Source: Psychrobacillus soli (lineage in GTDB: Bacteria > Bacillota > Bacilli > Bacillales_A > Planococcaceae). Taken from it: DNA of 64,000 nucleotides. The translations under genes and the position numbers were made by a program. The stretch is taken from NCBI RefSeq assembly GCF_006861775.1, contig NZ_VDGG01000019.1, positions 1-64,000 of the forward strand. The letters are read 5' to 3'. This document shows positions 1-64,000 of the stretch, one piece after another; within the stretch, counting starts at the first letter, position 1; each line of letters begins with the position of its first letter. The notes beneath the pieces are model-generated. The model was not told the origin of the DNA and ran no database searches. It worked only from the letters and a program-made list of their open reading frames with translations.

Positions 1-275
1 GATAAGTTAGTCTTTTCTATAGATTTTCGCTACAGTCGCCGACTCCTGCCGGATGAGTGAGCAAATGAGACATCCCTACGACGCCTAAGCGACGGGGATG
101 GCTCATCGCTCACCCGGCGGAAAGCGCTCGACTGCAGCGAGAATCACAGCGGACACCTTTTACCACGCAGTATCCCTATACCGCGTTCGACATAAAAAAT
201 GGCATATCTTATTTTAATTGAAAAAAACATCTACATGTCTAGATTTTTATAATTTCCTAAAGCATAAAAAAGCGT
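1..275. repeat. Dispersed palindromic repeat, copy 1 (possibly cut by window edge)
   Basis: Bases 22-145 form a long imperfect palindrome: the left arm starts GATTTTCGCTACAGTCG and the right arm ends CGACTGCAGCGAGAATC. Shared blocks such as CGACTCCTGCC, GGCTCATCGCTCACCCGGCG and TCTACATGTCTA recur in the same order at 50317-50585. Similarity continues past the palindrome through TATCCCTATA to the edge of the neighbouring terminator. The segment is richer in GC than its surroundings and has no credible ORF. It looks like a MITE-like or structured intergenic repeat. The true left end may lie outside the window. Confidence 0.8.
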
Positions 276-296
276 CTCTTCCTATTGAAGAAACGC
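264..296 (-). terminator. Rho-independent terminator of the TrmB-like regulator gene
   Basis: On the minus strand a stem GCGTTTCTTC / GAAGAGACGC (one G-U pair) is followed by a run of six T. It lies about 90 bp beyond the stop codon of the regulator and directly abuts the dispersed repeat. Confidence 0.75.
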
Positions 297-386
297 ATCC
301 GATTGCTGAAGAAGAACACCATTATTTGCTATGAAGTAATGCTGGTTCCTATTATGTTGTATAAAACAAACAAGAATAGTACAAAT

Positions 387-1214
387 TTATCTCACATAAT
401 GTTTTTTAAAATCTGGATGGATAGAAAACTTATGACGCAAATCAACGAGGTTTTTCCCGAAACTTTCCTCTAAAAGTTCTCTATGTTTCTCCATGATTTC
501 CATGAGGTACAAATCATGAATGATGACTTCTGTAATTGGCATTACTAAACCTACATGCATTGTCCATGCTGCACGGCTATCTTTCCCCAGCGAGACAATA
601 CCTGCTAATACTTCTGAATCATCTCCACTAATAACAATCCATCGTCCACCATACTCTTCTGTAATTTCATGCCCCATATAATGGAGGTAGACATTAGCAA
701 AATCAGAGACGATTTCCCCATAAGCAATAATCGTTACGTTGACCCCTCTTTTTGCTGCCTGTCTTAATTCAGACTCCAATTCTTCAAATTCCTCTTTCCA
801 AACTTCTAAGAGAATTCTCTTTTCAGCAGATAATATACAAGCTTTTACTTTATCAAGTATTTCATTGCTGCCCGTGATATTCCAAATATTTTCACGGTCA
901 TTTGCAGAACGTTCAAACTCCGCTAATGATTTTTCTGCCAGTTCAAAATTCTCTTCTGCTTTCATTCGGCGGTTTTTAATTAGCTCCTTTGCAGGAACAG
1001 GGGAATACTGTGGCGTGCTTCCAGGACTAACCAGAATATCTCCTCGCATGGCGAGACTGTCCAGAACTTCATATATTCTTGAACGTGGGACACCTGAATT
1101 TTTTGCTACTGCATAGCCAGTTAATGGCGATTCTTGCAATAAGGCAAGATATGCTTTCGCTTCATATTCGGTAAAATTTAGATTTTTTAATGTTTCTAAA
1201 ATGTTTTCTTTCAT
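387..1214 (-). CDS. TrmB-family winged-helix transcriptional regulator (YrhO-like)
   Basis: 275 aa. The N-terminal 75 residues form a TrmB/MarR-like winged helix (NFTEYEAKAYLALL, then a recognition region SGVPRSRIYEVLDSL). A coiled linker rich in Glu/Ala follows at about 80-110. The C-terminal part (about 110-240, ILLEVWKEEFEELES onward) resembles the phospholipase-D-like effector domain of TrmB regulators. RBS GTGGAGG lies 4 nt before the ATG. It is divergent from a LysE exporter gene, the arrangement I recall for yrhO-yrhP in B. subtilis, so it probably controls that exporter. A promoter TTGGAA-17-TATAAT (1284 down to 1256) drives it and an operator-like motif lies in its leader. The ligand cannot be read from the sequence. 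Confidence 0.85.
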   Translation of the reverse strand: MKENILETLKNLNFTEYEAKAYLALLQESPLTGYAVAKNSGVPRSRIYEVLDSLAMRGDILVSPGSTPQYSPVPAKELIKNRRMKAEENFELAEKSLAEFERSANDRENIWNITGSNEILDKVKACILSAEKRILLEVWKEEFEELESELRQAAKRGVNVTIIAYGEIVSDFANVYLHYMGHEITEEYGGRWIVISGDDSEVLAGIVSLGKDSRAAWTMHVGLVMPITEVIIHDLYLMEIMEKHRELLEESFGKNLVDLRHKFSIHPDFKKHYVR

Positions 1215-1230
1215 AAATCCTCCACATAAT

Positions 1231-1242
1231 AGTAGTCGCTAC
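1231..1242 (-). promoter_or_regulatory. Operator-like site in the regulator's leader
   Basis: The minus strand reads GTAGCGACTACT between the -10 box (1256-1261) and the RBS of the TrmB-like gene. The same motif with one change, GTAGCTACTACT, occurs on the plus strand at 1317-1328 in the leader of the divergent exporter. Two near-identical sites flanking back-to-back promoters suggest that one regulator binds both. Confidence 0.55.
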
Positions 1243-1255
1243 CTTTGTAACTAAT

Positions 1256-1301
1256 ATTATAACAAAATCCGTTGCTTTTTCCAAAGAGCGTCCGTTATAA
1301 T
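1256..1301. promoter_or_regulatory. Back-to-back sigma-A promoters
   Basis: Minus strand: TTGGAA (1284-1279), 17-bp spacer, TATAAT (1261-1256). Plus strand: TTGCTT (1272-1277), 18-bp spacer, TATAAT (1296-1301). The two promoters overlap, so binding of one protein could affect both directions. Confidence 0.7.
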
Positions 1302-1331
1302 TAAGTAGTTACTTGAGTAGCTACTACTTAA
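1301..1331 (+). promoter_or_regulatory. Inverted-repeat operator upstream of lysE-type gene
   Basis: Perfect 9-bp arms TTAAGTAGT and ACTACTTAA are separated by 13 nt. The site overlaps the end of the -10 box and the transcription start region of the exporter, a position that suits repression. It contains the shared motif GTAGCTACTACT. Confidence 0.65.
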
Positions 1332-1352
1332 AACAAGGACGGGGGAATTAGT

Positions 1353-1982
1353 ATGGAAAGCTTACTTACATATATTTCAATAGCTGCAATGATGGTGATC
1401 ATACCAGGGGCAGATACTATGCTTCTTGTGAAAAACACTCTAAGATACGGACCAAAAGCTGGACGTTATACGGTACTCGGAATGGCAACAGGACTTTCTT
1501 TTTGGACACTTATTGCTATTCTTGGATTATCAGTTGTCATTGCACAGTCAGTAATTCTGTTTAGTATAATAAAATATTTGGGAGCCGCATACTTAATTTA
1601 TTTAGGTATAAAAAGTTTTTTTACTAAAAGTGTTTTTTCTTTAGAGGAAATTCAAGTACAAGCAAATACACCTACAAAGTCTTCAAATCGGCATAATCAA
1701 GACTCCTTTAGACAAGCGTTACTTAGCAATATTCTTAATCCCAAGACTGTTTTGGTTTATATAACAATAATGCCTCAGTTTATTAATTTGAGTGAAAATG
1801 TAAATCAGCAACTTATTGTATTAGCATTAATCCTTACCTTACTCGCAGTAATTTGGTTTCTATTCCTTGTGTATCTCATGGATTTCGCTAAAAAATGGCT
1901 AAAAAATTCTAAATTTCAGAAGGGTTTCCAAAAATCAACTGGATTAATTTTAGTAGGTTTTGGTATTAAAACTGCACTTTAA
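1353..1982 (+). CDS. LysE/RhtB-family amino-acid exporter
   Basis: 209 aa with about six hydrophobic segments and the family's N-terminal signature (IPGADTMLLVKNTLRYGPKAG, about residues 18-38; Gly-Pro/Gly-Ala motif followed by a basic loop). The middle cytoplasmic loop (about 90-120, polar, Asn/Gln/Ser-rich) and NPKTVLVYITIMPQF near 130-145 are typical of RhtB/LysE proteins. RBS GGGGGAA lies 7 nt before the ATG. The family exports amino acids such as lysine, homoserine or threonine; the substrate here is unknown. Its divergent TrmB-like neighbour and the inverted repeat in its leader point to inducible expression. A strong terminator follows. Confidence 0.88.
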   Translation: MESLLTYISIAAMMVIIPGADTMLLVKNTLRYGPKAGRYTVLGMATGLSFWTLIAILGLSVVIAQSVILFSIIKYLGAAYLIYLGIKSFFTKSVFSLEEIQVQANTPTKSSNRHNQDSFRQALLSNILNPKTVLVYITIMPQFINLSENVNQQLIVLALILTLLAVIWFLFLVYLMDFAKKWLKNSKFQKGFQKSTGLILVGFGIKTAL

Positions 1983-1993
1983 ATTAATTTACT

Positions 1994-2024
1994 AACCGTT
2001 CGGAAAATCGAACGGTTTTTTCTT
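1994..2024 (+). terminator. Terminator of the LysE-type gene
   Basis: Perfect stem AACCGTTCG / CGAACGGTT with a 6-nt loop followed by TTTTTCTTTTT. Confidence 0.9.
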
Positions 2025-2190
2025 TTTCAATTCTTCTTTCACTAAACTGCCACGTTACTTAAAGAGAAAGGCTCTACTTCTAATTAAAGTAAAGTACCCG
2101 TTAACCATGTAACTACAAATGCAAATAATCTATGTCTGTCATAGAAATAATTAGTAATTTTCTTTTTTTGTATTGAATTTTAGTTCAAAA
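2025..2190. other. Gene-free spacer with probable T-box promoter
   Basis: No coding region is supported. TTGAAT at 2173-2178 with TAGGAT 17 bp downstream is a weak promoter candidate for the T-box transcript that follows. Confidence 0.4.
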
Positions 2191-2199
2191 TAATATAGG

Positions 2200-2521
2200 A
2201 TATACAACAATCTATAGAAAAAGCTATGAAAAGAAGAGTAAACATGCGCACTATCTACAGAGACCTCTGTTAGCTGAAAAAGAGGGATAGTAAATGTGTT
2301 GAAACAAGACTTGGAGCTGTGCACTGGATTTGTTTGTTTGTTTGTTTGTTTGGAACAATGATGTTGCAACGTATTCTCCCGTTAACGAGATAGAGTATCG
2401 CTGGTGATGTAGTCACAAAGCCGTACTCGATAAGACTTCTGCAGTAATGTGGAGGTGAACTGGGGTGGCACCGCGATAATACTCGCCCCCAAGATAAATA
2501 TCTTGGGGGTGAGTTTTTTTA
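2200..2521 (+). promoter_or_regulatory. T-box riboswitch upstream of MFS transporter
   Basis: The T-box sequence GGGTGGCACCGCG is at 2463-2475, followed by a terminator stem ACTCgCCCCCAAGAT / ATCTTGGGGGTGAGT and seven T (2481-2521). Stem I lies around 2228-2320 (ACTATC pairs with GATAGT; apical AGAGACCTCTGTTAGCTGAA). By analogy with the two other T-boxes here (GAA + codon + 9 nt ending GAG) the specifier lies within GAAACAAGAC at 2301-2310. The spacing is one base longer than in those, leaving CAA, AAG or ACA possible. The bulge base C implies a tRNA with G73, which fits Gln better than Lys or Thr. The linker contains a TTTG microsatellite. Confidence 0.9.
2329..2352 (+). repeat. TTTG tetranucleotide microsatellite inside the T-box leader
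   Basis: Six perfect tandem TTTG units lie between Stem I and the antiterminator region of the T-box. Perfect simple repeats of this length are prone to slipped-strand change. Confidence 0.9.
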
Positions 2522-2558
2522 GTTTGTTTTACCAAAAACTAAAATAGGAGTGGTGCAT

Positions 2559-3785
2559 ATGACCAGGTGGAAATATCTCTTAATGCTTTTAGGAGGAATA
2601 GGCATTTCAAATGTGGGGGGATGGGTTTACCTAATCGCATTAAACTTAATTATATTGAATGAAACAGGTTCTCCACTCGCAATTGCCATATTGTATATAC
2701 TAGGTCCAATTGCAACTATATGTACGAATGTTTGGGCAGGTAGTTTAATTGATCGAGTAAATACACGGCGACTTATGATGGGATTAGATGTTTTCCGAGC
2801 GCTATGTATTGCGTTCATTCCATTTTTACCTTCCCTTATTTATGTGTATATACTAGCGTTTATCATTAATATGGGAAGTGCTATTTTTCAACCTACATCT
2901 ATGGTTTATATGACTAGACTAGTACCTGAAGAAGATCGGCAACGCTTTAATGCACTTCGTAGTTTTATCAACTCTTGTGGTTCCCTAATAGGTCCTGCTA
3001 TTGCTGGGATTTTATTTTGGATGGGTACTCCTCATACTGCCATCCAAGTGAATGCTGTGGCTTTATTTTTTTCGGCACTTATTATTATGATGCTACCTAA
3101 TGTTGATGGAAGACTGGAAGAGACGGAGGAGCAAAGATTTACTTGGGATATGATAAAAAATGATTTTCGGGTTATTTTTAGTTTCAGTAAGAACTATACC
3201 TATGTCACAAAGATATATTTATTGTTTAGCAGTACTACTATATTCATGACTGCAATAGATTCTCTCGAGGCGGCATTTGCTAAAGAAGTACTTTCCATAT
3301 CCGACACCAATTATGGGTTTTTATTAAGTGTCTTTGGAGCTGGAATTATAATAGGATCAATTATTAATTCAGTATTTTCCAAACAGCTTGCAGTCAATCT
3401 GTTAATAGGTTTTGGTACCATTTTTACCTCAATAGGTTATATAGTGCTTTATAGTTCGAATGGCTTTTACAGTGCAGCTCCTGGCGTATTTTTAATTGGG
3501 TTTGCTGTAACGTTTGCAAATACAGGGTATTTAACTTTCTACCAAAATCATGTTCCTGTGAGGATGATGGGAAGGTTCGGAAGCTTCTTTAGTGTTATGG
3601 AAGCAGGTTTCATTGTTGCTTTAACGGTTTTAATAGGTTTAGCTTCTGAATTAACTTCAATCCGTCCTGTGGGGTTAATAGGTTCATTTTCCTTCTTCAT
3701 ATTAGGGTTGATGGCATGGAAAGCTATGGCAGGTGGAAAACGGAAGGAATATTTTCAAAAAGGTGCTGATTCAAATAATGTTTAA
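2559..3785 (+). CDS. MFS transporter, drug/metabolite efflux type
   Basis: 408 aa with about 12 hydrophobic segments. After TM2 comes the MFS motif-A-like loop GSLIDRVNTRRLMMGLDVFR (about residues 66-85), and a long polar central loop (about 190-210, EETEEQRF) separates the two halves. I chose the ATG at 2559 because AGGAG (2546-2550) lies 8 nt upstream; the in-frame GTG at 2550 falls inside that RBS. The T-box leader just upstream means expression rises when one aminoacyl-tRNA is scarce, so the substrate may be that amino acid, a precursor or an analogue. The downstream NUDIX gene overlaps by 8 bp and is probably co-translated. Confidence 0.88.
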   Translation: MTRWKYLLMLLGGIGISNVGGWVYLIALNLIILNETGSPLAIAILYILGPIATICTNVWAGSLIDRVNTRRLMMGLDVFRALCIAFIPFLPSLIYVYILAFIINMGSAIFQPTSMVYMTRLVPEEDRQRFNALRSFINSCGSLIGPAIAGILFWMGTPHTAIQVNAVALFFSALIIMMLPNVDGRLEETEEQRFTWDMIKNDFRVIFSFSKNYTYVTKIYLLFSSTTIFMTAIDSLEAAFAKEVLSISDTNYGFLLSVFGAGIIIGSIINSVFSKQLAVNLLIGFGTIFTSIGYIVLYSSNGFYSAAPGVFLIGFAVTFANTGYLTFYQNHVPVRMMGRFGSFFSVMEAGFIVALTVLIGLASELTSIRPVGLIGSFSFFILGLMAWKAMAGGKRKEYFQKGADSNNV

Positions 3786-4236
3786 GTATACTGTGTGTTT
3801 TGTGAAAAACAAAAATTATATATTAATGCTCAACCGAGAAAAGTCGCCGATTATGGGTGTTTGGAATGGAGTAGGTGGAAAAATTGAAAAAGGGGAAACA
3901 CCTGATGAAGGTGCATTACGGGAAGTGTTTGAGGAAACAGGGATAAGTGTAGAACATCACTTTTCCAAAGGTACTGTAAGTTGGGAAACTTCTAATGGCG
4001 AACTAGATGGAATATATATTTATTTGTATGAAGTAGCTAATCATTTAAAATATGAAACACCCCAAAAAACAAGAGAAGGTATTTTAGATTGGAAATCCAT
4101 TGATTGGATTCTAAATCCACAGAATCTGGGAATTGCAGAAATGGTTTCTCAATACTTACCCGTTCTTTTAAAGAAAGAAGACCACTACTCATTGAAATAT
4201 CAAGATGGTCAAATGTACACCCTTGCTATAAGTTAA
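3778..4236 (+). CDS. NUDIX hydrolase (MutT-like)
   Basis: 152 aa. The complete Nudix box GX5EX7REUXEEXGU is visible at about residues 36-59 (GGKIEKGETPDEGAL, then REVFEETGI), so it should be a metal-dependent pyrophosphohydrolase of a nucleoside diphosphate derivative. The start is the ATG at 3778, which overlaps the last 8 bp of the MFS gene with AAGGTG 12 nt upstream; longer in-frame starts would run through the MFS gene. The pairing with a T-box-controlled transporter is unusual for a house-cleaning enzyme. The substrate cannot be told from sequence. Confidence 0.88.
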   Translation: MFKYTVCFVKNKNYILMLNREKSPIMGVWNGVGGKIEKGETPDEGALREVFEETGISVEHHFSKGTVSWETSNGELDGIYIYLYEVANHLKYETPQKTREGILDWKSIDWILNPQNLGIAEMVSQYLPVLLKKEDHYSLKYQDGQMYTLAIS

Positions 4237-4239
4237 ATA

Positions 4240-4280
4240 AAACCTTACTACGCATTCATAGGTAGTAAGGTTTAAAAAAT
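4240..4280. terminator. Terminator after the MFS-NUDIX unit
   Basis: Perfect stem AAACCTTACTAC / GTAGTAAGGTTT with a 10-nt loop. AAAAAA follows on the plus strand and T-rich sequence precedes it, so it may work in both directions. Confidence 0.8.
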
Positions 4281-4376
4281 GCTCCAATTGCTTTGGCGTT
4301 ATTGGCCCTTAGAAGATAACATGGATTTTGCTAGTTTTCACAACGTCTGAAGTTGGATAAACTACTGGTGCTTTAG

Positions 4377-5594
4377 TTATTGTGCTAGTAATGCTAACTT
4401 GCTTTTAGATGGTGTTTCGTATTTTATTTTCGTGGATTTCTGAACATAACTTCCATTACCTACCCCATATAAACCGCCATGATCACTCTTATAGCTATAC
4501 ACTCGATATTCCTCGCCTTTTTTCAAAGGACGGACGGTAGTCAGTGAACCATCGCTCTCCATTTTGACTAAGTTTGTATTAGATAGAATAGTAACTTTAC
4601 CTATTTGCCCTAATTTTAGTTCTGTTTTTCCCCACATAACTTTTACAGTGGGTCCTCCTACCTTTTTCGTAATGTAAGCAGAAGAAATATAACCTGCTAG
4701 TTTTTGATCCTCCGTTTTAACTGGGTACCATACAAATTGGTTTAAGCTTGTTGAGGAGTGGTCATATTGGAAATTTCCATCAATAATCAAAGCAGTATTT
4801 TTTGTTACAGCTTTTGCTACAGAAGAAGTACTAGGTTGTGACCTTAAATTTACCATGTCCGCTGTTATCGATACTTTGTCTCCTTTTTTAAATCGATAGG
4901 CAGTGGGATGTAACTTATCTGTTACCGTATATTCCATCTTGCTGAATTTAATATTTTCACTGCTGTTAGAGTCATATTTAAAATCAGCTGTCTGGAAAGG
5001 AAGCAGTCCTAATTTCATGCCGTTTAAGTAACTATCTTTTTCAATTTGCGCAAAAACCTTTTCTTGGTAAGCCTCTCTATTGTTCAATCCACTAGACTGA
5101 TAAAGAGGACTATTCACGGGCTTTGTACCGTTATAAGCCATAATAGGGAAATACCAATTTTCGATTACTTCTTGTCCTACCTCTTTTATTTTAGGCAAGT
5201 CTGTACGCTTATACATACTCGTAAGGATTTCGACACCTGCTTGAATATTGTAGTTAATATCGTATTTTAATCTCTCTTGATCATAGCCTGATTGATTGGT
5301 AATTTGCATAAGACCAATCCCATTATCTTTTGAAATGATAGGTTGGCCATTTTCATCAAATTGTTTCCAAGCCCCATTTTCTCTTGAAGCAACAGCTTTC
5401 ACCACTTCGGGAGGAATGTTCGCTTCTAATGCCGCATTGGTAAGTAAGCAGTTCATATGCTGAAAAGTAGGATTTTCGTTTGGCTTTATTTCACCATAGG
5501 ATGAACATGTTGAGTCAGCGAAAGCTTCTTCAGAAGACCAACCTAGGAACAGTAAACAAGTTAAGAATCCTACTCCCATTTTGATAGATTTCAT
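4377..5594 (-). CDS. Secreted lytic transglycosylase-like protein with SH3-type domain
   Basis: 405 aa. Residues 1-26 are a signal peptide ending AFA|DS. Residues about 45-190 form a Slt-type lysozyme-like domain: ANIPPEVVKAVASREN (probable catalytic Glu in SREN), then GIGLMQIT and a PIMAYNG block typical of transglycosylase family 1. Residues about 240-315 resemble a bacterial SH3 domain (GDKVSITADMVNLRSQPS), and the remainder is a second beta-rich repeat region. It probably cleaves peptidoglycan outside the membrane. It stands alone on the minus strand, 35 nt from a weak AATGGAGAATGA RBS region. Confidence 0.85.
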   Translation of the reverse strand: MKSIKMGVGFLTCLLFLGWSSEEAFADSTCSSYGEIKPNENPTFQHMNCLLTNAALEANIPPEVVKAVASRENGAWKQFDENGQPIISKDNGIGLMQITNQSGYDQERLKYDINYNIQAGVEILTSMYKRTDLPKIKEVGQEVIENWYFPIMAYNGTKPVNSPLYQSSGLNNREAYQEKVFAQIEKDSYLNGMKLGLLPFQTADFKYDSNSSENIKFSKMEYTVTDKLHPTAYRFKKGDKVSITADMVNLRSQPSTSSVAKAVTKNTALIIDGNFQYDHSSTSLNQFVWYPVKTEDQKLAGYISSAYITKKVGGPTVKVMWGKTELKLGQIGKVTILSNTNLVKMESDGSLTTVRPLKKGEEYRVYSYKSDHGGLYGVGNGSYVQKSTKIKYETPSKSKLALLAQ

Positions 5595-5675
5595 TATTCA
5601 TTCTCCATTCAATCTTTTTATTTATATAGTATATTTTACCATAATAGATTCATGTTTCATATAGTTGAGGGGCTC

Positions 5676-5864
5676 TTAAGTACCCTTCCCCCATTTTGGT
5701 TCATATGGAAGGCCTAAAGAGTGAACTTGCTTTATAAAATTTTTATCTTCTTGGACAAAACTATCAACATTTACAAGTAAATGATCAATCTTCAAATGAT
5801 TCAGCTCCAATAAATTATAATTTCTATTGATGAAACATTTCCCATTCAAAGGTTTCGCTATCAC
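5676..5864 (-). CDS. Possible small hypothetical protein (62 aa)
   Basis: I do not recognise this product. The only start is a GTG with AAGGA 10 nt upstream. The protein is polar, has no membrane segment or motif, and ends YEPKWGKGT. It could be a remnant of a larger gene or a spurious frame. The surrounding 5595-5985 stretch shows no other gene. Confidence 0.3.
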   Translation of the reverse strand: MIAKPLNGKCFINRNYNLLELNHLKIDHLLVNVDSFVQEDKNFIKQVHSLGLPYEPKWGKGT

Positions 5865-5985
5865 TTGTTTAAATTCCTTCTAAACTATCCCTAGAATTGA
5901 AGAAGAAAGTGCGTTACCTCAATAACCCCATGCTCTTCAACTAAAACCCCTATACATAAAATTTTTCAGCAAATCACAAGAATTT

Positions 5986-6006
5986 AAATAGTAATAATTA
6001 CGATTT
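5986..6006. promoter_or_regulatory. Zur box 1 upstream of zinT
   Basis: A 9-1-9 inverted repeat (AAATAGTAA-T-AATTACGATTT pattern) closely matches the Bacillus Zur consensus, two GTAAT-type half-sites. It sits just upstream of the -35 box of the zinT promoter. Confidence 0.85.
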
Positions 6007-6009
6007 ATG

Positions 6010-6038
6010 TTGACAGAAGATATAACTCATAGTAAATT
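6010..6038 (+). promoter_or_regulatory. Sigma-A promoter of zinT
   Basis: TTGACA (6010-6015), 17-bp spacer, TAAATT (6033-6038). It is flanked by two Zur boxes. Confidence 0.7.
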
Positions 6039-6044
6039 GTAAAA

Positions 6045-6075
6045 GTCACAAATGGTAATCGTTACTATTTGTGAC
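6045..6075. promoter_or_regulatory. Zur box 2 over the zinT start site
   Basis: A 31-bp near-perfect palindrome with outer arms GTCACAAAT / ATTTGTGAC and inner GGTAA / TTACT, again the Zur pattern. It covers the expected transcription start, so zinc-loaded Zur should block transcription. Confidence 0.88.
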
Positions 6076-6100
6076 TATATAAAAAGGAGAGATTTTATTT

Positions 6101-6841
6101 ATGAAAAAGGAACTTATCAAATCAATACCTGTGTTTTTCTTATTAGTATTAATTCTTACAGGTTGTCAAGAAAAAGGAGATCTAACAGTCGAAAATGCTT
6201 CTTCTGCTTCTGAACTTACTTCTTCTGATTCCAATTCTGAATCTGCAGAAAGTACCAATCATACCCATCATCATGACCATGATCACAATGATGAAAAAGA
6301 GAAAGAAATCTATTCAGGGATATTTGAAGATGACGAAGTGGAAGATAGAGAATTATCAGACTGGGAAGGAGATTGGCAATCAGTCTATCCATATTTATTA
6401 GATGGAACTTTAGATGAAGTTTTGCTGAAAAAAGTAGAGACAAAGAAAGATAAAACTTTTGAAGAGTACAAAGAATATTATAAAGTTGGATATGAAACTG
6501 ACATTGAAAGAATCAATATAAAAGATAATATGATGACATTTTATAAAAATGGAGAAGGAAAATCAGCAGAATATAAATATCATGGATACGAAATTTTGAC
6601 TTATGAATCCGGTAATAAAGGCGTTCGTTATTTATTTGATTTAGTTGGAGAAGTAGATGGTGTTCCAAAGTATGTTCAATTTAGCGACCATAGTATTTAT
6701 CCAACAAAAGCAGAACATTACCATATTTATTTTGGAGATGAAGATCAGGACACTCTATTAAATGAACTAGACAATTGGCCAACATATTATTTTTCTATTT
6801 TAAGTGGAGTCGAAATTGCAGAAGAAATGAATGCACATTAA
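6101..6841 (+). CDS. zinT: ZinT-type zinc-binding lipoprotein
   Basis: 246 aa. A lipoprotein signal peptide ends in the lipobox LTGC (Cys22). A Ser/Glu/Asn-rich linker leads into a His-rich metal-gathering stretch (NHTHHHDHDHND, residues 53-64). The rest is the ZinT/YodA domain: LSDWEGDWQSVYPYLLDG, then conserved metal-site histidines in FSDHSIYP and AEHYHIYFG near the C terminus. It should capture zinc outside the membrane under zinc starvation. RBS AAGGAGAG lies 9 nt before the ATG. Two Zur boxes around the promoter support zinc repression. A zinc-binding lipoprotein at 58.4 kb is under similar control. Confidence 0.92.
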   Translation: MKKELIKSIPVFFLLVLILTGCQEKGDLTVENASSASELTSSDSNSESAESTNHTHHHDHDHNDEKEKEIYSGIFEDDEVEDRELSDWEGDWQSVYPYLLDGTLDEVLLKKVETKKDKTFEEYKEYYKVGYETDIERINIKDNMMTFYKNGEGKSAEYKYHGYEILTYESGNKGVRYLFDLVGEVDGVPKYVQFSDHSIYPTKAEHYHIYFGDEDQDTLLNELDNWPTYYFSILSGVEIAEEMNAH

Positions 6842-6898
6842 TAGGATAATACTGTTATTTACATGACCAACCTTTTATATTAGTTTTCACTATTGGTA

Positions 6899-6947
6899 CG
6901 AGAGTATAAAAGAAAGCTTAAGAAAAAAGCAATCTTTTATACTCTCG
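6899..6947. repeat. Perfect 15-bp inverted repeat without a T run
   Basis: Arms CGAGAGTATAAAAGA (6899-6913) and its exact complement (6933-6947) enclose a 19-nt A-rich loop. It lies 57 bp after zinT. No T tract follows on either strand, so it is not a canonical terminator. The arm contains the stop codon of the minus-strand fragment described next. Confidence 0.75.
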
Positions 6948-7101
6948 AATAGTTATTAAACAGAAGATGATCACTTACAAATATCCCCGTTCTAACGTGA
7001 GCAGCATATGCTTGTTTAGTAAAATGCCCGGTTAGTGCACCAAGATGGTCCTCTTCAACTTCTACATCTCGCTTGAATAAGATTTTAACAATTACTTTCA
7101 C
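6937..7101 (-). pseudogene. Possible gene fragment, 54 codons
   Basis: An open minus-strand frame starts at GTG 7101, overlaps the end of the small membrane gene by 17 bp and ends at a TAA inside the 15-bp inverted repeat. Its translation (FKRDVEVEEDHLGALTGHF, then TKQAYAAHVRTGIF) has balanced, protein-like composition, but there is no RBS. It may be the remnant of a larger coding sequence. I do not recognise the family. Confidence 0.25.
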
Positions 7102-7369
7102 TTAATTTCGTTTTTGTGAAAAGACCTGCAATGATTGTTGTAATTCCACCTAACAATATTATAAAATAAAAAAGCATTAATGTTGCTGTTGCCTCTAATC
7201 CTTGAAGTAACTTAGTTTCGTGTAATAAAGGTAAAGATATCGGATACGTTAAAACCGATAATATCAAAACAATTCCAGCTATTATTCTACTTTTCTTATT
7301 CCTTGTAGTTAGGTATATAGATAAACAAACAATTGCAAGTGCTAATATTATAAACATGGTTACTATCAT
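7085..7369 (-). CDS. Small three-TM membrane protein, unknown function
   Basis: 94 aa with hydrophobic segments at about 1-18, 28-46 and 62-85, separated by a basic loop (TTRNKKSR) and a Leu/His/Glu loop. The ATG at 7369 is preferred because GAGGGG lies 8 nt upstream; the earlier in-frame ATG at 7393 lacks an RBS. No motif links it to a known family. It stands alone between zinT and the LysR gene. Confidence 0.6.
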   Translation of the reverse strand: MIVTMFIILALAIVCLSIYLTTRNKKSRIIAGIVLILSVLTYPISLPLLHETKLLQGLEATATLMLFYFIILLGGITTIIAGLFTKTKLSESNC

Positions 7370-7393
7370 TTTAGACCCCTCTCTTATAAACAT

Positions 7394-7660
7394 ATTTCAC
7401 CATTTAGAAAACCTTTGTTGAACTATACTAATCGTTTACTCCTTTAATAATTACATGGATGAAATAAGAAAAGAGTGGAAAACCACAAAAATAAAGTTAC
7501 TAGCTCTTGCAGGAAAGTATTAGTGAAAGGTACCACAAGGTTCTCTTTAAATTGATTTAGAACCATCCCGTAATTCCTCATAGTTTCATTTTATCAAAAT
7601 AATAAAATACATAATAGACTGAATAGTGTATATTTAATTCTAACAGAGGGACTCTTTTTA
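7394..7660. other. Gene-free spacer
   Basis: AT-rich. I see no ORF with an RBS, RNA motif or strong hairpin here. Confidence 0.5.
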
Positions 7661-7666
7661 AGCGTG

Positions 7667-7690
7667 TATAATTCAAGTATAGTTATACTT
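7667..7690 (+). promoter_or_regulatory. -10 box and palindromic operator of the LysR gene
   Basis: TATAAT at 7667-7672 is followed at once by a perfect inverted repeat AAGTATA-GT-TATACTT (7675-7690), 38 bp before the LysR start codon. Its place over the transcription start fits autorepression, as is common for LysR regulators. Confidence 0.6.
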
Positions 7691-7728
7691 AACCTAGTCA
7701 AACGTCTCACAAAGAGGAGATTCCAATT

Positions 7729-8619
7729 ATGAAAGAACAAGATTGCTTATTGTTAGTGATTATACATGAGGAACAAAATATTACGAAGGCAGCGAATCGG
7801 TTATTTATGTCTCAACCTGCTCTTACCTATCGGCTGCAGCAAATTGAGCAGGAGTATGATATTAAAGTTCTGAAACGAGAAGGTAACAAAATGAGGTTTA
7901 CACCCGAAGGGGATTACTTAGTTGAATTCTCAAAAAATATGCTACTTGAGATAAGTAAAATGAAGGATTATATGAGTTTAATCAAAAACAATACCCAGGG
8001 ACGACTTAGAATAGGTGTTTCTAGTAATTTTGCGTTGTACAGTCTACCCCCTATCATAAAAAAATTCCTGGAGTTGACTCCTAAAGTGCAAGTTAAGATA
8101 AATTCCGGTTGGAGTTCAGAGATTGTCCAGTTATTAAAAGAAAATGTTATTCAAATTGGGATTGTAACAGGAAACTATGATTGGTATGAAGATAAGATAC
8201 TTTTACATGAAGATCCAATTTCCATTATTTCTAATAGACCTATCCAGCTGAAAGAGTTGCCTTCTACACCAATGATATCCTATCAGCCGAATAATCTTAT
8301 TAGAAAAACGCAAAAGCCTTCAAACCCTTTATCCAAACTAATTGAAAATTGGTGGCAAGAGAACTTTACATCACCTCCAATGATTAGCATGGAGATTGAT
8401 AAGGTAGAAACATGCAAAGAGATGGTTGCGAATAATTTAGGATATGCGATCATCCCTAAATCAGCTCTTACTTCACATGATTCATTCTATACATATGATT
8501 TAAGAGCCGAAAATGATGAGTTAATAATCCGGAAGACATGGCTAATGTACCGAGAGTCTTCCCTTGAGCTATCACCGGTTAAAAGCTTTGTTGAACATAT
8601 GAAAAAAGCCTTATTATAG
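7729..8619 (+). CDS. LysR-family transcriptional regulator
   Basis: 296 aa. The N-terminal winged helix (residues 1-60, NITKAANRLFMSQPALTYRL) is the classic LysR DNA-binding domain, followed by a linker helix. The substrate-binding domain (about 90-290) starts GRLRIGVSSNFALYSLPPII. RBS AGAGGAG lies 8 nt before the ATG. The gene converges with the peptide-transport/M20 operon, with only 16 bp between stop codons, and is the only regulator nearby, so control of that operon is a reasonable inference. The operon promoter is, however, 7 kb away at about 15.5 kb. Its own promoter carries a 16-bp palindrome. Confidence 0.9.
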   Translation: MKEQDCLLLVIIHEEQNITKAANRLFMSQPALTYRLQQIEQEYDIKVLKREGNKMRFTPEGDYLVEFSKNMLLEISKMKDYMSLIKNNTQGRLRIGVSSNFALYSLPPIIKKFLELTPKVQVKINSGWSSEIVQLLKENVIQIGIVTGNYDWYEDKILLHEDPISIISNRPIQLKELPSTPMISYQPNNLIRKTQKPSNPLSKLIENWWQENFTSPPMISMEIDKVETCKEMVANNLGYAIIPKSALTSHDSFYTYDLRAENDELIIRKTWLMYRESSLELSPVKSFVEHMKKALL

Positions 8620-8626
8620 GCTTTTC
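8601..8626. terminator. Shared terminator between lysR and the transport operon
   Basis: Stem GAAAAAAGCC / GGCTTTTC with an 8-nt loop contains the LysR stop codon. Both strands have a T-rich 3' flank, so it can end transcription from both convergent units. Confidence 0.7.
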
Positions 8627-8635
8627 TCTATAAAT

Positions 8636-9652
8636 CTAGTACGGAAAATGGCAGGCAACAAAATGACCACTTTCTTTTTCAGTAAATTCTGGTAGGACGT
8701 CTTTACATTTTTGGGTTGCAATTGGACATCTCGTGTGAAACTTACAGCCAGATGGTGGATTAACTGGACTCGGGATATCTCCCTCGATACCAACATTTTT
8801 ACGATTATTTCTTAATGTAGGGCTGGAAATAGGGACAGAAGATAATAGTCCAGCAGTATAAGGATGCATCGGCCTTTTAAATAACTGCTCTTTCGTTGTT
8901 AACTCAACAAGATCTCCTAAGTACATAACACCAATACGATCACTAAAATGTTTAACAGCTGGCAACCCGTGCGCGATAAAAATATAAGTTAAATGATATT
9001 TTTTTTGAATAGAGGATAACAAATTTAATATTTGAGCTTGAATAGATACATCTAATGCAGAAACTGGTTCATCACATACTATAAGTTTAGGCTTTAGAGC
9101 AAGAGCTCTTGCAATCCCAATTCTTTGTCTTTGCCCACCACTAAACTCGTGAGGAAATCGGTTGGAGTATGAAGGATCCAAACCTACATCATCCATTAAT
9201 TCAAACACTTTTCGTTCCAATTCATTTTTATGGAGTTTCATATGAGTAATTAATGGTTCGGCTATGATATCAAATAATCTCATCCTCGGGTTCAATGATG
9301 AGAAAGGATCTTGAAAAATCATTTGAAAATCTGTTCGTTTCTTCTTCAATTCTTTTTCTTTTAATGAGGATATTTCTATTCCATCAAAAACAATCTTTCC
9401 TTCTGTAGGTTTTAATAAACCCATTATCAAATTGCCTAACGTTGATTTCCCACACCCTGACTCTCCAACAATCCCTAGAGTTTCTCCTTTATTTACGGTT
9501 AGATCGATGCCATCGACCGCCTTCAAATATTCTTTATTCTTTTTAAGAAGATGTCCTCCCACTTCAAAATGCTTTTTGACACCTTCTAAGATCAACAGTT
9601 TCTTTCCAGTTTCGCCGTTTAAACGAATACTATCTTCCAATGTTTTCAGCAT
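8636..9652 (-). CDS. Oligopeptide/dipeptide ABC transporter ATPase (OppF/DppF type)
   Basis: 338 aa. Walker A GESGCGKST (about 63-71), Q loop MIFQDPFSSLNPRM, signature FSGGQRQRIGIARAL, Walker B LIVCDEPVSALD, and the C-terminal peptide-transporter domain (HPYTAGLLSSVP, then GCKFHTRCP with Cys residues that may bind an iron-sulfur cluster). The ATG at 9652 has AGGAGGAG 9 nt upstream and overlaps the end of the OppD-type gene by 23 bp. The H-loop reads AHGLPAV where HDLxVV is usual: His is kept but the following Asp is Gly. It pairs with the upstream ATPase to power import. Confidence 0.92.
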   Translation of the reverse strand: MLKTLEDSIRLNGETGKKLLILEGVKKHFEVGGHLLKKNKEYLKAVDGIDLTVNKGETLGIVGESGCGKSTLGNLIMGLLKPTEGKIVFDGIEISSLKEKELKKKRTDFQMIFQDPFSSLNPRMRLFDIIAEPLITHMKLHKNELERKVFELMDDVGLDPSYSNRFPHEFSGGQRQRIGIARALALKPKLIVCDEPVSALDVSIQAQILNLLSSIQKKYHLTYIFIAHGLPAVKHFSDRIGVMYLGDLVELTTKEQLFKRPMHPYTAGLLSSVPISSPTLRNNRKNVGIEGDIPSPVNPPSGCKFHTRCPIATQKCKDVLPEFTEKESGHFVACHFPY

Positions 9653-10634
9653 AAAACAACTCCTCCTGGTTTTCTTCATAAAGCCAGCATCTGACCTTAT
9701 TGGAATCTCCCAAGCTTGTTAGATTCGGACTCTCTTGGCGGCAGATTGCCTTCACGTATGGACATCTTGGATGAAAGGAACAACCAGTAGGTCGATTCGC
9801 TGGAGAAGGTACGTTGCCTTTAATTGGTTCTAAATCATCCTTTTCATCATCCAAATGGGGAGTACTATTTAATAATCCCTTTGTATATGGATGCCTTGGG
9901 TTTGCAAAAAGACTAAATACATCTGCTTCCTCTACTACTTGACCTGAGTACATAACAATCACTTTATCCGCTATTTCTGCTACTACACCCAAATCATGTG
10001 TAATTAATAAAATGGATGTATCAAAATCATCCCTGAGTCCTTTCATTAATTTTAAGATTTGAGCTTGAATAGTTACATCTAAAGCAGTCGTCGGTTCGTC
10101 AGCGATTAATAATTTTGGACTACATGCCAATGCCATAGCAATCATCACACGTTGCCTCATCCCACCACTTAGCTCATGGGGATACGATTCATATATCTTA
10201 TCTGCCCGCGGTAATCCTACTTTATTTAACATCTCTATACTTCGTTGTTTAGCCATTTTTTTTGTTAGTTTTTGATGAAGAATAAGTGTTTCATTCAATT
10301 GCTTCCCAATTTTAACCACTGGATTAAGAGAACTTAGTGGCTCTTGAAAGATCATCGAAATGTCATTACCTCGTATCGATCTCATCTCTTTTTCTGAAAT
10401 CTTTGTTAAATCTTTTCCTTCAAAAATAACTTCACCATCTACAATCTTTCCAGGTGAATCTACTAATCTCATAATTGAGTAAGAAGTGACACTTTTACCG
10501 CAGCCTGATTCACCAACAATTGCAGTTGTTTGTCCTTTATCGATAGTGAATGAAACGCCATCTACTGAAGGAATAATTTCTTTATCTGTGTAAAAATGAG
10601 TTTTTAAATTGACTACTTCAAGCATCTTTGTCAT
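9630..10634 (-). CDS. Oligopeptide/dipeptide ABC transporter ATPase (OppD/DppD type)
   Basis: 334 aa. Walker A GESGCGKSVTS, Q loop MIFQEPLSSLNP, signature LSGGMRQRVMIAMAL, Walker B LLIADEPTTALD, H-loop LLITHDLGVVAE, and the C-terminal domain HPYTKGLLNSTP with GCSFHPRCPY. The start is set at 10634 because GGAGG lies 7 nt upstream; an in-frame ATG at 10652 touches the stop of the permease gene. All nucleotide-binding motifs are intact, in contrast with the changed H-loop of its partner. Confidence 0.92.
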   Translation of the reverse strand: MTKMLEVVNLKTHFYTDKEIIPSVDGVSFTIDKGQTTAIVGESGCGKSVTSYSIMRLVDSPGKIVDGEVIFEGKDLTKISEKEMRSIRGNDISMIFQEPLSSLNPVVKIGKQLNETLILHQKLTKKMAKQRSIEMLNKVGLPRADKIYESYPHELSGGMRQRVMIAMALACSPKLLIADEPTTALDVTIQAQILKLMKGLRDDFDTSILLITHDLGVVAEIADKVIVMYSGQVVEEADVFSLFANPRHPYTKGLLNSTPHLDDEKDDLEPIKGNVPSPANRPTGCSFHPRCPYVKAICRQESPNLTSLGDSNKVRCWLYEENQEELFYAENIGR

Positions 10635-10651
10635 TTCCATTCCTCCATTCA

Positions 10652-11587
10652 CTAAGATTTAGTTCCTCGTGATCTAGGATCTAGTACATCCCGTAACCAT
10701 TCTCCTAAAAAAATAATTCCAAGGACTGTAATCGAAATTGCTACACCAGGAAAAGTCGATAACCACCAACTAGTTGCGAGATGTTCCCTTCCTTCACTCA
10801 GCATAATACCCCATGAAATGGCAGGAGGTTGAATACCTAATCCTAAAAAACTTAAGGAAGATTCTGTAATAATAGTTCCAGCGATACTTAATGTCGAAAT
10901 GACGATAATTGATGAAAAAACATTAGGTAAAATATGTCGGAAAATAATATTAAAATTTGAAACTCCAATTGTCTTCGCCGCTTTTACATATTCTCTTTCT
11001 TTGATACTTAATGTTTCACTTCTAACCAAACTTGCATACATAACCCAATTCGTTACACCAATGACAAAGATCAAAGTGAACAATCCAGGATTTAATACCG
11101 TTAAAAAGACGATACAAAATAAGGTAGTCGGAATCGCCAAAAAAGAATCTACCAATCTCATAATAAGACTATCAACAATTCCACCATAATAACCTGCAAT
11201 AAGACCAAATATAACGCCTATTAACCCTCCGACAACAACAGATAGTATACCTACAATAATAGATATTCTCGAACCATAAATAAGTCTGCTTAAAATATCA
11301 CGTCCAAGATTGTCTGTACCAAGAATATGACTTAAGTCCCCATTAATAAGCCAAAATGGCGGCTTTAACATATTTGCGGTATCAATTTTATTTGGATCGT
11401 ATGGTGCGATGATCGGTGCTAACAACGCCATTAAACATACAGTTAACACGATAAGGAGACCTACAACTCCCGTTTTGCTAGTTAATAACTTTTTTAATAG
11501 TACTAGCAACTTTTTACTCATGTTTTCTTTTTGTCTACTGCTCTCAACCGGATAAGGAGATAGCTCAGCCTGATTATTCAATTCCAT
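10652..11587 (-). CDS. Peptide ABC transporter permease (OppC/DppC type)
   Basis: 311 aa. A cytoplasmic N-terminal tail of about 30 residues precedes TM1 (GVVGLLIVLTVCLMALLAPII). The extracellular loop carries HILGTDNLGRDILSRLIYGSR, typical of DppC proteins, and the EAA-type coupling loop reads EYVKAAKTIGVSNFNIIFRHILPN (about 200-223). About six membrane segments in all. It sits 15 bp downstream of the partner permease gene. With that protein it should form the membrane channel of the importer. Confidence 0.92.
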   Translation of the reverse strand: MELNNQAELSPYPVESSRQKENMSKKLLVLLKKLLTSKTGVVGLLIVLTVCLMALLAPIIAPYDPNKIDTANMLKPPFWLINGDLSHILGTDNLGRDILSRLIYGSRISIIVGILSVVVGGLIGVIFGLIAGYYGGIVDSLIMRLVDSFLAIPTTLFCIVFLTVLNPGLFTLIFVIGVTNWVMYASLVRSETLSIKEREYVKAAKTIGVSNFNIIFRHILPNVFSSIIVISTLSIAGTIITESSLSFLGLGIQPPAISWGIMLSEGREHLATSWWLSTFPGVAISITVLGIIFLGEWLRDVLDPRSRGTKS

Positions 11588-11602
11588 CGATTTACCTCCT
11601 CG

Positions 11603-12520
11603 TTAAATAAACTTTATCCTTGGATCTAGTACACGGTACATGATATCCGTCAGTATATTGATGAATATAATCATGCTTGCTGTGACAAAGACTGCAGCTT
11701 GAATTATTGGAAGATCCTTTGCATAGACCGCTTGGATGATCAATTGCCCAAGTCCTGGCCAAGCAAATATCATTTCCGTAATTAACGATCCGCCAACTAA
11801 AGCTGCGGCTTGAAGGAAGGTAATCGTAATTACAGGTACCAATGAATTTTTAAAAGCATGTTTAATCACAACGGCCGAATATTTTAAGCCTTTGCTACGT
11901 GCTGTTCGAATATAATCCTGATGAAGGATTTCTAACATACTAGAACGAACAAGTCGCGTGATTTCTGCGGACATTGCCGTACCTAAAGTAATGGCAGGCA
12001 ACACAATATGAGCATAGCTTCCTGTTCCTGAAACCGGCAATACTTTTAGAGTGACAGAAAAAACTAAAATCAACATAATTCCTAACCAAAAATTTGGAAT
12101 AGCTTTACCTAATACAGAAAAGCTTGTTGCAAAAAAGTCAATGACAGTATTAGGTTTCACTGCAGATATTATCCCCAATGGAATAGCAATTAGAATCGCA
12201 ATAACCATCGATGCTGTAGCTAACTCAAGCGTTGCGGGTAGCCTTTCTAACACAAGTCCTAATGCCGAAGTCCCGTATTGATAGGATTCTCCAAAGTCAC
12301 CCCGAATCAAATCTAAGATATAATTTCCAAATTGCACATAAAATGGCTGATCAAATCCCAATGCATGGCGAAACTGAGCTATCTCCTCTGGAGATGCATC
12401 TGCTGGCAACATTGTGGCAACAGGGTCTCCAGCTATATAAACAAGAACAAAAATCATGATTGTAACGATAAAAAGAACTGGAGGAATTTGAAGTAATCTC
12501 ATAAATAAATATTTCCACAC
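11603..12520 (-). CDS. Peptide ABC transporter permease (OppB/DppB type)
   Basis: 305 aa. It begins MWKYLFMRLLQIPPVLFIVT, the DppB N-terminal membrane segment. The sequence DFGESYQYG near 90 and the coupling loop DYIRTARSKGLKYSAVVIKHA (about 205-225) are family hallmarks. The C terminus NILTDIMYRVLDPRIKF is also typical. RBS AGGGAGAG is present upstream. About 180 bp separate it from the binding-protein gene, space that holds a partial inverted repeat (ACGTCA / TGACGT) which might attenuate or stabilise the transcript, since binding protein is normally made in excess. Confidence 0.92.
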   Translation of the reverse strand: MWKYLFMRLLQIPPVLFIVTIMIFVLVYIAGDPVATMLPADASPEEIAQFRHALGFDQPFYVQFGNYILDLIRGDFGESYQYGTSALGLVLERLPATLELATASMVIAILIAIPLGIISAVKPNTVIDFFATSFSVLGKAIPNFWLGIMLILVFSVTLKVLPVSGTGSYAHIVLPAITLGTAMSAEITRLVRSSMLEILHQDYIRTARSKGLKYSAVVIKHAFKNSLVPVITITFLQAAALVGGSLITEMIFAWPGLGQLIIQAVYAKDLPIIQAAVFVTASMIIFINILTDIMYRVLDPRIKFI

Positions 12521-12701
12521 GGCTATTCTCTCCCTTTAGTTGAACGACTTAATATTATATCTCTGATAACAATCTTCCCTTTCACGTCATTGCTGCTAAG
12601 CTACTTCAAAACCAATCCCGTGACGTTTTTATGGAAATTCCCCCTCTCTATTTTCGATGAAAAAGGAAGGGGCAATAAGCGTAGTGTTTCTTAAAATGAG
12701 A

Positions 12702-14252
12702 CTACTTATTTATTATATCTGGAATGTAAATAAGCTCATCCATTCTTGTTTCATATTCTATAGATTTAGAAACACCAAAATATTGGTCAATTTGAAATAA
12801 AGGTAAAATTGGCTTTTCATCATTTGCAATATCTTGAACGCGTTGATACATTTCAATGCGAGCGCTTTCATCCATTAACGTTTCAGCATCGCTTAATAAC
12901 TGGTCAACTTCTGGATTACTATAACCGTTAATCGAACTAGCACGATCCGTGCCGTAGTAATTTAGTGACTGACCAGCATCGAAAAACGAAGAACCTAGTG
13001 CTATTAAGTAGCCATCTTTAAACTTTTGTTGTTCTCTTAACTCAACGAATGGTTCCCACTTCATCAGATTCATTTCTGTTTTGATCCCTGCTTCTTCTAG
13101 CATCCCAGCAATCAGTTGCATAACTTCACGGTCTTGAATATACCTTCCAGTTGGACCAGATAATTCTATAGTCAGCCCATCTTCATATCCTGCTTCTGCA
13201 AGTAGTTGCTTTGCTTTTGTAACATCGTAGTTATACTTTCCATATAACTCCTCTTGTGCGCCTATGTCTCCTGGGTTCACACGTGAAAGTGACGGAGTTC
13301 CACCACCATTTAACAAACTATCCACGATTGCTTGATCATCAATAGCATAATCCATCGCTTCTCGAACTTTCACATCCGAAGTTGGCCAACCTTCCTGTGT
13401 TCGAAGAAAAATCATATAATTTCGGTTAGAGGGGCCATTAACAATTTGACTGTTGTCTGAACTCTTTACCCGCTCCCAATCACTTGGAGGAACATTTGCA
13501 ACAATATCAATGTTTCCTGACAAAAGTTCAGCAACCCTAGTTGAGTCCTCAGGAATAGCTCTGAAAATAACCTGGTCAACATTTGTTACTTTCTTGCCAA
13601 AATAATCTGGATTAGCCTCTAATACAACCTGATTATCCCTTTTCCACTCAACAAATTTTAATGGCCCAGATCCAACTGGACTATTTTCAAAGTGATCCCA
13701 TCCATTTTCTTCAATATAATCCTTTGGTAAAATTCCGGACGCTTGTCTTGAAATTCTGCTCAAAAGCATCGGATCAGGTTCAGTTGTAATGATTTGAAAC
13801 TTTAGATCATCCAATACTTTCACTTCTTTTATCGTGTCATAATCACCATGACTTCGAAGAGTATCATCCTTTGCAACTCTTTCAAGTGTAAATTTAACGT
13901 CCTCAGCTGTTAAATCTTCCCCATTATGAAACTTGATGCCTTCGTTGAGTTTAAACTCTACAGTCGTATCATCGATTTTATTCCATTCTTTTGCTAAATG
14001 GGGTTGAATTTCTCCTACCTTGTCTCTCATCAATAAGTAATCAAATACATTAACGTGAATTGCCTCTGTAGTTGTAGTTGTATGGTTATGAATATCCCAT
14101 GTCATAAGATCCGGCCCTAAGGAAATTATTAATGTCTTATCTTCTTCCTTAGTAACTTCTGTAGTTGCACCTTTCGATGTAGTGGTGCAGCCAGCTAGTA
14201 ACAGGATAGAAACTAGTGCATAAATCGATAAAGTTGAAAATTTGCCCCTCAT
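12702..14252 (-). CDS. Peptide-type ABC transporter substrate-binding lipoprotein
   Basis: 516 aa. The start ATG at 14252 has AGGGGGA 6 nt upstream. A lipoprotein signal peptide ends LLLAGC (Cys about 22). The mature protein shows the family 5 solute-binding layout: an N-terminal lobe with WDIHNHTTTTTEAIHVNVFD, then FKLNEGIKFHNGEDLTAEDVKFTLER (about residues 100-125), the signature of Dpp/Opp/Nik binding proteins. It delivers the substrate to the two permeases encoded downstream. The adjacent M20 amidohydrolase suggests acylated or glutamylated amino acids, or short peptides; this is inference. Confidence 0.92.
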   Translation of the reverse strand: MRGKFSTLSIYALVSILLLAGCTTTSKGATTEVTKEEDKTLIISLGPDLMTWDIHNHTTTTTEAIHVNVFDYLLMRDKVGEIQPHLAKEWNKIDDTTVEFKLNEGIKFHNGEDLTAEDVKFTLERVAKDDTLRSHGDYDTIKEVKVLDDLKFQIITTEPDPMLLSRISRQASGILPKDYIEENGWDHFENSPVGSGPLKFVEWKRDNQVVLEANPDYFGKKVTNVDQVIFRAIPEDSTRVAELLSGNIDIVANVPPSDWERVKSSDNSQIVNGPSNRNYMIFLRTQEGWPTSDVKVREAMDYAIDDQAIVDSLLNGGGTPSLSRVNPGDIGAQEELYGKYNYDVTKAKQLLAEAGYEDGLTIELSGPTGRYIQDREVMQLIAGMLEEAGIKTEMNLMKWEPFVELREQQKFKDGYLIALGSSFFDAGQSLNYYGTDRASSINGYSNPEVDQLLSDAETLMDESARIEMYQRVQDIANDEKPILPLFQIDQYFGVSKSIEYETRMDELIYIPDIINK

Positions 14253-14280
14253 ATAAATCCCCCTAGTTTTTGGTTGTAAA

Positions 14281-15489
14281 TTAATTAGTTGACACAAGTT
14301 CTTCTGAACTGCTTTCTAATGTTTGTTTTGCAACTATGAATTCAGCTTTAATCCTATCTAACAATTCCGGTGAATAAACTAAATCTAGACAAGTTCCACT
14401 TAATGTCTTGGCAGCCACTAAAATTGCTTCATTTCCATCACTACTTTTAGAGGCTTTCACCCATTCTTCTGTATGATTTGATGTTCCATAGGGTACAAAA
14501 GAAACACGTATACATGCACCAGGCACGCGGTGAGTGACAATACTGAAATCAGTAGAACCAGTTCTTTCACGGGGTGGTGTAATATTCTTTGCCCCTGAAA
14601 AATGTGCATTTTCTAAGAGCAAATCATTTAAACTTTGAACATTCAACTTATTCTCCAGTGACTTTAAAGTATGAATGATTACTTTAGTTCCGGTAGCTAA
14701 TGCCGCACCTTTAGCTACGTTAAACACTCGTTCCACAACTTCATTTAAATATTTTCGATCCTTCGCACGAACGGAAAATTTGGCTGTTGCTCTTTTGGGT
14801 ACAATGTTAGGAGCTTTCCCTCCATCCGTGATGATGCCATGAATTCGAACATCCGTACGAACATGCTCGCGTAAATATTCCATTCCATTAAAGGTCATAA
14901 GAACTCCATCTAATGCACTAATTCCTTGTTCAGGAGCTACAGCAGCGTGTGATTCCTTTCCGATAAATTCAAATTCAAAGTTATCTACAGCTAGTGATCT
15001 TCCATCAACCGTCGTCCGGTCACCACCGTGCATCATTAATGCCACATCAAGATGGTCAAAATATCCTCCATTAGCCATCGGAATCTTGCCACTTGTTGTT
15101 TCCTCGGCAGGAGTGCCGATTACTTGAATCGTTACATCCTTGTGGCTCAAATGCCTCGAAAGAGCAATGGCTGCTCCTAATACGGAGGCAGATTGTAGGT
15201 TATGACCGCATCCATGGCCAAGATCCATTAATGCGTCATATTCACAAAGCAATCCAATTACCGGACCCCCCAATCCATTTTTATAGGTGGCAATAAAGGC
15301 AGTTTCTAATCCGGCAATCCCTTTTTCAATAGTGAAACCATAGTTTCCTAATGTCTCCGTAATTTTCTGAACTGCCTTAAATTCCTCATTACCTAATTCA
15401 GGATTATCATGGATGTAATCACTAATACTAAATAAAACATCACTTAAACTTTCTACTTCGTTAAACAATACACTTTTCTCATCCAGCAA
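14281..15489 (-). CDS. M20-family amidohydrolase (ACY1L2/AbgB-like)
   Basis: About 402 aa. Metal-site motifs of M20D peptidases are present: CEYDALMDLGHGCGHN (about 83-98, Cys/His ligands), GTPAEE (catalytic Glu), MMHGG, ESHAAVAPEQGISALDG in the lid domain, and a late His in GTSNHTEEW. It should remove an acyl, aminobenzoyl or peptide group from an amino acid in the cytoplasm. The start is uncertain: GAGG lies 8 nt before a TTG at 15489, while a GTG at 15498 overlaps it. It is the first gene of the transport operon, 28 bp before the binding-protein gene, so uptake and hydrolysis are probably coupled. Confidence 0.88.
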   Translation of the reverse strand: MLDEKSVLFNEVESLSDVLFSISDYIHDNPELGNEEFKAVQKITETLGNYGFTIEKGIAGLETAFIATYKNGLGGPVIGLLCEYDALMDLGHGCGHNLQSASVLGAAIALSRHLSHKDVTIQVIGTPAEETTSGKIPMANGGYFDHLDVALMMHGGDRTTVDGRSLAVDNFEFEFIGKESHAAVAPEQGISALDGVLMTFNGMEYLREHVRTDVRIHGIITDGGKAPNIVPKRATAKFSVRAKDRKYLNEVVERVFNVAKGAALATGTKVIIHTLKSLENKLNVQSLNDLLLENAHFSGAKNITPPRERTGSTDFSIVTHRVPGACIRVSFVPYGTSNHTEEWVKASKSSDGNEAILVAAKTLSGTCLDLVYSPELLDRIKAEFIVAKQTLESSSEELVSTN

Positions 15490-15498
15490 AATCAACAC

Positions 15499-15894
15499 CT
15501 CAACTCTACTTAGTTTTCAATTAATAACATAAACCAATAAATAATAAAATATTAAGTATTCCGATTTATTAGTCTAATATTAATGAAACATAGAATTAAA
15601 AGGAAATTTAAAAAAGTTAAGTCAGTAATAAAAAAATTCTATAGCTGTCCTTTACCTGTTTAGCGAAAACCTTTTTATGTATGCAAAATAATAGTTTACC
15701 ATAATTATTTGATAATTTTAATGATTATTACTAATCAGGTGTTTTAAAGATTGGACTGAAATGATTGAGGAAAGTACCTACATCTTCTGTTTTCATGATG
15801 GGAAACGATGTCAAAGATTTGCGAAAATTGCTCAGTACCTTCGACTACGTGAAAGGTGTGCCCTATTTTAATGCCACTTAAAGGGACAAAAAAA
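15499..15894. other. AT-rich promoter region and decayed sequence
   Basis: The first 200 bp should hold the promoter of the amidohydrolase/transport operon but I cannot fix one. Bases 15760-15875 contain short open frames in both directions (for example a plus frame with YIFCFHDGKRCQRFAKIAQY) without RBS. I treat them as relics. Confidence 0.4.
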
Positions 15895-15930
15895 GAAAGA
15901 AAAAAGCGTAATCCAAATAGGACTACGCAT
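15895..15930 (-). terminator. Terminator-like hairpin downstream of the intron relic
   Basis: Minus strand stem GCGTAGTCC / GGATTACGC (one G-U pair) followed by TTTTTTCTTTC. No intact gene reads into it now, so it may be left from the gene that the intron relic replaced. Confidence 0.6.
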
Positions 15931-15956
15931 TCTTCTTTTCTTATCGCTCTTCAACT

Positions 15957-16057
15957 AGTCGAGTAGAAGGGAACCTCTCTACCTTGCGGTAGATTGTGTT
16001 CCTCCCCCCTCACAGAAACGTGCTTGTGCTATTTACGCACACGGCTCCTCCAAGTCA
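15957..16057 (-). mobile_element. 3' end of a group II intron (domains V and VI), truncated
   Basis: On the minus strand, GAGCCGTGTGCG then TAAATAGCACAAGCACGTTTC has the length, AGC triad and hairpin layout of intron domain V. It is followed by a purine block GTGAGGGGGGAGG and a domain-VI-like stem CTACC-GCAA-GGTAG ending CTACTCGAC. Domain V carries a mismatch (CACGTTTC where CACGGTTC would pair fully), which suggests an inactive copy. No reverse transcriptase ORF or intron 5' end was found in the flank. Confidence 0.7.
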
Positions 16058-16071
16058 CCACTCACAAAATG

Positions 16072-16373
16072 TAGCTAATTTCTTTTGATGAGATTTTGCT
16101 TATTCTGCTATCCTTACTAGTATAGTTTACATTTATTATCTCTACCTCAGTGTGTAGTAAATGTGCCCCAAATAAGGGTGATAACTTGGTAGCAACCTTT
16201 CCTCCATCGATTACATGCTTGTTTGCCTGAAAAAAATTGGTGCTTAAATCGGTTATATTTTTCTAAGTTAATGAAAGTAATTCTTTACTTTTCCACGGTG
16301 GGAGGTATCCACCAATAACCATATGATTGATTAAATCACCTTCTATATAAGCGCTATGGTCAAAGAGGCAAAA
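16072..16373 (-). pseudogene. Decayed reading frame next to the group II intron end
   Basis: A minus-strand frame reads FCLFDHSAYIEGDLINHMV, then IGGYLPPWKSKELLSLT, a TAG stop, and KNITDLSTNFFQANKHVIDG to a TGA at 16072. Composition is protein-like over about 100 codons with a single in-frame stop and no start or RBS. It does not look like a reverse transcriptase. I do not recognise it. Confidence 0.45.
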
Positions 16374-16414
16374 TTACAACCAAACTCCCTCAATCCTAAT
16401 ATCTCTTATACAAT

Positions 16415-16855
16415 CTAACCCCTATAAACACTATCACATGTTCCAGGTAAGGGTTCATAAAAACAATGTTGTTTATATTGACCAGTAAAAGGCTGATCGT
16501 ACCATGTTGGAGGACATGGACCATATGGATTAAAATACCAAAGCGCATATTTTGCTGGGTGGTCTCGCCAATAATCCAAAGCCTTCTTGGCTAATTTTTT
16601 TTCTACACCTCTTGCTCTTTCATAAAATAAATTACCTTTCTGAACAGCTTCAAAAGAATAATTGCCTCCTTGAACATGATAAATGACATCTGGAATTGAT
16701 CTTAAATCTCTGAAGTCTGTACAATCGGCTTGAACACGATTAACAATTACATTTCCAACATACAACATTCCTTGTTGTCCTTCAGCTTCTGCTTCTGCCC
16801 TCATCATCCTTGCCATTAAGTCAATATCTGAACTTTTGTATTTTACTCTTGGCAT
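16415..16855 (-). CDS. cwlJ: Spore cortex-lytic cell wall hydrolase CwlJ
   Basis: 146 aa, matching the usual CwlJ length of about 140. It shows the SleB/CwlJ hydrolase domain without signal peptide: DLMARMMRAEAEAEGQQGML (the Glu of RAEAE is the likely catalytic residue), VGNVIVNRVQADCTDF, and the C-terminal WYFNPYGPCPPTWYDQPF then KQHCFYEP. CwlJ degrades muramic-lactam-containing cortex during spore germination. The start at 16855 has GGGGTG 5 nt upstream; the longer frame to 16903 has no RBS. In B. subtilis the partner gerQ follows cwlJ, but here the downstream side is relic DNA. Confidence 0.93.
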   Translation of the reverse strand: MPRVKYKSSDIDLMARMMRAEAEAEGQQGMLYVGNVIVNRVQADCTDFRDLRSIPDVIYHVQGGNYSFEAVQKGNLFYERARGVEKKLAKKALDYWRDHPAKYALWYFNPYGPCPPTWYDQPFTGQYKQHCFYEPLPGTCDSVYRG

Positions 16856-16949
16856 TTTTTCACCCCGTATGTATTGTATGAAAAAAAACTCAATTGTTGT
16901 CATTTCTTATAAAATACCGTTTTTTTACTTCGTATTTTCTAACAATATT

Positions 16950-17096
16950 CCCGCAATAATAATACGCAGAGTAGCAAGTGTTCGTGGTGGAGCAGACTGG
17001 AGTCCAAATTTCATTGCAACTGCTCCAGAGGCATATAACAAAGTAAATAATAGACCTAACTACTATCAAAGGAAATTGCTTACTAATCAGTACTAA
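16950..17096 (+). pseudogene. Possible gene fragment upstream of cwlJ
   Basis: The plus frame ends with RRVASVRGGADWSPNFIATA, then PEAYNKVNNRPNYYQRKLLT, a protein-like tail after an implausible hydrophobic lead. There is no RBS or start. It is probably the 3' remnant of a lost gene. Confidence 0.3.
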
Positions 17097-17129
17097 CTCG
17101 CTAAACCCAAATATTATGCGGTTTTTCCA

Positions 17130-17208
17130 CTGTGTGCATCCAGAAAATGGCTTAGGGCAACAAAGGGGTCATTGAAAGCAATCAATTCTATTCGGAGAGC
17201 AACCAAGT
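17130..17208 (-). repeat. 21-bp-period array, family 2 (inverted copy)
   Basis: Cores at about 17132, 17153, 17174 and 17195 are spaced 21 bp apart; the last two read GAAAGCAATCAA and GAGAGCAACCAA. Read backwards the segment aligns along its whole length with 50198-50275, sharing CTGTGTG, AATGG, TTAGGGCAA and AAGCAATCAATTCTATTC in the same order. It lies between cwlJ and the ytnP terminator and has no ORF. Confidence 0.85.
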
Positions 17209-17375
17209 CTTAAAATAATAAGTTTATTTGAAGGGTGACGTTAATGAGTGTTGCGCATTATCCCTAAAATTTGCAGGAATATACATTTTTTCTCCTCTCA
17301 AAATCTTTTATTATCAAACTCTATAGGATAATGGTTTGTTATTTAATGCAGCATTTCAGTTGTAACATTTAATAA
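17209..17375. other. Gene-free spacer
   Basis: I see no coding region or structured RNA motif here. Confidence 0.5.
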
Positions 17376-17414
17376 CAAAAAACGGCTTATGATTATGCAA
17401 TCCATAAGCCGTTT
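17376..17414 (-). terminator. Terminator of ytnP-type gene
   Basis: Minus strand stem ACGGCTTATG / CATAAGCCGT with an 11-nt loop followed by TTTTTTG. Confidence 0.9.
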
Positions 17415-17428
17415 CTATCAAACTATAT

Positions 17429-18280
17429 TCAAAAGACGTTGGTTCTCTCTACTTTATCCACTATTTCTTTTCCATCTTCCGACCATTTCACTAATCGGTA
17501 AAAAGCATCATGATAAAAGCTGAACCAATAATTAGATTGCAATGCTGCGTTTACCCACTTTTCTTTCTCAAAAATAGAAGTCATCGGGTAATCATCGTAA
17601 GCCAATACCCATAGTGGATTTTGATGTGCATTTGTTGGCATTAGGTCCGCCATATGAATAATGGTCTCATCGTTTTGCTTAAACAAAACAATACTATGTC
17701 CATCGCTATGACCACCAGTGTGTATCATTTCAATCCCGTCCACTACTTCTATGGAACCTGAAAACGTCACTACTTGATTTTCTATTGGCTCCCAATTTTC
17801 TTTCCAATATGTATTTTGTGAACGCATATTTGGGTTTCTCATTTCATCCCATTCAACGTCCGATACATAAATTTTAGCATTTGGAAAACTAGAAATAAGC
17901 TGGCCATCTACCCATTTCGTTAATCCACAAGCATGATCAAAATGTAAATGTGTCATGATTACCAGATCGATTTCTTCCGGGAGTACACCAAGTTCCGCTA
18001 AATTGTCTTCCACTTGAGATTGGTCGGTTATCCCATAGTTTCGTAGTTGCTTGTCCGTAAACTTACCGTAACCCAGTCCAGCTTCTAGTAAAATTTTTTG
18101 TCCGTTGTACTGGATGAATAGTGGATCGGATGGTAATTCGATTTGATTCTTTTCGTTGACTGGATATTTCTTTTCCCATAAGGCTTTTGGTACAACCCCA
18201 AACATGGCACCCCCGTCCATGTGTGTGGTTCCACCTTTTAACCAAGTTAAAGACATGTCGTGAAATTGAAACGTATCCAT
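17429..18280 (-). CDS. ytnP: Metallo-beta-lactamase-fold hydrolase, AHL-lactonase homologue YtnP
   Basis: 283 aa. The HxHxDH metal motif reads [10 protein letters not shown] (about 110-119); later metal ligands are in [11 protein letters not shown]-like and MADL segments ([12 protein letters not shown], then IIHMADLMP). The start [20 protein letters not shown] and [15 protein letters not shown] closely resemble B. subtilis YtnP, which hydrolyses acyl-homoserine lactones. It should be a cytoplasmic lactone hydrolase; the native substrate is unproven. It follows trmB by 16 bp with AGGGGAC as RBS, probably co-transcribed, and ends at a strong terminator. Confidence 0.9.
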
Positions 18281-18296
18281 TCTCCCAAGTCCCCTT

Positions 18297-18938
18297 TTAT
18301 ACGAATTTTGCTTCTACTCGATAAATCGGCTGTCCTTTTGCAGAAAACTTCTCTTCATATTCCGTCATAATATTATCTTCCGGCATATTTACGTGCAAAT
18401 CGAGCGAAACATCTTTTATTAACATACCATAAGCCGACATACTAATTAAAGAATACTCAAATAATCCACGGTTATCTGTTTTAAAATGGATTTCGGCATT
18501 ATCGACTAGAATTGATTCATACAGTTCCAAAAATCCTTCATGTGTTAATCTTCTTTTCGCATGTCTAATTTTTGGCCATGGATCAGAGAAATTCAAATAG
18601 ACGCGGTCTACATCGTTTTTCTCAAAATACTTTGCCAAATCTGCTCCATTCACTTTTAATAGACGTAAATTTGGCGGCGATCCTGCAGCTATTGCATTCT
18701 CAAGTGCCGAAACTATCACACTATCATATAACTCAATGCCAATATAATTAATATGTGGATTTTGCTTTGCCATCCCAGTGATAAATTGACCTTTTCCTGT
18801 TCCGACTTCAATATGGAGAGGATGATCATTTTTAAACTCCTTGTCCCAATTTCCTTTTAATGCTTCTGGGTTTGGTATTACTATTTCAGGGTGGCTATTT
18901 ATAAATTCCTCTGCCCATGGTTTATGTCTTAACCTCAT
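18297..18938 (-). CDS. trmB: tRNA (guanine(46)-N7)-methyltransferase
   Basis: 213 aa, the usual length. It starts [20 protein letters not shown], characteristic of Firmicute TrmB. The SAM-binding motif is [16 protein letters not shown] (about 45-60), followed by the catalytic-site block [20 protein letters not shown] (about 113-132). It forms m7G46 in the variable loop of tRNAs. It lies 4 bp after the lipid-kinase gene and before ytnP, the conserved Bacillus order. Confidence 0.96.
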
Positions 18939-18942
18939 TACG

Positions 18943-19881
18943 TTAAACTCCTTTTTCTGTGTGTTTTGCTAAGTTCCAAGCTTTTGGTATGACGGAAAAT
19001 GAATACGCGTGATTTTCATCTGTTATACAAGAAAATTCCCCGTCTACATGTCCATAAACCTCGTCATGCATAGTTATTGTATAATTTTTTGCTTGAAATT
19101 GTATGACCTCTTTATACTTTGTATGTTTTCCAAAAAACACTGTACCAAATATAAATAATAATTTCCATCTGGCTAAATTGTATACGACTGTCATTTCAAT
19201 TAGTTGGTCATCTGGTTTGGACGAAGGGGATATTTTCATTCCTCCACCAAAGTATGGCTGATTGCATACAACGATGAACCAAACATCGTCATACGTTACC
19301 ACTTCTTCATCTTTATGTAAAGTGAAAGAAAATCGCTTAAAAGTAAATAATTCTTTGATCAGGTACAAAATGTATGTTAACTTTCCTAAGCCAAATGTAT
19401 TTAATCGCTTTTTCCATTTGGAATGATTGACGGAATAAGCTACTTTCGCGTCAAATCCAAAACCCGCATTATTGACAACCTCATACTGATGTTGACCAGT
19501 ATCTAACAAAGCTAAATCCATTTTTACAGATGCATAAGTGCTATGTACATAACAATCTAATTGCTCTACCGTTTGAAAAACAGAAAATGTTCGGCCGAAA
19601 TCATTTCCACTACCCGCAGAAATAACACCAACATGAACATGATTATATCCTGTAATTCCAACGATTATTTCGTGGATCGTACCATCACCCCCAACAGCGA
19701 CGATCAACAAGTCGTCATCAGTTGATATTGCATGATTTCTAGCAATTTCTATAGCATGTCCACTTCGTTCCGTTATCATATACGTATATTGAAAAGTAAT
19801 TGCTTCTTTCCATTTCTTCCAAATCTTTTTTCCACGTCCATTACCTGCATGCTCGTTTACGATAAAAACTACGTTATTCAT
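18943..19881 (-). CDS. ytlR: Diacylglycerol/lipid kinase family protein YtlR
   Basis: 312 aa. The catalytic DAGK domain shows [18 protein letters not shown] at the N terminus, the nucleotide-binding motif [13 protein letters not shown] (about 60-72) and [13 protein letters not shown] (about 85-98). The C-terminal beta domain ends [15 protein letters not shown], where Asp residues contribute to the site. It should phosphorylate a lipid at the membrane; the precise substrate is unknown. It overlaps the end of the ytlQ-type gene by 8 bp, indicating translational coupling. Confidence 0.88.
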
Positions 19882-20857
19882 CGTTCTCCTCGCTATCTAG
19901 ATCCCAAGAAGATCTCGAATAAGAAGTAGTTTGCACTAAATCCAAAATTGCTTGTGCGGCTTTAAATTGCATATGTTTCATAGGGGAAAGAGAGTTTTTT
20001 AAGGATAATAACCACTCTGCATATGTCCTGCTATCGATAAACTGTACATTATAAGAAGAACCAGGATAGTCGATATATCCATTTCTTGAAAGAATCACTT
20101 TTCTAATCGGTAAATCTATTTCTTCCTTTTTAAAAACTTGCAATAAGATGGATTCCATACGATTGATATTAATCATCGGACTTAATACTTTTTTCTCTTC
20201 TTTTCCACTTTTTTTAAGCCAAAACCGGTCACCACTTCCGATGAATGCATCTAAGTTTTGTGCTTCTAGCATGACAATACAAACGATTTCAGTTGGCAAA
20301 ACAAGCATAATATCTAACTCAATCGGTGCTTTTTTTAGCTTTAAAATCGGATAATAAAACAAAAAATAATTGTCCGGCAAGCTTTGCATAAACGTTCTCA
20401 ACAACGTATCACGCATAAATTTGGGATCCACATACGATTTTTCGCGTAAAGTAGAACTGGCCCATTTTAATTGAAAATGGAAAAGCTGATCTAAATACAT
20501 TCTTTTTAACTCTTCTTTCGTTTGCGGCTCATAAACAATTTTGGGTTCAAAAAAAAGTGGTATAGGCTCATCCGGAATATTATCGATGTCCTCTATTTCG
20601 CTATTCTCCCATGTTTCTTCTACCGCACTTTCCTCTTTATTGCGATTAAATAGCTTGGAAAAAATAGATTTTTTCTCCGGTTCTTCTATTACTTCCTCTT
20701 CCGTTTCTTCCCAAGTATTATTGAAAGCCCCTTTTTCAAACGCTTCTTTCGTTCGTTCCCATTGTTGCTTTTTCAATCGAACGAATTGAGTTGGGTATCT
20801 CGCTAAATCTTTTTCGTAGCGGGAGACATAATCTTGTAATTTCACTAATTGAGCCAT
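19874..20857 (-). CDS. ytlQ: Conserved protein YtlQ, possible NERD-like domain
   Basis: 327 aa from the ATG at 20857, which has AGGAGG 9 nt upstream. A longer frame would run into thpR. The N-terminal third is polar and Glu-rich (about 50-100, including ETEEEVIEEPEKKS), consistent with a disordered linker. The C-terminal half (IELDIMLVLPTEIVCIVMLEAQ, then FWLKKSGKE) resembles the NERD nuclease-related fold with an acidic core, but catalytic residues are uncertain. Position between thpR and ytlR matches ytlQ in B. subtilis. No biochemical role is established to my knowledge. Confidence 0.75.
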   Translation of the reverse strand: MAQLVKLQDYVSRYEKDLARYPTQFVRLKKQQWERTKEAFEKGAFNNTWEETEEEVIEEPEKKSIFSKLFNRNKEESAVEETWENSEIEDIDNIPDEPIPLFFEPKIVYEPQTKEELKRMYLDQLFHFQLKWASSTLREKSYVDPKFMRDTLLRTFMQSLPDNYFLFYYPILKLKKAPIELDIMLVLPTEIVCIVMLEAQNLDAFIGSGDRFWLKKSGKEEKKVLSPMININRMESILLQVFKKEEIDLPIRKVILSRNGYIDYPGSSYNVQFIDSRTYAEWLLSLKNSLSPMKHMQFKAAQAILDLVQTTSYSRSSWDLDSEENDE

Positions 20858-20858
20858 T

Positions 20859-21401
20859 TTACAGCCTCCTACACTGTATGGAATCAATTGCCTCATAGCG
20901 AGGGATTTGATCATTGTTTATTTGGAAAACGGAGAAATGAGAAACGTCGAAACTCATCTTTGGTAATTGAAAATCCTTTGTATGCAAGTCATTCGCTGCT
21001 GCCCATTTTTTAGCGATAGTAATATGAGCGTGGAAATCTTTTGTGTTCGTTATCTCCATCACTTTAGATAATTGCTGTACAATTTCATGTTGTAAGAAAT
21101 ATAAAGGATTACTATTTTCTAGCGCTGTATAGACTACTCGAGGTGTTTGTTCATTTCCAAAATGGGATAAGCCACTTGTCGTTAGTTCAAACGTTTCCCA
21201 CTGAATGTCTCGTAAACATTGCATAATGGATGTTAGAATAGTTTGCTCCACATGCCCTAAGTAAAAGAGCGTGATATGCAAATCTTGTGCAGCTGGTAGT
21301 ATCTTATGTGTTTCATGTACATTTGTATTTTCACGCTCTTTTACGATACCTTTTGCAATAGGATCGGGAACTTTTATACCGATAAAATAATGCTGTTTCA
21401 T
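20859..21401 (-). CDS. thpR: RNA 2',3'-cyclic phosphodiesterase
   Basis: 180 aa, usual length for the 2H phosphoesterase LigT/ThpR family. The two catalytic HxTx motifs are seen: HITLFYLG (about 42-49) and HITIAKK (about 127-133). The protein begins KQHYFIGIKVPDP, typical for the family. It hydrolyses 2',3'-cyclic phosphates at RNA ends. It overlaps dat by 4 bp (ATGA), indicating coupled translation, and it is followed by the ytlQ-type gene. Confidence 0.93.
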   Translation of the reverse strand: MKQHYFIGIKVPDPIAKGIVKERENTNVHETHKILPAAQDLHITLFYLGHVEQTILTSIMQCLRDIQWETFELTTSGLSHFGNEQTPRVVYTALENSNPLYFLQHEIVQQLSKVMEITNTKDFHAHITIAKKWAAANDLHTKDFQLPKMSFDVSHFSVFQINNDQIPRYEAIDSIQCRRL

Positions 21402-22249
21402 AATCCTATGGACGATGGGATTTTTTGTTCAAATGCTTGTTGTAGTTTTACAGTCCATTCCCCACGTTTACCATTTCCAATGTGTTGACCATCAATTGAA
21501 ATGATTGGCATTACTTCTGTACTTGTAGAAGACATAATCATTTCGTCCATTGCTAGTGCTTGTTCTTTTGTGAACGCCTCTTCGACTACTTCTAAACCTA
21601 CTTCTGCACAGCAATCCAAAATTACTTTTCTTGTAATGCCGTTCAATATTAAATTATTTACAGGATGCGTATATAAGACGCCATCTTTAATACCATACAC
21701 ATTAGAAGAAGAGCCTTCTGTAATAATTTCTCCGCGATGCTGGATTGCTTCGTAGCAGTCTTTACTAATTGCCTCTTGTTTTGCAAGAACATTCCCAAGT
21801 AAGTTTAAGGACTTAATATCACAACGAAGCCAGCGAATATCTTCTACAAAACAAGCTTTTACTCCGTTTTCCAGTTGTGTTAGTGGTCGAGATGTTTCTT
21901 TTGTATAGGCTGTTAGGACAGATTCCACTTCAGGTGTTGGGAAGTTATGTTGTCTTGGACTTGTACCCCTTGTTACTTGTAAATAAATTTGACCATTTTC
22001 TACTTCGTTTGTCTCGATTAAATCATGAATCATTTTATGCATAACATCTTTTGTGTACGGAATGACTAACTGTATTTTATCTGCACTTGCATATAAACGA
22101 TCAATATGTTCCTCTGCCGTAAATACGTTGCTATTATAAATTTTGATCACTTCATAAATACCATCCCCAAATTGATAACCACGGTCTTCGTATCCAATTT
22201 TCACTTCTTCTTCATTTATGATTTCGTTATTCCATAATATTTTAGCCAT
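21398..22249 (-). CDS. dat: D-alanine/D-amino acid aminotransferase
   Basis: 283 aa, standard length for the class IV PLP enzyme. Family signatures are ERGYQFGDGIYEV-like DRGYQFGDGIYEVIKIYN (about 21-38), the PLP lysine in CDIKSLNLLGNVLAKQ (about 142-157), and EGSSSNVYGIKDG. It exchanges amino groups between D-amino acids and 2-oxoacids and supplies D-Glu/D-Ala for peptidoglycan. It shares one base with the pepV stop codon and overlaps thpR by 4 bp, so pepV-dat-thpR-ytlQ-ytlR-trmB-ytnP probably form one transcript. Confidence 0.95.
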   Translation of the reverse strand: MAKILWNNEIINEEEVKIGYEDRGYQFGDGIYEVIKIYNSNVFTAEEHIDRLYASADKIQLVIPYTKDVMHKMIHDLIETNEVENGQIYLQVTRGTSPRQHNFPTPEVESVLTAYTKETSRPLTQLENGVKACFVEDIRWLRCDIKSLNLLGNVLAKQEAISKDCYEAIQHRGEIITEGSSSNVYGIKDGVLYTHPVNNLILNGITRKVILDCCAEVGLEVVEEAFTKEQALAMDEMIMSSTSTEVMPIISIDGQHIGNGKRGEWTVKLQQAFEQKIPSSIGL

Positions 22250-23658
22250 TATTGTCCACCTGCTTCTGAAGTTTTACTTGCTAGTTCTACAATTGCATCT
22301 GCGTAAATTGCTGTTGCTTTTATCAAATCTTCTATATCTACATATTCATCTACTTGGTGTGCTACATCTTTTCTGCCTGGGAAAAGCATACCGAATGCAA
22401 CTCCTTTATCAAGTACGCGGGCGTATGTCCCTCCACCAATAGATAGAAGTTTTGCTTCTTCTCCAGTATTTCTTTCGTATACCTTTTGCAATGTTTTGAT
22501 CAGCTCATCATTTTCATCGACATAATGTGGAGTAGAATTCGTACCTAAATCTAATGTAATGCCCATTTGTTGTAGCACTTCTCGGCAAGCAGCAAGTTTT
22601 TCTTCAAAAGGATACGTTACAGAATAGCGCATACTTACTTGCGTACATGATCCTTGTTCTGGTGCATAATGGATAACACCAGGATTAAGTGTTGTATCTC
22701 CTGAGACGTCGTCGGTAAAGTTAAGCGCAAGGGCATGTCCTCTGCTATCTGCTCCAAAACCTTCCACCAAAAAGTCTACAAAAGCTTTTGAATGGGCTGT
22801 TAAATTGATCGTTTGTAAGAATTTCGCCAGTAAAATGGCTGCATTTACCCCTTCATCCGGTTCCATCGCATGTGCAGATTTTCCGTGTACTAATACTTTT
22901 ACCATAGAGCCTTGTGGTGCAACTTCACCTGTAATCCCATGACTACTTGCAAACGCATCGAATTTTTCTTTAATCGTGATAAGCCCTCCAAAAACGAATG
23001 CAAATGCCTCATCTGGCACCATATTTGTACGCTTTCCTGCTTGGAAAAACTGGATCGTTTCTGTCTCAGATGAACCTGTTTGTGTAAATATTAAATTCGC
23101 AATTCCTTTTTCTGCATTAATGATCGGGAAATCTGCATCTGGTGCAAATCCAATTGTCGGCATTTGTTCTTTTTGAAAATAGCGATCCACACAACGGAAT
23201 CCACTTTCTTCGTCCGTTCCAATAATCATGCGCACTTTTTTAGAAAGTTCAATGCCAGACGCTTTTACTAATTTCATCGCCATCCATGCAGCTATTGTTG
23301 GTCCTTTGTCGTCAATTGCTCCCCGACCATATATACGATCATCTGCAACAACCCCTTCAAAAGGAGGATATGTCCAACCTGTTCCTTCTGGTACGACATC
23401 TACATGACAAAGAATACCGAGAATTTCTTCTCCATCTCCCATTTCAATATGACCAGCCATATTATCTATATTTTTTGTTGTAAATCCGGCTTTTTCTCCT
23501 TCTTCCAGCATATGTTGTAAAGCTTCTAAAGGTTTTGGACCAAAAGGCATTTCGTCTGTTGCCAGTTCTTTTTGTAGGACACTTGGGATTTGAATAAGCT
23601 GTTTTAATTCTGCAATTAGTTCTTCTTTCTTTTCTTCTGCTAGTTTTAACCAGTTCAT
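22249..23658 (-). CDS. pepV: Dipeptidase PepV (M20 family)
   Basis: 469 aa. The start ATG at 23658 has GGAGGAG 8 nt upstream. Metal-binding motifs of M20A are visible: GILCHVDVVPEGTGW (about 85-99), IYGRGAIDDKGP, the catalytic Glu in IIGTDEESGFRC, and the late His in FPGRKDVAHQVDEY. The dimer-replacing lid domain typical of PepV lies at about 180-380. It hydrolyses dipeptides in the cytoplasm, including beta-alanyl or D-containing ones in the family. Its position just before dat matches ytjP in B. subtilis. Confidence 0.94.
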   Translation of the reverse strand: MNWLKLAEEKKEELIAELKQLIQIPSVLQKELATDEMPFGPKPLEALQHMLEEGEKAGFTTKNIDNMAGHIEMGDGEEILGILCHVDVVPEGTGWTYPPFEGVVADDRIYGRGAIDDKGPTIAAWMAMKLVKASGIELSKKVRMIIGTDEESGFRCVDRYFQKEQMPTIGFAPDADFPIINAEKGIANLIFTQTGSSETETIQFFQAGKRTNMVPDEAFAFVFGGLITIKEKFDAFASSHGITGEVAPQGSMVKVLVHGKSAHAMEPDEGVNAAILLAKFLQTINLTAHSKAFVDFLVEGFGADSRGHALALNFTDDVSGDTTLNPGVIHYAPEQGSCTQVSMRYSVTYPFEEKLAACREVLQQMGITLDLGTNSTPHYVDENDELIKTLQKVYERNTGEEAKLLSIGGGTYARVLDKGVAFGMLFPGRKDVAHQVDEYVDIEDLIKATAIYADAIVELASKTSEAGGQ

Positions 23659-23959
23659 AAGAAAATCTCCTCCGCTATTCATATATATAGCTATTTTACA
23701 CTTATTTTGATCGAACGTCTTTGAAAATAATTATAGCTGCGTAAAAAGCCTGTACTTTCAGATTTCCATGTAAAACATTTGTAAATTAATTGATTTTGAT
23801 AGAAATTAGAGAGAATATCTACTATAATTAAATTGTCAGATAATACGACTGACCACCAATATAGTAAAGGGGCTGTAAATTGCAATTATTTAGTTGCTTT
23901 TCACCCATGTCGTCCGCTAGTCTAGCCAAGAGATATGATGATGAAGGAGTGGTTGACTT

Positions 23960-24181
23960 ATGAAACCTACTACTGATCGGATGCTCAATCGAATTAAAGA
24001 CATGTACATGTTCATCCGAGATAACGGAACTGTTACAACACAAGACTTGGTCGATGAATTTGGTATCACTCCTCGCACGATTCAGCGAGATTTGAATGTG
24101 CTTGCTTTCAATGACTTAGTTATTAGTCCAACAAGAGGCAAATGGACCACGACGAACAAACGCGTTAAATTGACATCTTAG
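23960..24181 (+). CDS. ytzE: Small DeoR-type helix-turn-helix protein YtzE
   Basis: 73 aa consisting of a single DeoR/GntR-like winged helix: MLNRIKDMYMFIRDNGTVTT, then DLVDEFGITPRTIQRDLNVL (recognition helix). There is no effector domain. RBS AAGGAG lies 8 nt before the ATG. It is divergent from pepV, as in B. subtilis. It probably regulates transcription, targets unknown. A terminator shared with the convergent pseudouridine synthase gene follows. Confidence 0.88.
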   Translation: MKPTTDRMLNRIKDMYMFIRDNGTVTTQDLVDEFGITPRTIQRDLNVLAFNDLVISPTRGKWTTTNKRVKLTS

Positions 24182-24196
24182 ATACGAACAATATGA

Positions 24197-24238
24197 AAAG
24201 AATGACCATGCTCAATATTTAAGCGAGGTCATTCTTTT
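24197..24238. terminator. Bidirectional terminator between ytzE and ytzG
   Basis: Stem AAAGAATGACC / GGTCATTCTTT with a 19-nt loop. It overlaps the last codons of the minus-strand gene. Confidence 0.85.
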
Positions 24239-24941
24239 GCTGTAATTGCTCTAATTCTTCTCCTGTTAATTCCCTATATGCACCTTCTGCAAGTGAATGA
24301 TCTAGCTTAAGCGTACCCATTGAGAGTCTTTTTAAGTAAACTACCTTTTTTCCTACCCCTTCAAACATTCTTTTCACTTGATGAAATTTACCTTCTGTAA
24401 TCGTTAATTCAATCTCTGAAATGGGCCCACTAGTTAAAATATGCAGTATTCCGGGTTTTGTATGATAACCATCATCTAATGTAATGCCATTTTTAAAAGC
24501 CTCTACATCTGACTCGTTTACAATCCCTTGCACTTTGGCAAAATATACTTTTGGGACATCTTTGTTTGGCGATAATAGACGATGCGTTAAAGCACCATCA
24601 TTTGTAAGTAACAGTAATCCTACCGTATCCTTATCCAGTCGTCCAACTGGATAAGGCTCGAAATGTCTTACATCATCGTCCAATAAATCAATAACAGTCT
24701 TATCTCTTGTATCTTCCGTTGCAGAAACTACCCCTGCTGGTTTATTTAACATTAAATAAACGAACTGTTTATATTCTACCACTTCCCCGTACACGGATAC
24801 TCGGTCATCATGCTCATTGACATGCATCGAACTGTCCTTTACGGTGACTCCATTTACTTGAATTGCCTTTGATTTGATTAACATTTTAACTTCTCTTCTT
24901 GTCCCAAAACCCGTATGAGCTAAAAATTTATCTAATCGCAT
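24219..24941 (-). CDS. ytzG: Pseudouridine synthase, RsuA family (YtzG-like)
   Basis: 240 aa. An S4 RNA-binding domain occupies about 1-58 (MRLDKFLAHTGFGTRREVK). The catalytic domain follows, with LNKPAGVVSATED and the catalytic Asp in PVGRLDKDTVGLLLLTNDG (about 98-116). FHQVKRMFEGVGKKVVYLKR near 190-210 is the third family motif. It converts a uridine in 16S rRNA (U516 in the E. coli RsuA) to pseudouridine. It lies 9 bp after the flippase gene, the same order as in B. subtilis. Confidence 0.93.
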   Translation of the reverse strand: MRLDKFLAHTGFGTRREVKMLIKSKAIQVNGVTVKDSSMHVNEHDDRVSVYGEVVEYKQFVYLMLNKPAGVVSATEDTRDKTVIDLLDDDVRHFEPYPVGRLDKDTVGLLLLTNDGALTHRLLSPNKDVPKVYFAKVQGIVNESDVEAFKNGITLDDGYHTKPGILHILTSGPISEIELTITEGKFHQVKRMFEGVGKKVVYLKRLSMGTLKLDHSLAEGAYRELTGEELEQLQQKNDLA

Positions 24942-24950
24942 ATCGTTCTC

Positions 24951-26567
24951 CTAAAAACCAATTTTTTTCGTATACTTTGTCAGTCTTTCTCCAAAGAGCT
25001 TTTGCGCAAGACCAAGTCGCAATGTTACATATCCATAAAATGCCGCTCCTATGGAAGCACAAACGAATATAACTACTAACGCTTCCATCTTATGATCGAT
25101 CATGAACATTTTCTCAATTCCCCATTTGGATAGGAATACTAGACTTAACATCACTACATTCACCATCACGATTAATATAATTCTTCTTAAAACCATCGTC
25201 GATTTGTAATGCAATGTTTTTCGAATGGCAAACATATTTAATCCAATTGCCACAACATATCCTAAGGCTGTCGCCAAAATAGCACCATCCGTTTCAAATG
25301 CTTTTATCAAAGGTGTATTTAATACGAGTTTCGTTAATATACCAAGTAACAAATTCAGGATAATAAGTTTTTGTCGATCTATTCCTTGTAAAATGGCTGT
25401 TGTTACGGGATAAAGCGCAAATAATATAGCAACTGGGGCATAATGTGCAAGCACTGCTGTTCCTGTTTCACTTTGCTGGTAAAACATAAGGTAAAATTCA
25501 TTCGCTAAAATGGAAATACCCATTGCAGCTGGCACAGTTAAGAATAATAATATTTGAAAAGTTTGGTCTAGTGATTTTCTTACTTGTCCAAAATCTTGCT
25601 TCGCGTAATAACTTGTAATTACCGGAATTAACGTCATGGAAAATCCTGTTGCTAGCATTACAGGGATCATCACTAATTTATGTGCGGAAAAGTTGAGCAT
25701 TCCAAGTAACGTATTGGAAATTTCCCCATTAATACCTATCTTCAACATTGCTCGGTTAAATGTAATCATATCGATAAATTGGAATAATGGATTGATAACA
25801 CCAACTAAAGCAAATGGAACCGTGTAAATCAACATCTCTTTATAGATATTTGTAAGTGAAACATCCGAAGTCATTTTACCACTCGAATTGAGCAATACAT
25901 TAAACTCTGGCTTTAATTTTTTCCAATACCAATATAAAACGATTAAACTTGCAATCGCCCCTAAAAACGCAGCAAACACCGCAAAAGAAATCGCGGTTTT
26001 TTCAGTACCTTTGAAAATATAAACGACCATAAATCCGCCTGCTAGTACAAACAGAATACGTACAATTTGCTCAAATAACTGAGAAACTGCTGTAGGAGTC
26101 ATATGTTGATATCCTTGGAAAAACCCTCGGATTAAACTCATAACAGGTACTACTATAACCGCAAAACTGACATATTTAATGACGGTAGCTACATCTTCTA
26201 CAGTAAAAAGTGCCTCATCATCTTTAATAATGAGATGTGCGATTGGTTCCGACATTACAAATAAAACGATAAAACCTAAAACTCCAGTACCCATCATCAG
26301 TAGCATACTGGATTTCACTAATTTTCGACCAGTCGCATAATCCCCTAGCGCATTATATTTCGAAACAAACTTAGAAACGGCAATGGGCACCCCAGAAACA
26401 GCTATCGCAAGCATAATGGAATATGGCACATATGCGTATTGATATAGTGCCACATAATCTTCGCCAATGATTTGGTAAAAAGGAATAACATATAATACAC
26501 CTAAAATTCTTGATAATAAGAGACCAACCGTCAAAATCATTGTCCCTTTTAATAAATTCGAAGCCAT
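24951..26567 (-). CDS. ytgP: Lipid II flippase of the MurJ/MVF superfamily (YtgP)
   Basis: 538 aa with about 14 membrane segments, matching YtgP length. Family features are KGTMILTVGLLLSRILGVLYVIPF at the N terminus, SGVPIAVSKFVSKYNALGDY (about 55-75), RGFFQGYQHMTPTAVSQLFEQIVR (about 147-170) and ILQGIDRQKLIILNLLLG near 390. The protein translocates lipid II across the membrane for peptidoglycan synthesis in B. subtilis. It is followed 9 bp later by ytzG, probably co-transcribed. A multi-hairpin intergenic element lies immediately upstream of its start. Confidence 0.93.
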   Translation of the reverse strand: MASNLLKGTMILTVGLLLSRILGVLYVIPFYQIIGEDYVALYQYAYVPYSIMLAIAVSGVPIAVSKFVSKYNALGDYATGRKLVKSSMLLMMGTGVLGFIVLFVMSEPIAHLIIKDDEALFTVEDVATVIKYVSFAVIVVPVMSLIRGFFQGYQHMTPTAVSQLFEQIVRILFVLAGGFMVVYIFKGTEKTAISFAVFAAFLGAIASLIVLYWYWKKLKPEFNVLLNSSGKMTSDVSLTNIYKEMLIYTVPFALVGVINPLFQFIDMITFNRAMLKIGINGEISNTLLGMLNFSAHKLVMIPVMLATGFSMTLIPVITSYYAKQDFGQVRKSLDQTFQILLFLTVPAAMGISILANEFYLMFYQQSETGTAVLAHYAPVAILFALYPVTTAILQGIDRQKLIILNLLLGILTKLVLNTPLIKAFETDGAILATALGYVVAIGLNMFAIRKTLHYKSTMVLRRIILIVMVNVVMLSLVFLSKWGIEKMFMIDHKMEALVVIFVCASIGAAFYGYVTLRLGLAQKLFGERLTKYTKKIGF

Positions 26568-26582
26568 AAAACCCGCCCAATC

Positions 26583-26727
26583 CTATCAAATTCGCCTTGG
26601 CGTATTTTTTTGCGCCCAGATTTTTCTCGAGCACGGTCGAGAAATCCCTCTAAAAATCTGTGGCATCCGCCGGAGGTTTAACGTCATTCAGCAGTTATTT
26701 ATTGCTGGATGAAGTTAAATTGTCTAC
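26583..26727. repeat. Multi-hairpin intergenic element
   Basis: Three nested palindromic pieces lie in succession: CGCCttGGCG (26593-26602), TTTCTCGA-6 nt-TCGAGAAA (26617-26638) and CATTCAGCA-9 nt-TGCTGGATG. Between them is GCATCCGCCGGAGG. The GC-rich, hairpin-dense composition within an AT-rich spacer resembles dispersed repeats in Bacillales. A weakly similar block may exist at 52205-52315. It sits between two divergent genes. Confidence 0.55.
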
Positions 26728-26766
26728 ACTACAGTTTACATCTGTCTCATGAAAACCACAATCGTG

Positions 26767-26772
26767 TATAAT
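26767..26772 (+). promoter_or_regulatory. Probable -10 box of ytfP
   Basis: TATAAT lies 30 bp before the start codon. No convincing -35 hexamer sits 16-18 bp upstream. Confidence 0.45.
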
Positions 26773-26801
26773 AAAGAAAAAAGTGAAAGTGTGAACTATT
26801 T

Positions 26802-28061
26802 ATGTATGACGTAATTGTAATCGGTGGGGGTCCATCGGGATTAATGGCTGCTGCCGCTGCTGGAGCAGAAAAGAAAAAAGTGTTACTTATTGAAAAAGGT
26901 TCGAAGCTTGGGAAGAAACTTGCTATATCTGGTGGTGGACGTTGTAACGTAACGAATCGACTTCCTCAAGAAGAAATTGTGAAAAATATCCCTGGAAACG
27001 GACGCTTTTTGTTCAGTCCATTCTCTGTTTTTAATAATGAAGATATTATTGCGTTTTTTGAAAACCTCGGGGTTGCCTTAAAAGAAGAAGATCACGGAAG
27101 AATGTTCCCTGTCTCGAATAAGGCAATGGATGTTGTGAATGCATTACTTGATGAATTAAAAAGATTAAATGTCGAAATTAAACTAAATTCTCCAGTTGCA
27201 AAGCTTTTAATGAATGATGAAAAAATAATTGGTGTTCGCCTAGCTGACGGCGAAGAAATTGTTGCAAGTAGCGTTGTTGTAGCAGTTGGTGGAAAAGCAG
27301 TTCCACAAACTGGTTCTACAGGTGATGGCTATCCTTGGGCCGAAAAAGCGGGACATACGGTTACGGATCTCTATCCAACAGAAGTTCCTTTATTATCAAA
27401 CGAGCCTTTTATTAAATCAAAGGAACTTCAAGGTCTTGCACTAAGAGATGTTGCAGTTTCTGTACTTAAGAAAAATGGAAAACCAATTATTACCCACCAA
27501 ATGGACATGCTCTTTACCCATTTCGGCCTAAGTGGTCCAGCCATATTACGCTGTAGTCAATTCGTTGTGAAAGAACAAAAGAAAAACGGCGGACAGCTTG
27601 TTCAAATCCGCATTGATAGTTTACCTGATCAAAATGAAGAGCAAACATTCCAATCCTTACTCTCTGCCATCAAAGAAGATCCGAAAAAAGCGGTGAAGAA
27701 TGTTTGGAAAGGTATTGTGCCAGAAAGGTGGCTTTTATTCTTGCTGCAGCGTGCTAGTATCCAGGAAAGTGAAGATGGTCAAAATCTAGCCCACGATAAA
27801 ATAAGAGATCTTGCTCATCAATTGAAACAATTTACAGTGAATGTTTATGGTACGCAACCATTGGACAAAGCATTTGTAACTGGTGGAGGTGTGTCCATTA
27901 AAGAAATTGAACCGAAAACAATGGCTTCTAAGAAAAAAGCCGGACTCTATTTCTGCGGAGAAATTTTGGATATTCATGGGTATACCGGTGGTTATAATAT
28001 TACGTCTGCCCTTGTAACTGGTAAAATTGCAGGAATGAGCGCTGCTGGTTTTAGTGGATGA
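26802..28061 (+). CDS. ytfP: FAD-dependent oxidoreductase, HI0933/YtfP family
   Basis: 419 aa. The dinucleotide-binding motif is at the N terminus ([19 protein letters not shown]), followed by [21 protein letters not shown], a hallmark of the HI0933/BaiN family. The C-terminal flavin motif [20 protein letters not shown] (about 384-403) completes the fold. It should be a cytoplasmic flavoprotein reductase; no substrate is established. It is divergent from ytgP, as in B. subtilis. The RBS is weak (GAAAGTG 9 nt upstream). Confidence 0.92.
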
Positions 28062-28133
28062 TCGTTTTCGGGAACTCGGTATCGTTTTTATTTGCCTGTA
28101 TTAAACAATATAATTGATATGTCAATCATAAAT

Positions 28134-28165
28134 AAAAAGGACCTAATTTTTTTAGGTCCTTTTTA
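28134..28165 (+). terminator. Terminator of ytfP
   Basis: Perfect stem AAAAAGGACCTAA / TTAGGTCCTTTTT with a 5-nt T loop. Confidence 0.9.
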
Positions 28166-28247
28166 TTATGTTCTTATTAACAAATACGCACCCCTAAGGT
28201 GATCAGCTTTGAAAACTCCATGTAACAAAATGGTATATTAAAATAAA

Positions 28248-28880
28248 TTATAGCGGTAGTTTCTTTTTTATAAGCTCAAAAGGGGGCATAAACGGATATT
28301 CAATATCGGTCGTTGGTAAGGACAGCATCACATGATCCAATAATGGATAATCATACAGTCTTCCTTCGTAAACTAACTCGAAACGCGGATGTATGAAAAA
28401 ATCATGTGGTGTAACAAGCGTCGGAGGAAGATTCCATAAATCCAGGCCACTTTTCTCAAAAACCTCCGCAATAAATTGAGAGCAAAAGTATTTATTCCTC
28501 TGGTTAATCGGACAGCGGACAGCAACACCAACGAGTCCTAGCAAATTATACGAATATATATCTTTATTATTATTAAAGCTTTGGATAACATCTCTGATGC
28601 GATTATACTCCTTTAATGAAACATCAATTTTTGATAATACGCATCTTGTGTTATAAAAATATCGATAGGTACCGAAATAAATATCTTCCTTTATAAAACC
28701 AGCAATCAACGGATTTCTCGGATATTTTCGCCCAAAACTATAGATTTCATCGAGTTTTTCGTCAAAAACGATTGAAACATGATTGTAAGGTGCATTTGTA
28801 AAATATTTGATTGTTCTATTTAATAATGTACCTGTATCGGTTAATAAAACATAAACCGTTTTTTGTTTCTTATCCATCAT
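28248..28880 (-). CDS. Permuted papain-like (YiiX/NlpC-P60-type) hydrolase
   Basis: 210 aa, no signal peptide. The circularly permuted papain-like layout is suggested by a His early (APYNHVSIVFDEKLDEIYSF, about 30-49) and the Cys in the later block YFCSQFIAEVFEKSGLDLW (about 130-150). This is the order seen in YiiX/YebB-type peptidases and lipid amidases. A wide polar middle contains FNNNKDIYSYNLLGLVG. It may act on lipids or peptides at the membrane inner face; the substrate is unknown. It is monocistronic on the minus strand, upstream RBS GGAGTAGC. Confidence 0.72.
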   Translation of the reverse strand: MMDKKQKTVYVLLTDTGTLLNRTIKYFTNAPYNHVSIVFDEKLDEIYSFGRKYPRNPLIAGFIKEDIYFGTYRYFYNTRCVLSKIDVSLKEYNRIRDVIQSFNNNKDIYSYNLLGLVGVAVRCPINQRNKYFCSQFIAEVFEKSGLDLWNLPPTLVTPHDFFIHPRFELVYEGRLYDYPLLDHVMLSLPTTDIEYPFMPPFELIKKKLPL

Positions 28881-28937
28881 TGCTACTCCTGTCCTTTTCC
28901 TCTTACTAGCTGCTCATCTCCCCCTACTCTATCTTCC

Positions 28938-29153
28938 TTAATCTCCTTTGTCATTTTTATATTCTAGAATATCTCCCGGTTGGCAATCTAATGACTTACA
29001 TATAGCTTCTAATGTGGATAACCTAATGGCTTTTGCCTTTCCATTTTTCAGTATTGAAAGATTTGCCATCGTTATTCCAACTCTCTCCGAAAGTTCTGTA
29101 ACACTCATTTTCCTTTTAGCCAACATCACATCGATATTGATTATTATTGCCAT
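28938..29153 (-). CDS. Xre-family HTH regulator (YozG-like)
   Basis: 71 aa, essentially one Cro/CI-type helix-turn-helix: DVMLAKRKMSVTELSERVGI, then TMANLSILKNGKAKAIRLST (recognition), LEAICKSLDCQPGDILEY. The start at 29153 is preferred (AGGTGAAAAGG just upstream). It begins 10 bp after a DUF2975 membrane protein gene. This two-gene pair matches yoaS-yozG in B. subtilis and is common in Firmicutes, where the small regulator probably controls the pair. Confidence 0.9.
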   Translation of the reverse strand: MAIIINIDVMLAKRKMSVTELSERVGITMANLSILKNGKAKAIRLSTLEAICKSLDCQPGDILEYKNDKGD

Positions 29154-29163
29154 CCTTTTCACC

Positions 29164-29640
29164 TCAGACTATTAAGTCATTTTCCGATTTTATATCAATC
29201 GCCTCTTTTAAAAGCTTTTGAAGAACTGCAGCAAACACTGCTATTACCATTGAAGCAAAAACAGGTACCATTCCGACTATGACAACACCCGGTGCATCAT
29301 CTAGCTCTGCTACTAGAAAGACAAATGGGAGAATTACCACATACAAACCACTAGTCGTCAATGCACAGAATTTAATTTTCTTTAGAGCTTTAACAGACAA
29401 CTCAGAGAATGCTTGGTTCTTATCAATATAACTTAAAAGTTTAAAAGCGTGATACAATGCAACGAAAAACGGAATCACGGATACATACATACCTATTAAT
29501 ATGGGATAGATTATATAGGCATAATCTGGATTTACTAGATTTTTAGGCAACCAATACATCCCAAATATGCCCAATGCAAGAACTGGCATTCCAATAAGAA
29601 TCACAGCTATCTTTAAAAAGAGAGTTGATCCTCGTTTCAT
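29164..29640 (-). CDS. DUF2975 membrane protein (YoaS-like)
   Basis: 158 aa with four hydrophobic segments at about 10-30, 45-66, 95-115 and 122-143. Between TM2 and TM3 is the polar stretch SYIDKNQAFSELSVKALKKI, characteristic of DUF2975. The C terminus ends in a cytoplasmic helix (LLKEAIDIKSENDLIV). The start at 29640 has GAGGTG 8 nt upstream. It is paired with a small Xre regulator downstream. Function is unknown; a membrane sensor or stress role would be speculation. Confidence 0.85.
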   Translation of the reverse strand: MKRGSTLFLKIAVILIGMPVLALGIFGMYWLPKNLVNPDYAYIIYPILIGMYVSVIPFFVALYHAFKLLSYIDKNQAFSELSVKALKKIKFCALTTSGLYVVILPFVFLVAELDDAPGVVIVGMVPVFASMVIAVFAAVLQKLLKEAIDIKSENDLIV

Positions 29641-29824
29641 AAAAAAGCACCTCACTAAATTATTGTCATTTTGAATTTAACATATTATTTATCGTTTTAC
29701 AATATATTTTTATTGATTACTAAAACATATTTATTGCTTTATAAGCTTATTGTCATTTAAATTTCTCTTCACCAAAATAAAAATTGAATTTTGAATTTTT
29801 TTATATTACAATGGTCTTTAACAA

Positions 29825-30066
29825 GCAATGAAGAAGAATAGTAGCTTTATAGAATGCTTTAGAGAGCTGACGGTTGGTGCAAGTCAGTAGCGGACATAGA
29901 GTGAATGGACTTCTGAGCTCCAATGCTGAAAGTAATAGTAGGTTTTGGCGTATGTCTACGTTATAAGACGCACAACTATTTGGTTGTGATTAAGAGGATT
30001 ACAAAAGTAATCAATGAAGGTGGCACCGCGGCTCTCCGTCCTTTTTAGATGGAGGGCCTTTTTGTG
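29825..30066 (+). promoter_or_regulatory. Tryptophan-specific T-box riboswitch
   Basis: T-box sequence AAGGTGGCACCGCG (30017-30030), with Stem I features AGAGAGCTGACGGTTGGTGC at about 29861. The specifier loop reads GAATGGACTTCTGAG with codon TGG (Trp) at 29906-29908. The discriminator-contact base is C, which pairs with G73 of tRNA-Trp. Terminator stem GGCTCTCC / GGAGGGCC followed by TTTTT ends at 30064. Uncharged tRNA-Trp should switch on trpE-trpG. Confidence 0.95.
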
Positions 30067-30098
30067 TTCAGTTGAGCAGAGAGAAGGAGAGATGAGCT

Positions 30099-31487
30099 AT
30101 GACAGTTGAGACGAGAAGTTATGAGATGAAAGAGATCCAAGGAGACATGATGACACCTATTTCCATTTATCATTCGTTAAATGGAAAAAAGAAAATGCTA
30201 TTTGAATCATCCGCAAAGCATGAAGAAAGCGGACGCTATTCGTTTATCGCATTAAATCCCATTGCTGAACTAATCGGGGACCAATCTAACTATACATTAT
30301 CGTATAGCCATGGGGAAACGGAGAAAGGGTCAACATCTGTTATTGAAAAGCTGAAAAAGTTGATACCTATTCATACAGAAAAGTACCCCTTTTCGTTTTT
30401 CGGCGGAGCAATTGGTTATTTGGGGTATGAAACGGCATTTTATCACGAGAAAATTGGTGAACTGTTGCCAGATGAATTAGAAATGCCCGATCTCCATCTG
30501 ATGTTTTATGACACGTTTATTGTGTATGATCATGTAAAGCAGACCGTTACAATAGCTGCTATCGATTTATTTAAAAATGGTCGCTCGCAGCAAGAAATGC
30601 TAAATGCGATCGAAGAAATATATTCAGATCTACAAGTAAGTACGACACATCAAATGGATGCTGTTACAAAACTAGCATTTAAACCGATGATGGAAGAAGA
30701 CCTATTTGTTCAAATGGTAGAAAAAGCAAAAGAACATATTGTTAAAGGCGATATTTTTCAAGTTGTTTTATCGCAGCGATTTACATCCCCCTTTAAAGGG
30801 AATCCTTTTTCGCTGTATCGACAACTTCGTACAGCAAACCCTTCTCCGTATATGTTTTATATGGACTTTGGAAGCTATACAATACTCGGGACTTCGCCGG
30901 AAAGCTTAGTAAAAGTAAATAATGGAATTGTCACAACAAATCCCATTGCCGGGACAAAGCCAAGGGGAAAAACTACCGAAGAGGATATCCAAATTGCAAA
31001 AGATTTACTAAACGATGAAAAAGAAATTGCCGAGCACCGTATGCTTGTGGACCTTGGGCGTAATGATATTGGAAGAATCTCCGAAATTGGTTCCGTGCAA
31101 ATTGAAAAGTATATGACGATTGAATACTATAAATATGTCATGCATATCGTCTCGGAAGTAACTGGCCGACTTAAGGAAGATTTGCATATACTGGACGTAT
31201 TAACCGCTTGTTTACCTGCTGGAACTGTATCTGGCGCACCGAAAATTCGTGCGATGCAAATTATTAATGAGCTAGAAACGATGAAACGCGGAGTATATGC
31301 TGGAGCGGTCGGTTATATTTCTGTCACTGGTAATATGGATTTGGCGCTAGCTATTCGTACGATGGTTGTGAAGGATAATAAAGCCTATGTTCAAGCTGGT
31401 GCCGGTATCGTCCATGATTCTGTGCCGACGAGTGAATTTGATGAAACGATCAATAAAGCTAAAGCACTTTTGGAGGTACAACGATGA
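30099..31487 (+). CDS. trpE: Anthranilate synthase component I
   Basis: 462 aa. The N-terminal half carries the Trp-feedback region KMLFESSAKHEESGRYSFIA (the LLES-type Ser motif). The chorismate-binding domain has GDIFQVVLSQRFTSPF, TTNPIAGTKPRGKT, LVDLGRNDIGRIS and LPAGTVSGAPKIRAM. Ala in PIAGT, where aminodeoxychorismate synthase PabB usually has Lys (PIKGT), and the tryptophan T-box both favour TrpE over PabB. RBS AGAAGGAGAG lies 9 nt upstream. It overlaps trpG by 4 bp (ATGA). No trpDCFBA genes follow in this window. Confidence 0.88.
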   Translation: MTVETRSYEMKEIQGDMMTPISIYHSLNGKKKMLFESSAKHEESGRYSFIALNPIAELIGDQSNYTLSYSHGETEKGSTSVIEKLKKLIPIHTEKYPFSFFGGAIGYLGYETAFYHEKIGELLPDELEMPDLHLMFYDTFIVYDHVKQTVTIAAIDLFKNGRSQQEMLNAIEEIYSDLQVSTTHQMDAVTKLAFKPMMEEDLFVQMVEKAKEHIVKGDIFQVVLSQRFTSPFKGNPFSLYRQLRTANPSPYMFYMDFGSYTILGTSPESLVKVNNGIVTTNPIAGTKPRGKTTEEDIQIAKDLLNDEKEIAEHRMLVDLGRNDIGRISEIGSVQIEKYMTIEYYKYVMHIVSEVTGRLKEDLHILDVLTACLPAGTVSGAPKIRAMQIINELETMKRGVYAGAVGYISVTGNMDLALAIRTMVVKDNKAYVQAGAGIVHDSVPTSEFDETINKAKALLEVQR

Positions 31488-32065
31488 TTTTATTGATCGA
31501 TAATTATGATTCCTTTACGTATAACTTATTTCAGCAAGTAAGTAGTCTTGGGAAAGATGTGCAAGTTATAAGGAATGACGCTATCACGATTGAAGAAATT
31601 GAGCTTTTAAATCCAGAAGCAATTATTATTTCACCTGGTCCTGGTACCCCAACTGAAGCAGGTATTTCAATCGAAGTCATTCAAAAACTGCATCAAAAAT
31701 ATCCGATTCTTGGAATTTGCCTTGGTCATCAATCGATTGGGGCTGCGTTTGGAGCAAATATTGTGCAAGCAAAGACAATCATGCACGGGAAGATTTCGGA
31801 AGTCGAACATACTCGGTCATCCATTTTTGAAGCTTTCACCGAGCCAATTTCCGTCATGCGTTATCATTCGCTTGTCATTGATGAACACACATTAGATGAA
31901 AAACTGGAAGTGCTTGCAAGAGCCGGAGATGACAACGAAATTATGGCGATTAAGCATCGAGAGTACCCGTTATACGGACTTCAATTTCATCCGGAATCGA
32001 TTGGTACAGTGCAAGGCGACCAGTTAATGAGGTCATTTATAGAAACACTGCATGTAAAGATATAA
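31484..32065 (+). CDS. trpG: Anthranilate synthase glutamine amidotransferase subunit (TrpG/PabA)
   Basis: 193 aa class I glutamine amidotransferase. It begins ILLIDNYDSFTYNLFQQV; the catalytic Cys is in PILGICLGHQSIGAAFG (about 76-92) and the His/Glu pair in GLQFHPESIGT near 168-178. It supplies ammonia to the chorismate-binding subunit encoded immediately upstream, with which its start codon overlaps. In B. subtilis a single such subunit serves both anthranilate and p-aminobenzoate synthesis, so a dual role is possible. Confidence 0.92.
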   Translation: MILLIDNYDSFTYNLFQQVSSLGKDVQVIRNDAITIEEIELLNPEAIIISPGPGTPTEAGISIEVIQKLHQKYPILGICLGHQSIGAAFGANIVQAKTIMHGKISEVEHTRSSIFEAFTEPISVMRYHSLVIDEHTLDEKLEVLARAGDDNEIMAIKHREYPLYGLQFHPESIGTVQGDQLMRSFIETLHVKI

Positions 32066-32071
32066 AGTCGC

Positions 32072-32102
32072 AAGCTCCTAGTCTTTCTAGGGGCTTTTAT
32101 CG
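32072..32102 (+). terminator. Terminator of trpE-trpG
   Basis: Stem AAGCTCCTAG / CTAGGGGCTT with a 5-nt loop followed by TTAT. The T run is short, so efficiency may be modest. Confidence 0.7.
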
Positions 32103-32125
32103 TTGGAAAAAGGTTGAGAGTAGGG

Positions 32126-32219
32126 TTAGTTGGAATTTTCGGGAGTTTAGTTGGAATTTTTGAAGGTTTAGTTGGAATTTCAGAGAATTTAGTTGGAAAA
32201 ATGAAGCCTTTAGTTGGAA
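32126..32219 (+). repeat. 21-bp-period array, family 1: five TTAGTTGGAA cores
   Basis: TTAGTTGGAA occurs at 32126, 32147, 32168, 32189 and 32210, each exactly 21 bp apart. The 11-nt spacers differ (for example TTTTCGGGAGT, AAATGAAGCCT). It lies between the trpG and leuS terminators, two convergent genes. The same core, inverted and at the same pitch, is at 59769-59841. Confidence 0.92.
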
Positions 32220-32234
32220 TAGCCAAAAAAAGTT

Positions 32235-32274
32235 AAAAAAGCTGCTTATCCCTCGAGAGGAATAAGCAGCTTTT
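32235..32274. terminator. Terminator of leuS
   Basis: Stem AAAAGCTGCTTAT / ATAAGCAGCTTTT around a small CCTCGAGAGG core. It works for the minus-strand leuS and perhaps as a backup for trpG. Confidence 0.85.
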
Positions 32275-32281
32275 CTGATTG

Positions 32282-34693
32282 TTAGATAACGATATTCACC
32301 ATTTTACCTGGAATTGCAATAATTTTCTTCACTTCTTGCCCTTCTAGCCATTGTTGAACTTGCTCGGAAGCTAACGCTGATGCTTCTAGTTCTTCTTTTG
32401 TAGCATCTTTTGCAACAAGAAGTTTTGCACGTACTTTTCCTTTAATTTGAACAGGAATTTCCACTTCATTGTCTACTAATTTCGATTCGTCAAATGTAGG
32501 CCATGCTTCATACGTCATTGTATCCTCATGCCCTAAAATGCTCCAAAGCTCTTCTGCAATATGTGGAACGATTGGAGAAATTAGTTTAACAAATCCTTCA
32601 ACATATTCTTTCGAAATATGTTCTGCTTTATATCCTTCATTGATAAATACCATCATTTGTGAAATAGCCGTATTATAATGCATGGATTCATAGTCTTCTG
32701 TTACTTTTTTGACAGTTTGGTGATACACTTTCTCCATATTTCCAGAAGAACTATCACTTACTTTTTCGCTTAGTTTACCATTCTCATCTACAAACAAACG
32801 CCAAATTCGGTCTAAGAATCTTCTTGAACCGTCCAGTCCATTCGTTGACCATGCCTTTGAAGAATCCAGTGGTCCCATGAACATTTCGTATAGACGAAGT
32901 GAATCGGCACCATGTGTTTTCACGATATCATCTGGATTTACTACGTTTCCTTTTGACTTAGACATTTTCTCGTTATTTTCACCTAGGATCATTCCTTGGT
33001 TAAATAGTTTTTGGAATGGCTCTTTCGTCGCAACAACTCCAATATCGTACAAGAATTTATGCCAGAAACGTGCGTACAATAAATGCAATACTGCATGCTC
33101 TGCTCCACCAACATAAATATCGACTGGTAACCAGCGTTCTGCTAGTTCGGGATCGATAAGTGCTTCATCATTGTTTGGATCGATATAGCGTAAGTAGTAC
33201 CAGCAGCTACCTGCCCATTGTGGCATTGTATTTGTTTCACGACGCCCTTTTTTCCCGGTTACAGGATCTACTACATTTACCCATTCTGTTATATTAGCAA
33301 GTGGCGATTCTCCAGTTCCACTTGGCTTAATATCCGTTGTTACAGGTAACATTAGAGGCAACTCAGACTCGTCTACAGTTGTTGAAGTACCATCTTCCCA
33401 ATGGATAACTGGAATTGGCTCTCCCCAATAACGTTGGCGGCTGAATAACCAATCGCGTAAACGATACGTAATTTTCTTCTCACCTTTACCGTTCGCTTCA
33501 AACCATTCAATTGCTTTAGCAATCGCTTGTTGTTTGTTCAAACCATTTAAGAAGTCTGAGTTCACTAGTGTTCCATCTTCTGTGTAAGCTTCTTCTTCGA
33601 TACTTCCGCCAGAAACTACTTCTACAATCGGCAAGTCAAATTGTTTTGCAAACTCATAATCGCGCTCATCATGCGCTGGAACTGCCATAATAGCACCTGT
33701 TCCGTATGTTGCTAAAACATAATCTGCAATCCAAATCGGCATTTTCTCGCCACTAACAGGATTGATTGCATAAGCACCAGTGAATACCCCTGTTTTATGT
33801 TTCGCTAGATCTGTACGCTCTAAATCACTTTTTAGCTTTACTTGATCTTGATAAGCTTGCACCGCTTCTGATTGCTCAGTTGTTGTAATTTTTTCAACCA
33901 GTTTGTGCTCTGGAGCTAACACCGCATACGTTGCACCGAAAATAGTATCTGGACGTGTCGTAAATGCACGGAACGATTCGTTCGTACCATCTATTTCAAA
34001 CGTAAGCTCTGCACCTTCCGAACGTCCAATCCAGTTACGTTGCATTTCTTTTAAGCTTTCCGGCCAATCCAGTTCATCCAAGTCTTCCAATAGTCTATCT
34101 GCATAAGCAGTAATACGAAGAACCCATTGACGCATCGGACGGCGTTCTACCGGATGTCCCCCACGCTCTGATAGTCCATCGATTACTTCTTCATTTGCAA
34201 GAACTGTACCTAATGCAGGACACCAGTTTACAGGCACTTCGTCTACATAAGCCAATCCTTTTTTGTAAAGCTGAATGAAAATCCATTGTGTCCATTTGTA
34301 ATAAGATGGATCAGTCGTATTCACTTCTCTATCCCAATCATAAGAAAAACCAAGATCATTCATTTGACGTTTAAATGTAGCAATATTCTTCGCAGTAAAT
34401 TCTGCAGGATCGTTACCCGTATCAATCGCGTATTGCTCTGCAGGAAGTCCAAAAGCATCCCATCCCATTGGATGAAGCACGTTATAGCCTTGTTTACGTT
34501 TAAATGCACTTAAAATGTCCGTCGCAATATAACCAAGTGGATGACCTACATGAAGTCCAACTCCTGAAGGATATGGGAACATATCTAGTGCATAAAATTT
34601 TGGTTTCGAAGGATCATCCACCATTTTATACGTCTTGTTTTCCTTCCAATACTGTTGCCATTTTTTTTCGATTGATTCATGATTAAAACTCAT
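32282..34693 (-). CDS. leuS: Leucyl-tRNA synthetase
   Basis: 803 aa, normal for bacterial LeuRS. The class I HIGH motif appears as [17 protein letters not shown] (about 38-54). The CP1 editing domain includes [17 protein letters not shown] and [20 protein letters not shown]. The KMSKS motif is in [16 protein letters not shown] (about 575-590). RBS AGGAGGA lies 8 nt before the ATG. A leucine T-box lies directly upstream. It charges tRNA-Leu in the cytoplasm. Confidence 0.98.
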
Positions 34694-34704
34694 TTAGATT
34701 TCCT

Positions 34705-34985
34705 CCTCCAATAAAAAAACTCGCCCCTTAAAAAACTAAGGGACGAGAGTATACTCACGCGGTACCACCCAAATTAGTGGAAATCCACTCAACTTGACTC
34801 CTTAACGCGGAAAACGGTATAGGCTACTTAAGTTCACCTACACAGACTCAAAGGCGAGTTCAATAATTCGTTCCGCTAACTTTCACCAACCGTCAGCTCT
34901 CTTTAGAAACGTCGATTATTTACTAATCCTTTTCACAGTCACTTCTATTAGAATTTATTCTAATGGATTTCGTCCTAAAATACAA
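34705..34985 (-). promoter_or_regulatory. Leucine-specific T-box riboswitch
   Basis: Minus strand: T-box GGGTGGTACCGCG (34770-34758), specifier loop GAACTCGCCTTTGAG with codon CTC (Leu) at 34858-34856, and a contact base T suited to A73 of tRNA-Leu. The terminator is CTCGTCCCTTA / TAAGGGGCGAG followed by seven T (34747-34713). Stem I starts around 34950. It controls leuS. Confidence 0.95.
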
Positions 34986-34992
34986 GCTGTAC

Positions 34993-35646
34993 TTATATTG
35001 TTACGTTTTCTTTTACATCCTTGATGATAAGGGGCGCTTCAGTTGCATCAATAATATCTTGAATCGTATACCCTTCAAATACCTCTTTCAACTCAAGACC
35101 GTCTGATGTTACTTCTATCATTGCCCGTTCTGTTATTATTTTATTCACAACTGCTTTACCTGTTAACGGTAATTCGCATTCTTTTTTAATCTTTGCAGAA
35201 CCGTCTTTTGCACAATGGTCCATAATAACGATGATTTTTTTAGCTCCATGTACTAAATCCATCGCACCACCCATGCCTTTAATCATTTTTCCTGGAATCA
35301 TCCAGTTCGCTAAATCACCTGTTTCCGAAACTTCCATTGCCCCTAAAATCGCTACATCCACATGTCCACCGCGAATCATTGCAAAGGACTCTGCACTAGT
35401 GAAAAAGGAAGACCCAGGAATTGTCGTTACCGTTTCTTTCCCAGCGTTTATAAGATCTGGATCTACTTCTTGTTCCGTTGGGTATGGTCCGATGCCAAGT
35501 AATCCATTTTCCGATTGTAAAACGACCGTCTTATCTGGTGAGATAAAATTCGCAACTAATGTTGGAATCCCGATCCCTAAATTGACGTAGTTGCCATGTT
35601 CTATTTCTTGTTCTGCTCTTCTCGCAATTTTCTCACGTGTATTCAA
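34993..35646 (-). CDS. scoB: 3-oxoacid (succinyl-CoA:acetoacetate) CoA-transferase subunit B
   Basis: 217 aa. The catalytic glutamate lies in [15 protein letters not shown] (SENG motif, about 43-57). [16 protein letters not shown] near the N terminus and [20 protein letters not shown] near 92-111 are subunit-B hallmarks. It transfers CoA between succinyl-CoA and acetoacetate, with subunit A. It begins 13 bp after scoA. In B. subtilis the counterparts sit in yxjC-scoA-scoB-yxjF; here the dehydrogenase gene comes before scoA. Confidence 0.95.
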
Positions 35647-35659
35647 CTTAGTATCCCCC

Positions 35660-36349
35660 TTATGAACGTGTCGTTAGACGTTCGATTCTTTTTTCTTGTG
35701 CCGCTTGGAATAGTCCTTGTACATAAATACTTGGTGTATGTATTTGTGCTGGATCTAAGTCGCCTGTTTCTACAATCTCTTCTACTTCTGCAATCGTAAT
35801 CTTCCCTGCAGCCGCCATCATTGGATTGAAGTTTTGTGCCGTTTTGTTATATATTAAGTTACCAAATTTATCAGCTTGAGCTGCACGAATTAGTGAAAAA
35901 TCTGCACGTAGCGATTCTTCTAGTACATACTCTTTGCCATCGTAAATGCGTACTTCTTTTCCTTCCGCAACAACTGTACCAACACCCGCTGGCGTAAAGA
36001 ATGCTGGAATCCCTGCTCCACCTGCACGAATTTTTTCTGCTAACGTCCCTTGAGGTGTCAGCTCTACTTCTATTTCTCCAGAAAGCACTTGACGTTCAAA
36101 TTCTTTATTTTCCCCTACATATGAACCAATCATTTTTTTAATTTGTTTATTTTTTAATAGAAGTCCAAGACCCCACTCATCTACTCCACAGTTATTCGAA
36201 ATAACCGTTAAATCTTTTACCCCTTTTTCAACTAAAGCTAAAATGAGCTGTTCTGGTATTCCAACAAGGCCAAAGCCCCCTACCATTAACGTCATTCCAT
36301 CTTCAATATTTGCTACAGCTTCACTTGCTGAACTGTAAATTGGTTTCAT
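35660..36349 (-). CDS. scoA: 3-oxoacid CoA-transferase subunit A
   Basis: 229 aa. Subunit-A signatures are [19 protein letters not shown] (about 18-36), [16 protein letters not shown] and [17 protein letters not shown] (about 117-133). Together with ScoB it activates acetoacetate for thiolytic cleavage. It is separated from the upstream dehydrogenase gene by 143 bp that contain a terminator, so scoAB may depend on read-through or its own promoter. RBS AAGGGGAATG is 5 nt before the start. Confidence 0.95.
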
Positions 36350-36475
36350 GATGCCATTCCCCTTTCTTATGTAAAGATACTACCATCTAATATTCTCAAA
36401 TATCCGATAAATTAGCAATCTATTTTCTTAGATCTGTTCCCAAGCTAGATTCTTTAGACATATTCAAGAATATTA

Positions 36476-36507
36476 ATAAAACGCCCCGATTATTAAATCG
36501 GGCGTTT
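36476..36507 (-). terminator. Terminator after the 3-hydroxybutyrate dehydrogenase gene
   Basis: Minus strand stem ACGCCCGATT / AATCGGGGCGT (one bulge) followed by TTTTATT. It overlaps the stop codon region. It divides the permease-dehydrogenase genes from scoAB, possibly reducing expression of the latter. Confidence 0.75.
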
Positions 36508-37293
36508 ATATAAGTGATGAAAATTTATTGACTCCGTGTAACCACCGTCCAAAATAACTGCTTGCCCCGTCATTCCTTTTGCAGCATCACTAGCTAAAAA
36601 CAAAGTCAAATCTGCAATTTCTTTTACATCTAACAATCGTTTCTGTGGAACTAAAGGGTATAGCACTTCTTCTAAAACAGATTCAACCGGAACATTACAT
36701 ACTTTCGCTAAATCGCTAAATTGGTTTCGAACAAGCAGTGTGTCCGCATATCCTGGGCAAACAGCATTCACTGTAATCCCATCTGTAGCTGTCTCAAGAG
36801 CTGCAACTTTTGTAAGTCCAATTACGCCATGTTTAGCTGAGTTATAGGCTGCTTTACCAGCAAAACCAACTAAACCATTAATAGAAGCCATATTAATAAT
36901 TCTACCAAAGCCTTCCTTACGCATATGTGGGAGAACATGCTTAATCGCTACAAATGGAGCTGTAAGCATAATTTTCACCAATAGTTCAAATCGCTCTGTT
37001 GGGAACTCTTCTAGCATCGCAACATGCTGCATTCCGGCATTATTGATTAAAATATCAATACGACCAAACTCTTCTATCGTTCTATTAATAGAGTGTTTAA
37101 TGTCTTCTTCATTTGTGACATCACATCTAATACTAAGAACATCTTCACCAAGCGATAATGCAGCTTCCTTTACCTTTTCTTCATTGATATCTGTTAAAAC
37201 TACCTTCGCACCTGCTTCATAAAATTCGCGTGCTATTTCAAGTCCTATTCCTTGTGCTGCTCCTGTAATAAGAAGCACCTTTTCTTTAACCAT
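36493..37293 (-). CDS. 3-hydroxybutyrate dehydrogenase (short-chain dehydrogenase)
   Basis: 266 aa SDR. The cofactor motif is ITGAAQGIGLEIAREF (about 8-23), with Asp in VLTDINEEK implying NAD. The active site has INMASINGLVG (Ser) and the YxxxK motif in AAYNSAKHGVIGLTK (about 155-169). The length and the LVPQKRLLDVKEIADL region suit 3-hydroxybutyrate dehydrogenase, like YxjF of B. subtilis. It oxidises 3-hydroxybutyrate to acetoacetate, feeding ScoAB. The gene follows the permease by 39 bp. Confidence 0.9.
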   Translation of the reverse strand: MVKEKVLLITGAAQGIGLEIAREFYEAGAKVVLTDINEEKVKEAALSLGEDVLSIRCDVTNEEDIKHSINRTIEEFGRIDILINNAGMQHVAMLEEFPTERFELLVKIMLTAPFVAIKHVLPHMRKEGFGRIINMASINGLVGFAGKAAYNSAKHGVIGLTKVAALETATDGITVNAVCPGYADTLLVRNQFSDLAKVCNVPVESVLEEVLYPLVPQKRLLDVKEIADLTLFLASDAAKGMTGQAVILDGGYTESINFHHLYKRPI

Positions 37294-37332
37294 GTTAGCT
37301 CCTCCTAAAAAATAGACGCCCTGGAGCGGCTA

Positions 37333-38661
37333 TTAGATTCCTAATCCTAAAGAGAAAAGAATAATTGCTAATACAACACCTAGTAATGGCACTACTACAG
37401 TTGTCGCTCCTACAGACCAATATGCGGCACTATGTTTTTCTCCACAGATTGATTGAATAGTAGTGACTACATATCCATTATGTGGCAATGAATCCAGTGC
37501 ACCAGATGAAATAGCGACTACTCTGTGCAACGCTTCTGTGTTTACACCCATATCCATATAATGTGGTGCTAATAATGGTAAAGCGATTGATTGACCACCA
37601 GATGAAGAACCAGTCATACCGGCAATTACGGATACCGCAATAGCAGCCCCTATTAAAGGCGAACCTGGAATGTTCGTCATAGCTTCCACGGCGGTTGTAA
37701 ATGCAGGTACATTCTTTGCAACCCCCCCAAAACCAACAACCGCAGCAGTATTACCGATTGCAATAAGAGCACCGACAGTACCAGCTGAAAATGCTTCCCA
37801 GAAATTTTTTGAATACTTTCTTCCAACGATATAAGTTGCAATTACTCCACCAAGTAACGCGATTATTAATGCAGATTGTGCTAGTTTATCATGGAAAATA
37901 AATGAGATAATTAATACAACTACTAAAGGAATCATAGCTAAGAATGGATTAGGTAAATTTCTTTTTGTATCGAATGTTGGATCGGATTCACGGTCTACAA
38001 ATCTTTCTCCCTTATTTACCGCCTTCTTAATAATACGGCTCAACCACCAATATCCAAAAATCGCCATAAACGCTGCTACGATAATACTTACTTCCCAACC
38101 TGCATAAGCATTCGTTCCTAAAAACTCAATTGGAATCCAGTTTTGGATTTCAGGAGATCCTGCAGATGTCATTGTAAATGTTACGGAACCTAATGCTAAC
38201 GTTGCTGGAATAAAACGACGAGGTAAATCCGCTTGCTTAAACAATGAAATTGCCATTGGATATACAGAGAACGCAACAACGAACAAACTTACGCCTCCAT
38301 ATGTAAGTATTGCACAGGCGATAACAATAGCAAGTACAGCATATTTCATTCCTAATCTATCGACAATCCATTTGGACACGGAATCTGCTGCGCCACTATC
38401 CTCCATTACTTTACCGAATACGGCACCAAGTAAGAACATTAAATACCAAGACATAATAAACCCAGTAAATCCAGTCATATAACTAGTTACAAAATTGGCT
38501 TCCCCTTCATCTGCCAATTGTGCAAATAATGGCATTCCGCTCGTCAATGCAACTAACAATGCCGATATTGGACCAGCCATTAAAATATTTACGCCCTTCA
38601 TAGTTAAGATAATAAGAAGAACTAAGCCCCCAATAAGTCCAATCATACTTAATACTTCCAT
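37333..38661 (-). CDS. GntP-family permease, probably for hydroxybutyrate (YxjC-like)
   Basis: 442 aa with about 12-13 membrane segments. It begins MEVLSMIGLIGGLVLLIILT and contains the family's repeated motifs, including AGMTGSSSGGQSIALPLLAP (about 340-360) and SSGALDSLPHNGYVVTTIQ (about 380-398). Linkage to hydroxybutyrate dehydrogenase and ScoAB, as for yxjC in B. subtilis, indicates import of 3-hydroxybutyrate or a related short-chain acid. RBS AGGGGGA lies 8 nt before the ATG. Its 440-bp upstream region has a cre-like site and inverted repeats next to the regulator gene. Confidence 0.9.
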   Translation of the reverse strand: MEVLSMIGLIGGLVLLIILTMKGVNILMAGPISALLVALTSGMPLFAQLADEGEANFVTSYMTGFTGFIMSWYLMFLLGAVFGKVMEDSGAADSVSKWIVDRLGMKYAVLAIVIACAILTYGGVSLFVVAFSVYPMAISLFKQADLPRRFIPATLALGSVTFTMTSAGSPEIQNWIPIEFLGTNAYAGWEVSIIVAAFMAIFGYWWLSRIIKKAVNKGERFVDRESDPTFDTKRNLPNPFLAMIPLVVVLIISFIFHDKLAQSALIIALLGGVIATYIVGRKYSKNFWEAFSAGTVGALIAIGNTAAVVGFGGVAKNVPAFTTAVEAMTNIPGSPLIGAAIAVSVIAGMTGSSSGGQSIALPLLAPHYMDMGVNTEALHRVVAISSGALDSLPHNGYVVTTIQSICGEKHSAAYWSVGATTVVVPLLGVVLAIILFSLGLGI

Positions 38662-38907
38662 TTATAAATCCCCCTATTATTTAAAGTCGTTTTAGAATAG
38701 CAAGCTGTCTTTTGGTGGAAATATTTTATCAAAGTGATAGAAATATAAAAACAGAGTCTCGTTATAAATATAAATAAGTCAGAAATCATCCTCTTTAATA
38801 AATTTTAGTTACAAAACAAGTTTTTGAGTATTTAATCATCCTATAATCTAATTCTCTGCAGAAGAATAGATTTCTTTTCTAAGATTATTTTGGAATACCC
38901 AGGTAAA

Positions 38908-38921
38908 TAAAAGCGCTTTCA
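38908..38921 (-). promoter_or_regulatory. cre-like site upstream of the hydroxybutyrate cluster
   Basis: Minus strand TGAAAGCGCTTTTA matches the CcpA consensus TGWAANCGNTNWCA at 13 of 14 positions. It lies about 250 bp before the permease start, consistent with catabolite control of an alternative carbon source. Confidence 0.6.
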
Positions 38922-38993
38922 TATGCCATTAAAACATAATCTAAATTTTCAATCAACAGCATTTATGACAATATTATTAACGCTATACTTGTT

Positions 38994-39101
38994 ATTAATC
39001 CGATTTTTCGGATTAATATCGTACTGAAATAAATTATTTGAAGGATTAGTTCAGAATATAAAATCCGAATTTCTGGATTGATGTCCAAAAAATCGGATTT
39101 A
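38994..39101. promoter_or_regulatory. Cluster of TCCGA/TCGGA inverted repeats, probable regulator binding region
   Basis: A perfect repeat ATTAATCCGA-4 nt-TCGGATTAAT is at 38994-39017, a partial one (AAATCC ... GGATTG) at 39061-39080, and a third half-rich site AAATCGGATTT at 39090-39101. No T run follows, so they are not terminators. They sit 330-440 bp before the permease start, directly after the regulator gene, where an activator of this class would bind. Confidence 0.6.
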
Positions 39102-39103
39102 GG

Positions 39104-40447
39104 TCAAAAGTTATATTTTTTAATTTTTTCATAAAGGGTAGATCTACTTATCCCTAGTTGTTTTGCAATTAGCGCTTTATTGGATTGATTTTCAAGTAAA
39201 TCTTGAATGACGCGTTTTTCTACTTCAATTAAAATATCCTCCAGCTTTCCATTCGTTGGAAACGACAAAGCATTTCGTTTCTTTACTTGTATTGGTAGTG
39301 CAGAAGGTACGATGACGTCATTTTCAGCTAAATATACCGCTGCTTGCAACACATTTTGCAATTCACGGACATTCCCTGGCCAATGATAAGATTGAAGTAT
39401 CTCTCTCGTTTTTGTTGCTAATACAATTTTCCGGCGGCCAGCCCGCACAACAAACTTTTGCAAGAAATAGTTTAACAGCTCATCTAAGTCCTCCATACGA
39501 TCCCTAAGAGGGGGAATACGTAAGGTTATAGCTTGGATTCGATAGAATAGATCTTCCCTAAACTTCTTTTCTTCCACAAGATTTGCTAAAGATATATTCG
39601 AAGATGCTAGTATTCGAACATTTACTTGTTCCTCTTTCTCTGCTTGCATAGTAAAAACCGCTCCATCTTGCAAAGTACGTAGAAGCTTCGCCTGTAGCGT
39701 CAGAGGGAGCGCACTAATTTCATCTATGAATAGTGTCCCTTTATCAGCTTGCTTATATCTACCTCTACTAAATTTCCCAGTTGCCAAGTCAAGCTTTCCA
39801 AATAATTCTTCCTCCAGCATTTCAGGTGGAACTTCTGCACAATTTACTTTAACAAACGGCTCATTTGAACGTTCAGAAAGCTGATGTATACTGTGTGCAA
39901 AAATTTCTTTTCCAGTCCCACTTTCCCCTTCTATTAAAACGGGTATATCACTCGGAGCAATTATTTCGATTGTTTCTTTTATCTTTCGCACTGCTGATGA
40001 AGTTCCTTTAATATCCCCAAGATGGTACTCCTTATAACTATTATCTTCCATATTCAATTGAATACGTTCCATCGTTGTTCGAACATGAGAACTTAGCTTT
40101 TTCCAATCAGACATGTCTCTAAATATAACGCTTCCAAAAGCACCAACAATTTTTCCTTCGACAACAAGTGGTACTCTATTCGCAAGCATATATGTCCCTT
40201 TAATATAGTGAGGCGAGGCAATATCCGCTATCCCCGACTTAATAACTTCATGCATTTTTGTATTTTCAATAATTTCAGCAACTGGCTTTCCAATCGCATC
40301 ATCCCTTTTTACTTCTAAGAAGTGGCAATATTCTTCATTAATGTAAAGAATATTCGAATGCTCGTCCACAACTACAAACCATTGGAACGCATTTTCTAGT
40401 ATTTCCGCAAGCACGGATGTAGATAAGTTTTTCAAAAAAGTTCCCAT
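39104..40447 (-). CDS. PAS-AAA-Fis transcriptional regulator lacking the GAFTGA motif
   Basis: 447 aa from the ATG at 40447 (AAGGGGGG 7 nt upstream; earlier in-frame starts lie in the terminator of the gene before). The order is a PAS domain (about 10-110, FQWFVVVDEHSNILYINEEY), AAA+ ATPase (Walker A IEGESGTGKEIFAHSIHQ; Walker B GTLFIDEISALP; Arg finger FREDLFYRI) and a C-terminal Fis-type HTH (IAKQLGISRSTLYEKIKKY). Where sigma-54 activators have ELFGHxxGAFTGA, this reads ELFGKLDLATGKFSRGRYKQ. Without GAFTGA it probably does not remodel sigma-54 holoenzyme and may act like TyrR. Adjacent to the hydroxybutyrate genes, it is likely their regulator. Confidence 0.9.
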   Translation of the reverse strand: MGTFLKNLSTSVLAEILENAFQWFVVVDEHSNILYINEEYCHFLEVKRDDAIGKPVAEIIENTKMHEVIKSGIADIASPHYIKGTYMLANRVPLVVEGKIVGAFGSVIFRDMSDWKKLSSHVRTTMERIQLNMEDNSYKEYHLGDIKGTSSAVRKIKETIEIIAPSDIPVLIEGESGTGKEIFAHSIHQLSERSNEPFVKVNCAEVPPEMLEEELFGKLDLATGKFSRGRYKQADKGTLFIDEISALPLTLQAKLLRTLQDGAVFTMQAEKEEQVNVRILASSNISLANLVEEKKFREDLFYRIQAITLRIPPLRDRMEDLDELLNYFLQKFVVRAGRRKIVLATKTREILQSYHWPGNVRELQNVLQAAVYLAENDVIVPSALPIQVKKRNALSFPTNGKLEDILIEVEKRVIQDLLENQSNKALIAKQLGISRSTLYEKIKKYNF

Positions 40448-40520
40448 ACCCATTCCCCCCTTTTGAAACAGCTTCTCTTTCATATTCTCAAAGATTGGCA
40501 TATTAATCAATTTCATTTCA

Positions 40521-40551
40521 GAAAAAAACCGTTTGATTTTCATCAAACGGT
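40521..40551 (-). terminator. Terminator of the MFS transporter gene
   Basis: Minus strand perfect stem ACCGTTTGAT-GAAA-ATCAAACGGT followed by TTTTTT. The MFS stop codon is inside the stem. It separates the exporter gene from the downstream regulator. Confidence 0.92.
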
Positions 40552-41712
40552 GCGTTTTTTAAGTGGTAAATCATATAGCAAACTCGTTACAATCGCAAAA
40601 ATCATAAAACTCGTAAGTATTAATATCATCATCGGTGTCCCGTAAGCTTCTACCAGTAAACCACCTATAAACGGTCCGATCATTCGTCCAATAGTCGCCA
40701 TGCTATTCACAATGCCTTGATAAAATCCTTCTCTCCCTTTTGGAGCTAACTTATCAGCAAGCGTTGGCACCGCTGGCCAAACGAACATTTCACCAATCGT
40801 CAGGATGACCATTGCCGTGATAAACATCGTATAACTCTCAGCAAAAGCAACTACTACAAAAGATCCCATGAAAATAACAATCCCAATGATAAGCTGCGCT
40901 TTTATTTTATGTTCTAATCGACTAATAATCGGTTTGATCAGCGGTTGAGCCGCAATAATAAGTGCACCATTGATCGTCCATAGTAGACTATATTGCTTTA
41001 ATGATATGCCTAGATCCAACAGATGAGTTGAAATAGTCGATGTCCACTGCACGTATACGATCCACGTCAACATATACCCAACCGTTACAATCATCATGGC
41101 ATAAAAAGGTGCTTTTTGTTTTATTTTCTTTTTCTCATTCAACACCGAGCTATGTCTATTCGTTGTAACAACTAATTTCCGATAAAAAATCCATACAATA
41201 ACTAAAAATAAAATATAAGTCAGTAGATTCGCCATAAATATGTGATTAATATTATTATCCGCTACTACTCCTGCAATCGCAGGACCAATGGCAACTCCAA
41301 CATTTTGTGCCAAATAAATCGCATTAAACGCCTTTCTTCCACCTTCTGGCCAAACACTGCCGACCATCGCATACATACTAGGGAAAATAATTCCCCCACT
41401 AAATCCTAAAATCGCAACAAACCATATATATTCAGGCCATCCATGCCATATTGTTAATAACCCTAAAGCTATTAGGGACAAAATAATTCCTAGCATAATC
41501 GATTTATACCCGCCAATACGATCGAACAAATACCCCCCCAGTAAGTTACCAATAACACCTGTCCCAGCATTAATCATCAGTACAAATCCAGCCATCGAAA
41601 GTGACTGCCCCAAATAATCATGCATATAAATGGTATGTAAAGGCCATAAGAAGGAATTTCCCATCGTATTGATAAACATTCCGATGATTAAAAGCCATAC
41701 AGCTTTTGGCAT
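40543..41712 (-). CDS. MFS multidrug-type exporter (YttB-like)
   Basis: 389 aa, about 12 membrane segments. The MFS motif A after TM2 reads GGYLFDRIGGYKSIMLG (about 60-76), and a charged central loop (NEKKKIKQKAP, about 190-200) splits the halves. ITIGEMFVWPAVPTLADKLAPKG-like residues in the second half repeat motif A. The start at 41712 has GAGGTG 8 nt upstream. The closest B. subtilis protein I recall is YttB. It is divergent from ytqA. Substrate unknown. Confidence 0.87.
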   Translation of the reverse strand: MPKAVWLLIIGMFINTMGNSFLWPLHTIYMHDYLGQSLSMAGFVLMINAGTGVIGNLLGGYLFDRIGGYKSIMLGIILSLIALGLLTIWHGWPEYIWFVAILGFSGGIIFPSMYAMVGSVWPEGGRKAFNAIYLAQNVGVAIGPAIAGVVADNNINHIFMANLLTYILFLVIVWIFYRKLVVTTNRHSSVLNEKKKIKQKAPFYAMMIVTVGYMLTWIVYVQWTSTISTHLLDLGISLKQYSLLWTINGALIIAAQPLIKPIISRLEHKIKAQLIIGIVIFMGSFVVVAFAESYTMFITAMVILTIGEMFVWPAVPTLADKLAPKGREGFYQGIVNSMATIGRMIGPFIGGLLVEAYGTPMMILILTSFMIFAIVTSLLYDLPLKKRTV

Positions 41713-41834
41713 ACAAAACACCTCATTTCCTCGTACGTTAAACTATTGTATGCTTTTTTATAGAGTACTTCAAGATGGATACAACAAACTTCTTCCAGAC
41801 ATGATAAAATAGGCATGTTAAGGAGTGAATTCGC

Positions 41835-42794
41835 ATGAATGAAAACAATTTCCCTTTTCCATCAGATGGAAAAAGGTACTATACATGGAATCGATATTTG
41901 CGAGACAGATTTGAACAGAAAATTTTCAAAATCGCGCTAGACGCTGGCTTTGACTGTCCGAATAGAGACGGTACAGTCGCTTTTGGTGGCTGCACATTTT
42001 GCAGCGTTGCTGGTAGTGGTGATTTCGCGGGAGATAAAGTGGATCCAATTCCAGTACAATTTGAAAAAATAAAATCCAAAATGCACGAAAAGTGGAAAAC
42101 AGGAAAATACATCGCCTATTTTCAAGCGTATACAAATACACACGCCCCTCTTCCAATACTGAAAGAAAAATTTGAAGCAGCTATAGCACTAGAAGGTGTC
42201 GTTGGCATTTCCATTGCAACTAGACCCGACTGCTTACCTGATGATGTAGTCGAGTATTTAGCCGAGTTAAACGAAAGGACTTATTTATGGATAGAGCTAG
42301 GACTTCAAACGGTGCATGAAAGAACGGCAAATTTAGTAAATCGTGCACATGATTACCCTACTTATATAGAAGGTGTAAACAAATTACGTAAACATGGCAT
42401 TCGAATTTGCACACATATTATTAACGGTCTCCCTTTAGAAGACCGAGATATGATGATGGAAACTGCCCGCGAAGTTGCCAAACTTGATGTACAAGGGATT
42501 AAAATCCATTTACTTCATTTATTAAAAGGAACTCCTATGGTGAAACAATACGAAAAAGGGAAACTAGAATTTATGGAACGAGATGCGTATATTCAGCTAG
42601 TTGCCGACCAATTAGAAGTACTTCCGCCCGAAATGGTTGTCCAACGTATTACAGGTGATGGACCAATTGATTTAATGATTGGCCCAATGTGGAGTGTCAA
42701 TAAATGGGATGTATTAAATGGGATTGATGCGGAACTCTCAAAACGAAATAGTTATCAAGGAAAATTATATGAAAAGACTGGTGTTTTAACATGA
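41835..42794 (+). CDS. ytqA: Radical SAM protein YtqA (TIGR01212 family)
   Basis: 319 aa. The radical SAM cluster Cys residues are in FDCPNRDGTVAFGGCTFCS: Cys41, Cys53 and Cys56, the wide CX11CX2C spacing of this Elp3-like subfamily. IAYFQAYTNTHAPLPIL and TRPDCLPDDVVEYLAEL follow, and HLLHLLKGTPMVKQYEKGKL lies near 230. The family is implicated in tRNA wobble uridine chemistry, supported here by the 4-bp overlap with the downstream tRNA methyltransferase gene. RBS AAGGAG lies 8 nt upstream. Confidence 0.92.
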   Translation: MNENNFPFPSDGKRYYTWNRYLRDRFEQKIFKIALDAGFDCPNRDGTVAFGGCTFCSVAGSGDFAGDKVDPIPVQFEKIKSKMHEKWKTGKYIAYFQAYTNTHAPLPILKEKFEAAIALEGVVGISIATRPDCLPDDVVEYLAELNERTYLWIELGLQTVHERTANLVNRAHDYPTYIEGVNKLRKHGIRICTHIINGLPLEDRDMMMETAREVAKLDVQGIKIHLLHLLKGTPMVKQYEKGKLEFMERDAYIQLVADQLEVLPPEMVVQRITGDGPIDLMIGPMWSVNKWDVLNGIDAELSKRNSYQGKLYEKTGVLT

Positions 42795-43360
42795 TTTTAA
42801 AAAGGGTTTTACCATTTACCAAGGAATTACTAGCAAGTGTCATTGAAAAAGGTGATTCAGTAGTAGACGCAACGGCTGGAAATGGACACGATACATTATT
42901 TCTTGCAGATTTAGTAGGAGAAAATGGGCATGTGTATGCCTTCGATGTGCAAAAAGAAGCTATTCAAGCAACAGCAGAAAAGCTGGAGCAAGCGAATTTG
43001 ATCGGACAAGTTTCATTAATTCATGATGGGCATGAAAATGTAGCGAAGTATGTGCATGCAGAAGTATCCGCAGCCATATTTAATTTAGGTTATTTGCCAG
43101 GTAGTAATCATGAAATCGTGACAAGAGGAACTTCTACTGTTCAAGCAATTGAATCTCTCTTGCATTTACTAAAAGTTGGAGGGTTAATCGTTTTAGTAGT
43201 TTATCACGGACATGAAGGTGGTAAAGAAGAAAAAGACGTATTACTATCGTTCGTACAACAATTACCCCAGTCGTACGCTCATGTGCTATCCTATCAATTC
43301 GTCAATCAACAAAATGATCCACCTTTTATTATTGCAATCGAAAAAATGAAGACCAATTAA
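42791..43360 (+). CDS. mnmM: tRNA mnm5s2U34 biosynthesis methyltransferase (YtqB/MnmM)
   Basis: 189 aa class I SAM-dependent methyltransferase. The SAM-binding motif I is VVDATAGNGHDTLFLADLVG (about 22-41), with VYAFDVQKEAIQAT after it and the family motif IFNLGYLPGSNHEIVT (about 95-110). B. subtilis YtqB was shown to methylate nm5s2U34 to mnm5s2U34 in tRNA and named MnmM. It overlaps ytqA by 4 bp (ATGA), so both are translated together. Confidence 0.92.
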   Translation: MILKRVLPFTKELLASVIEKGDSVVDATAGNGHDTLFLADLVGENGHVYAFDVQKEAIQATAEKLEQANLIGQVSLIHDGHENVAKYVHAEVSAAIFNLGYLPGSNHEIVTRGTSTVQAIESLLHLLKVGGLIVLVVYHGHEGGKEEKDVLLSFVQQLPQSYAHVLSYQFVNQQNDPPFIIAIEKMKTN

Positions 43361-43428
43361 CTCTTCAACCACTTCTTTGCATATTCAGAGAATACATGGA
43401 GAGACTACCTGTAAAAAGGAGAATCTCC

Positions 43429-44511
43429 ATGCCTAAAATTGCATCCATCAGTACATATAAACCTCCCTATACATTAAACCAAACAAATATTGAACAACTA
43501 ACGAAAGAACTATTCAAAGATAAAATCGCCCAGCTTGATCGATTATTAAAAGTGTTTGAAAATGGCGATATCGAAACTCGTCAGTTTTGCGTGCCTTTAG
43601 AATGGCATCAAACAGACCATACATTTGAAGAACGTAATACTATTTATATAGAGCTAGCTACGAAATATAGCGTAGAAGTAATTCAAACATGCCTTCAAAA
43701 CACGACTTTTTTACAAAATACGATTGATCCAGAAGAAATCGATGCAATCATATTCGTCAGTACGACCGGAATCTCGACGCCAAGTATCGACGCTCGTGTA
43801 ATGAACCATCTCCCTTTTTCCGATCGTATGAAACGAATCCCGTTATGGGGGCTAGGTTGTGCTGGAGGCGCGGCTGGAGTTAGTAGAGCATTTGACTATT
43901 GTAAAGCACATCCTAAGGAAAAAGTACTCGTTGTTTGTGTAGAGCTTTGTAGCCTTACATTCCAACCAAATGATTTTTCGAAAAGTAATTTAATTGGAGC
44001 TTCTCTTTTCGCTGACGGGGCGGCTTGTGTTTTAGTATGTGGGGATGAAGCAAACGTTCCAACAAAAAGACCTGTTCCTCACATTATGAGTACAGCATCT
44101 AAATGGATGCCAGACTCCGAAGATGTGATGGGATGGGATATTAAAAACAGTGGATTGCATGTTGTATTCTCGAAAAGCATACCTTCTATTATTACTAGCT
44201 GGTTAGGTCCTTTCATCGATGAATTTTTAACGGAACAACAAATGACAAAAGAAAAGCTTGACCATTTTGTTGCGCATCCCGGAGGCAAAAAAGTACTGGA
44301 AGCATACGAAAATACGCTCAACTTACCAGAAGGTAAAACGTCGATTTCTCGGGAAGTATTAAGAAACCACGGAAATATGTCTTCGCCTACTGTCCTTTAT
44401 GTACTGGAGCAATTCATGTTACAGGAAAATAATAAAGCAGATGTTGGTTTACTCGTAGCACTAGGACCTGGATTTTGCGGAGAAGCAGTTTTACTAAATT
44501 GGGGGGATTAA
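43429..44511 (+). CDS. bpsA: Type III polyketide synthase (BpsA/BcsA)
   Basis: 360 aa chalcone-synthase-like protein. The catalytic Cys is in IPLWGLGCAGGAAGVSRAFD (about 135-154), with His in VAHPGGKKVLEAYE and Asn in SREVLRNHGNMSSPTVLYVL completing the triad. The start at 43429 has AGGAG 7 nt upstream. In B. subtilis BpsA makes triketide and tetraketide alkylpyrones from long-chain acyl-CoA, and BpsB methylates them; the same two-gene order is present here. The genes lie 68 bp after mnmM. Confidence 0.92.
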   Translation: MPKIASISTYKPPYTLNQTNIEQLTKELFKDKIAQLDRLLKVFENGDIETRQFCVPLEWHQTDHTFEERNTIYIELATKYSVEVIQTCLQNTTFLQNTIDPEEIDAIIFVSTTGISTPSIDARVMNHLPFSDRMKRIPLWGLGCAGGAAGVSRAFDYCKAHPKEKVLVVCVELCSLTFQPNDFSKSNLIGASLFADGAACVLVCGDEANVPTKRPVPHIMSTASKWMPDSEDVMGWDIKNSGLHVVFSKSIPSIITSWLGPFIDEFLTEQQMTKEKLDHFVAHPGGKKVLEAYENTLNLPEGKTSISREVLRNHGNMSSPTVLYVLEQFMLQENNKADVGLLVALGPGFCGEAVLLNWGD

Positions 44512-44512
44512 C

Positions 44513-45055
44513 ATGTTATTTTTCATCCTTATATTCCTAGTTATCGCGCAAAGAATTACGGAAGTTTTTATCGCGAAACGAAATGAAAAAAAGATGCTCG
44601 CACGTGGTGCCTATGAAGTAGGTGCATCTCATTATCCTTATATGGTTGCACTTCATGTTAGTTTTTTTGTTTGTTTGATCGCAGAAGTACTATTTTTCGA
44701 ACCGCGTATTTCGCCTCTGTTTCCACTATTTTTAGTGATCTTTTTATTTGTTCAGGCACTTCGTATTTGGTGTTTAACTTCTTTAGGGACATTTTGGAAT
44801 ACGAAGATTATGATCTTACCTGGTGCCCATGTTGTAAAAACAGGTCCTTATTTATATATAAAACATCCGAACTATGTGGTCGTTTGTATTGAAATCGCCC
44901 TACTACCTTTAATGTTCCAAGCCTACTTTACAGCGATTTGCTTTACTCTATTAAATCTAGCGATGCTTTCAGTTCGTATTCCACTCGAGGAAAAAGCATT
45001 GATGGAAGCAACCGATTATACGGAGGAATTTAAAAAGAAGATTTCGGCATCTTAA
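44513..45055 (+). CDS. bpsB: Isoprenylcysteine carboxyl methyltransferase-family protein (BpsB)
   Basis: 180 aa integral membrane methyltransferase with hydrophobic segments at about 1-12, 45-62, 68-86 and 125-150. The conserved C-terminal block GPYLYIKHPNYVVVCIEIAL (about 118-137) and the Glu in IPLEEKALME are the ICMT signature. It starts 1 bp after the bpsA stop codon region, so coupled translation is likely. It probably O-methylates the alkylpyrones produced by BpsA. The overlapping terminator follows its stop. Confidence 0.92.
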   Translation: MLFFILIFLVIAQRITEVFIAKRNEKKMLARGAYEVGASHYPYMVALHVSFFVCLIAEVLFFEPRISPLFPLFLVIFLFVQALRIWCLTSLGTFWNTKIMILPGAHVVKTGPYLYIKHPNYVVVCIEIALLPLMFQAYFTAICFTLLNLAMLSVRIPLEEKALMEATDYTEEFKKKISAS

Positions 45056-45069
45056 CCGAAATCTTCTTT
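45035..45069. terminator. Bidirectional terminator between bpsB and malic enzyme genes
   Basis: Stem AAGAAGATTTCGG / CCGAAATCTTCTT with an 8-nt loop, overlapping the end of bpsB; T-rich on both outer sides. Confidence 0.85.
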
Positions 45070-45071
45070 GT

Positions 45072-46385
45072 TTATTGTTGATTTGCAGCTTCTTCCACTG
45101 CTCTTGCTACTAGATGATGTACAGTTGGATCTAGTGGGTTTGGTATTAACTCGCCAGGTTTCGTATGACTGACAATTGCTTGTGCTGCCGCTATTAGCAT
45201 TGGATATGTAATAGCAGATGCTCCAGCATCTAATGCCCCTTTGAATATGCCTGGGAAACCGATTACGTTGTTTACAGAACGTCCATCTGCTGCAAAAGCC
45301 GCTCCTGCTGCAATTGCTTCGGATGGAAGTATTTCTGGGTTTGGATTGGAAAGAGCTAAAATAATTTGTCCTTGTCGAACCATTTCAGGTTTGATCAACC
45401 CAGATACACCAGTTGTCGCAACAATAATATCACATGTTTCCATCATTTCTTCTAGAGATCCAATTGTTTTTCCACCATAGTTGATCAAACGATCTTGCGC
45501 TTCTTCTTGGCGATCGAGTCCATAAACGTCTTCTACGCCATAAGCCATTAACATACGGCATATCGCAAGACCTGCCGCACCAAGACCAATTTGACCGATT
45601 TTTGCTTTTTTCACATCTACATTCGTAGCCTTGCATGCAGATAGTATAGCTGCCAATGCAACTACTGCCGTTCCGTGCTGATCATCATGCATAACCGGAA
45701 TAGGTAGCTCTTCTTTCAGTCTTTCTTCTATTTCAAAGCAATGTGGTGAGCCAATATCTTCTAACAAGATAGCTCCAAATCCTTTATGTATATGTTTGAT
45801 CGTTTCTACTATTTCGTCTGGATCACTAGTGTTTAATAATATCGGAATTCCACTTAATCCGACGAATTGATCTAGTAATACAGCTTTTCCTTCCATTACT
45901 GGCATTCCAGCAACTGGACCGATATTTCCTAAACCTAATATTGCTGTACCGTCTGTTACAATCGCAACGGAGTTACCAATCGATGTGAAGTAATTAGCTT
46001 TTTCTGGATGATGGAGAATTTCCATACATACACTTGCTACACCAGGCGTATAGATTCGTTGTAAATCTCCAAGGGAGCGTACATCTAATCTACTCTTCAT
46101 CGCAATTTTTCCACCTTCATGCGCATTCAAGACATCATCTGTTACCGCATGAACTTTCACACCGTTTCCTATCGCTTCAATATTCGCAATCACTTTATCT
46201 AATTGCTCGATAGATTTACAAGTAATAGTAATATCACGGACCGTTATCAATGCACCACTTTTTAACGTTGTAATATCGCCAATATCTCCTTCACCTAGTC
46301 CAATCGCAGTCGCAACTTTCGCAAAATTACCTGGCTTTGATGGAGTTTCCACAATAATATTTCGAATAATATGTTGGTTTTGCAT
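45072..46385 (-). CDS. NAD-type malic enzyme with N-terminal ACT domain
   Basis: 437 aa. Residues 1-80 form an ACT-like domain ([20 protein letters not shown]), a possible amino-acid sensor. The malic domain has [12 protein letters not shown] (catalytic Tyr, about 112-123), [21 protein letters not shown] and the Lys in [11 protein letters not shown]. The NAD-binding domain has [30 protein letters not shown] is also conserved. It decarboxylates malate to pyruvate. The length and ACT domain resemble MleA of B. subtilis. RBS AAGGAG 8 nt upstream. Confidence 0.9.
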
Positions 46386-46432
46386 GTAATTTCTCCTTTA
46401 AACTCTCTATTTCTACCAATCGATTATAACAT

Positions 46433-46472
46433 AAAGAAATCCCTCAATCATAAGGAATGAAGGATTTCTTTC
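46433..46472 (-). terminator. Terminator of the SAICAR-synthetase-like gene
   Basis: Minus strand stem AAAGAAATCCTTCA / TGAGGGATTTCTTT with an 11-nt loop. It lies between two genes on the same strand. Confidence 0.8.
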
Positions 46473-46476
46473 TTAA

Positions 46477-47160
46477 TTAAGCGAATAAAAGTCTCTCTAA
46501 TGCTAATGGTTCAATATATTGACCGTTTTTGTATACACGCATATTCCCACCAGAGATCTCGTCGATTAGAATAATTTCATTTGTTTTTGCATCTCGACCG
46601 AATTCAAGTTTAATATCGTATAATTCCAACCCTTTTGTTGCTAAATCTTCTTTCACGAATTGAGAAATTTGTTTCGTTAAAGTTTGCAATGTCTCATATT
46701 CCTCTTCCGACAGAAGAGAAAGCATCGAAAGCGCTTGTTTAGAAATTGGTGGGTCTTGACGATCGTCGTCTTTAATCGTTACTTCCACAAATGCATCTAG
46801 AGGTTGTCCTTCTTCACAATATGCACCATATCTACGTAGAAAGCTTCCGACAGCTTTGAAGCGACAAATGACTTCAAGTCCTTTACCAAAAACTTTCGCT
46901 TCTTTTACAGTCATTGTAGATTCATCGATATTAGAATCAATAAAATGCGTTGGTATTTCTTTTTCCATTAACTTTTGAAAGAAATACGTTGTCATACGAA
47001 GGCCTGCTTGTCCAGCACCTTCTATTGTAAGTCCTACTGTATTTGCACCTGGATCAAAAACACCATTCTCTCCAGTCACATCATCTTTAAACTTTAATAG
47101 GACATCCCCATTATCTAATTTATATACATCTTTTGTTTTTCCTTGATACGTCAGATTCAT
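46477..47160 (-). CDS. SAICAR synthetase (PurC)-family protein, divergent and unlinked to pur genes
   Basis: 227 aa. It begins LTYQGKTKDVYKLDNGDVLL (PurC has YEGKAKxxY), followed by KFKDDVTGENGVFDPGANTV, FIDSNIDESTMTVKEAKVFG, VICRFKAVGSFLRRYG and, near the C terminus, YDIKLEFGRD then LIDEISGGNMRVYK (cf. DFKLEFG and DEISPDxxR in PurC). These suggest a working ATP/aspartate site with changes: ISGGNMR where ISPDTCR is usual. It probably ligates an amino acid to a carboxylate, either SAICAR synthesis or a related reaction. It is not in a purine operon. Confidence 0.8.
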   Translation of the reverse strand: MNLTYQGKTKDVYKLDNGDVLLKFKDDVTGENGVFDPGANTVGLTIEGAGQAGLRMTTYFFQKLMEKEIPTHFIDSNIDESTMTVKEAKVFGKGLEVICRFKAVGSFLRRYGAYCEEGQPLDAFVEVTIKDDDRQDPPISKQALSMLSLLSEEEYETLQTLTKQISQFVKEDLATKGLELYDIKLEFGRDAKTNEIILIDEISGGNMRVYKNGQYIEPLALERLLFA

Positions 47161-47214
47161 CTACCATTTCCTCCTTCAATTATGTATGCTTCATTTTACA
47201 CCTAAAGTAGCCGA

Positions 47215-48006
47215 TCAAACAATATACCCGATGGATCTTAAGACATTATTTATGAAAGAATCGGAATAAGCAAAAATTTCTTCTCGTTCAGGTTCTTGAT
47301 ATAAATCATGAAAACAATTTTTCCATTCCTTAAATTGGTATTCAGAAAGCTCTTGTCTTCTAAACCAGTTCGCGGTTATTTTTGTATCTGTAATAATATC
47401 ACGCTCTCCCGTCATTAATAAAACCGGGGCATTCACAATAGACTCAACAGACTGCACGACCGATTTCATTAATGCTTGCATTTCTTTATACCAATCGTTT
47501 GTAACAGTCGTACGATAGGTTGGATCCTCTGCAAATTGGCGGAACACCTCATAATTTCTCGTTAATTCATTTAAGTGTATGTCATGATTAATCTTTTGAG
47601 GGACAGATAGTTTAGCTAATGCATTTGTCCATTTAGACGGCATTTTTTTTAATTGGAGCCATGGAGATGTTAAAATAATTCCTGCATATTCCATATCTAA
47701 TTTGCGTAAAACTTTTACTAACAAGGTGGCACCTAAACCATGTCCTAATAGAAATATCGGTAGATCATATGTTTTTGCTACTTGATGTGCTTGTTTTATA
47801 TAGTCTTTATACAAATCGAATGATTCATCATGCGGTCTATTCCCTTTTTTTAGCTCACCATGACCAGGTAGATCTCCCATAACGATATGGCAATTGGAAC
47901 TTCTCAATTTTTCTATCAACCAAGCATATCTTCGATGGTGTTCATATGCACTATGCACGATGACAATTACTGCTTTTGGTTTTTCTTCTGCTTCCCATTT
48001 CCACAT
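47215..48006 (-). CDS. YtpA-like alpha/beta hydrolase with the nucleophile Ser replaced by Gly
   Basis: 263 aa. Close to the YtpA lysophospholipase family: WEAEEKPKAVIVIVHSAYEH, RYAWLIEKLRSSNCHIVMGD, LPGHG. The nucleophile elbow reads FLLGHGLGAT (residue 90; codon GGT at 47739-47737) where GHSMG is expected. The later acid (MTGERDIIT) and His (WKNCFHDLYQEPEREE) are kept, and the oxyanion region has VHS where VHG is usual. It therefore may be inactive as a serine hydrolase or use another chemistry. Start ATG at 48006 has AAGGTG 10 nt upstream. It is divergent from ytoA. Confidence 0.85.
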   Translation of the reverse strand: MWKWEAEEKPKAVIVIVHSAYEHHRRYAWLIEKLRSSNCHIVMGDLPGHGELKKGNRPHDESFDLYKDYIKQAHQVAKTYDLPIFLLGHGLGATLLVKVLRKLDMEYAGIILTSPWLQLKKMPSKWTNALAKLSVPQKINHDIHLNELTRNYEVFRQFAEDPTYRTTVTNDWYKEMQALMKSVVQSVESIVNAPVLLMTGERDIITDTKITANWFRRQELSEYQFKEWKNCFHDLYQEPEREEIFAYSDSFINNVLRSIGYIV

Positions 48007-48094
48007 GAACAGCACACCTTTCTAATCTATTCCCTTATTCTTGTTTGTTTGATACGATTAATTATATTCTATTTTTATAAGGGGCGTGTATATA

Positions 48095-48607
48095 TTGATT
48101 TATCCATATAAAGACAAAATTCCATCGATTGATGAAACTGCTTTTATAGCTGATTATGTCACAATAACAGGTGATGTGACAATCGGACCGGAGTCTACAA
48201 TTTGGTTCAATACGGTAATTAGAGGGGACGTTGCTCCTACGATTATTGGACGTAAAGTAAGTATTCAAGATTTAAGTTGCCTTCATCAAAGTCCTAATAA
48301 CCCACTCATCATTGAAGACGAAGTAACGATTGGTCATCAAGTAACACTACATGGTTGTACGGTTCGTAAAGGTGCATTAGTCGGTATGGGCTCCATCATA
48401 TTAGACGGTGCCGAAATAGGAGAAGGTGCATTTATTGGGGCAGGAAGTCTTGTACCTCCAGGAAAGAAAATTCCCCCTAATTCACTTGCTATGGGAAGTC
48501 CAGCAAAAGTTGTTCGAGAATTAACTGATGCAGATAAAGAAGATGTAGAACGGATTATTCGAGAGTATGTGGAAAAAGGAGAGTATTATAAATCCTTGCA
48601 GAAATAA
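48095..48607 (+). CDS. ytoA: Gamma-carbonic-anhydrase-like hexapeptide protein YtoA
   Basis: 170 aa left-handed beta helix with hexapeptide repeats (TAFIADYVTITGDVTIGPES and onward to residue about 125). Metal His candidates are in LSCLHQSPN and TIGHQVTLHGC, as in gamma-class carbonic anhydrases. The N terminus MIYPYKDKIP and the C terminus EYVEKGEYYKSLQ match B. subtilis YtoA. I chose the TTG at 48095 with AAGGGGCG 6 nt upstream; the GTG at 48086 overlaps the RBS. Activity is unproven. Confidence 0.9.
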   Translation: MIYPYKDKIPSIDETAFIADYVTITGDVTIGPESTIWFNTVIRGDVAPTIIGRKVSIQDLSCLHQSPNNPLIIEDEVTIGHQVTLHGCTVRKGALVGMGSIILDGAEIGEGAFIGAGSLVPPGKKIPPNSLAMGSPAKVVRELTDADKEDVERIIREYVEKGEYYKSLQK

Positions 48608-48679
48608 AAAAAGCTTCCACTTATAATTGTAAATAGATAGAGAACTAACTTAAAACCATTAATACAAATCAAATATGCA

Positions 48680-48716
48680 TTGTCTATAAGCCCCCCACTA
48701 TGGGGCCAACAGACAA
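48680..48716. repeat. Hairpin downstream of ytoA
   Basis: TTGTCT-4 nt-GCCCC ... GGGGC-4 nt-AGACAA forms a two-part inverted repeat without a T run. It may be a relic or an RNA-stability element. Confidence 0.5.
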
Positions 48717-48750
48717 AACGCAGATTTCATACTTAAGTCATTTTAACTAA

Positions 48751-48792
48751 AAAATTACCGGTTACTCCGAAGTTAAGAAGTACCGGTTATTT
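48751..48792 (-). terminator. Terminator-like hairpin after the glycerate kinase gene
   Basis: Minus strand ACCGGTACT / AGTAACCGGT (one bulge) with a 12-nt loop followed by AATTTTTTAG. Confidence 0.65.
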
Positions 48793-48833
48793 CACTTTTA
48801 TTTTCAAAAGATCTTCTTGAGGTAAGCTTTCAG

Positions 48834-49988
48834 TTACTTTTTTACGCCTGTTCGAACAGCTTGAAGCAACCGGAATAATTGATTTGTTGTTGATCGTAAA
48901 TTGTTGTACGTCACCTTTGAATCCATAGCTTCTTCCAGCGTCATCGGCGCATTCATAATGGAAAAATACGAAGTGATACCAAGTTCGTTTAATGCCGCTG
49001 TTTCTTCCGTAACGCCGCCCGCGAGTGCAACGACAGGAATTTCATATTTTTGGGCAAGATGTGCTACTCCAAGTGGCGCTTTTCCCATAGATGTTTGTCC
49101 GTCTAACTTCCCCTCACCTGTAACAACAAAATCGACACCTTGCATGTTCTTTTCCATTTCAATAATCTTTAACACTAGTTCGATTCCAGACTGAAGATCG
49201 GCATGTAAGAAACCTGAAAAAGCAGCTCCCAATCCCCCGGCAGCTCCTGCTCCCTCAATATTATGAATGTCGGTACCCAGTTCATCGAGCACTATTTCAG
49301 CAAAATGTTCCAGCCCTTTATCAAGTTGTTTAACCATATCAGGCGTAGCACCTTTTTGAGGTCCGAAAATAAATGCAGCACCATCCGGCCCGTAAAGAGG
49401 ATTGTTTACATCACATGCAACTTTGAAAGAGCATTCCTTCAATTTCGCATGCACATGACTTAGATCTATTTTCCGAATACTAAGTAATGACTCCGCACCT
49501 AATCCAACCTCTTCATCGTGTAAATTTAAAAATCGAAAACCTAATGCTTGAAGCATGCCAACCCCAGCGTCATTTGTAGCGCTTCCACCAAGCCCAATAA
49601 CAAACTCACGGCATCCTTTTTCTATAGCATCGGAAATGAGTTCTCCAACACCATATGTAGTTGTCAAGAACGGATTACGTTGATTGGAAGGAACTAGAGG
49701 TAAACCACAAGCTTCCGCTACTTCAATAACCGCTGTTTTACCGTCGCCCAAAATTCCGTACATAGCCTCTACTTTTTCTTTTAAAGGACCTAGTACTACT
49801 TTTTTGACTAGTTTTCCACCCGTTGCCTGTACCAATGCCTCCACTGTTCCTTCTCCACCATCTGCTAAAGGAAGTGTTACGATCTCCGCTTCAGGATAAA
49901 TATCTTTTATACCTAAAGAAATAGCTTCGCTGCCTTCTACAGAAGAAATACTTCCTTTAAATGAATCAATTGCAATCAAAACTTTCAT
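48834..49988 (-). CDS. Glycerate kinase (GarK/GlxK family)
   Basis: About 384 aa. It begins MKVLIAIDSFKGSISSVEGS, the family signature, then LPLADGGEGTVEAL (about 40-53), GLGGSATNDAGVGMLQALGF (about 125-144) and FVVTGEGKLDGQTSMGKAP (about 280-298). It phosphorylates glycerate to 2- or 3-phosphoglycerate. The RBS AAGGAGG precedes two adjacent ATGs; I use the second, which fits family start MKxxIAxDSFKG. It is monocistronic, followed by a hairpin terminator. Confidence 0.93.
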   Translation of the reverse strand: MKVLIAIDSFKGSISSVEGSEAISLGIKDIYPEAEIVTLPLADGGEGTVEALVQATGGKLVKKVVLGPLKEKVEAMYGILGDGKTAVIEVAEACGLPLVPSNQRNPFLTTTYGVGELISDAIEKGCREFVIGLGGSATNDAGVGMLQALGFRFLNLHDEEVGLGAESLLSIRKIDLSHVHAKLKECSFKVACDVNNPLYGPDGAAFIFGPQKGATPDMVKQLDKGLEHFAEIVLDELGTDIHNIEGAGAAGGLGAAFSGFLHADLQSGIELVLKIIEMEKNMQGVDFVVTGEGKLDGQTSMGKAPLGVAHLAQKYEIPVVALAGGVTEETAALNELGITSYFSIMNAPMTLEEAMDSKVTYNNLRSTTNQLFRLLQAVRTGVKK

Positions 49989-50135
49989 CATTAGCACCTC
50001 CTTCACCTACATTGATTATAAGTGAATAAACTGACAATGGTAATAGTCTAAGTAACAAAGAATTAATAATATACTTGTTTTTCATAACAAAAACTAGCTC
50101 TATAAATTTATTTTTTTCCAAGCTTCCGACAAATA

Positions 50136-50275
50136 TTAGATTGCGTAATATCAGAATTGGTTGCTTTCATCGGCAAATTGGTTGCTCTCGTGCTGGTTTG
50201 GTTGCTTTCGGAATAGAATTGATTGCTTTCCATGACTAATCGATTGCCCTAAACCATTTATTGGATTCACACAGT
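50136..50275 (+). repeat. 21-bp-period array, family 2: TTGGTTGCTTTC cores
   Basis: Cores start at 50136 (degenerate), 50157, 50178, 50198, 50219 and 50240, spaced 21, 21, 20, 21 and 21 bp. Examples are TTGGTTGCTTTC, TTGGTTGCTCTC and TTGATTGCTTTC. Bases 50198-50275 are homologous, in the opposite direction, to 17130-17208. The array is between the glycerate kinase gene and the dispersed palindromic repeat. No ORF. Confidence 0.88.
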
Positions 50276-50316
50276 CGAAAAACGGAGGAAATTTTATTTT
50301 TAGCGAGTTGATACTG

Positions 50317-50585
50317 AATAAGTAAGCGATCTCCGTTGATTTTCGCTGCAGCCGGCGACTCCTGCCCGATGAGTGGGCTAATGAGACATCTCAGGCGTAC
50401 GCCTAAGCAGCGGGGGTGGCTCATCGCTCACCCGGCGCAAAGCGTCCGACTGAAGCGAAAATCTTAGCGGACATTGTTTAAGTCTCATTATCCCTATAGC
50501 ACCTACAATATAAAGAATGCCATACATTGTGCTACCTGAAAAATTATCTACATGTCTAAATTTTTTAGTTTCCTAAGCAAAACAA
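50317..50585. repeat. Dispersed palindromic repeat, copy 2
   Basis: The palindromic core 50338-50463 runs from GATTTTCGCTGCAG to CTGAAGCGAAAATC. It matches 22-145 in order and spacing, with shared CGACTCCTGCC, CTCATCGCTCACCCGGCG and TATCCCTATA, and the downstream block TCTACATGTCTA. Like copy 1 it lies immediately outside a terminator of a minus-strand gene (metK here). Confidence 0.85.
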
Positions 50586-50625
50586 AAACGCCGCCACTTT
50601 TTACAAAAGGTGGCGGCGTTTTTAA
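50584..50625 (-). terminator. Terminator of metK
   Basis: GC-rich stem CGCCGCCACTTTT / AAAAGGTGGCGGCG (one bulge) followed on the minus strand by TTTTTGTTTT. Confidence 0.92.
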
Positions 50626-51822
50626 TTATAATCCTGCTTTTTCTTTTAAAGCTTCTGCTTTATCGGTTTTTTCCCATGGTGCATCGATGTCTGTACGACC
50701 GAAATGACCATAAGCTGCAGTTGGTTTGTAGATTGGGCGACGAAGATCTAGCATTTTGATAATACCTGCTGGGCGTAGGTCGAATAGGTCACGAATATGT
50801 GATACCAATTGTGCCTCTTCTATTTTACCAGTTCCAAATGTATCAACCGCGATTGATACAGGTTGTGCTACACCAATTGCATATGCTAATTGAACTTCAC
50901 AACGGTCTGCAAGTCCTGCAGCGACAATATTTTTTGCAACATAGCGAGCAGCATATGCAGCAGAACGGTCTACTTTCGTTGGATCTTTACCAGAGAAAGC
51001 ACCGCCTCCGTGACGAGCGTATCCACCGTACGTATCAACAATAATTTTACGTCCTGTTAAACCAGCATCCCCTTGAGGTCCACCAATAACAAAACGTCCA
51101 GTTGGGTTGATAAAGTACTTTGTATTTTCATCAATTAAATGAGCAGGAACAATAGGTTTGATCACTACTTCTTTTAAATCTTTTTGAATTTGTTCTAATG
51201 TAACTTCTGGATGATGTTGTGTCGAAATAACAATCGTGTCAATACGAACTGGATTATTATTTTCATCATATTCCACAGTTACTTGCGTTTTACCATCTGG
51301 GCGTAAGTAATTTAATGTTTCGTCTTTACGCACTTCTGCTAAACGACGTGACAGCTTATGCGCTAAACTAATTGGAAGTGGCATAAGTTCAGGTGTTTCA
51401 TTACATGCATAACCGAACATTAGACCTTGGTCCCCTGCACCAATTGCTTCGATGTCTGAATCTGTCATAGATCCTTCACGAGCTTCCAACGCTTGGTCAA
51501 CACCCATTGCAATATCAACAGATTGCTCATCAATTGCAGTCAATACTGCAGAAGTTTCCGAGTCAAATCCGTATTTTGCACGAGTATAACCTATTTCTTT
51601 AATAGTAGAACGTACTACTTTTGGGATATCTACATAAGTAGACGTCGTAATTTCTCCTGCAACTAAAACAAGACCTGTCGTCACGCTTGTTTCACAAGCA
51701 ACACGAGCATTTGGATCTTCCGTTAAAATTGCATCTAAAATAGCATCCGAAATTTGATCACAAATTTTGTCTGGATGCCCTTCTGTAACTGATTCCGACG
51801 TAAATAATCGGCGTTGTGTCAT
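50626..51822 (-). CDS. metK: S-adenosylmethionine synthetase
   Basis: 398 aa, normal length. Family signatures are [20 protein letters not shown] (about 10-29), [14 protein letters not shown] (about 117-130) and the P-loop-like [19 protein letters not shown] (about 267-285). It makes SAM from methionine and ATP. A complete S-box leader upstream gives feedback control by SAM. RBS AGGAGGA lies 7 nt before the ATG. It is divergent from pckA, the usual Bacillus arrangement. Confidence 0.98.
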
Positions 51823-51954
51823 AGAATATTCCTCCTATATCCTGCGAGATTTCTCTCAAGAATTGATACGGTACTCATTCCCATGTCAAGCCATTTCAAA
51901 TAGTTTAACTTGAAGCCGTTTCGGACTTGGCACACAAGGATAAAGGGCGATGTT

Positions 51955-52140
51955 ATATAAAAAACCTCTCACTCACGTAATTATACATGAGGAAAGGTAT
52001 CAATTTCATAAGCACCTTTCACTCTTATCAATCAAGGAATCACACCTTGTCTCAGGTTGGGCACCTTTGTAAAAAAAAAATTACAGGTTGCCGGGTTTCA
52101 TAGGGCCTGACCCCTCCACCAGCTCGGGATAAGAGTATCC
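51955..52140 (-). promoter_or_regulatory. SAM-I (S-box) riboswitch controlling metK
   Basis: Minus strand contains the conserved core CTCTTATCCCGAGCTGGTGG, AGGGGTCAGGCCCTATGAAA and CCCGGCAACC (about 52134-52083). An expression platform with an antiterminator/terminator choice follows: CCTTTCCTCATG / CGTGAGTGAGAGG and then TTTTTT at about 51960. SAM binding should end transcription before metK. Confidence 0.96.
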
Positions 52141-52149
52141 GTTCAATTT

Positions 52150-52476
52150 AACATCATACGGAAACTACATACAAAAGTCAATAAAAAATTCCGTTTTATC
52201 AATTACGTCTTGTAGCAATTGCATCAGATTGTCGATGGAGCTTCGTTCAGCGTGATGCAAATCAGTTAGCGGTTATCGCATGGATGCGGCTATCTTAGCC
52301 GGAGTTTCTCGATATTCCATTAGGGCTTGAACCTCTGCTGAAAAAATTTAATTTGTAAAATAAACATTTAAATAGTGTAGACTATTGAGTTAAATGTGTT
52401 ATACTAATTCACATATCAAGTAAAAAAAATCCTCCATGATTGAGGGTAAAAAGAAAAAAAGGATGGTAAATACAAT
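52150..52476. other. Spacer between metK riboswitch and pckA, with possible repeat relic
   Basis: Bases 52205-52315 are more GC-rich and contain GCATCAGATT, GATGCAAATC and GCCGGAG blocks weakly like the multi-hairpin element at 26583. AATAGT-4 nt-ACTATT (52370-52384) and TATACT (52400-52405) lie near the likely pckA promoter, but no convincing -35 box is seen. Confidence 0.4.
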
Positions 52477-54063
52477 ATGAATTCAATCGATACGGTGAGT
52501 GAACTGAACGAATTGCTAGCTGGAAACAATATTAGCGTACAATTATCAGTGCCGCAACTTGTGGAAAAAGCAACATCTAGAGGGGAAGCTATTTTGACTT
52601 CTACAGGTGCTGTAAAAGCAGAGACTGGTAAATACACAGGCCGTTCCCCACAAGATAAATATATCGTAGAAGAGCCTATCTCTAAAGACAAAATCGATTG
52701 GGGTTCAGTAAACCAACCTATCTCTTCCGAAATTTTTGACGCACTATATAAAAAAGTAACGAACTATTTAAAAGAACAAGAAGAAATATTTGTATTTAAA
52801 GGATTTGCTGGAGCAGATAAAGAATCCCGCCTTGGCATTCAAGTTGTAAATGAATTTGCGTGGCATAATTTATTTGCCCACCAATTATTTATCCGTCCTA
52901 CAGAAGAAGAATTGATAGCTCATCAAGCTGATTTCACTATCGTAAGTGCACCTAATTTCAAAGCAAATCCAATGATTGATGGAACAAAATCAGAAACGTT
53001 TATCATCGTTTCTATGGAAAAACGTGTCGTTTTAATCGGTGGTACGGAATACGCAGGAGAAATGAAAAAATCAATCTTCTCTATTATGAACTATTTGTTA
53101 CCAGAACAAAACATTTTACCAATGCATTGCTCCGCTAACGTTGGCGAATCAGGCGATGTTGCATTATTCTTCGGATTGTCTGGAACAGGTAAAACTACAC
53201 TTTCTGCAGATGCAGGGCGTAAATTAATCGGTGATGATGAGCACGGTTGGTCTGATAATGGCGTATTTAATATTGAAGGTGGCTGTTACGCTAAATGTAT
53301 CGACTTAACTCGTGAAAACGAACCACAAATCTTTGACGCTATTACATTCGGTACAGTTTTAGAGAATGTAGTAGTAGATCCAGAAACGCGCGTTGCGAAC
53401 TATGCAGATGATTCATTAACAGAAAATACACGTGCAGCGTATCAAATTCAAAATATCGAAAACATTGTAGATCCTTCTGTTGCCGGTCATCCAAATACAA
53501 TTGTTTTCTTAACGGCTGATGCGTTTGGCGTATTGCCTCCAATTAGTAAATTAACGAAAGAACAAGCAATGTATCACTTTTTAAGTGGTTTTACATCAAA
53601 ACTTGCAGGAACAGAGCGTGGAATCACATCACCACAACCAGCATTTTCTACTTGCTTCGGCTCACCTTTCTTACCATTGCATGCGACTGTTTACGCAGAA
53701 ATGCTTGGGAAGAAAATTGATGAACACGGTGCACAAGTGTTCCTTGTGAACACTGGATGGACTGGTGGAGAATACGGTGTTGGTAGCCGTATGAAACTTG
53801 CTTATACACGTACGATGGTTCGTGCAGCAATTGACGGGAAGTTAAGAAATGTAGAAACGACGACAGATGCAGTATTCGGTCTTGAAATTCCTACACAAAT
53901 TGACGGAGTACCAGCAGAAGTGTTAATCCCACGTAATGCATGGGAAGATCAAGCAGCATATGATGCAAAAGCTACTGAACTAGCACATGCTTTCCGCAAG
54001 AACTTCCAAAAATTTGGGACAGTTTCCCAAGATATTTCGCTTAAAGGCGGACCATTAGCATAA
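52477..54063 (+). CDS. pckA: Phosphoenolpyruvate carboxykinase (ATP)
   Basis: 528 aa, normal length. Signatures include [14 protein letters not shown] (about 51-64), the PEPCK P-loop [14 protein letters not shown] (about 232-245), [18 protein letters not shown] and the kinase-2 region [20 protein letters not shown] (about 249-268). It converts oxaloacetate to PEP in gluconeogenesis. RBS AAAGGATGG is about 9 nt upstream. It is divergent from metK and ends at a strong terminator. Confidence 0.98.
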
Positions 54064-54067
54064 CATA

Positions 54068-54108
54068 ATAAAAGAGGATGTCCCATTCATTTGGTGACAT
54101 CCTCTTTT
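54068..54108 (+). terminator. Terminator of pckA
   Basis: Stem AAAAGAGGATGTC / GACATCCTCTTTT with a 13-nt loop; useful in both directions. Confidence 0.9.
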
Positions 54109-54110
54109 GA

Positions 54111-54560
54111 TTAATCTGCATTTTCATCATAAAAGCTCGATGTAGCAGATGAAGTGAATATGGATCTGAATTTTACCGCTTCCTCTTCATCCACTTTATA
54201 TAAAATAATTTCCGAGCCATAATGACCAATTTCTAATCGCTCGTCCCCTGCCTTATTCAAAAACATTTTGAACCATTTTAATCCGCCTTTCGGATCAATG
54301 GAGTTATTTCGAAAAAAGGTACGGTTTTCCTCATTCAAATTAACCGTTAATACTTTTATAAGTCCTTCATTGATAGTAGAAATCGCTCGTGGTTTCAGTT
54401 CACCAATTACCTCCACTTCCTCTTTCCAGCTTTGGATAATGACATCATCAATCTCATTTGTATACAAATCCCAAAGATTCGTCCAAAAGCTTGTATCAGA
54501 AGCGAAAGATGATTTCCCATCTATACTCATTGACTCCGTTGTGACAATCACATTTCCCAA
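54111..54560 (-). CDS. Conserved hypothetical protein
   Basis: About 149 aa, no signal peptide or membrane segment, acidic, with a Trp-rich first half (TSFWTNLWDLYTNEIDDVII, QSWKEEV) and GGLKWFKMFLNKAGDERLEI near 100. I do not recognise a domain. The start is probably the TTG at 54560, with AGGGG 9 nt upstream and the stop of the ytmA-type gene 3 nt before; a GTG at 54590 overlaps that gene and has a poorer RBS. It is the last gene of ytkD-ytmA-this gene. Confidence 0.65.
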   Translation of the reverse strand: MGNVIVTTESMSIDGKSSFASDTSFWTNLWDLYTNEIDDVIIQSWKEEVEVIGELKPRAISTINEGLIKVLTVNLNEENRTFFRNNSIDPKGGLKWFKMFLNKAGDERLEIGHYGSEIILYKVDEEEAVKFRSIFTSSATSSFYDENAD

Positions 54561-54562
54561 TT

Positions 54563-55351
54563 TCAAACTCCCCTCTGCATCTTCATCCACCTACACGCAT
54601 CTTTTACTACTTGTCGATTTACAAGACTAGGAAAAAAATGTGTAAATTCAGGATAATACCATGTTTCCACTATTTTATTGTTCCCTAGTAATTCTTTTTC
54701 TAACATTTCTGCATGCACAAAGGAAACATTAACGTCCAACTTCCCATGAATGATCAAGGTAGGGGCGTTTATTTCAGCAATTTTGGGTAAGACGTTCCGT
54801 TCTTCATATGCTTCTGTTTTATTCGTCGGAGTACCACCTATTACGCGTTTCATCATTCGTCGCATATCCAAGCGTTCTTCATATGTTAAATATATATCCG
54901 ACACTCCGGCCCATGTCACAATCGAAGCAATATCTTTTCGTAAAATAGCCGTCCATAATGCCATAATACCGCCACGAGAGAAAGCAAAAAGATGAATTCT
55001 TGTCGAGATACAAAATTGCTTTAAAATATCAACTGCATAAACAGCATCTAGTCTATCTTCTCCTGCAAATTCGTCTCTCCCTTCCCCTCCACGATTTCCG
55101 CGATAGTAAGGGGCAAAAACAGTAAATCCTTCCGACGCAATTTGGGCAATACGAGCAGGTCTTACCATCCCAATACTCTGCATACCACCTCGCAAATACA
55201 ATATCCCTTCATATATTCCTTCTTTTTTCGGTGTTGCGAGCATTCCTTTCACCCGTAAACCACAAGACCAATAAGTGATTTCAGTTAATGCTATATTTGG
55301 ATTAGGCGAAGGATATACTTGCATCCTTTCAATTGTTCCATTTTCCTTCAT
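54563..55351 (-). CDS. ytmA: Alpha/beta hydrolase (YtmA-like, prolyl-oligopeptidase type)
   Basis: 262 aa. The nucleophile is in HLFAFSRGGIMALWTAIL (GxSxG variant FSRGG, about 112-116), the Asp in LIIHGKLDVNVSFVHAEML and the His in EFTHFFPSLVN near the C terminus. GILYLRGGMQSIG gives the oxyanion region. It resembles dipeptidyl-peptidase IV-like cytoplasmic hydrolases. The gene overlaps ytkD by 23 bp; GAAGGTG lies 7 nt before the ATG. Its neighbourhood near pckA matches B. subtilis ytmA. Confidence 0.85.
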   Translation of the reverse strand: MKENGTIERMQVYPSPNPNIALTEITYWSCGLRVKGMLATPKKEGIYEGILYLRGGMQSIGMVRPARIAQIASEGFTVFAPYYRGNRGGEGRDEFAGEDRLDAVYAVDILKQFCISTRIHLFAFSRGGIMALWTAILRKDIASIVTWAGVSDIYLTYEERLDMRRMMKRVIGGTPTNKTEAYEERNVLPKIAEINAPTLIIHGKLDVNVSFVHAEMLEKELLGNNKIVETWYYPEFTHFFPSLVNRQVVKDACRWMKMQRGV

Positions 55352-55802
55352 ATGTATTCACCTTCTTTAACATTGCTTGCATACCTTGATCTTGCATATG
55401 AAAGCTTAAATTTTCGTAGTTTTGCAATTCATTCGTCGATAACCACCGAGCACCTTCTGTTTCAAATGTAGTGCTCTTGTCATGTATATACCCAACATTC
55501 GCGATAAAAACCGCCTTACAAAATGGATTTTCTTCATACACTATATATTCGGCAAACCACTCCATATCGGTTATCTCTACATTCGTTTCCTCTAAAACTT
55601 CACGTATCGCTGCTTCTTCTAACGTTTCATTGTCTTCTACTTTTCCCCCTGGAAATTCAATGCCACGTATAGGATGCTTCGTTAATAACCATTTTCCTTT
55701 ATATTTTGCTATAACTAACACATGCATTGCCTTTATCGGAAATAATCCTTTTTCAAAGGATAGTTCTACTCGTATACCATTCAGGTCTTGGAAAGTAATC
55801 AT
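55329..55802 (-). CDS. ytkD: NUDIX hydrolase YtkD (nucleoside triphosphatase, 8-oxo-dGTPase type)
   Basis: 157 aa. The Nudix box is FPGGKVEDNETLEEAAIREV, then LEETNVEI (about 69-98), complete. It begins MITFQDLNGIRVELSFEKG and has HVLVIAKYKGKWLLTKHPIRG before the box, like B. subtilis YtkD, which sanitises oxidised nucleotide pools. It overlaps the ytmA-type gene by 23 bp, so coupled translation is likely. RBS AGGGAGGG lies 6-8 nt upstream. Confidence 0.9.
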   Translation of the reverse strand: MITFQDLNGIRVELSFEKGLFPIKAMHVLVIAKYKGKWLLTKHPIRGIEFPGGKVEDNETLEEAAIREVLEETNVEITDMEWFAEYIVYEENPFCKAVFIANVGYIHDKSTTFETEGARWLSTNELQNYENLSFHMQDQGMQAMLKKVNTYEGKWNN

Positions 55803-55852
55803 GCTCTATCCCTCCCTTTTTTCACTTATAAAAATTCTATCATAGGATGAAT

Positions 55853-56503
55853 TTAAAGAATAATATTCCAATATACAAGCATAATCCCAATATCCGCTAA
55901 ACAATGACTAATAATTGGCGCTACAATCGAATTTAGTTTGATACGAAAAATTCCCCACATAATACCCGCTAAAAAAACAGGAATAACGGACAGCACGTTA
56001 AAAGGAAAACTGAAAATCTCCATCACTACAATCAAATGATACAAACTGTAAAAAATAGCGGTTATCATAACAGCCAAAACATTCCCTATTTTTATAAATA
56101 ACCTACTATACATAAATTCTCTCCAGTAAAGTTCCTCTAAAATAGGATTAATAAAAGCTAAAACTAATACGAGCAATATCACCTTCGCCCCGTTAAAATC
56201 CCATTCTTTCAGTAGCTGACGTAACTGTGGGATATCCAAAACGGATGATTGGAAAAAAAGAACGAAGCTATAAATAGAAACCAAACAAATCACCCCACTT
56301 ATAACTCCTACCATAATGGATTTCTTTGTCAAAGGTGACTTTATGTGTGTTCTATTCTTCCTTTTCCAAAAGCGGATAATTAACGGTATAAACAGTAGCC
56401 ATCCATAAAAAAGAATAAAAGTTATTAAAACATTTTGCATGAAAGAAAGCCCGATAAATATTAAAATAGTTGGCGCTATTAGTAATAAAATTTGTTTTAT
56501 CAT
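55853..56503 (-). CDS. CPBP-family intramembrane metalloprotease
   Basis: 216 aa with about six to seven membrane segments. The CPBP/Abi motifs are present: NPILEELYWREFMYSRL (EExxxR, about 105-121), a second motif FYSLYHLIVV (FxxxH, about 140-149), and the last SHCLADIGIM (HxxxD/N, about 198-207). These proteins resemble Rce1 and may cleave or protect peptides in the membrane. RBS AGGAGGATG is present upstream. It stands alone, not next to a bacteriocin gene. Confidence 0.87.
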   Translation of the reverse strand: MIKQILLLIAPTILIFIGLSFMQNVLITFILFYGWLLFIPLIIRFWKRKNRTHIKSPLTKKSIMVGVISGVICLVSIYSFVLFFQSSVLDIPQLRQLLKEWDFNGAKVILLVLVLAFINPILEELYWREFMYSRLFIKIGNVLAVMITAIFYSLYHLIVVMEIFSFPFNVLSVIPVFLAGIMWGIFRIKLNSIVAPIISHCLADIGIMLVYWNIIL

Positions 56504-56592
56504 ACATCCTCCTACTGTGTCTCTATTTACATTCTATCGTAGCATATATGTATGAAAAAAGACTTAGCAACTGCGCTAAGTCTTCAGGAGGA

Positions 56593-56754
56593 TCATTCTT
56601 TTGTCTCATCCCGTATATAATGCTCGTTTCCTTCTTCCCTGTTTTGAGCAATGTTCTGCTTCGCTTTTATTTGGGGGTTTTGGTTTAACAGTGAACTTAC
56701 ATTACGATAATTTGTAGAATTTTCGTTTCCTTTTCGTTTAATAGTTTTGCTCAA
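56593..56754 (-). CDS. Small hydrophilic protein, 53 aa
   Basis: A TTG start at 56754 has a near-perfect RBS AAGGAGA 7 nt upstream and lies inside the 3' end of the preceding gene (17-bp overlap). The product is rich in Asn, Gln, Lys, Arg and Glu (NENSTNYRNVSSLLNQNPQI), with no hydrophobic segment. It recalls small acid-soluble spore proteins in composition, though it matches none that I know. Translational coupling with the upstream gene is likely. Confidence 0.6.
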   Translation of the reverse strand: MSKTIKRKGNENSTNYRNVSSLLNQNPQIKAKQNIAQNREEGNEHYIRDETKE

Positions 56755-57079
56755 TTGTCTCTCTCCTTCTTGGATTAAAATAGGGAAGCTGTTCAACAAA
56801 GTTTTTGGATTCTTCATCTCCAAATTCATGAATGAGCGCATATAGCTTTTTCATTCTTTTGTCGTATTGATCATTTTCTTTATCGAAATGATATTTCCTT
56901 ATCGGTATATGCGCCCTCCAAAAGTTGCTGATTTCTACACTATCTAATTGATCGAAAAGCTTTTGAAAAACAGGGATAATTTCACGGTTTACTACAACTT
57001 CGAATTCCCAAGGAGACTCGTCAGGGTACAAATATAGCTTTTGGCTTTTGACTGAAATATACACTTTGCTTAAAGTCAT
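56738..57079 (-). CDS. Conserved hypothetical protein, 113 aa
   Basis: No recognised domain. The N terminus LSKVYISVKSQKLYLYPDES suggests a beta sheet, then an amphipathic helix EIIPVFQKLFDQLDSVEISN and a basic, aromatic stretch HIPIRKYHFDKENDQYDKRM. RBS AAAGGATG lies 7 nt before the ATG. It overlaps the next small ORF by 17 bp. It probably is a cytoplasmic protein of a Bacillales-specific family. Confidence 0.7.
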   Translation of the reverse strand: MTLSKVYISVKSQKLYLYPDESPWEFEVVVNREIIPVFQKLFDQLDSVEISNFWRAHIPIRKYHFDKENDQYDKRMKKLYALIHEFGDEESKNFVEQLPYFNPRRRETIEQNY

Positions 57080-57116
57080 CTACACACATCCTTTTCAAGT
57101 AGTATGTGTGCAAACT

Positions 57117-57150
57117 AAAAAAACATGCACCAAAAATAATTGGTACATGC
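57117..57150 (-). terminator. Terminator of the yjfB-type gene
   Basis: Minus strand CATGTACCAA / TTGGTGCATG (one mismatch) with a 6-nt loop followed by TTTTTTT. Confidence 0.8.
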
Positions 57151-57157
57151 TTTTCTC

Positions 57158-57337
57158 TTACGCTTGAATATCTACTACTGATCCTTTATAAGGATGAGGA
57201 GCAGCAGTTTGAGGCATATCTTCAAGCATCTGCACGGCAGCTACGGTATCCATATTCATGGCATTTTGTAAAACGCTCATTTGGACTGTTTGCTGTAGTT
57301 GCATAAGTTGTGAAGACATTATGGAGTTAATATCCAT
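57158..57337 (-). CDS. YjfB-family putative motility protein
   Basis: 59 aa from the ATG at 57337 with AGGAGGG 6 nt upstream. The sequence MDINSIMSSQLMQLQQTVQM then SVLQNAMNMDTVAAVQMLED, Met/Gln-rich with an alanine-proline tail (TAAPHPYKGSVVDIQA), is the YjfB family, annotated as putative motility protein. Its role is not established; the Met/Gln-rich helix suggests partner binding. No flagellar gene is nearby. Confidence 0.88.
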   Translation of the reverse strand: MDINSIMSSQLMQLQQTVQMSVLQNAMNMDTVAAVQMLEDMPQTAAPHPYKGSVVDIQA

Positions 57338-57395
57338 CAAAATCCCTCCTTCATACCCTTATTATCGGATAACCGAGATATACTTTGCATAGGTT

Positions 57396-57854
57396 TTATT
57401 TCTTAGTTTCGTTCGTGTCCCCTAAAAATGCATTCAGCATCCATTGATGTTTTTCTGTTTTTTGATAAATAGCATTGAGGATATCTTCGGTCATATCATC
57501 TTCTTCTTTCGCGGCTTCTTCCATTCCTTTTTTGAGTGATTTCATTATCTTATCAAAGTCTTTTACGACTGCTTGTACCATTTCATCCGCGCTTTCTTTA
57601 TTTTTCGCTTCTTTAATATCGGAAAGCTCTAAATGCTCTTTTAACGTTGCAACAGGTGCCTCACCTAAAGTTAGTAAACGTTCCGCAATTTCGTCCATAT
57701 TAAGAGTTGCTTCGTTATACAATTCCTCAAATTTTGCATGTAATGTAAAGAAAGATGGTCCTTTTACATACCAATGAAAATTATGTAATTTTGTATACAA
57801 TACCGACCAATTCGCAACTTGCTTGTTTAGTTCTTTATTCAATGATTCTGACAT
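57396..57854 (-). CDS. dps: Dps-family ferritin-like DNA-protection protein
   Basis: 152 aa, a single four-helix bundle. The ferroxidase ligands are His27 and His39 in LHNFHWYVKGPSFFTLHAKF, with acidic partners in NMDEIAERL (about 53-61). It oxidises and stores iron as a dodecamer and protects DNA in stress or stationary phase. RBS GGGGAGAG lies 8 nt upstream. A sigma-B-type promoter is visible upstream, as expected for dps in Bacillus. Confidence 0.95.
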   Translation of the reverse strand: MSESLNKELNKQVANWSVLYTKLHNFHWYVKGPSFFTLHAKFEELYNEATLNMDEIAERLLTLGEAPVATLKEHLELSDIKEAKNKESADEMVQAVVKDFDKIMKSLKKGMEEAAKEEDDMTEDILNAIYQKTEKHQWMLNAFLGDTNETKK

Positions 57855-57899
57855 AATTTTGCCACTCTCCCCAAAATAATAGTTGCTTTCTCTTTTAAT

Positions 57900-57925
57900 A
57901 TACCTCGCTATTCCTTACAATAAAC
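57900..57925 (-). promoter_or_regulatory. Sigma-B-type promoter of dps
   Basis: Minus strand GTTTAT (57925-57920), 14-bp spacer, AGGTAT (57905-57900), close to the sigma-B consensus GTTTAA / GGGTAT. It is 46 bp before the dps start codon. Confidence 0.6.
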
Positions 57926-57954
57926 ATACATACAATATTTATGGAGTGAAAAGA

Positions 57955-58077
57955 ATGGTATTTTGGATTTTAGGTGCAGCAATTCTACTTAGTATATTTG
58001 GTTTTACATTTTTATATAAATTAGCGATGAATGACAAACCTACTGCCATTGATCCTAAACCAAAGGACGTTGAATAG
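57955..58077 (+). CDS. Small single-span membrane protein, 40 aa
   Basis: MVFWILGAAILLSIFGFTFL forms one transmembrane helix, followed by a short polar tail (NDKPTAIDPKPKDVE). RBS GGAGTG lies 6 nt before the ATG. It ends 3 bp before yidD, so the two are probably one transcript. A role with YidD in membrane protein insertion is guesswork. Confidence 0.65.
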   Translation: MVFWILGAAILLSIFGFTFLYKLAMNDKPTAIDPKPKDVE

Positions 58078-58080
58078 TAG

Positions 58081-58314
58081 ATGAAGCATATTATTATAGC
58101 TATTTTCCGCTTTTATCAAAAAATTATTTCCCCTTTAACACCGCCCAGTTGTAGGTTCTATCCAACATGCTCCCATTACGGTGTCGAAGCAGTACAAAAA
58201 CATGGGGCGATTAAAGGTGGGTACTTAACGATTAGAAGAATATCTAAATGTCATCCTTTTCATGAAGGTGGCATTGATCCAGTTCCAGATAAATGGCCTT
58301 TGAAGAAAAAATAA
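58081..58314 (+). CDS. yidD: Membrane protein insertion efficiency factor YidD
   Basis: 77 aa. The family signature is complete: [60 protein letters not shown], with the conserved Cys residues and the C-terminal DPVPDKWP. YidD aids YidC-mediated membrane insertion. No separate strong RBS is seen; translation may be coupled to the small membrane protein just before. The last codons form part of a terminator. Confidence 0.95.
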
Positions 58315-58332
58315 TTCAAAGGCTATTTTTTC
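58296..58332 (+). terminator. Terminator of yidD
   Basis: Stem GCCTTTGAA / TTCAAAGGC with a 10-nt loop followed by TATTTTTTC; it contains the stop codon. Confidence 0.85.
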
Positions 58333-58380
58333 TTGCTTTTTTTTATTTAGTCTTGTATGATGTAAAAGTTATTACTAATT

Positions 58381-58401
58381 AAAACGTAATCATTACTATT
58401 T
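58381..58401. promoter_or_regulatory. Zur box upstream of the zinc-binding lipoprotein gene
   Basis: Half-sites AAAACGTAAT and ATTACTATTT are separated by one C, the same 9-1-9 pattern as the two zinT boxes at 5986 and 6050. It ends immediately before the RBS. Confidence 0.85.
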
Positions 58402-58414
58402 AGGAGTGAAAATT

Positions 58415-59461
58415 TTGAAAAAAGGACTTTTATTATTTTCAGTATTCATCCTTGTTTTATTTACTGCCGCATGTGGAAATGAAGCAAGCCCAACTGAAAC
58501 AACGCAAGAAAAAGAAAATACTATTCAAGTGTATACAACGGTCTATCCTCTACAATATTTTGCTGAAAGAATTGGTGGAGAAGCAGTAAATGTGCAATCC
58601 ATTTATCCAGCTGGAGCTAATGAGCATACATTTGAGCCTACTCAAAAAGATATGATGGCACTTGCCGACGCGGATTTATTTTTCTACATAGGCTTAGGTT
58701 TAGAAGGTTTTGTTGAAAATGCGAAAAAAACATTAGCGGGCGAGCATGTGAAAATGATTGCAACTATTGACGCGGTTCCAGAAGACCAATTAGATGCTAG
58801 TACACATGATCATGATCACGGGCATGAAGAAGCAACAACAGAAAGTCACGAGCACGAGCATGAAGAAGCTACAGAAGAAAGTCATGAGCACGAGCATGAA
58901 GAAACTACAGTAGAAAGTCACGAAGGTCATGATCATGGAGATACAGATCCACATGTATGGATTTCACCAAAAATAAGTCAAAACCTAGCACTATCTATTA
59001 AAAACGAGTTTGTCGAAGCTGCTCCAGACCAAAAAGAAACATTCGAAAAAAACTATGAACAATTAATCGAAGAACTACAAAAACTAGATGCTGATTTTGA
59101 AGAAATGGCGCATGATGCACCAAACAAAACGTTTTTCGTTTCACATGCTGCATTTGGATACATTGCAAACACATATGGTCTAGAGCAGATTGCCATAGCA
59201 GGACTAAACTCACAAGATGAGCCATCTCAAAAAGAACTGACAAAAATTATCGATTTAGCTAAAGAAAAAGATGTGAAGTATATTTTATTTGAACAAAACG
59301 TATCTTCTAAACTGACAGAAGTTATCCAAAAAGAAGTTGGTGCGGAAAGTTTAGTATTACACAATTTAGGTGTTCTATCCAAAGAAGACATTGCAGATAA
59401 CGAAACATACTTCACCCTTATGAAAAGAAATTTAGACACGTTAAAAACGGTATTACAATAG
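58415..59461 (+). CDS. znuA: Zinc ABC transporter substrate-binding lipoprotein (ZnuA/AdcA type)
   Basis: 348 aa from a TTG at 58415 (AGGAG 8 nt upstream; the GTG at 58406 falls on the RBS). A lipoprotein signal ends FTAAC (Cys20). The cluster A-I domain shows VQVYTTVYPLQYFAERIGG-like sequence, GANEHTFEPT (metal His) and TDPHVWISPK, with VSHAAFGYIA and EDVKYILFEQN-type sites later. A His/Glu-rich loop (about 123-183) carries repeats of ESHEHEHEEAT. No permease or ATPase gene is adjacent, so partners must lie elsewhere. The Zur box implies zinc repression. Confidence 0.92.
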   Translation: MKKGLLLFSVFILVLFTAACGNEASPTETTQEKENTIQVYTTVYPLQYFAERIGGEAVNVQSIYPAGANEHTFEPTQKDMMALADADLFFYIGLGLEGFVENAKKTLAGEHVKMIATIDAVPEDQLDASTHDHDHGHEEATTESHEHEHEEATEESHEHEHEETTVESHEGHDHGDTDPHVWISPKISQNLALSIKNEFVEAAPDQKETFEKNYEQLIEELQKLDADFEEMAHDAPNKTFFVSHAAFGYIANTYGLEQIAIAGLNSQDEPSQKELTKIIDLAKEKDVKYILFEQNVSSKLTEVIQKEVGAESLVLHNLGVLSKEDIADNETYFTLMKRNLDTLKTVLQ

Positions 59462-59544
59462 TATAAAAAGCGCAGGGCGCCATTTAAGTCCATCTTGTCT
59501 TAATTGTTTCTAGCGTGCTATGGTCATATCTTACTTGGAGTTTT
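59462..59544. other. Spacer after znuA
   Basis: No gene or motif is recognised before the terminator. Confidence 0.4.
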
Positions 59545-59588
59545 AAAGAGGAACGAGAAGTTGTAAACCACTTCTCGTTCCTCTTTTT
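59545..59588 (+). terminator. Strong terminator downstream of znuA
   Basis: Perfect stem AAAGAGGAACGAGAAG / CTTCTCGTTCCTCTTT with a 10-nt loop followed by TTCTG. Confidence 0.9.
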
Positions 59589-59768
59589 CTGTAAATTGCT
59601 CGTCTCTCACTTAACATGTTTGAAGCGAGGTTACTTTAGGTTAATAAAAGAAAAAATACTTGGAGAATAACACTAGAAGATATTATTTCTGGCACACTTT
59701 TCTGGTATCTCCTTAAAATATTGAAAGCTCCACCGATTCATACAGAAAAATAATATAGGAACACCGTT

Positions 59769-59841
59769 TTCCAACTAAACACTCCTAAATTCCAACTAAA
59801 TGTCCCGTAATTCCAACTAACATTCTATATTTTCCAACTAG
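59769..59841 (-). repeat. 21-bp-period array, family 1 (inverted): four TTCCAACTAA cores
   Basis: TTCCAACTAA (complement of TTAGTTGGAA) starts at 59769, 59790, 59811 and 59832 (last copy ends TAG), each exactly 21 bp apart, with unrelated 11-nt spacers. It lies between the convergent znuA and menE units, as the sister array lies between trpG and leuS. Confidence 0.92.
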
Positions 59842-59916
59842 ACGCCATTTTTCATCGAAAATACCATGAATAAAGGCTTCATGACGGGCTAAATATTATA
59901 CTTTTCTTGTTTTTCG

Positions 59917-59954
59917 AAAAAAAACACTTAGAATTCATTTTCTAAGTGTTTTTT
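59917..59954 (-). terminator. Terminator of the men operon
   Basis: Stem AAAACACTTAGA / TCTAAGTGTTTT with an 8-nt loop; T-rich on the minus 3' side. It overlaps the menE stop. Confidence 0.9.
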
Positions 59955-61372
59955 ATATAATTGAAAAGTTCTCTACGCAGCAACTTATTCGACCCATTGC
60001 GAGGTAATTGGTCTACAAAATAGTAATCCACTGGTTGCTTGTAAGGAGCTAATTGCTTTTTCATAAATGTTCTCAACTCTTCTTCGGAAGTTTCCCCTTT
60101 TAACACAACAAATGCTACAGGAACTCTCCCCCATTTGTCATCTAGTTTTCCTGTAACACCAGCTTCTTTTACTGCAGGATGTTTCACCAAGGCTTGTTCT
60201 ACTTCTGCTGGATAAATATTTTCTCCGCCAGAAATAATTAAATCGGACCGACGATCCACCACAAATAAATAGCCTTCTTCGTCCATATATCCCATATCAC
60301 CTGTATGTAGCCAACCATCCACTAATGGATTTGTCGATTCAGCTGCTCCAACATATCCCTTTGTCACATGTGGTCCTTTGATGCAAATTTCTCCGATTTC
60401 CTCATTCCCATCAATACGCACATCCGCAAAGAATAACGGTTTACCAGCAGAGCCTAGTTTGCGAAGAGCATCCTCACTTGCTAATGTCGTCGTTTGGGAT
60501 GCTGTTTCCGTCATACCGTATGTTTGTAAAACTGGAATATTTCGCTCGATTGCTCGCTCCAAATAATTTAAAGGCACTGGTCCTCCACCGACAATCACTG
60601 ATTGAAACGTATTAGGAAATGATAAACCTTTCGATTCTAATACAGTCAACATTCTTTCTAACATAACTGCAACGGCGGACATACGTGTAACAGTGCCAGA
60701 TAAAATTTCTTTGATAGCCGCTTCAGCATCAAATTTTGTATGCAAATTAATCGTCATTCCATAATAAACAGAACGCATTAATATAGAAAACCCACTAATA
60801 TGAAATAATGGCATCGTACATAACCAACAGTCATTTGGGTGAACACCTAGATTTAGGGCAGATCCAGTTGCATTCATCACATGATTCTCAAGGGATTGCC
60901 GTACACCTTTTGGACGCCCCGTCGTACCGGAAGTATACATAATCGTAATTGTACGTTCTTTTGTCCAATCTTTCTCTACTTCAAAGAAGGAACGCCCTAC
61001 ATTTTCAATTTCATCAAACGAATATTTATTGCTAAAAGACAAGCTTCTTTTATTATAATCATCGACCACTAAATAATCCGGCGCACTATCTGCTAATTGA
61101 TAGTTTAGCTCTTCTTCTGATAATCGTTCATTTAACAAAACAAGCTCACAACCTAGCTGCATACATGCATGCATGACAACTATTAACTTTGGATTGGAAG
61201 AAGCCAAAATGGCAATTCGCATTCCTTTTTCCATACCTTTTGTATGTAGTTTCTCTGCAAATTCGATTGCTTCCTCTGCCAACCTAGCAAATGTCCATTC
61301 CTGCTCATTAAATCGTAATGCGACTCGATCAGGCGTTAAACTCGCTCGTTTCATCAATAAATTTGGATACAT
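59942..61372 (-). CDS. menE: o-Succinylbenzoate-CoA ligase
   Basis: 476 aa ANL-superfamily enzyme. The P-loop-like motif is TIMYTSGTTGRPKGVRQ (about 145-161), with QTYGMTETASQTTTL (about 280-294), WLHTGDMGYMDEEGYLFVVD and the C-terminal Lys region PRNGSNKLLRREL. It activates o-succinylbenzoate with CoA in menaquinone synthesis. The start at 61372 has GGAAGAG 6 nt upstream. It is the last gene of menD-menH-menB-menE. Confidence 0.95.
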   Translation of the reverse strand: MYPNLLMKRASLTPDRVALRFNEQEWTFARLAEEAIEFAEKLHTKGMEKGMRIAILASSNPKLIVVMHACMQLGCELVLLNERLSEEELNYQLADSAPDYLVVDDYNKRSLSFSNKYSFDEIENVGRSFFEVEKDWTKERTITIMYTSGTTGRPKGVRQSLENHVMNATGSALNLGVHPNDCWLCTMPLFHISGFSILMRSVYYGMTINLHTKFDAEAAIKEILSGTVTRMSAVAVMLERMLTVLESKGLSFPNTFQSVIVGGGPVPLNYLERAIERNIPVLQTYGMTETASQTTTLASEDALRKLGSAGKPLFFADVRIDGNEEIGEICIKGPHVTKGYVGAAESTNPLVDGWLHTGDMGYMDEEGYLFVVDRRSDLIISGGENIYPAEVEQALVKHPAVKEAGVTGKLDDKWGRVPVAFVVLKGETSEEELRTFMKKQLAPYKQPVDYYFVDQLPRNGSNKLLRRELFNYIKNT

Positions 61373-61438
61373 AATTACTCTTCCTTTCAAAAAGAAGCTG
61401 CCCTATACGAATAGGGCAGCTCATACTAATTTAGGCAA

Positions 61439-62257
61439 TCACGGGAAACGAGGGAATTGACCAAAATCAGGTTTACGTTTTTCTTTAAATGAGTCGCGAC
61501 CTTCTTTTGCTTCATCTGTTGTGTAGTAAAGAAGTGTTGCATCTCCTGCCAATTGTTGAAGACCTGCTAAACCGTCTGTATCTGCATTCATCGCTGCTTT
61601 TAAGAAACGAAGTGCAGTTGGACTCATTTCTAACATCTCTTCACACCATTGTACAGTTTCGTCTTCTAATTGCTCATAAGGAACGACTGTATTAACTAGT
61701 CCCATATCAAGTGCTTGCTGTGCATCATATTGACGGCATAGATACCAAATTTCACGTGCCTTTTTATGACCGATAATACGAGCAAGATAACCTGAACCAT
61801 AACCAGCATCAAATGACCCTACTTTAGGACCAGTTTGTCCAAAACGAGCATTTTCGGCAGCAATTGTTAAGTCACATACGACATGAAGCACATGCCCTCC
61901 GCCAATTGCATAACCTGCTACCATTGCAACAACTGGTTTTGGAATAACACGGATTAAACGTTGTAGATCCAGTACGTTTAAACGAGGAATTTCGTCCTCT
62001 CCAACGTATCCACCATGCCCACGTACTTTTTGGTCTCCACCTGAACAGAAAGCATGCTCGCCTTCACCAGTTAAAATAATAACTCCAACGTTTTTATCAT
62101 CACGTGCGCGTGAAAATGCATCAATCATTTCCATCACCGTTTTCGGACGAAATGCATTGCGCACTTCCGGACGGTTAATCGTTACTTTCGCAATACCGTT
62201 GTAAAATTCATATTTAATATCTTCATATGTATGTAGCGTTGTCCATTCACGAGTCAT
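61439..62257 (-). CDS. menB: 1,4-Dihydroxy-2-naphthoyl-CoA synthase
   Basis: 272 aa crotonase-family enzyme. Signatures are [18 protein letters not shown] (about 19-36), [20 protein letters not shown] (oxyanion loop), [20 protein letters not shown] (about 115-134) and [17 protein letters not shown]. The C terminus [20 protein letters not shown] is typical of MenB. It closes the second ring to give DHNA-CoA. RBS GAGGAGG lies 7 nt upstream. Spacing to menH is 2 bp. Confidence 0.97.
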
Positions 62258-62259
62258 CT

Positions 62260-63072
62260 TTATTCCTCCTCTAAAATAACTTTCTCTATTATTGTAGCAA
62301 AGATTTTCGGTTTTTCCACATGAATTGCATGCCCGGCATCTTTTACGACTACTAATTTTGCGTTCGGCAACTCATTTTCCATCCTTCTCGCAATAGCACA
62401 AAACTTCAAATCTAATTCCCCGACCAATAAAAACACGGGAATCGACAGTTCGCTTAAAACGTCCCAATAAGAAGGCTGAATTCCTGTACTAAAACCTCTC
62501 AAACTATTGCTAAGTCCTACTGCTGATTGAGCAAGTCTTTCCTCACGAATCACTTCCTGCTTTTCCACAGGCAACCTTTTTTGCGTATGGAATAAAGGAA
62601 TGCCTTCCCAAAAATCAACGAAAGAAATAACCCCTTCTTTCATAATCCGTTCTGCAAGCAATTCATCGGACAGCTTTCTTTTCTGTCGTTCCTCTTCGCC
62701 TGCGAGACCTGGAGAGCTACTCTCTAATATTAATGCATCTACGGGATATTTAGCGGCATATGCTAAAGCCAAACGTCCTCCCATCGAGTAGCCGACAAGC
62801 GTAAAATGAGTCCATTCCAATTGTTGAAATAACGCATGAAGTTCTCTTAGTTGCTCTTCTACAAAATAGTATGCGGAATCACTTGGTTTATCCGTTTGTC
62901 CATGTCCTATTAAATCTATCGTTAACAGTTCCATTGAGGAAGGAAGAAGACTAATTACTTCCTTCCAAGTACTGCTAGATCCCGTAAAACCATGTAACCA
63001 CACAACTTTTTTAGGGGCTCCGATATTATATCTCTTCATGTGCAAGTTTACAGAACGAACCATCAAATTCAT
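62260..63072 (-). CDS. menH: 2-Succinyl-6-hydroxy-2,4-cyclohexadiene-1-carboxylate synthase
   Basis: About 270 aa alpha/beta hydrolase. The nucleophile is in [20 protein letters not shown] (GYSMG, about 90), with [14 protein letters not shown] for the oxyanion loop, an Asp in LVGELDLKF and His in [13 protein letters not shown]. It eliminates pyruvate from SEPHCHC in menaquinone synthesis. I take the ATG at 63072, which overlaps the menD stop as ATGA; ATG at 63063 is an alternative. Operon position between menD and menB is standard. Confidence 0.92.
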
Positions 63073-64000
63073 GCTTTCCAAATGGTATCTAACTCCTTCG
63101 AAATAGCCGTCCATAATTTCCGATGTGTCTCCGTATTTACTTGTCGATTCGTAAACACTTCAATAATTCGAATGTCTTTTATTTTAGGTTGTTTTAATAC
63201 TTGCTCAAATGCATCTTTTGAATGCACTGCATCATATTGCGCATCATACATTGCAGCAACATGTGAAAACTCTAGACCAGTTGGCGTCCCAAATAAATGC
63301 TCAAAGTAGTTTGTTTCCGTTGATTGTGGCAAATAAGAGAAAATACCGCCACCATCATTATTCATAATAACAATTGTACTATCTGTTTCATGAAACCTAC
63401 TTACTATTAATCCATTCACATCATGTAAAAAAGCAAGATCCCCAATTAGTAAATAGCCAGGTCGATTGGTTGCAGCTTGGACGCCTAATGCGGAAGATAC
63501 GACCCCATCAATTCCATTCGTCCCTCTATTTGCGTAAACTTGTACGTCTTTCGTTGTTTTATTGAAAAAGGTATCTACGTCGCGAATCGGCATACTACTG
63601 CTCGCAAATAAATCTACCCCATTAGGGAGTGCTTCGAATAATATACCCGCCAGGGCACCTTCATCTTCTTCGGTTTCTATATACGTTTGTATATGTTTCG
63701 TTGCAATATCGTTCGTTTTCGACCAATGGTTTAAATAACTCGATACTTGTTTTTCTTCCATTGGGATCCATAAAGAAGTGGCTTCCACTTGCGCATGATG
63801 TGTTACAAGATGAATAGAGTCTCGGAAAATAGGGCTTTCATCGACTACTATATACACATCTGGTTTACATGCTTTCAAAAATAAAGTAAGTGGCTTCGAT
63901 ACAGGTTGTGCTCCAAAACGAATCACGACACTTGGCATAGCTACTTGTTTAAATGCATCATTTTTCAAAATGGCATCGTATTGGTCTATGCATAGATCCA
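63069..64000 (-). CDS. menD: SEPHCHC synthase MenD, C-terminal part (cut by window edge)
   Basis: 310 residues of the C-terminal region of this ThDP-dependent enzyme; the frame is open to the last base of the window. Visible are VVIRFGAQPVSKPLTLFL (middle domain), ASSMPIRDVDTFF, and the ThDP/Mg-binding block YLLIGDLAFLHDVNGLIVSR with IVIMNNDGGGIFSYLPQ. It condenses isochorismate with the succinic semialdehyde unit from 2-oxoglutarate. A few residues differ from commonly seen forms, for example RGTNGIDGVVSSALG is intact. It overlaps menH by 4 bp. Confidence 0.95.
   Translation of the reverse strand, partial: DLCIDQYDAILKNDAFKQVAMPSVVIRFGAQPVSKPLTLFLKACKPDVYIVVDESPIFRDSIHLVTHHAQVEATSLWIPMEEKQVSSYLNHWSKTNDIATKHIQTYIETEEDEGALAGILFEALPNGVDLFASSSMPIRDVDTFFNKTTKDVQVYANRGTNGIDGVVSSALGVQAATNRPGYLLIGDLAFLHDVNGLIVSRFHETDSTIVIMNNDGGGIFSYLPQSTETNYFEHLFGTPTGLEFSHVAAMYDAQYDAVHSKDAFEQVLKQPKIKDIRIIEVFTNRQVNTETHRKLWTAISKELDTIWKA

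Follow-up and report, generated by a model that had tools for sequence, protein, structure and literature searches.

Phased arrays of short cores, one of which lies at 32126..32219 (+) of the window (the whole stretch of 64,000 nucleotides of Psychrobacillus soli DNA that was analysed), are linked to one subfamily of NERD-domain (PF08378) proteins having two CxxC pairs. We consider it probable that such an array is a dispersed cognate array, or landing strip, of a NERD protein, with REPtron-like dispersal as its preferred role. An earlier, sequence-only reading of the window stands in so far as the array is a genome-wide, inter-operonic element. It does not stand in assuming a single core, since cores vary, and it missed the link to the NERD-domain subfamily.

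According to the sequence and a core count, the array at 32126..32219 consists of five exact TTAGTTGGAA cores on the forward strand (32126-32135, 32147-32156, 32168-32177, 32189-32198 and 32210-32219) at a pitch of 21 bp. As had been described, the spacers are variable: all four spacers of 11 bp differ. By eye, the last core is followed by the end sequence TAGCCAAAAAAA (32220..32231, +), and ends resembling it trail many, not all, arrays of the genus. The array had also been placed outside both neighbouring terminators, and by eye it is indeed flanked by two hairpins, one terminator-like with a T-run, belonging to the upstream gene trpG (32074..32098, +), and the other with A- and T-runs, between the array and leuS (about 32235..32274); both gene names are calls of the sequence-only reading. 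The search of 31000-61000 against Rfam gave no family match at either array of the window, and the only gathering-level matches there were a T-box leader upstream of leuS (34736-34945, -) and a SAM riboswitch (52022-52135, -).

The second array in the window (59769..59841, -) comprises, by core count, three exact TTAGTTGGAA cores at 59769-59820 and then one CTAGTTGGAA unit at 59832, again at a 21-bp pitch. All eight exact TTAGTTGGAA copies in the window belong to the two arrays (five and three). If one mismatch is tolerated, the count rises to 19 against an expected 8.55, and none of 100 shuffles attains 19. Comparison with relatives places the second array in a long junction, about 480 bp in the P. 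soli genome (59462..59941). At the same junction of several relatives the neighbouring stop codons are some tens of bases apart and the array is absent; in another (G010), a different four-unit array is seen by eye. Also in the window, a znuA-like gene has a 36-bp tandem repeat (58810-58923, 3.2 copies) that encodes a His/Glu-rich stretch.

To see the array at its full scale, one has to look at the genome. The P. soli genome (G000; 4.23 Mb in 101 contigs) contains 45 adjacent exact TTAGTTGGAA pairs at 16 loci; spacers of 10-12 bp were permitted, and every pair is at 21 bp, while the reversed control pattern gave 0 pairs. The spacing is thus non-random genome-wide. Arrays are also present in close relatives, exact TTAGTTGGAA pairs being found in 11 of the 41 genomes searched, all 11 of them from the same genus. 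Neither outcome that the earlier reading had named as speaking against a functional element was therefore seen. Among the matches listed, Psychrobacillus accounts for 66 of 79 stretches, Paenisporosarcina sp. HGH0030 for four and Bacillus sp. FJAT-22090 for one; the remaining eight come from unrelated metagenome bins. The fetched loci hold 96 distinct arrays, in which 270 of 279 steps are exactly 21 bp. Four units are present in 32 arrays, five in 31, two or three in 30, and more than five in three. Eight of the 96, from the unrelated metagenome bins, were excluded from the analyses of end sequences, constraint, placement, folding and reading frame. Recurrent end sequences follow many last cores. 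In some species the first cores of an array are TTAGTTGGAA and the last two are TTAGTTGTAA (L006, L044, L053 and L090), so that the position of a unit seems to matter. At two loci, L339 (G009, contig C44) and L341 (G056), expanded arrays form mixed-spacing clusters about 0.8-1.1 kb long.

The core itself differs between relatives. At the leuS junction, other cores are found at the same 21 bp: TTAGTTGTAA in G013, TTTACTTGC in G009 and a TTGCAC-type core in G001. Pairs of TTTACTTGC number 104 in G009, 30 in G004, 21 in G007, 14 in G008 and one in G014, with 0 in the controls and 0 in the other 14 genomes of the set. Phased triplets of TTTANTTG cores were found in 37 of the 261 genomes of the family, representing 8 of 19 genera; the reversed control gave 14 matches in 4 of the 261. 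The type of core tracks the leuS tree, with six changes versus a shuffle mean of 10, and none of 200 shuffles was as low. Several cores also coexist within one genome: GTTTATCGGCGAT, TTTATCCGCG, AAGTTGGGC, GGAAAGTAT and others in G125, and TTAGTTGTAA, ACGTTGTAA, TTTAATCGGCT and TTTATCGGCCA in G107. In genus g7 (L180, L182 and L184-L186), TTTAGTTGCGG arrays have a second array with a GGTGCGG-type core roughly 100-200 bp off, and given this closeness the two words may be used together.

The pitch was addressed by a core-blind scan over periods 8-80, which required four units that have 6 bp or more in a row in common yet are no more than 75% identical overall. In 1.67 Mb of family stretches it returned 22 arrays at period 21, five at 20 and three at 40-42, and none at any other period. 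A five-unit setting (5 bp common) gave 15 at 21, three at 20 and one each at 24 and 30. In 0.42 Mb of other families there was no four-unit array at 20 or 21, and one at 73. A laxer setting (three units, 7 bp common) yielded 25 arrays at 21, one of them in a genome of another family (G036), and five at 20. A further 28 had periods of 24 or 39-45, mostly 42, and a second sample added five at 24-45, period 21 not counted; these three-unit counts are excluded from our headline numbers. Most arrays of the scan come from G125 and G107, which were picked as TTTANTTG carriers, and one G107 stretch had been chosen to include a known array. Sampling of 32-40 kb from each of ten other genera yielded one array, and array density therefore varies much. 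Since both 20 and 21 bp occur and other periods of four-unit arrays are nearly absent, helical phase fits better than codons. The earlier suggestion that the cores are rows of protein sites on one face of the helix is accordingly still the likeliest reading: the periods are 21 and less often 20, and neighbouring periods have no array or a single one.

For placement, the remaining junctions of 100 bp or more in these loci served as the comparison, with genes called from ORFs by a simple rule. Convergent gene pairs are favoured by the arrays (28 of 79 arrays versus 22 of 172 other junctions, p 7e-5) and divergent ones avoided (4 of 79 versus 42 of 172, p 2e-4). Between tandem genes the arrays are oriented with the genes in 24 cases and against them in 23, showing no bias. 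The arrays lie between operons: in 88 of them, the 60-bp left flanks form on average more stable folds than their shuffles (mean z -2.2 and -2.0), as terminators do. The bodies of the same 88 arrays show no such excess of folding (mean z 0.35 and 0.07 relative to shuffles). A hairpin at the array end was also considered, but its signal is weak (mean z -0.3 and -0.6) and the idea was dropped. Neither an orientation bias nor folding of the body was seen, which speaks for double-stranded DNA being the active form. On the same grounds, and for want of an Rfam match at the arrays of the window, an RNA element was rejected. In three genomes (G003, G008 and G010) the arrays listed fall in the origin-proximal three quarters, a tendency that is weak (KS p 0.05, 0.15 and 0.38) and suggestive only.

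The claim that core and pitch outlast the spacers was borne out. Across 50 array pairs that match in both flanks, identity is 96% for cores, 67% for spacers and 73% for the 60-bp flanks. These 50 are the pairs out of 59 that have at least 15 spacer columns, and some are side-by-side duplicates within one genome (L044, L048, L082 and L090). The core value is inflated, because the arrays were found through exact cores; the pairs also share species. The leuS junction was fetched from 19 genomes by LeuS alone; TTAGTTGGAA-type arrays are found there in G000, G006, G016 and G011, with few changes in the cores and changed spacers. Judging by presence and absence at this junction and at that of the second array, arrays are gained, lost and kept. 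Constraint at the shared loci suggests that they are also kept for some use.

What connects these arrays to a protein is the gene found beside them. The gene between two arrays encodes a NERD-domain protein both in G000, where it lies at C16:36958-38001, the core is TTAGTTGGAA and the protein has a relative of 85% identity, and in P. lasiicapitis, and a NERD gene also adjoins the array cluster of G056. By coordinates, arrays adjoin the group-A gene in G000, G006, G013, G016, G007, G014 and G003. NERD genes are multi-copy in the family and are found in 76 of 81 genomes versus 2 of 14 control genomes. Among 30 NERD loci fetched with the Pfam model, seven have a phased repeat. The 30 fall into two groups: in the array-type subfamily a 20- or 21-bp array is present at the gene end in 6 of 6 loci, compared with 1 of 24 other NERD loci, and that single case looks like coding sequence. 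A profile of the array-linked NERD proteins finds, at E<=4e-54, 14 distinct loci, all with a 20- or 21-bp array no more than 150 bp from the gene, although several of these loci had been selected for their array; if fragments of two broken genes are set aside, the next profile score is 1.6e-26. Four of the six array-type genes helped to seed this profile, and the two non-seed genes score 2.5e-63 and 3.6e-54. At E<=1e-20 the profile matches 183 of 200 genomes sampled from the order, and the genomes listed all belong to this one family.

Five further loci were picked by NERD coordinates, and four have an array (G012, G001, and contigs C22 and C46 of G009). The array on C46 is a 21-bp tandem of 11.8 copies with 92% matches according to Tandem Repeats Finder and was missed by the period scan; the NERD gene on G009 C44 has no array within about 330 bp. 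The one G005 NERD gene examined has an array as well (1 of 1). In sum, arrays are present at 11 of 12 distinct NERD loci picked without regard to arrays, although these loci are not all independent, as the G012, G001 and G005 genes are orthologues of the G000 gene. With the same detector settings, 29 of 501 tiled 3.3-kb windows of the family and 1 of 128 of other families were positive, as were 5 of 19 leuS loci and 2 of 19 menE loci. Fragmented NERD genes next to apparently intact arrays were seen in G003 (C1:2989930-2990905) and at L053.

The array-linked protein has about 310-350 residues and combines a nuclease-like NERD domain with two CxxC pairs and a C-terminal region that is conserved. 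All ten NERD proteins compared with Pfam match NERD (PF08378), nine array-linked ones at 59.7-71.7 bits versus a cut-off of 22.1, and none of the ten matches a HuH transposase family. Twelve aligned members have in common GxxGE, D108, E121, K123 and Q155 in the NERD part, cysteines at 259, 262, 272 and 275, and, in the C-terminal region, a stretch with the pattern ITNREFxxFxGIxSxxxAxxLLxxL...RxYxL. From the alignment, we read the conserved NERD residues as a putative active-site set, the four cysteines as a probable zinc ribbon and the C-terminal stretch as a possible winged helix. The C-terminal region matches no Pfam family, the best match among solved structures has an E value of 0.17, and a structure model of the NERD protein built from three sequences has a pLDDT of 38.

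The next issue is whether a particular protein goes with a particular word. In G012 and G001, dispersed GATTGTMGTAAA arrays were detected by the core-blind approach before the NERD genes were examined, and GATTGTMGTAAA arrays were later seen beside the group-A orthologues. Thus, the core beside the NERD gene is the same as the core dispersed in the genome in three cases: G000 (TTAGTTGGAA), and G012 and G001 (GATTGTMGTAAA). Compared with the G000 protein, those of G012 and G001 show 55-57% identity and go with GATTGTMGTAAA instead of TTAGTTGGAA, so that protein and word have changed in parallel. Protein pairs at 76, 62 and 52% identity have the word wholly or partly in common. For 13 proteins, identity and word similarity are related by the Mantel test with Pearson correlation (0.31, p 0.007) but not with Spearman (-0.04, p 0.61); the relation rests on the closest pairs and there is none for pairs of lower identity. 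Among 19 genomes, TTAGTTG[GT]AA arrays are present in 8 of 8 that have a group-A gene of at least 60% identity and in 3 of 11 others (p 0.003). In genus g7, nine genomes with TTTANTTG arrays have 7-11 profile matches and 35 without have 0-7, kinship being ignored. The correspondence has its exceptions. G010, G011 and G017 have 7, 7 and 13 exact TTAGTTGGAA pairs and are without a close group-A gene. None of the three NERD genes found in G009 has TTTACTTGC beside it, leaving the 104 TTTACTTGC pairs of that genome without a partner among them, and a predicted likeness of the G009 C44 NERD protein to that of G056, which has TTTACTTGC arrays, failed. Another idea, that cores decay after loss of the NERD gene, looked fitting from the exact pairs (31 of 39 in G003, 7 of 21 in G010), but was dropped because the G003 gene is itself in pieces and three-mismatch counts across the genus do not follow it.

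Several known kinds of repeats resemble the arrays in part. Plasmid iterons are direct repeats near 20-22 bp beside the gene of their binding protein, but they mark one replication origin, whereas the arrays are scattered over the chromosome and go with a NERD gene. BIME-2 elements, which are gyrase sites, are similarly placed near gene 3' ends and between convergent genes, but are built of palindromes. CRISPR loci have repeats and spacers of roughly 20-40 bp together with cas genes; cores of 10 bp with spacers of 11 bp do not agree with this. STAR elements of Staphylococcus are, like the arrays, interspersed intergenic direct repeats of unknown function with a short fixed core and spacers. 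However, their core is a 14-bp GC-rich T(G/A/T)TGTTG(G/T)GGCCC(C/A), their spacers are at least 40 bp and often nearly identical within a locus, and different species do not have loci in common (PMC3532100). The arrays instead have 10-bp words, mostly differing 11-bp spacers, loci that different species have in common and a linked gene, and TTAGTTGGAA with its 11-bp spacers is not a STAR element. Beggiatoaceae have short intergenic direct repeats too, namely TAACTGA in sets of two to six copies; these are single-word heptamer repeats, and in the passages on them no linked nuclease is reported (PMC4679880).

The closest likeness is to REPtrons, in which a TnpA_REP (RAYT) gene is accompanied by cognate REP elements, and for which repeats and protein are said to have co-evolved and several families are known (PMC8266576). 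In both systems the gene of a nuclease-like protein lies beside cognate repeats, most of which are dispersed between genes (PMC8266576); a gene beside repeats that are also dispersed is what we found in G000, G012 and G001. The differences concern two defining features. The protein is a NERD-domain protein here, as judged by the ten proteins compared with Pfam, and a HuH tyrosine transposase there; the repeats are non-palindromic and direct, at 20-21 bp, here, and folding palindromes preceded by a tetranucleotide such as GTAG there. The NERD-array pair thus works like a REPtron but is not one.

The same observations have to be weighed against other explanations. The arrays could be chromosome-organising or topological sites, that is, phased bent DNA bound by a host protein unrelated to NERD, with NERD genes as one kind of neighbour; gyrase-binding BIMEs and nucleoid-occlusion sites would be the models. 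The preference for convergent and avoidance of divergent gene pairs is consistent with this, as are the origin-proximal arrays of three genomes and a bend of 61 degrees per 84 bp in the wedge model, versus 38 in shuffles. However, any tolerated insertion would show the same placement, the origin bias is weak, and shape alone leaves identical 10-bp words at 16 loci and several words per genome unexplained. The NERD linkage would in addition be a coincidence. We regard this explanation as unlikely. Selfish or neutral minisatellites, or short coding repeats of seven codons, in either case without a protein partner, are considerably less probable still. Adjacent spacers are identical in some arrays (L016, G063 and G009 C46), 21 is divisible by three and 47 of 64 arrays can be read through in one frame; yet spacers within an array mostly differ and are far less conserved than cores between arrays, orientation bias is absent, 20-bp arrays exist and no frame is open in all 64. 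Repeated coding sequence was rejected on the latter ground, the best frame being open in only those 47.

It is also conceivable, though rather unlikely in our view, that the same NERD-array pairing serves defence or self-recognition, the arrays holding or marking the nuclease and the word being a private address of the lineage. NERD domains are known from defence proteins, all 12 members have the motif residues D, ExK and Q, and paralogues and dialects diversify. The array-linked proteins also match PglW, MAD6 and NERD-helicase models weakly and in the NERD part only, but these matches are far below the curated cut-offs and reflect the common domain only. Viral contigs provide no support either: one of three patterns matched none, the two others matched 11 and two, and none of these 13 loci has a phased array. 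A phage-borne origin was rejected on the same data.

We therefore return to the dispersed cognate array of a NERD protein as the preferred explanation. The pitch, the dialects, the stronger conservation of cores than of spacers, the linkage of the arrays to the NERD subfamily and the identity of the core beside the gene with the dispersed core (G000, G012 and G001) are observed. Binding of the cores by the NERD protein, its cooperativity and a spread of the arrays through the protein's nuclease activity are what we infer. Each NERD protein would read a 10-bp core, and copies of the protein would pack every two helical turns, lining one face of the DNA in a regular row of typically four or five units. 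Paralogous NERD proteins, each with its own core, might give rise to the several array types per genome and to the dialects among relatives. Cognate arrays would usually lie at one or both ends of the gene and same-core arrays elsewhere between operons, as REP elements do around and away from RAYT genes, the NERD nuclease having presumably spread them, in the favoured role as part of a REPtron-like pair, into tolerated places between operons. Most dispersed arrays are indeed not next to a NERD gene; among the loci analysed we found no signs of array movement such as target duplications. A wider formulation, to which we would give an even chance, is a two-part system in which NERD proteins have private 10-bp words at two-turn spacing, both next to the gene and over the whole chromosome, a paralogue and its arrays change their word together, a genome thus has several private codes of protein and array and each species a dialect, and the nuclease copies, spreads or guards the arrays.

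Our results suggest an undescribed pairing of a nuclease-like protein with its own genomic landing sites. Searches of an open-access library found no description of NERD proteins paired with phased arrays. Since the spacers differ and ordinary repeat finders score such arrays low, they are easily passed over. As none of the known kinds tested fits, the pairing may be viewed as categorically new, or as a variant if all dispersed repeats with a linked gene are taken as one kind. If the proposed explanation is true, the multi-copy NERD subfamily of this bacterial family would gain a candidate DNA target. The pairs of protein and word, having changed in concert in many lineages, would also constitute a natural data set in which DNA-binding specificity evolves in step with dozens of sites, and the system would represent a second, unrelated solution to the REP/RAYT design.
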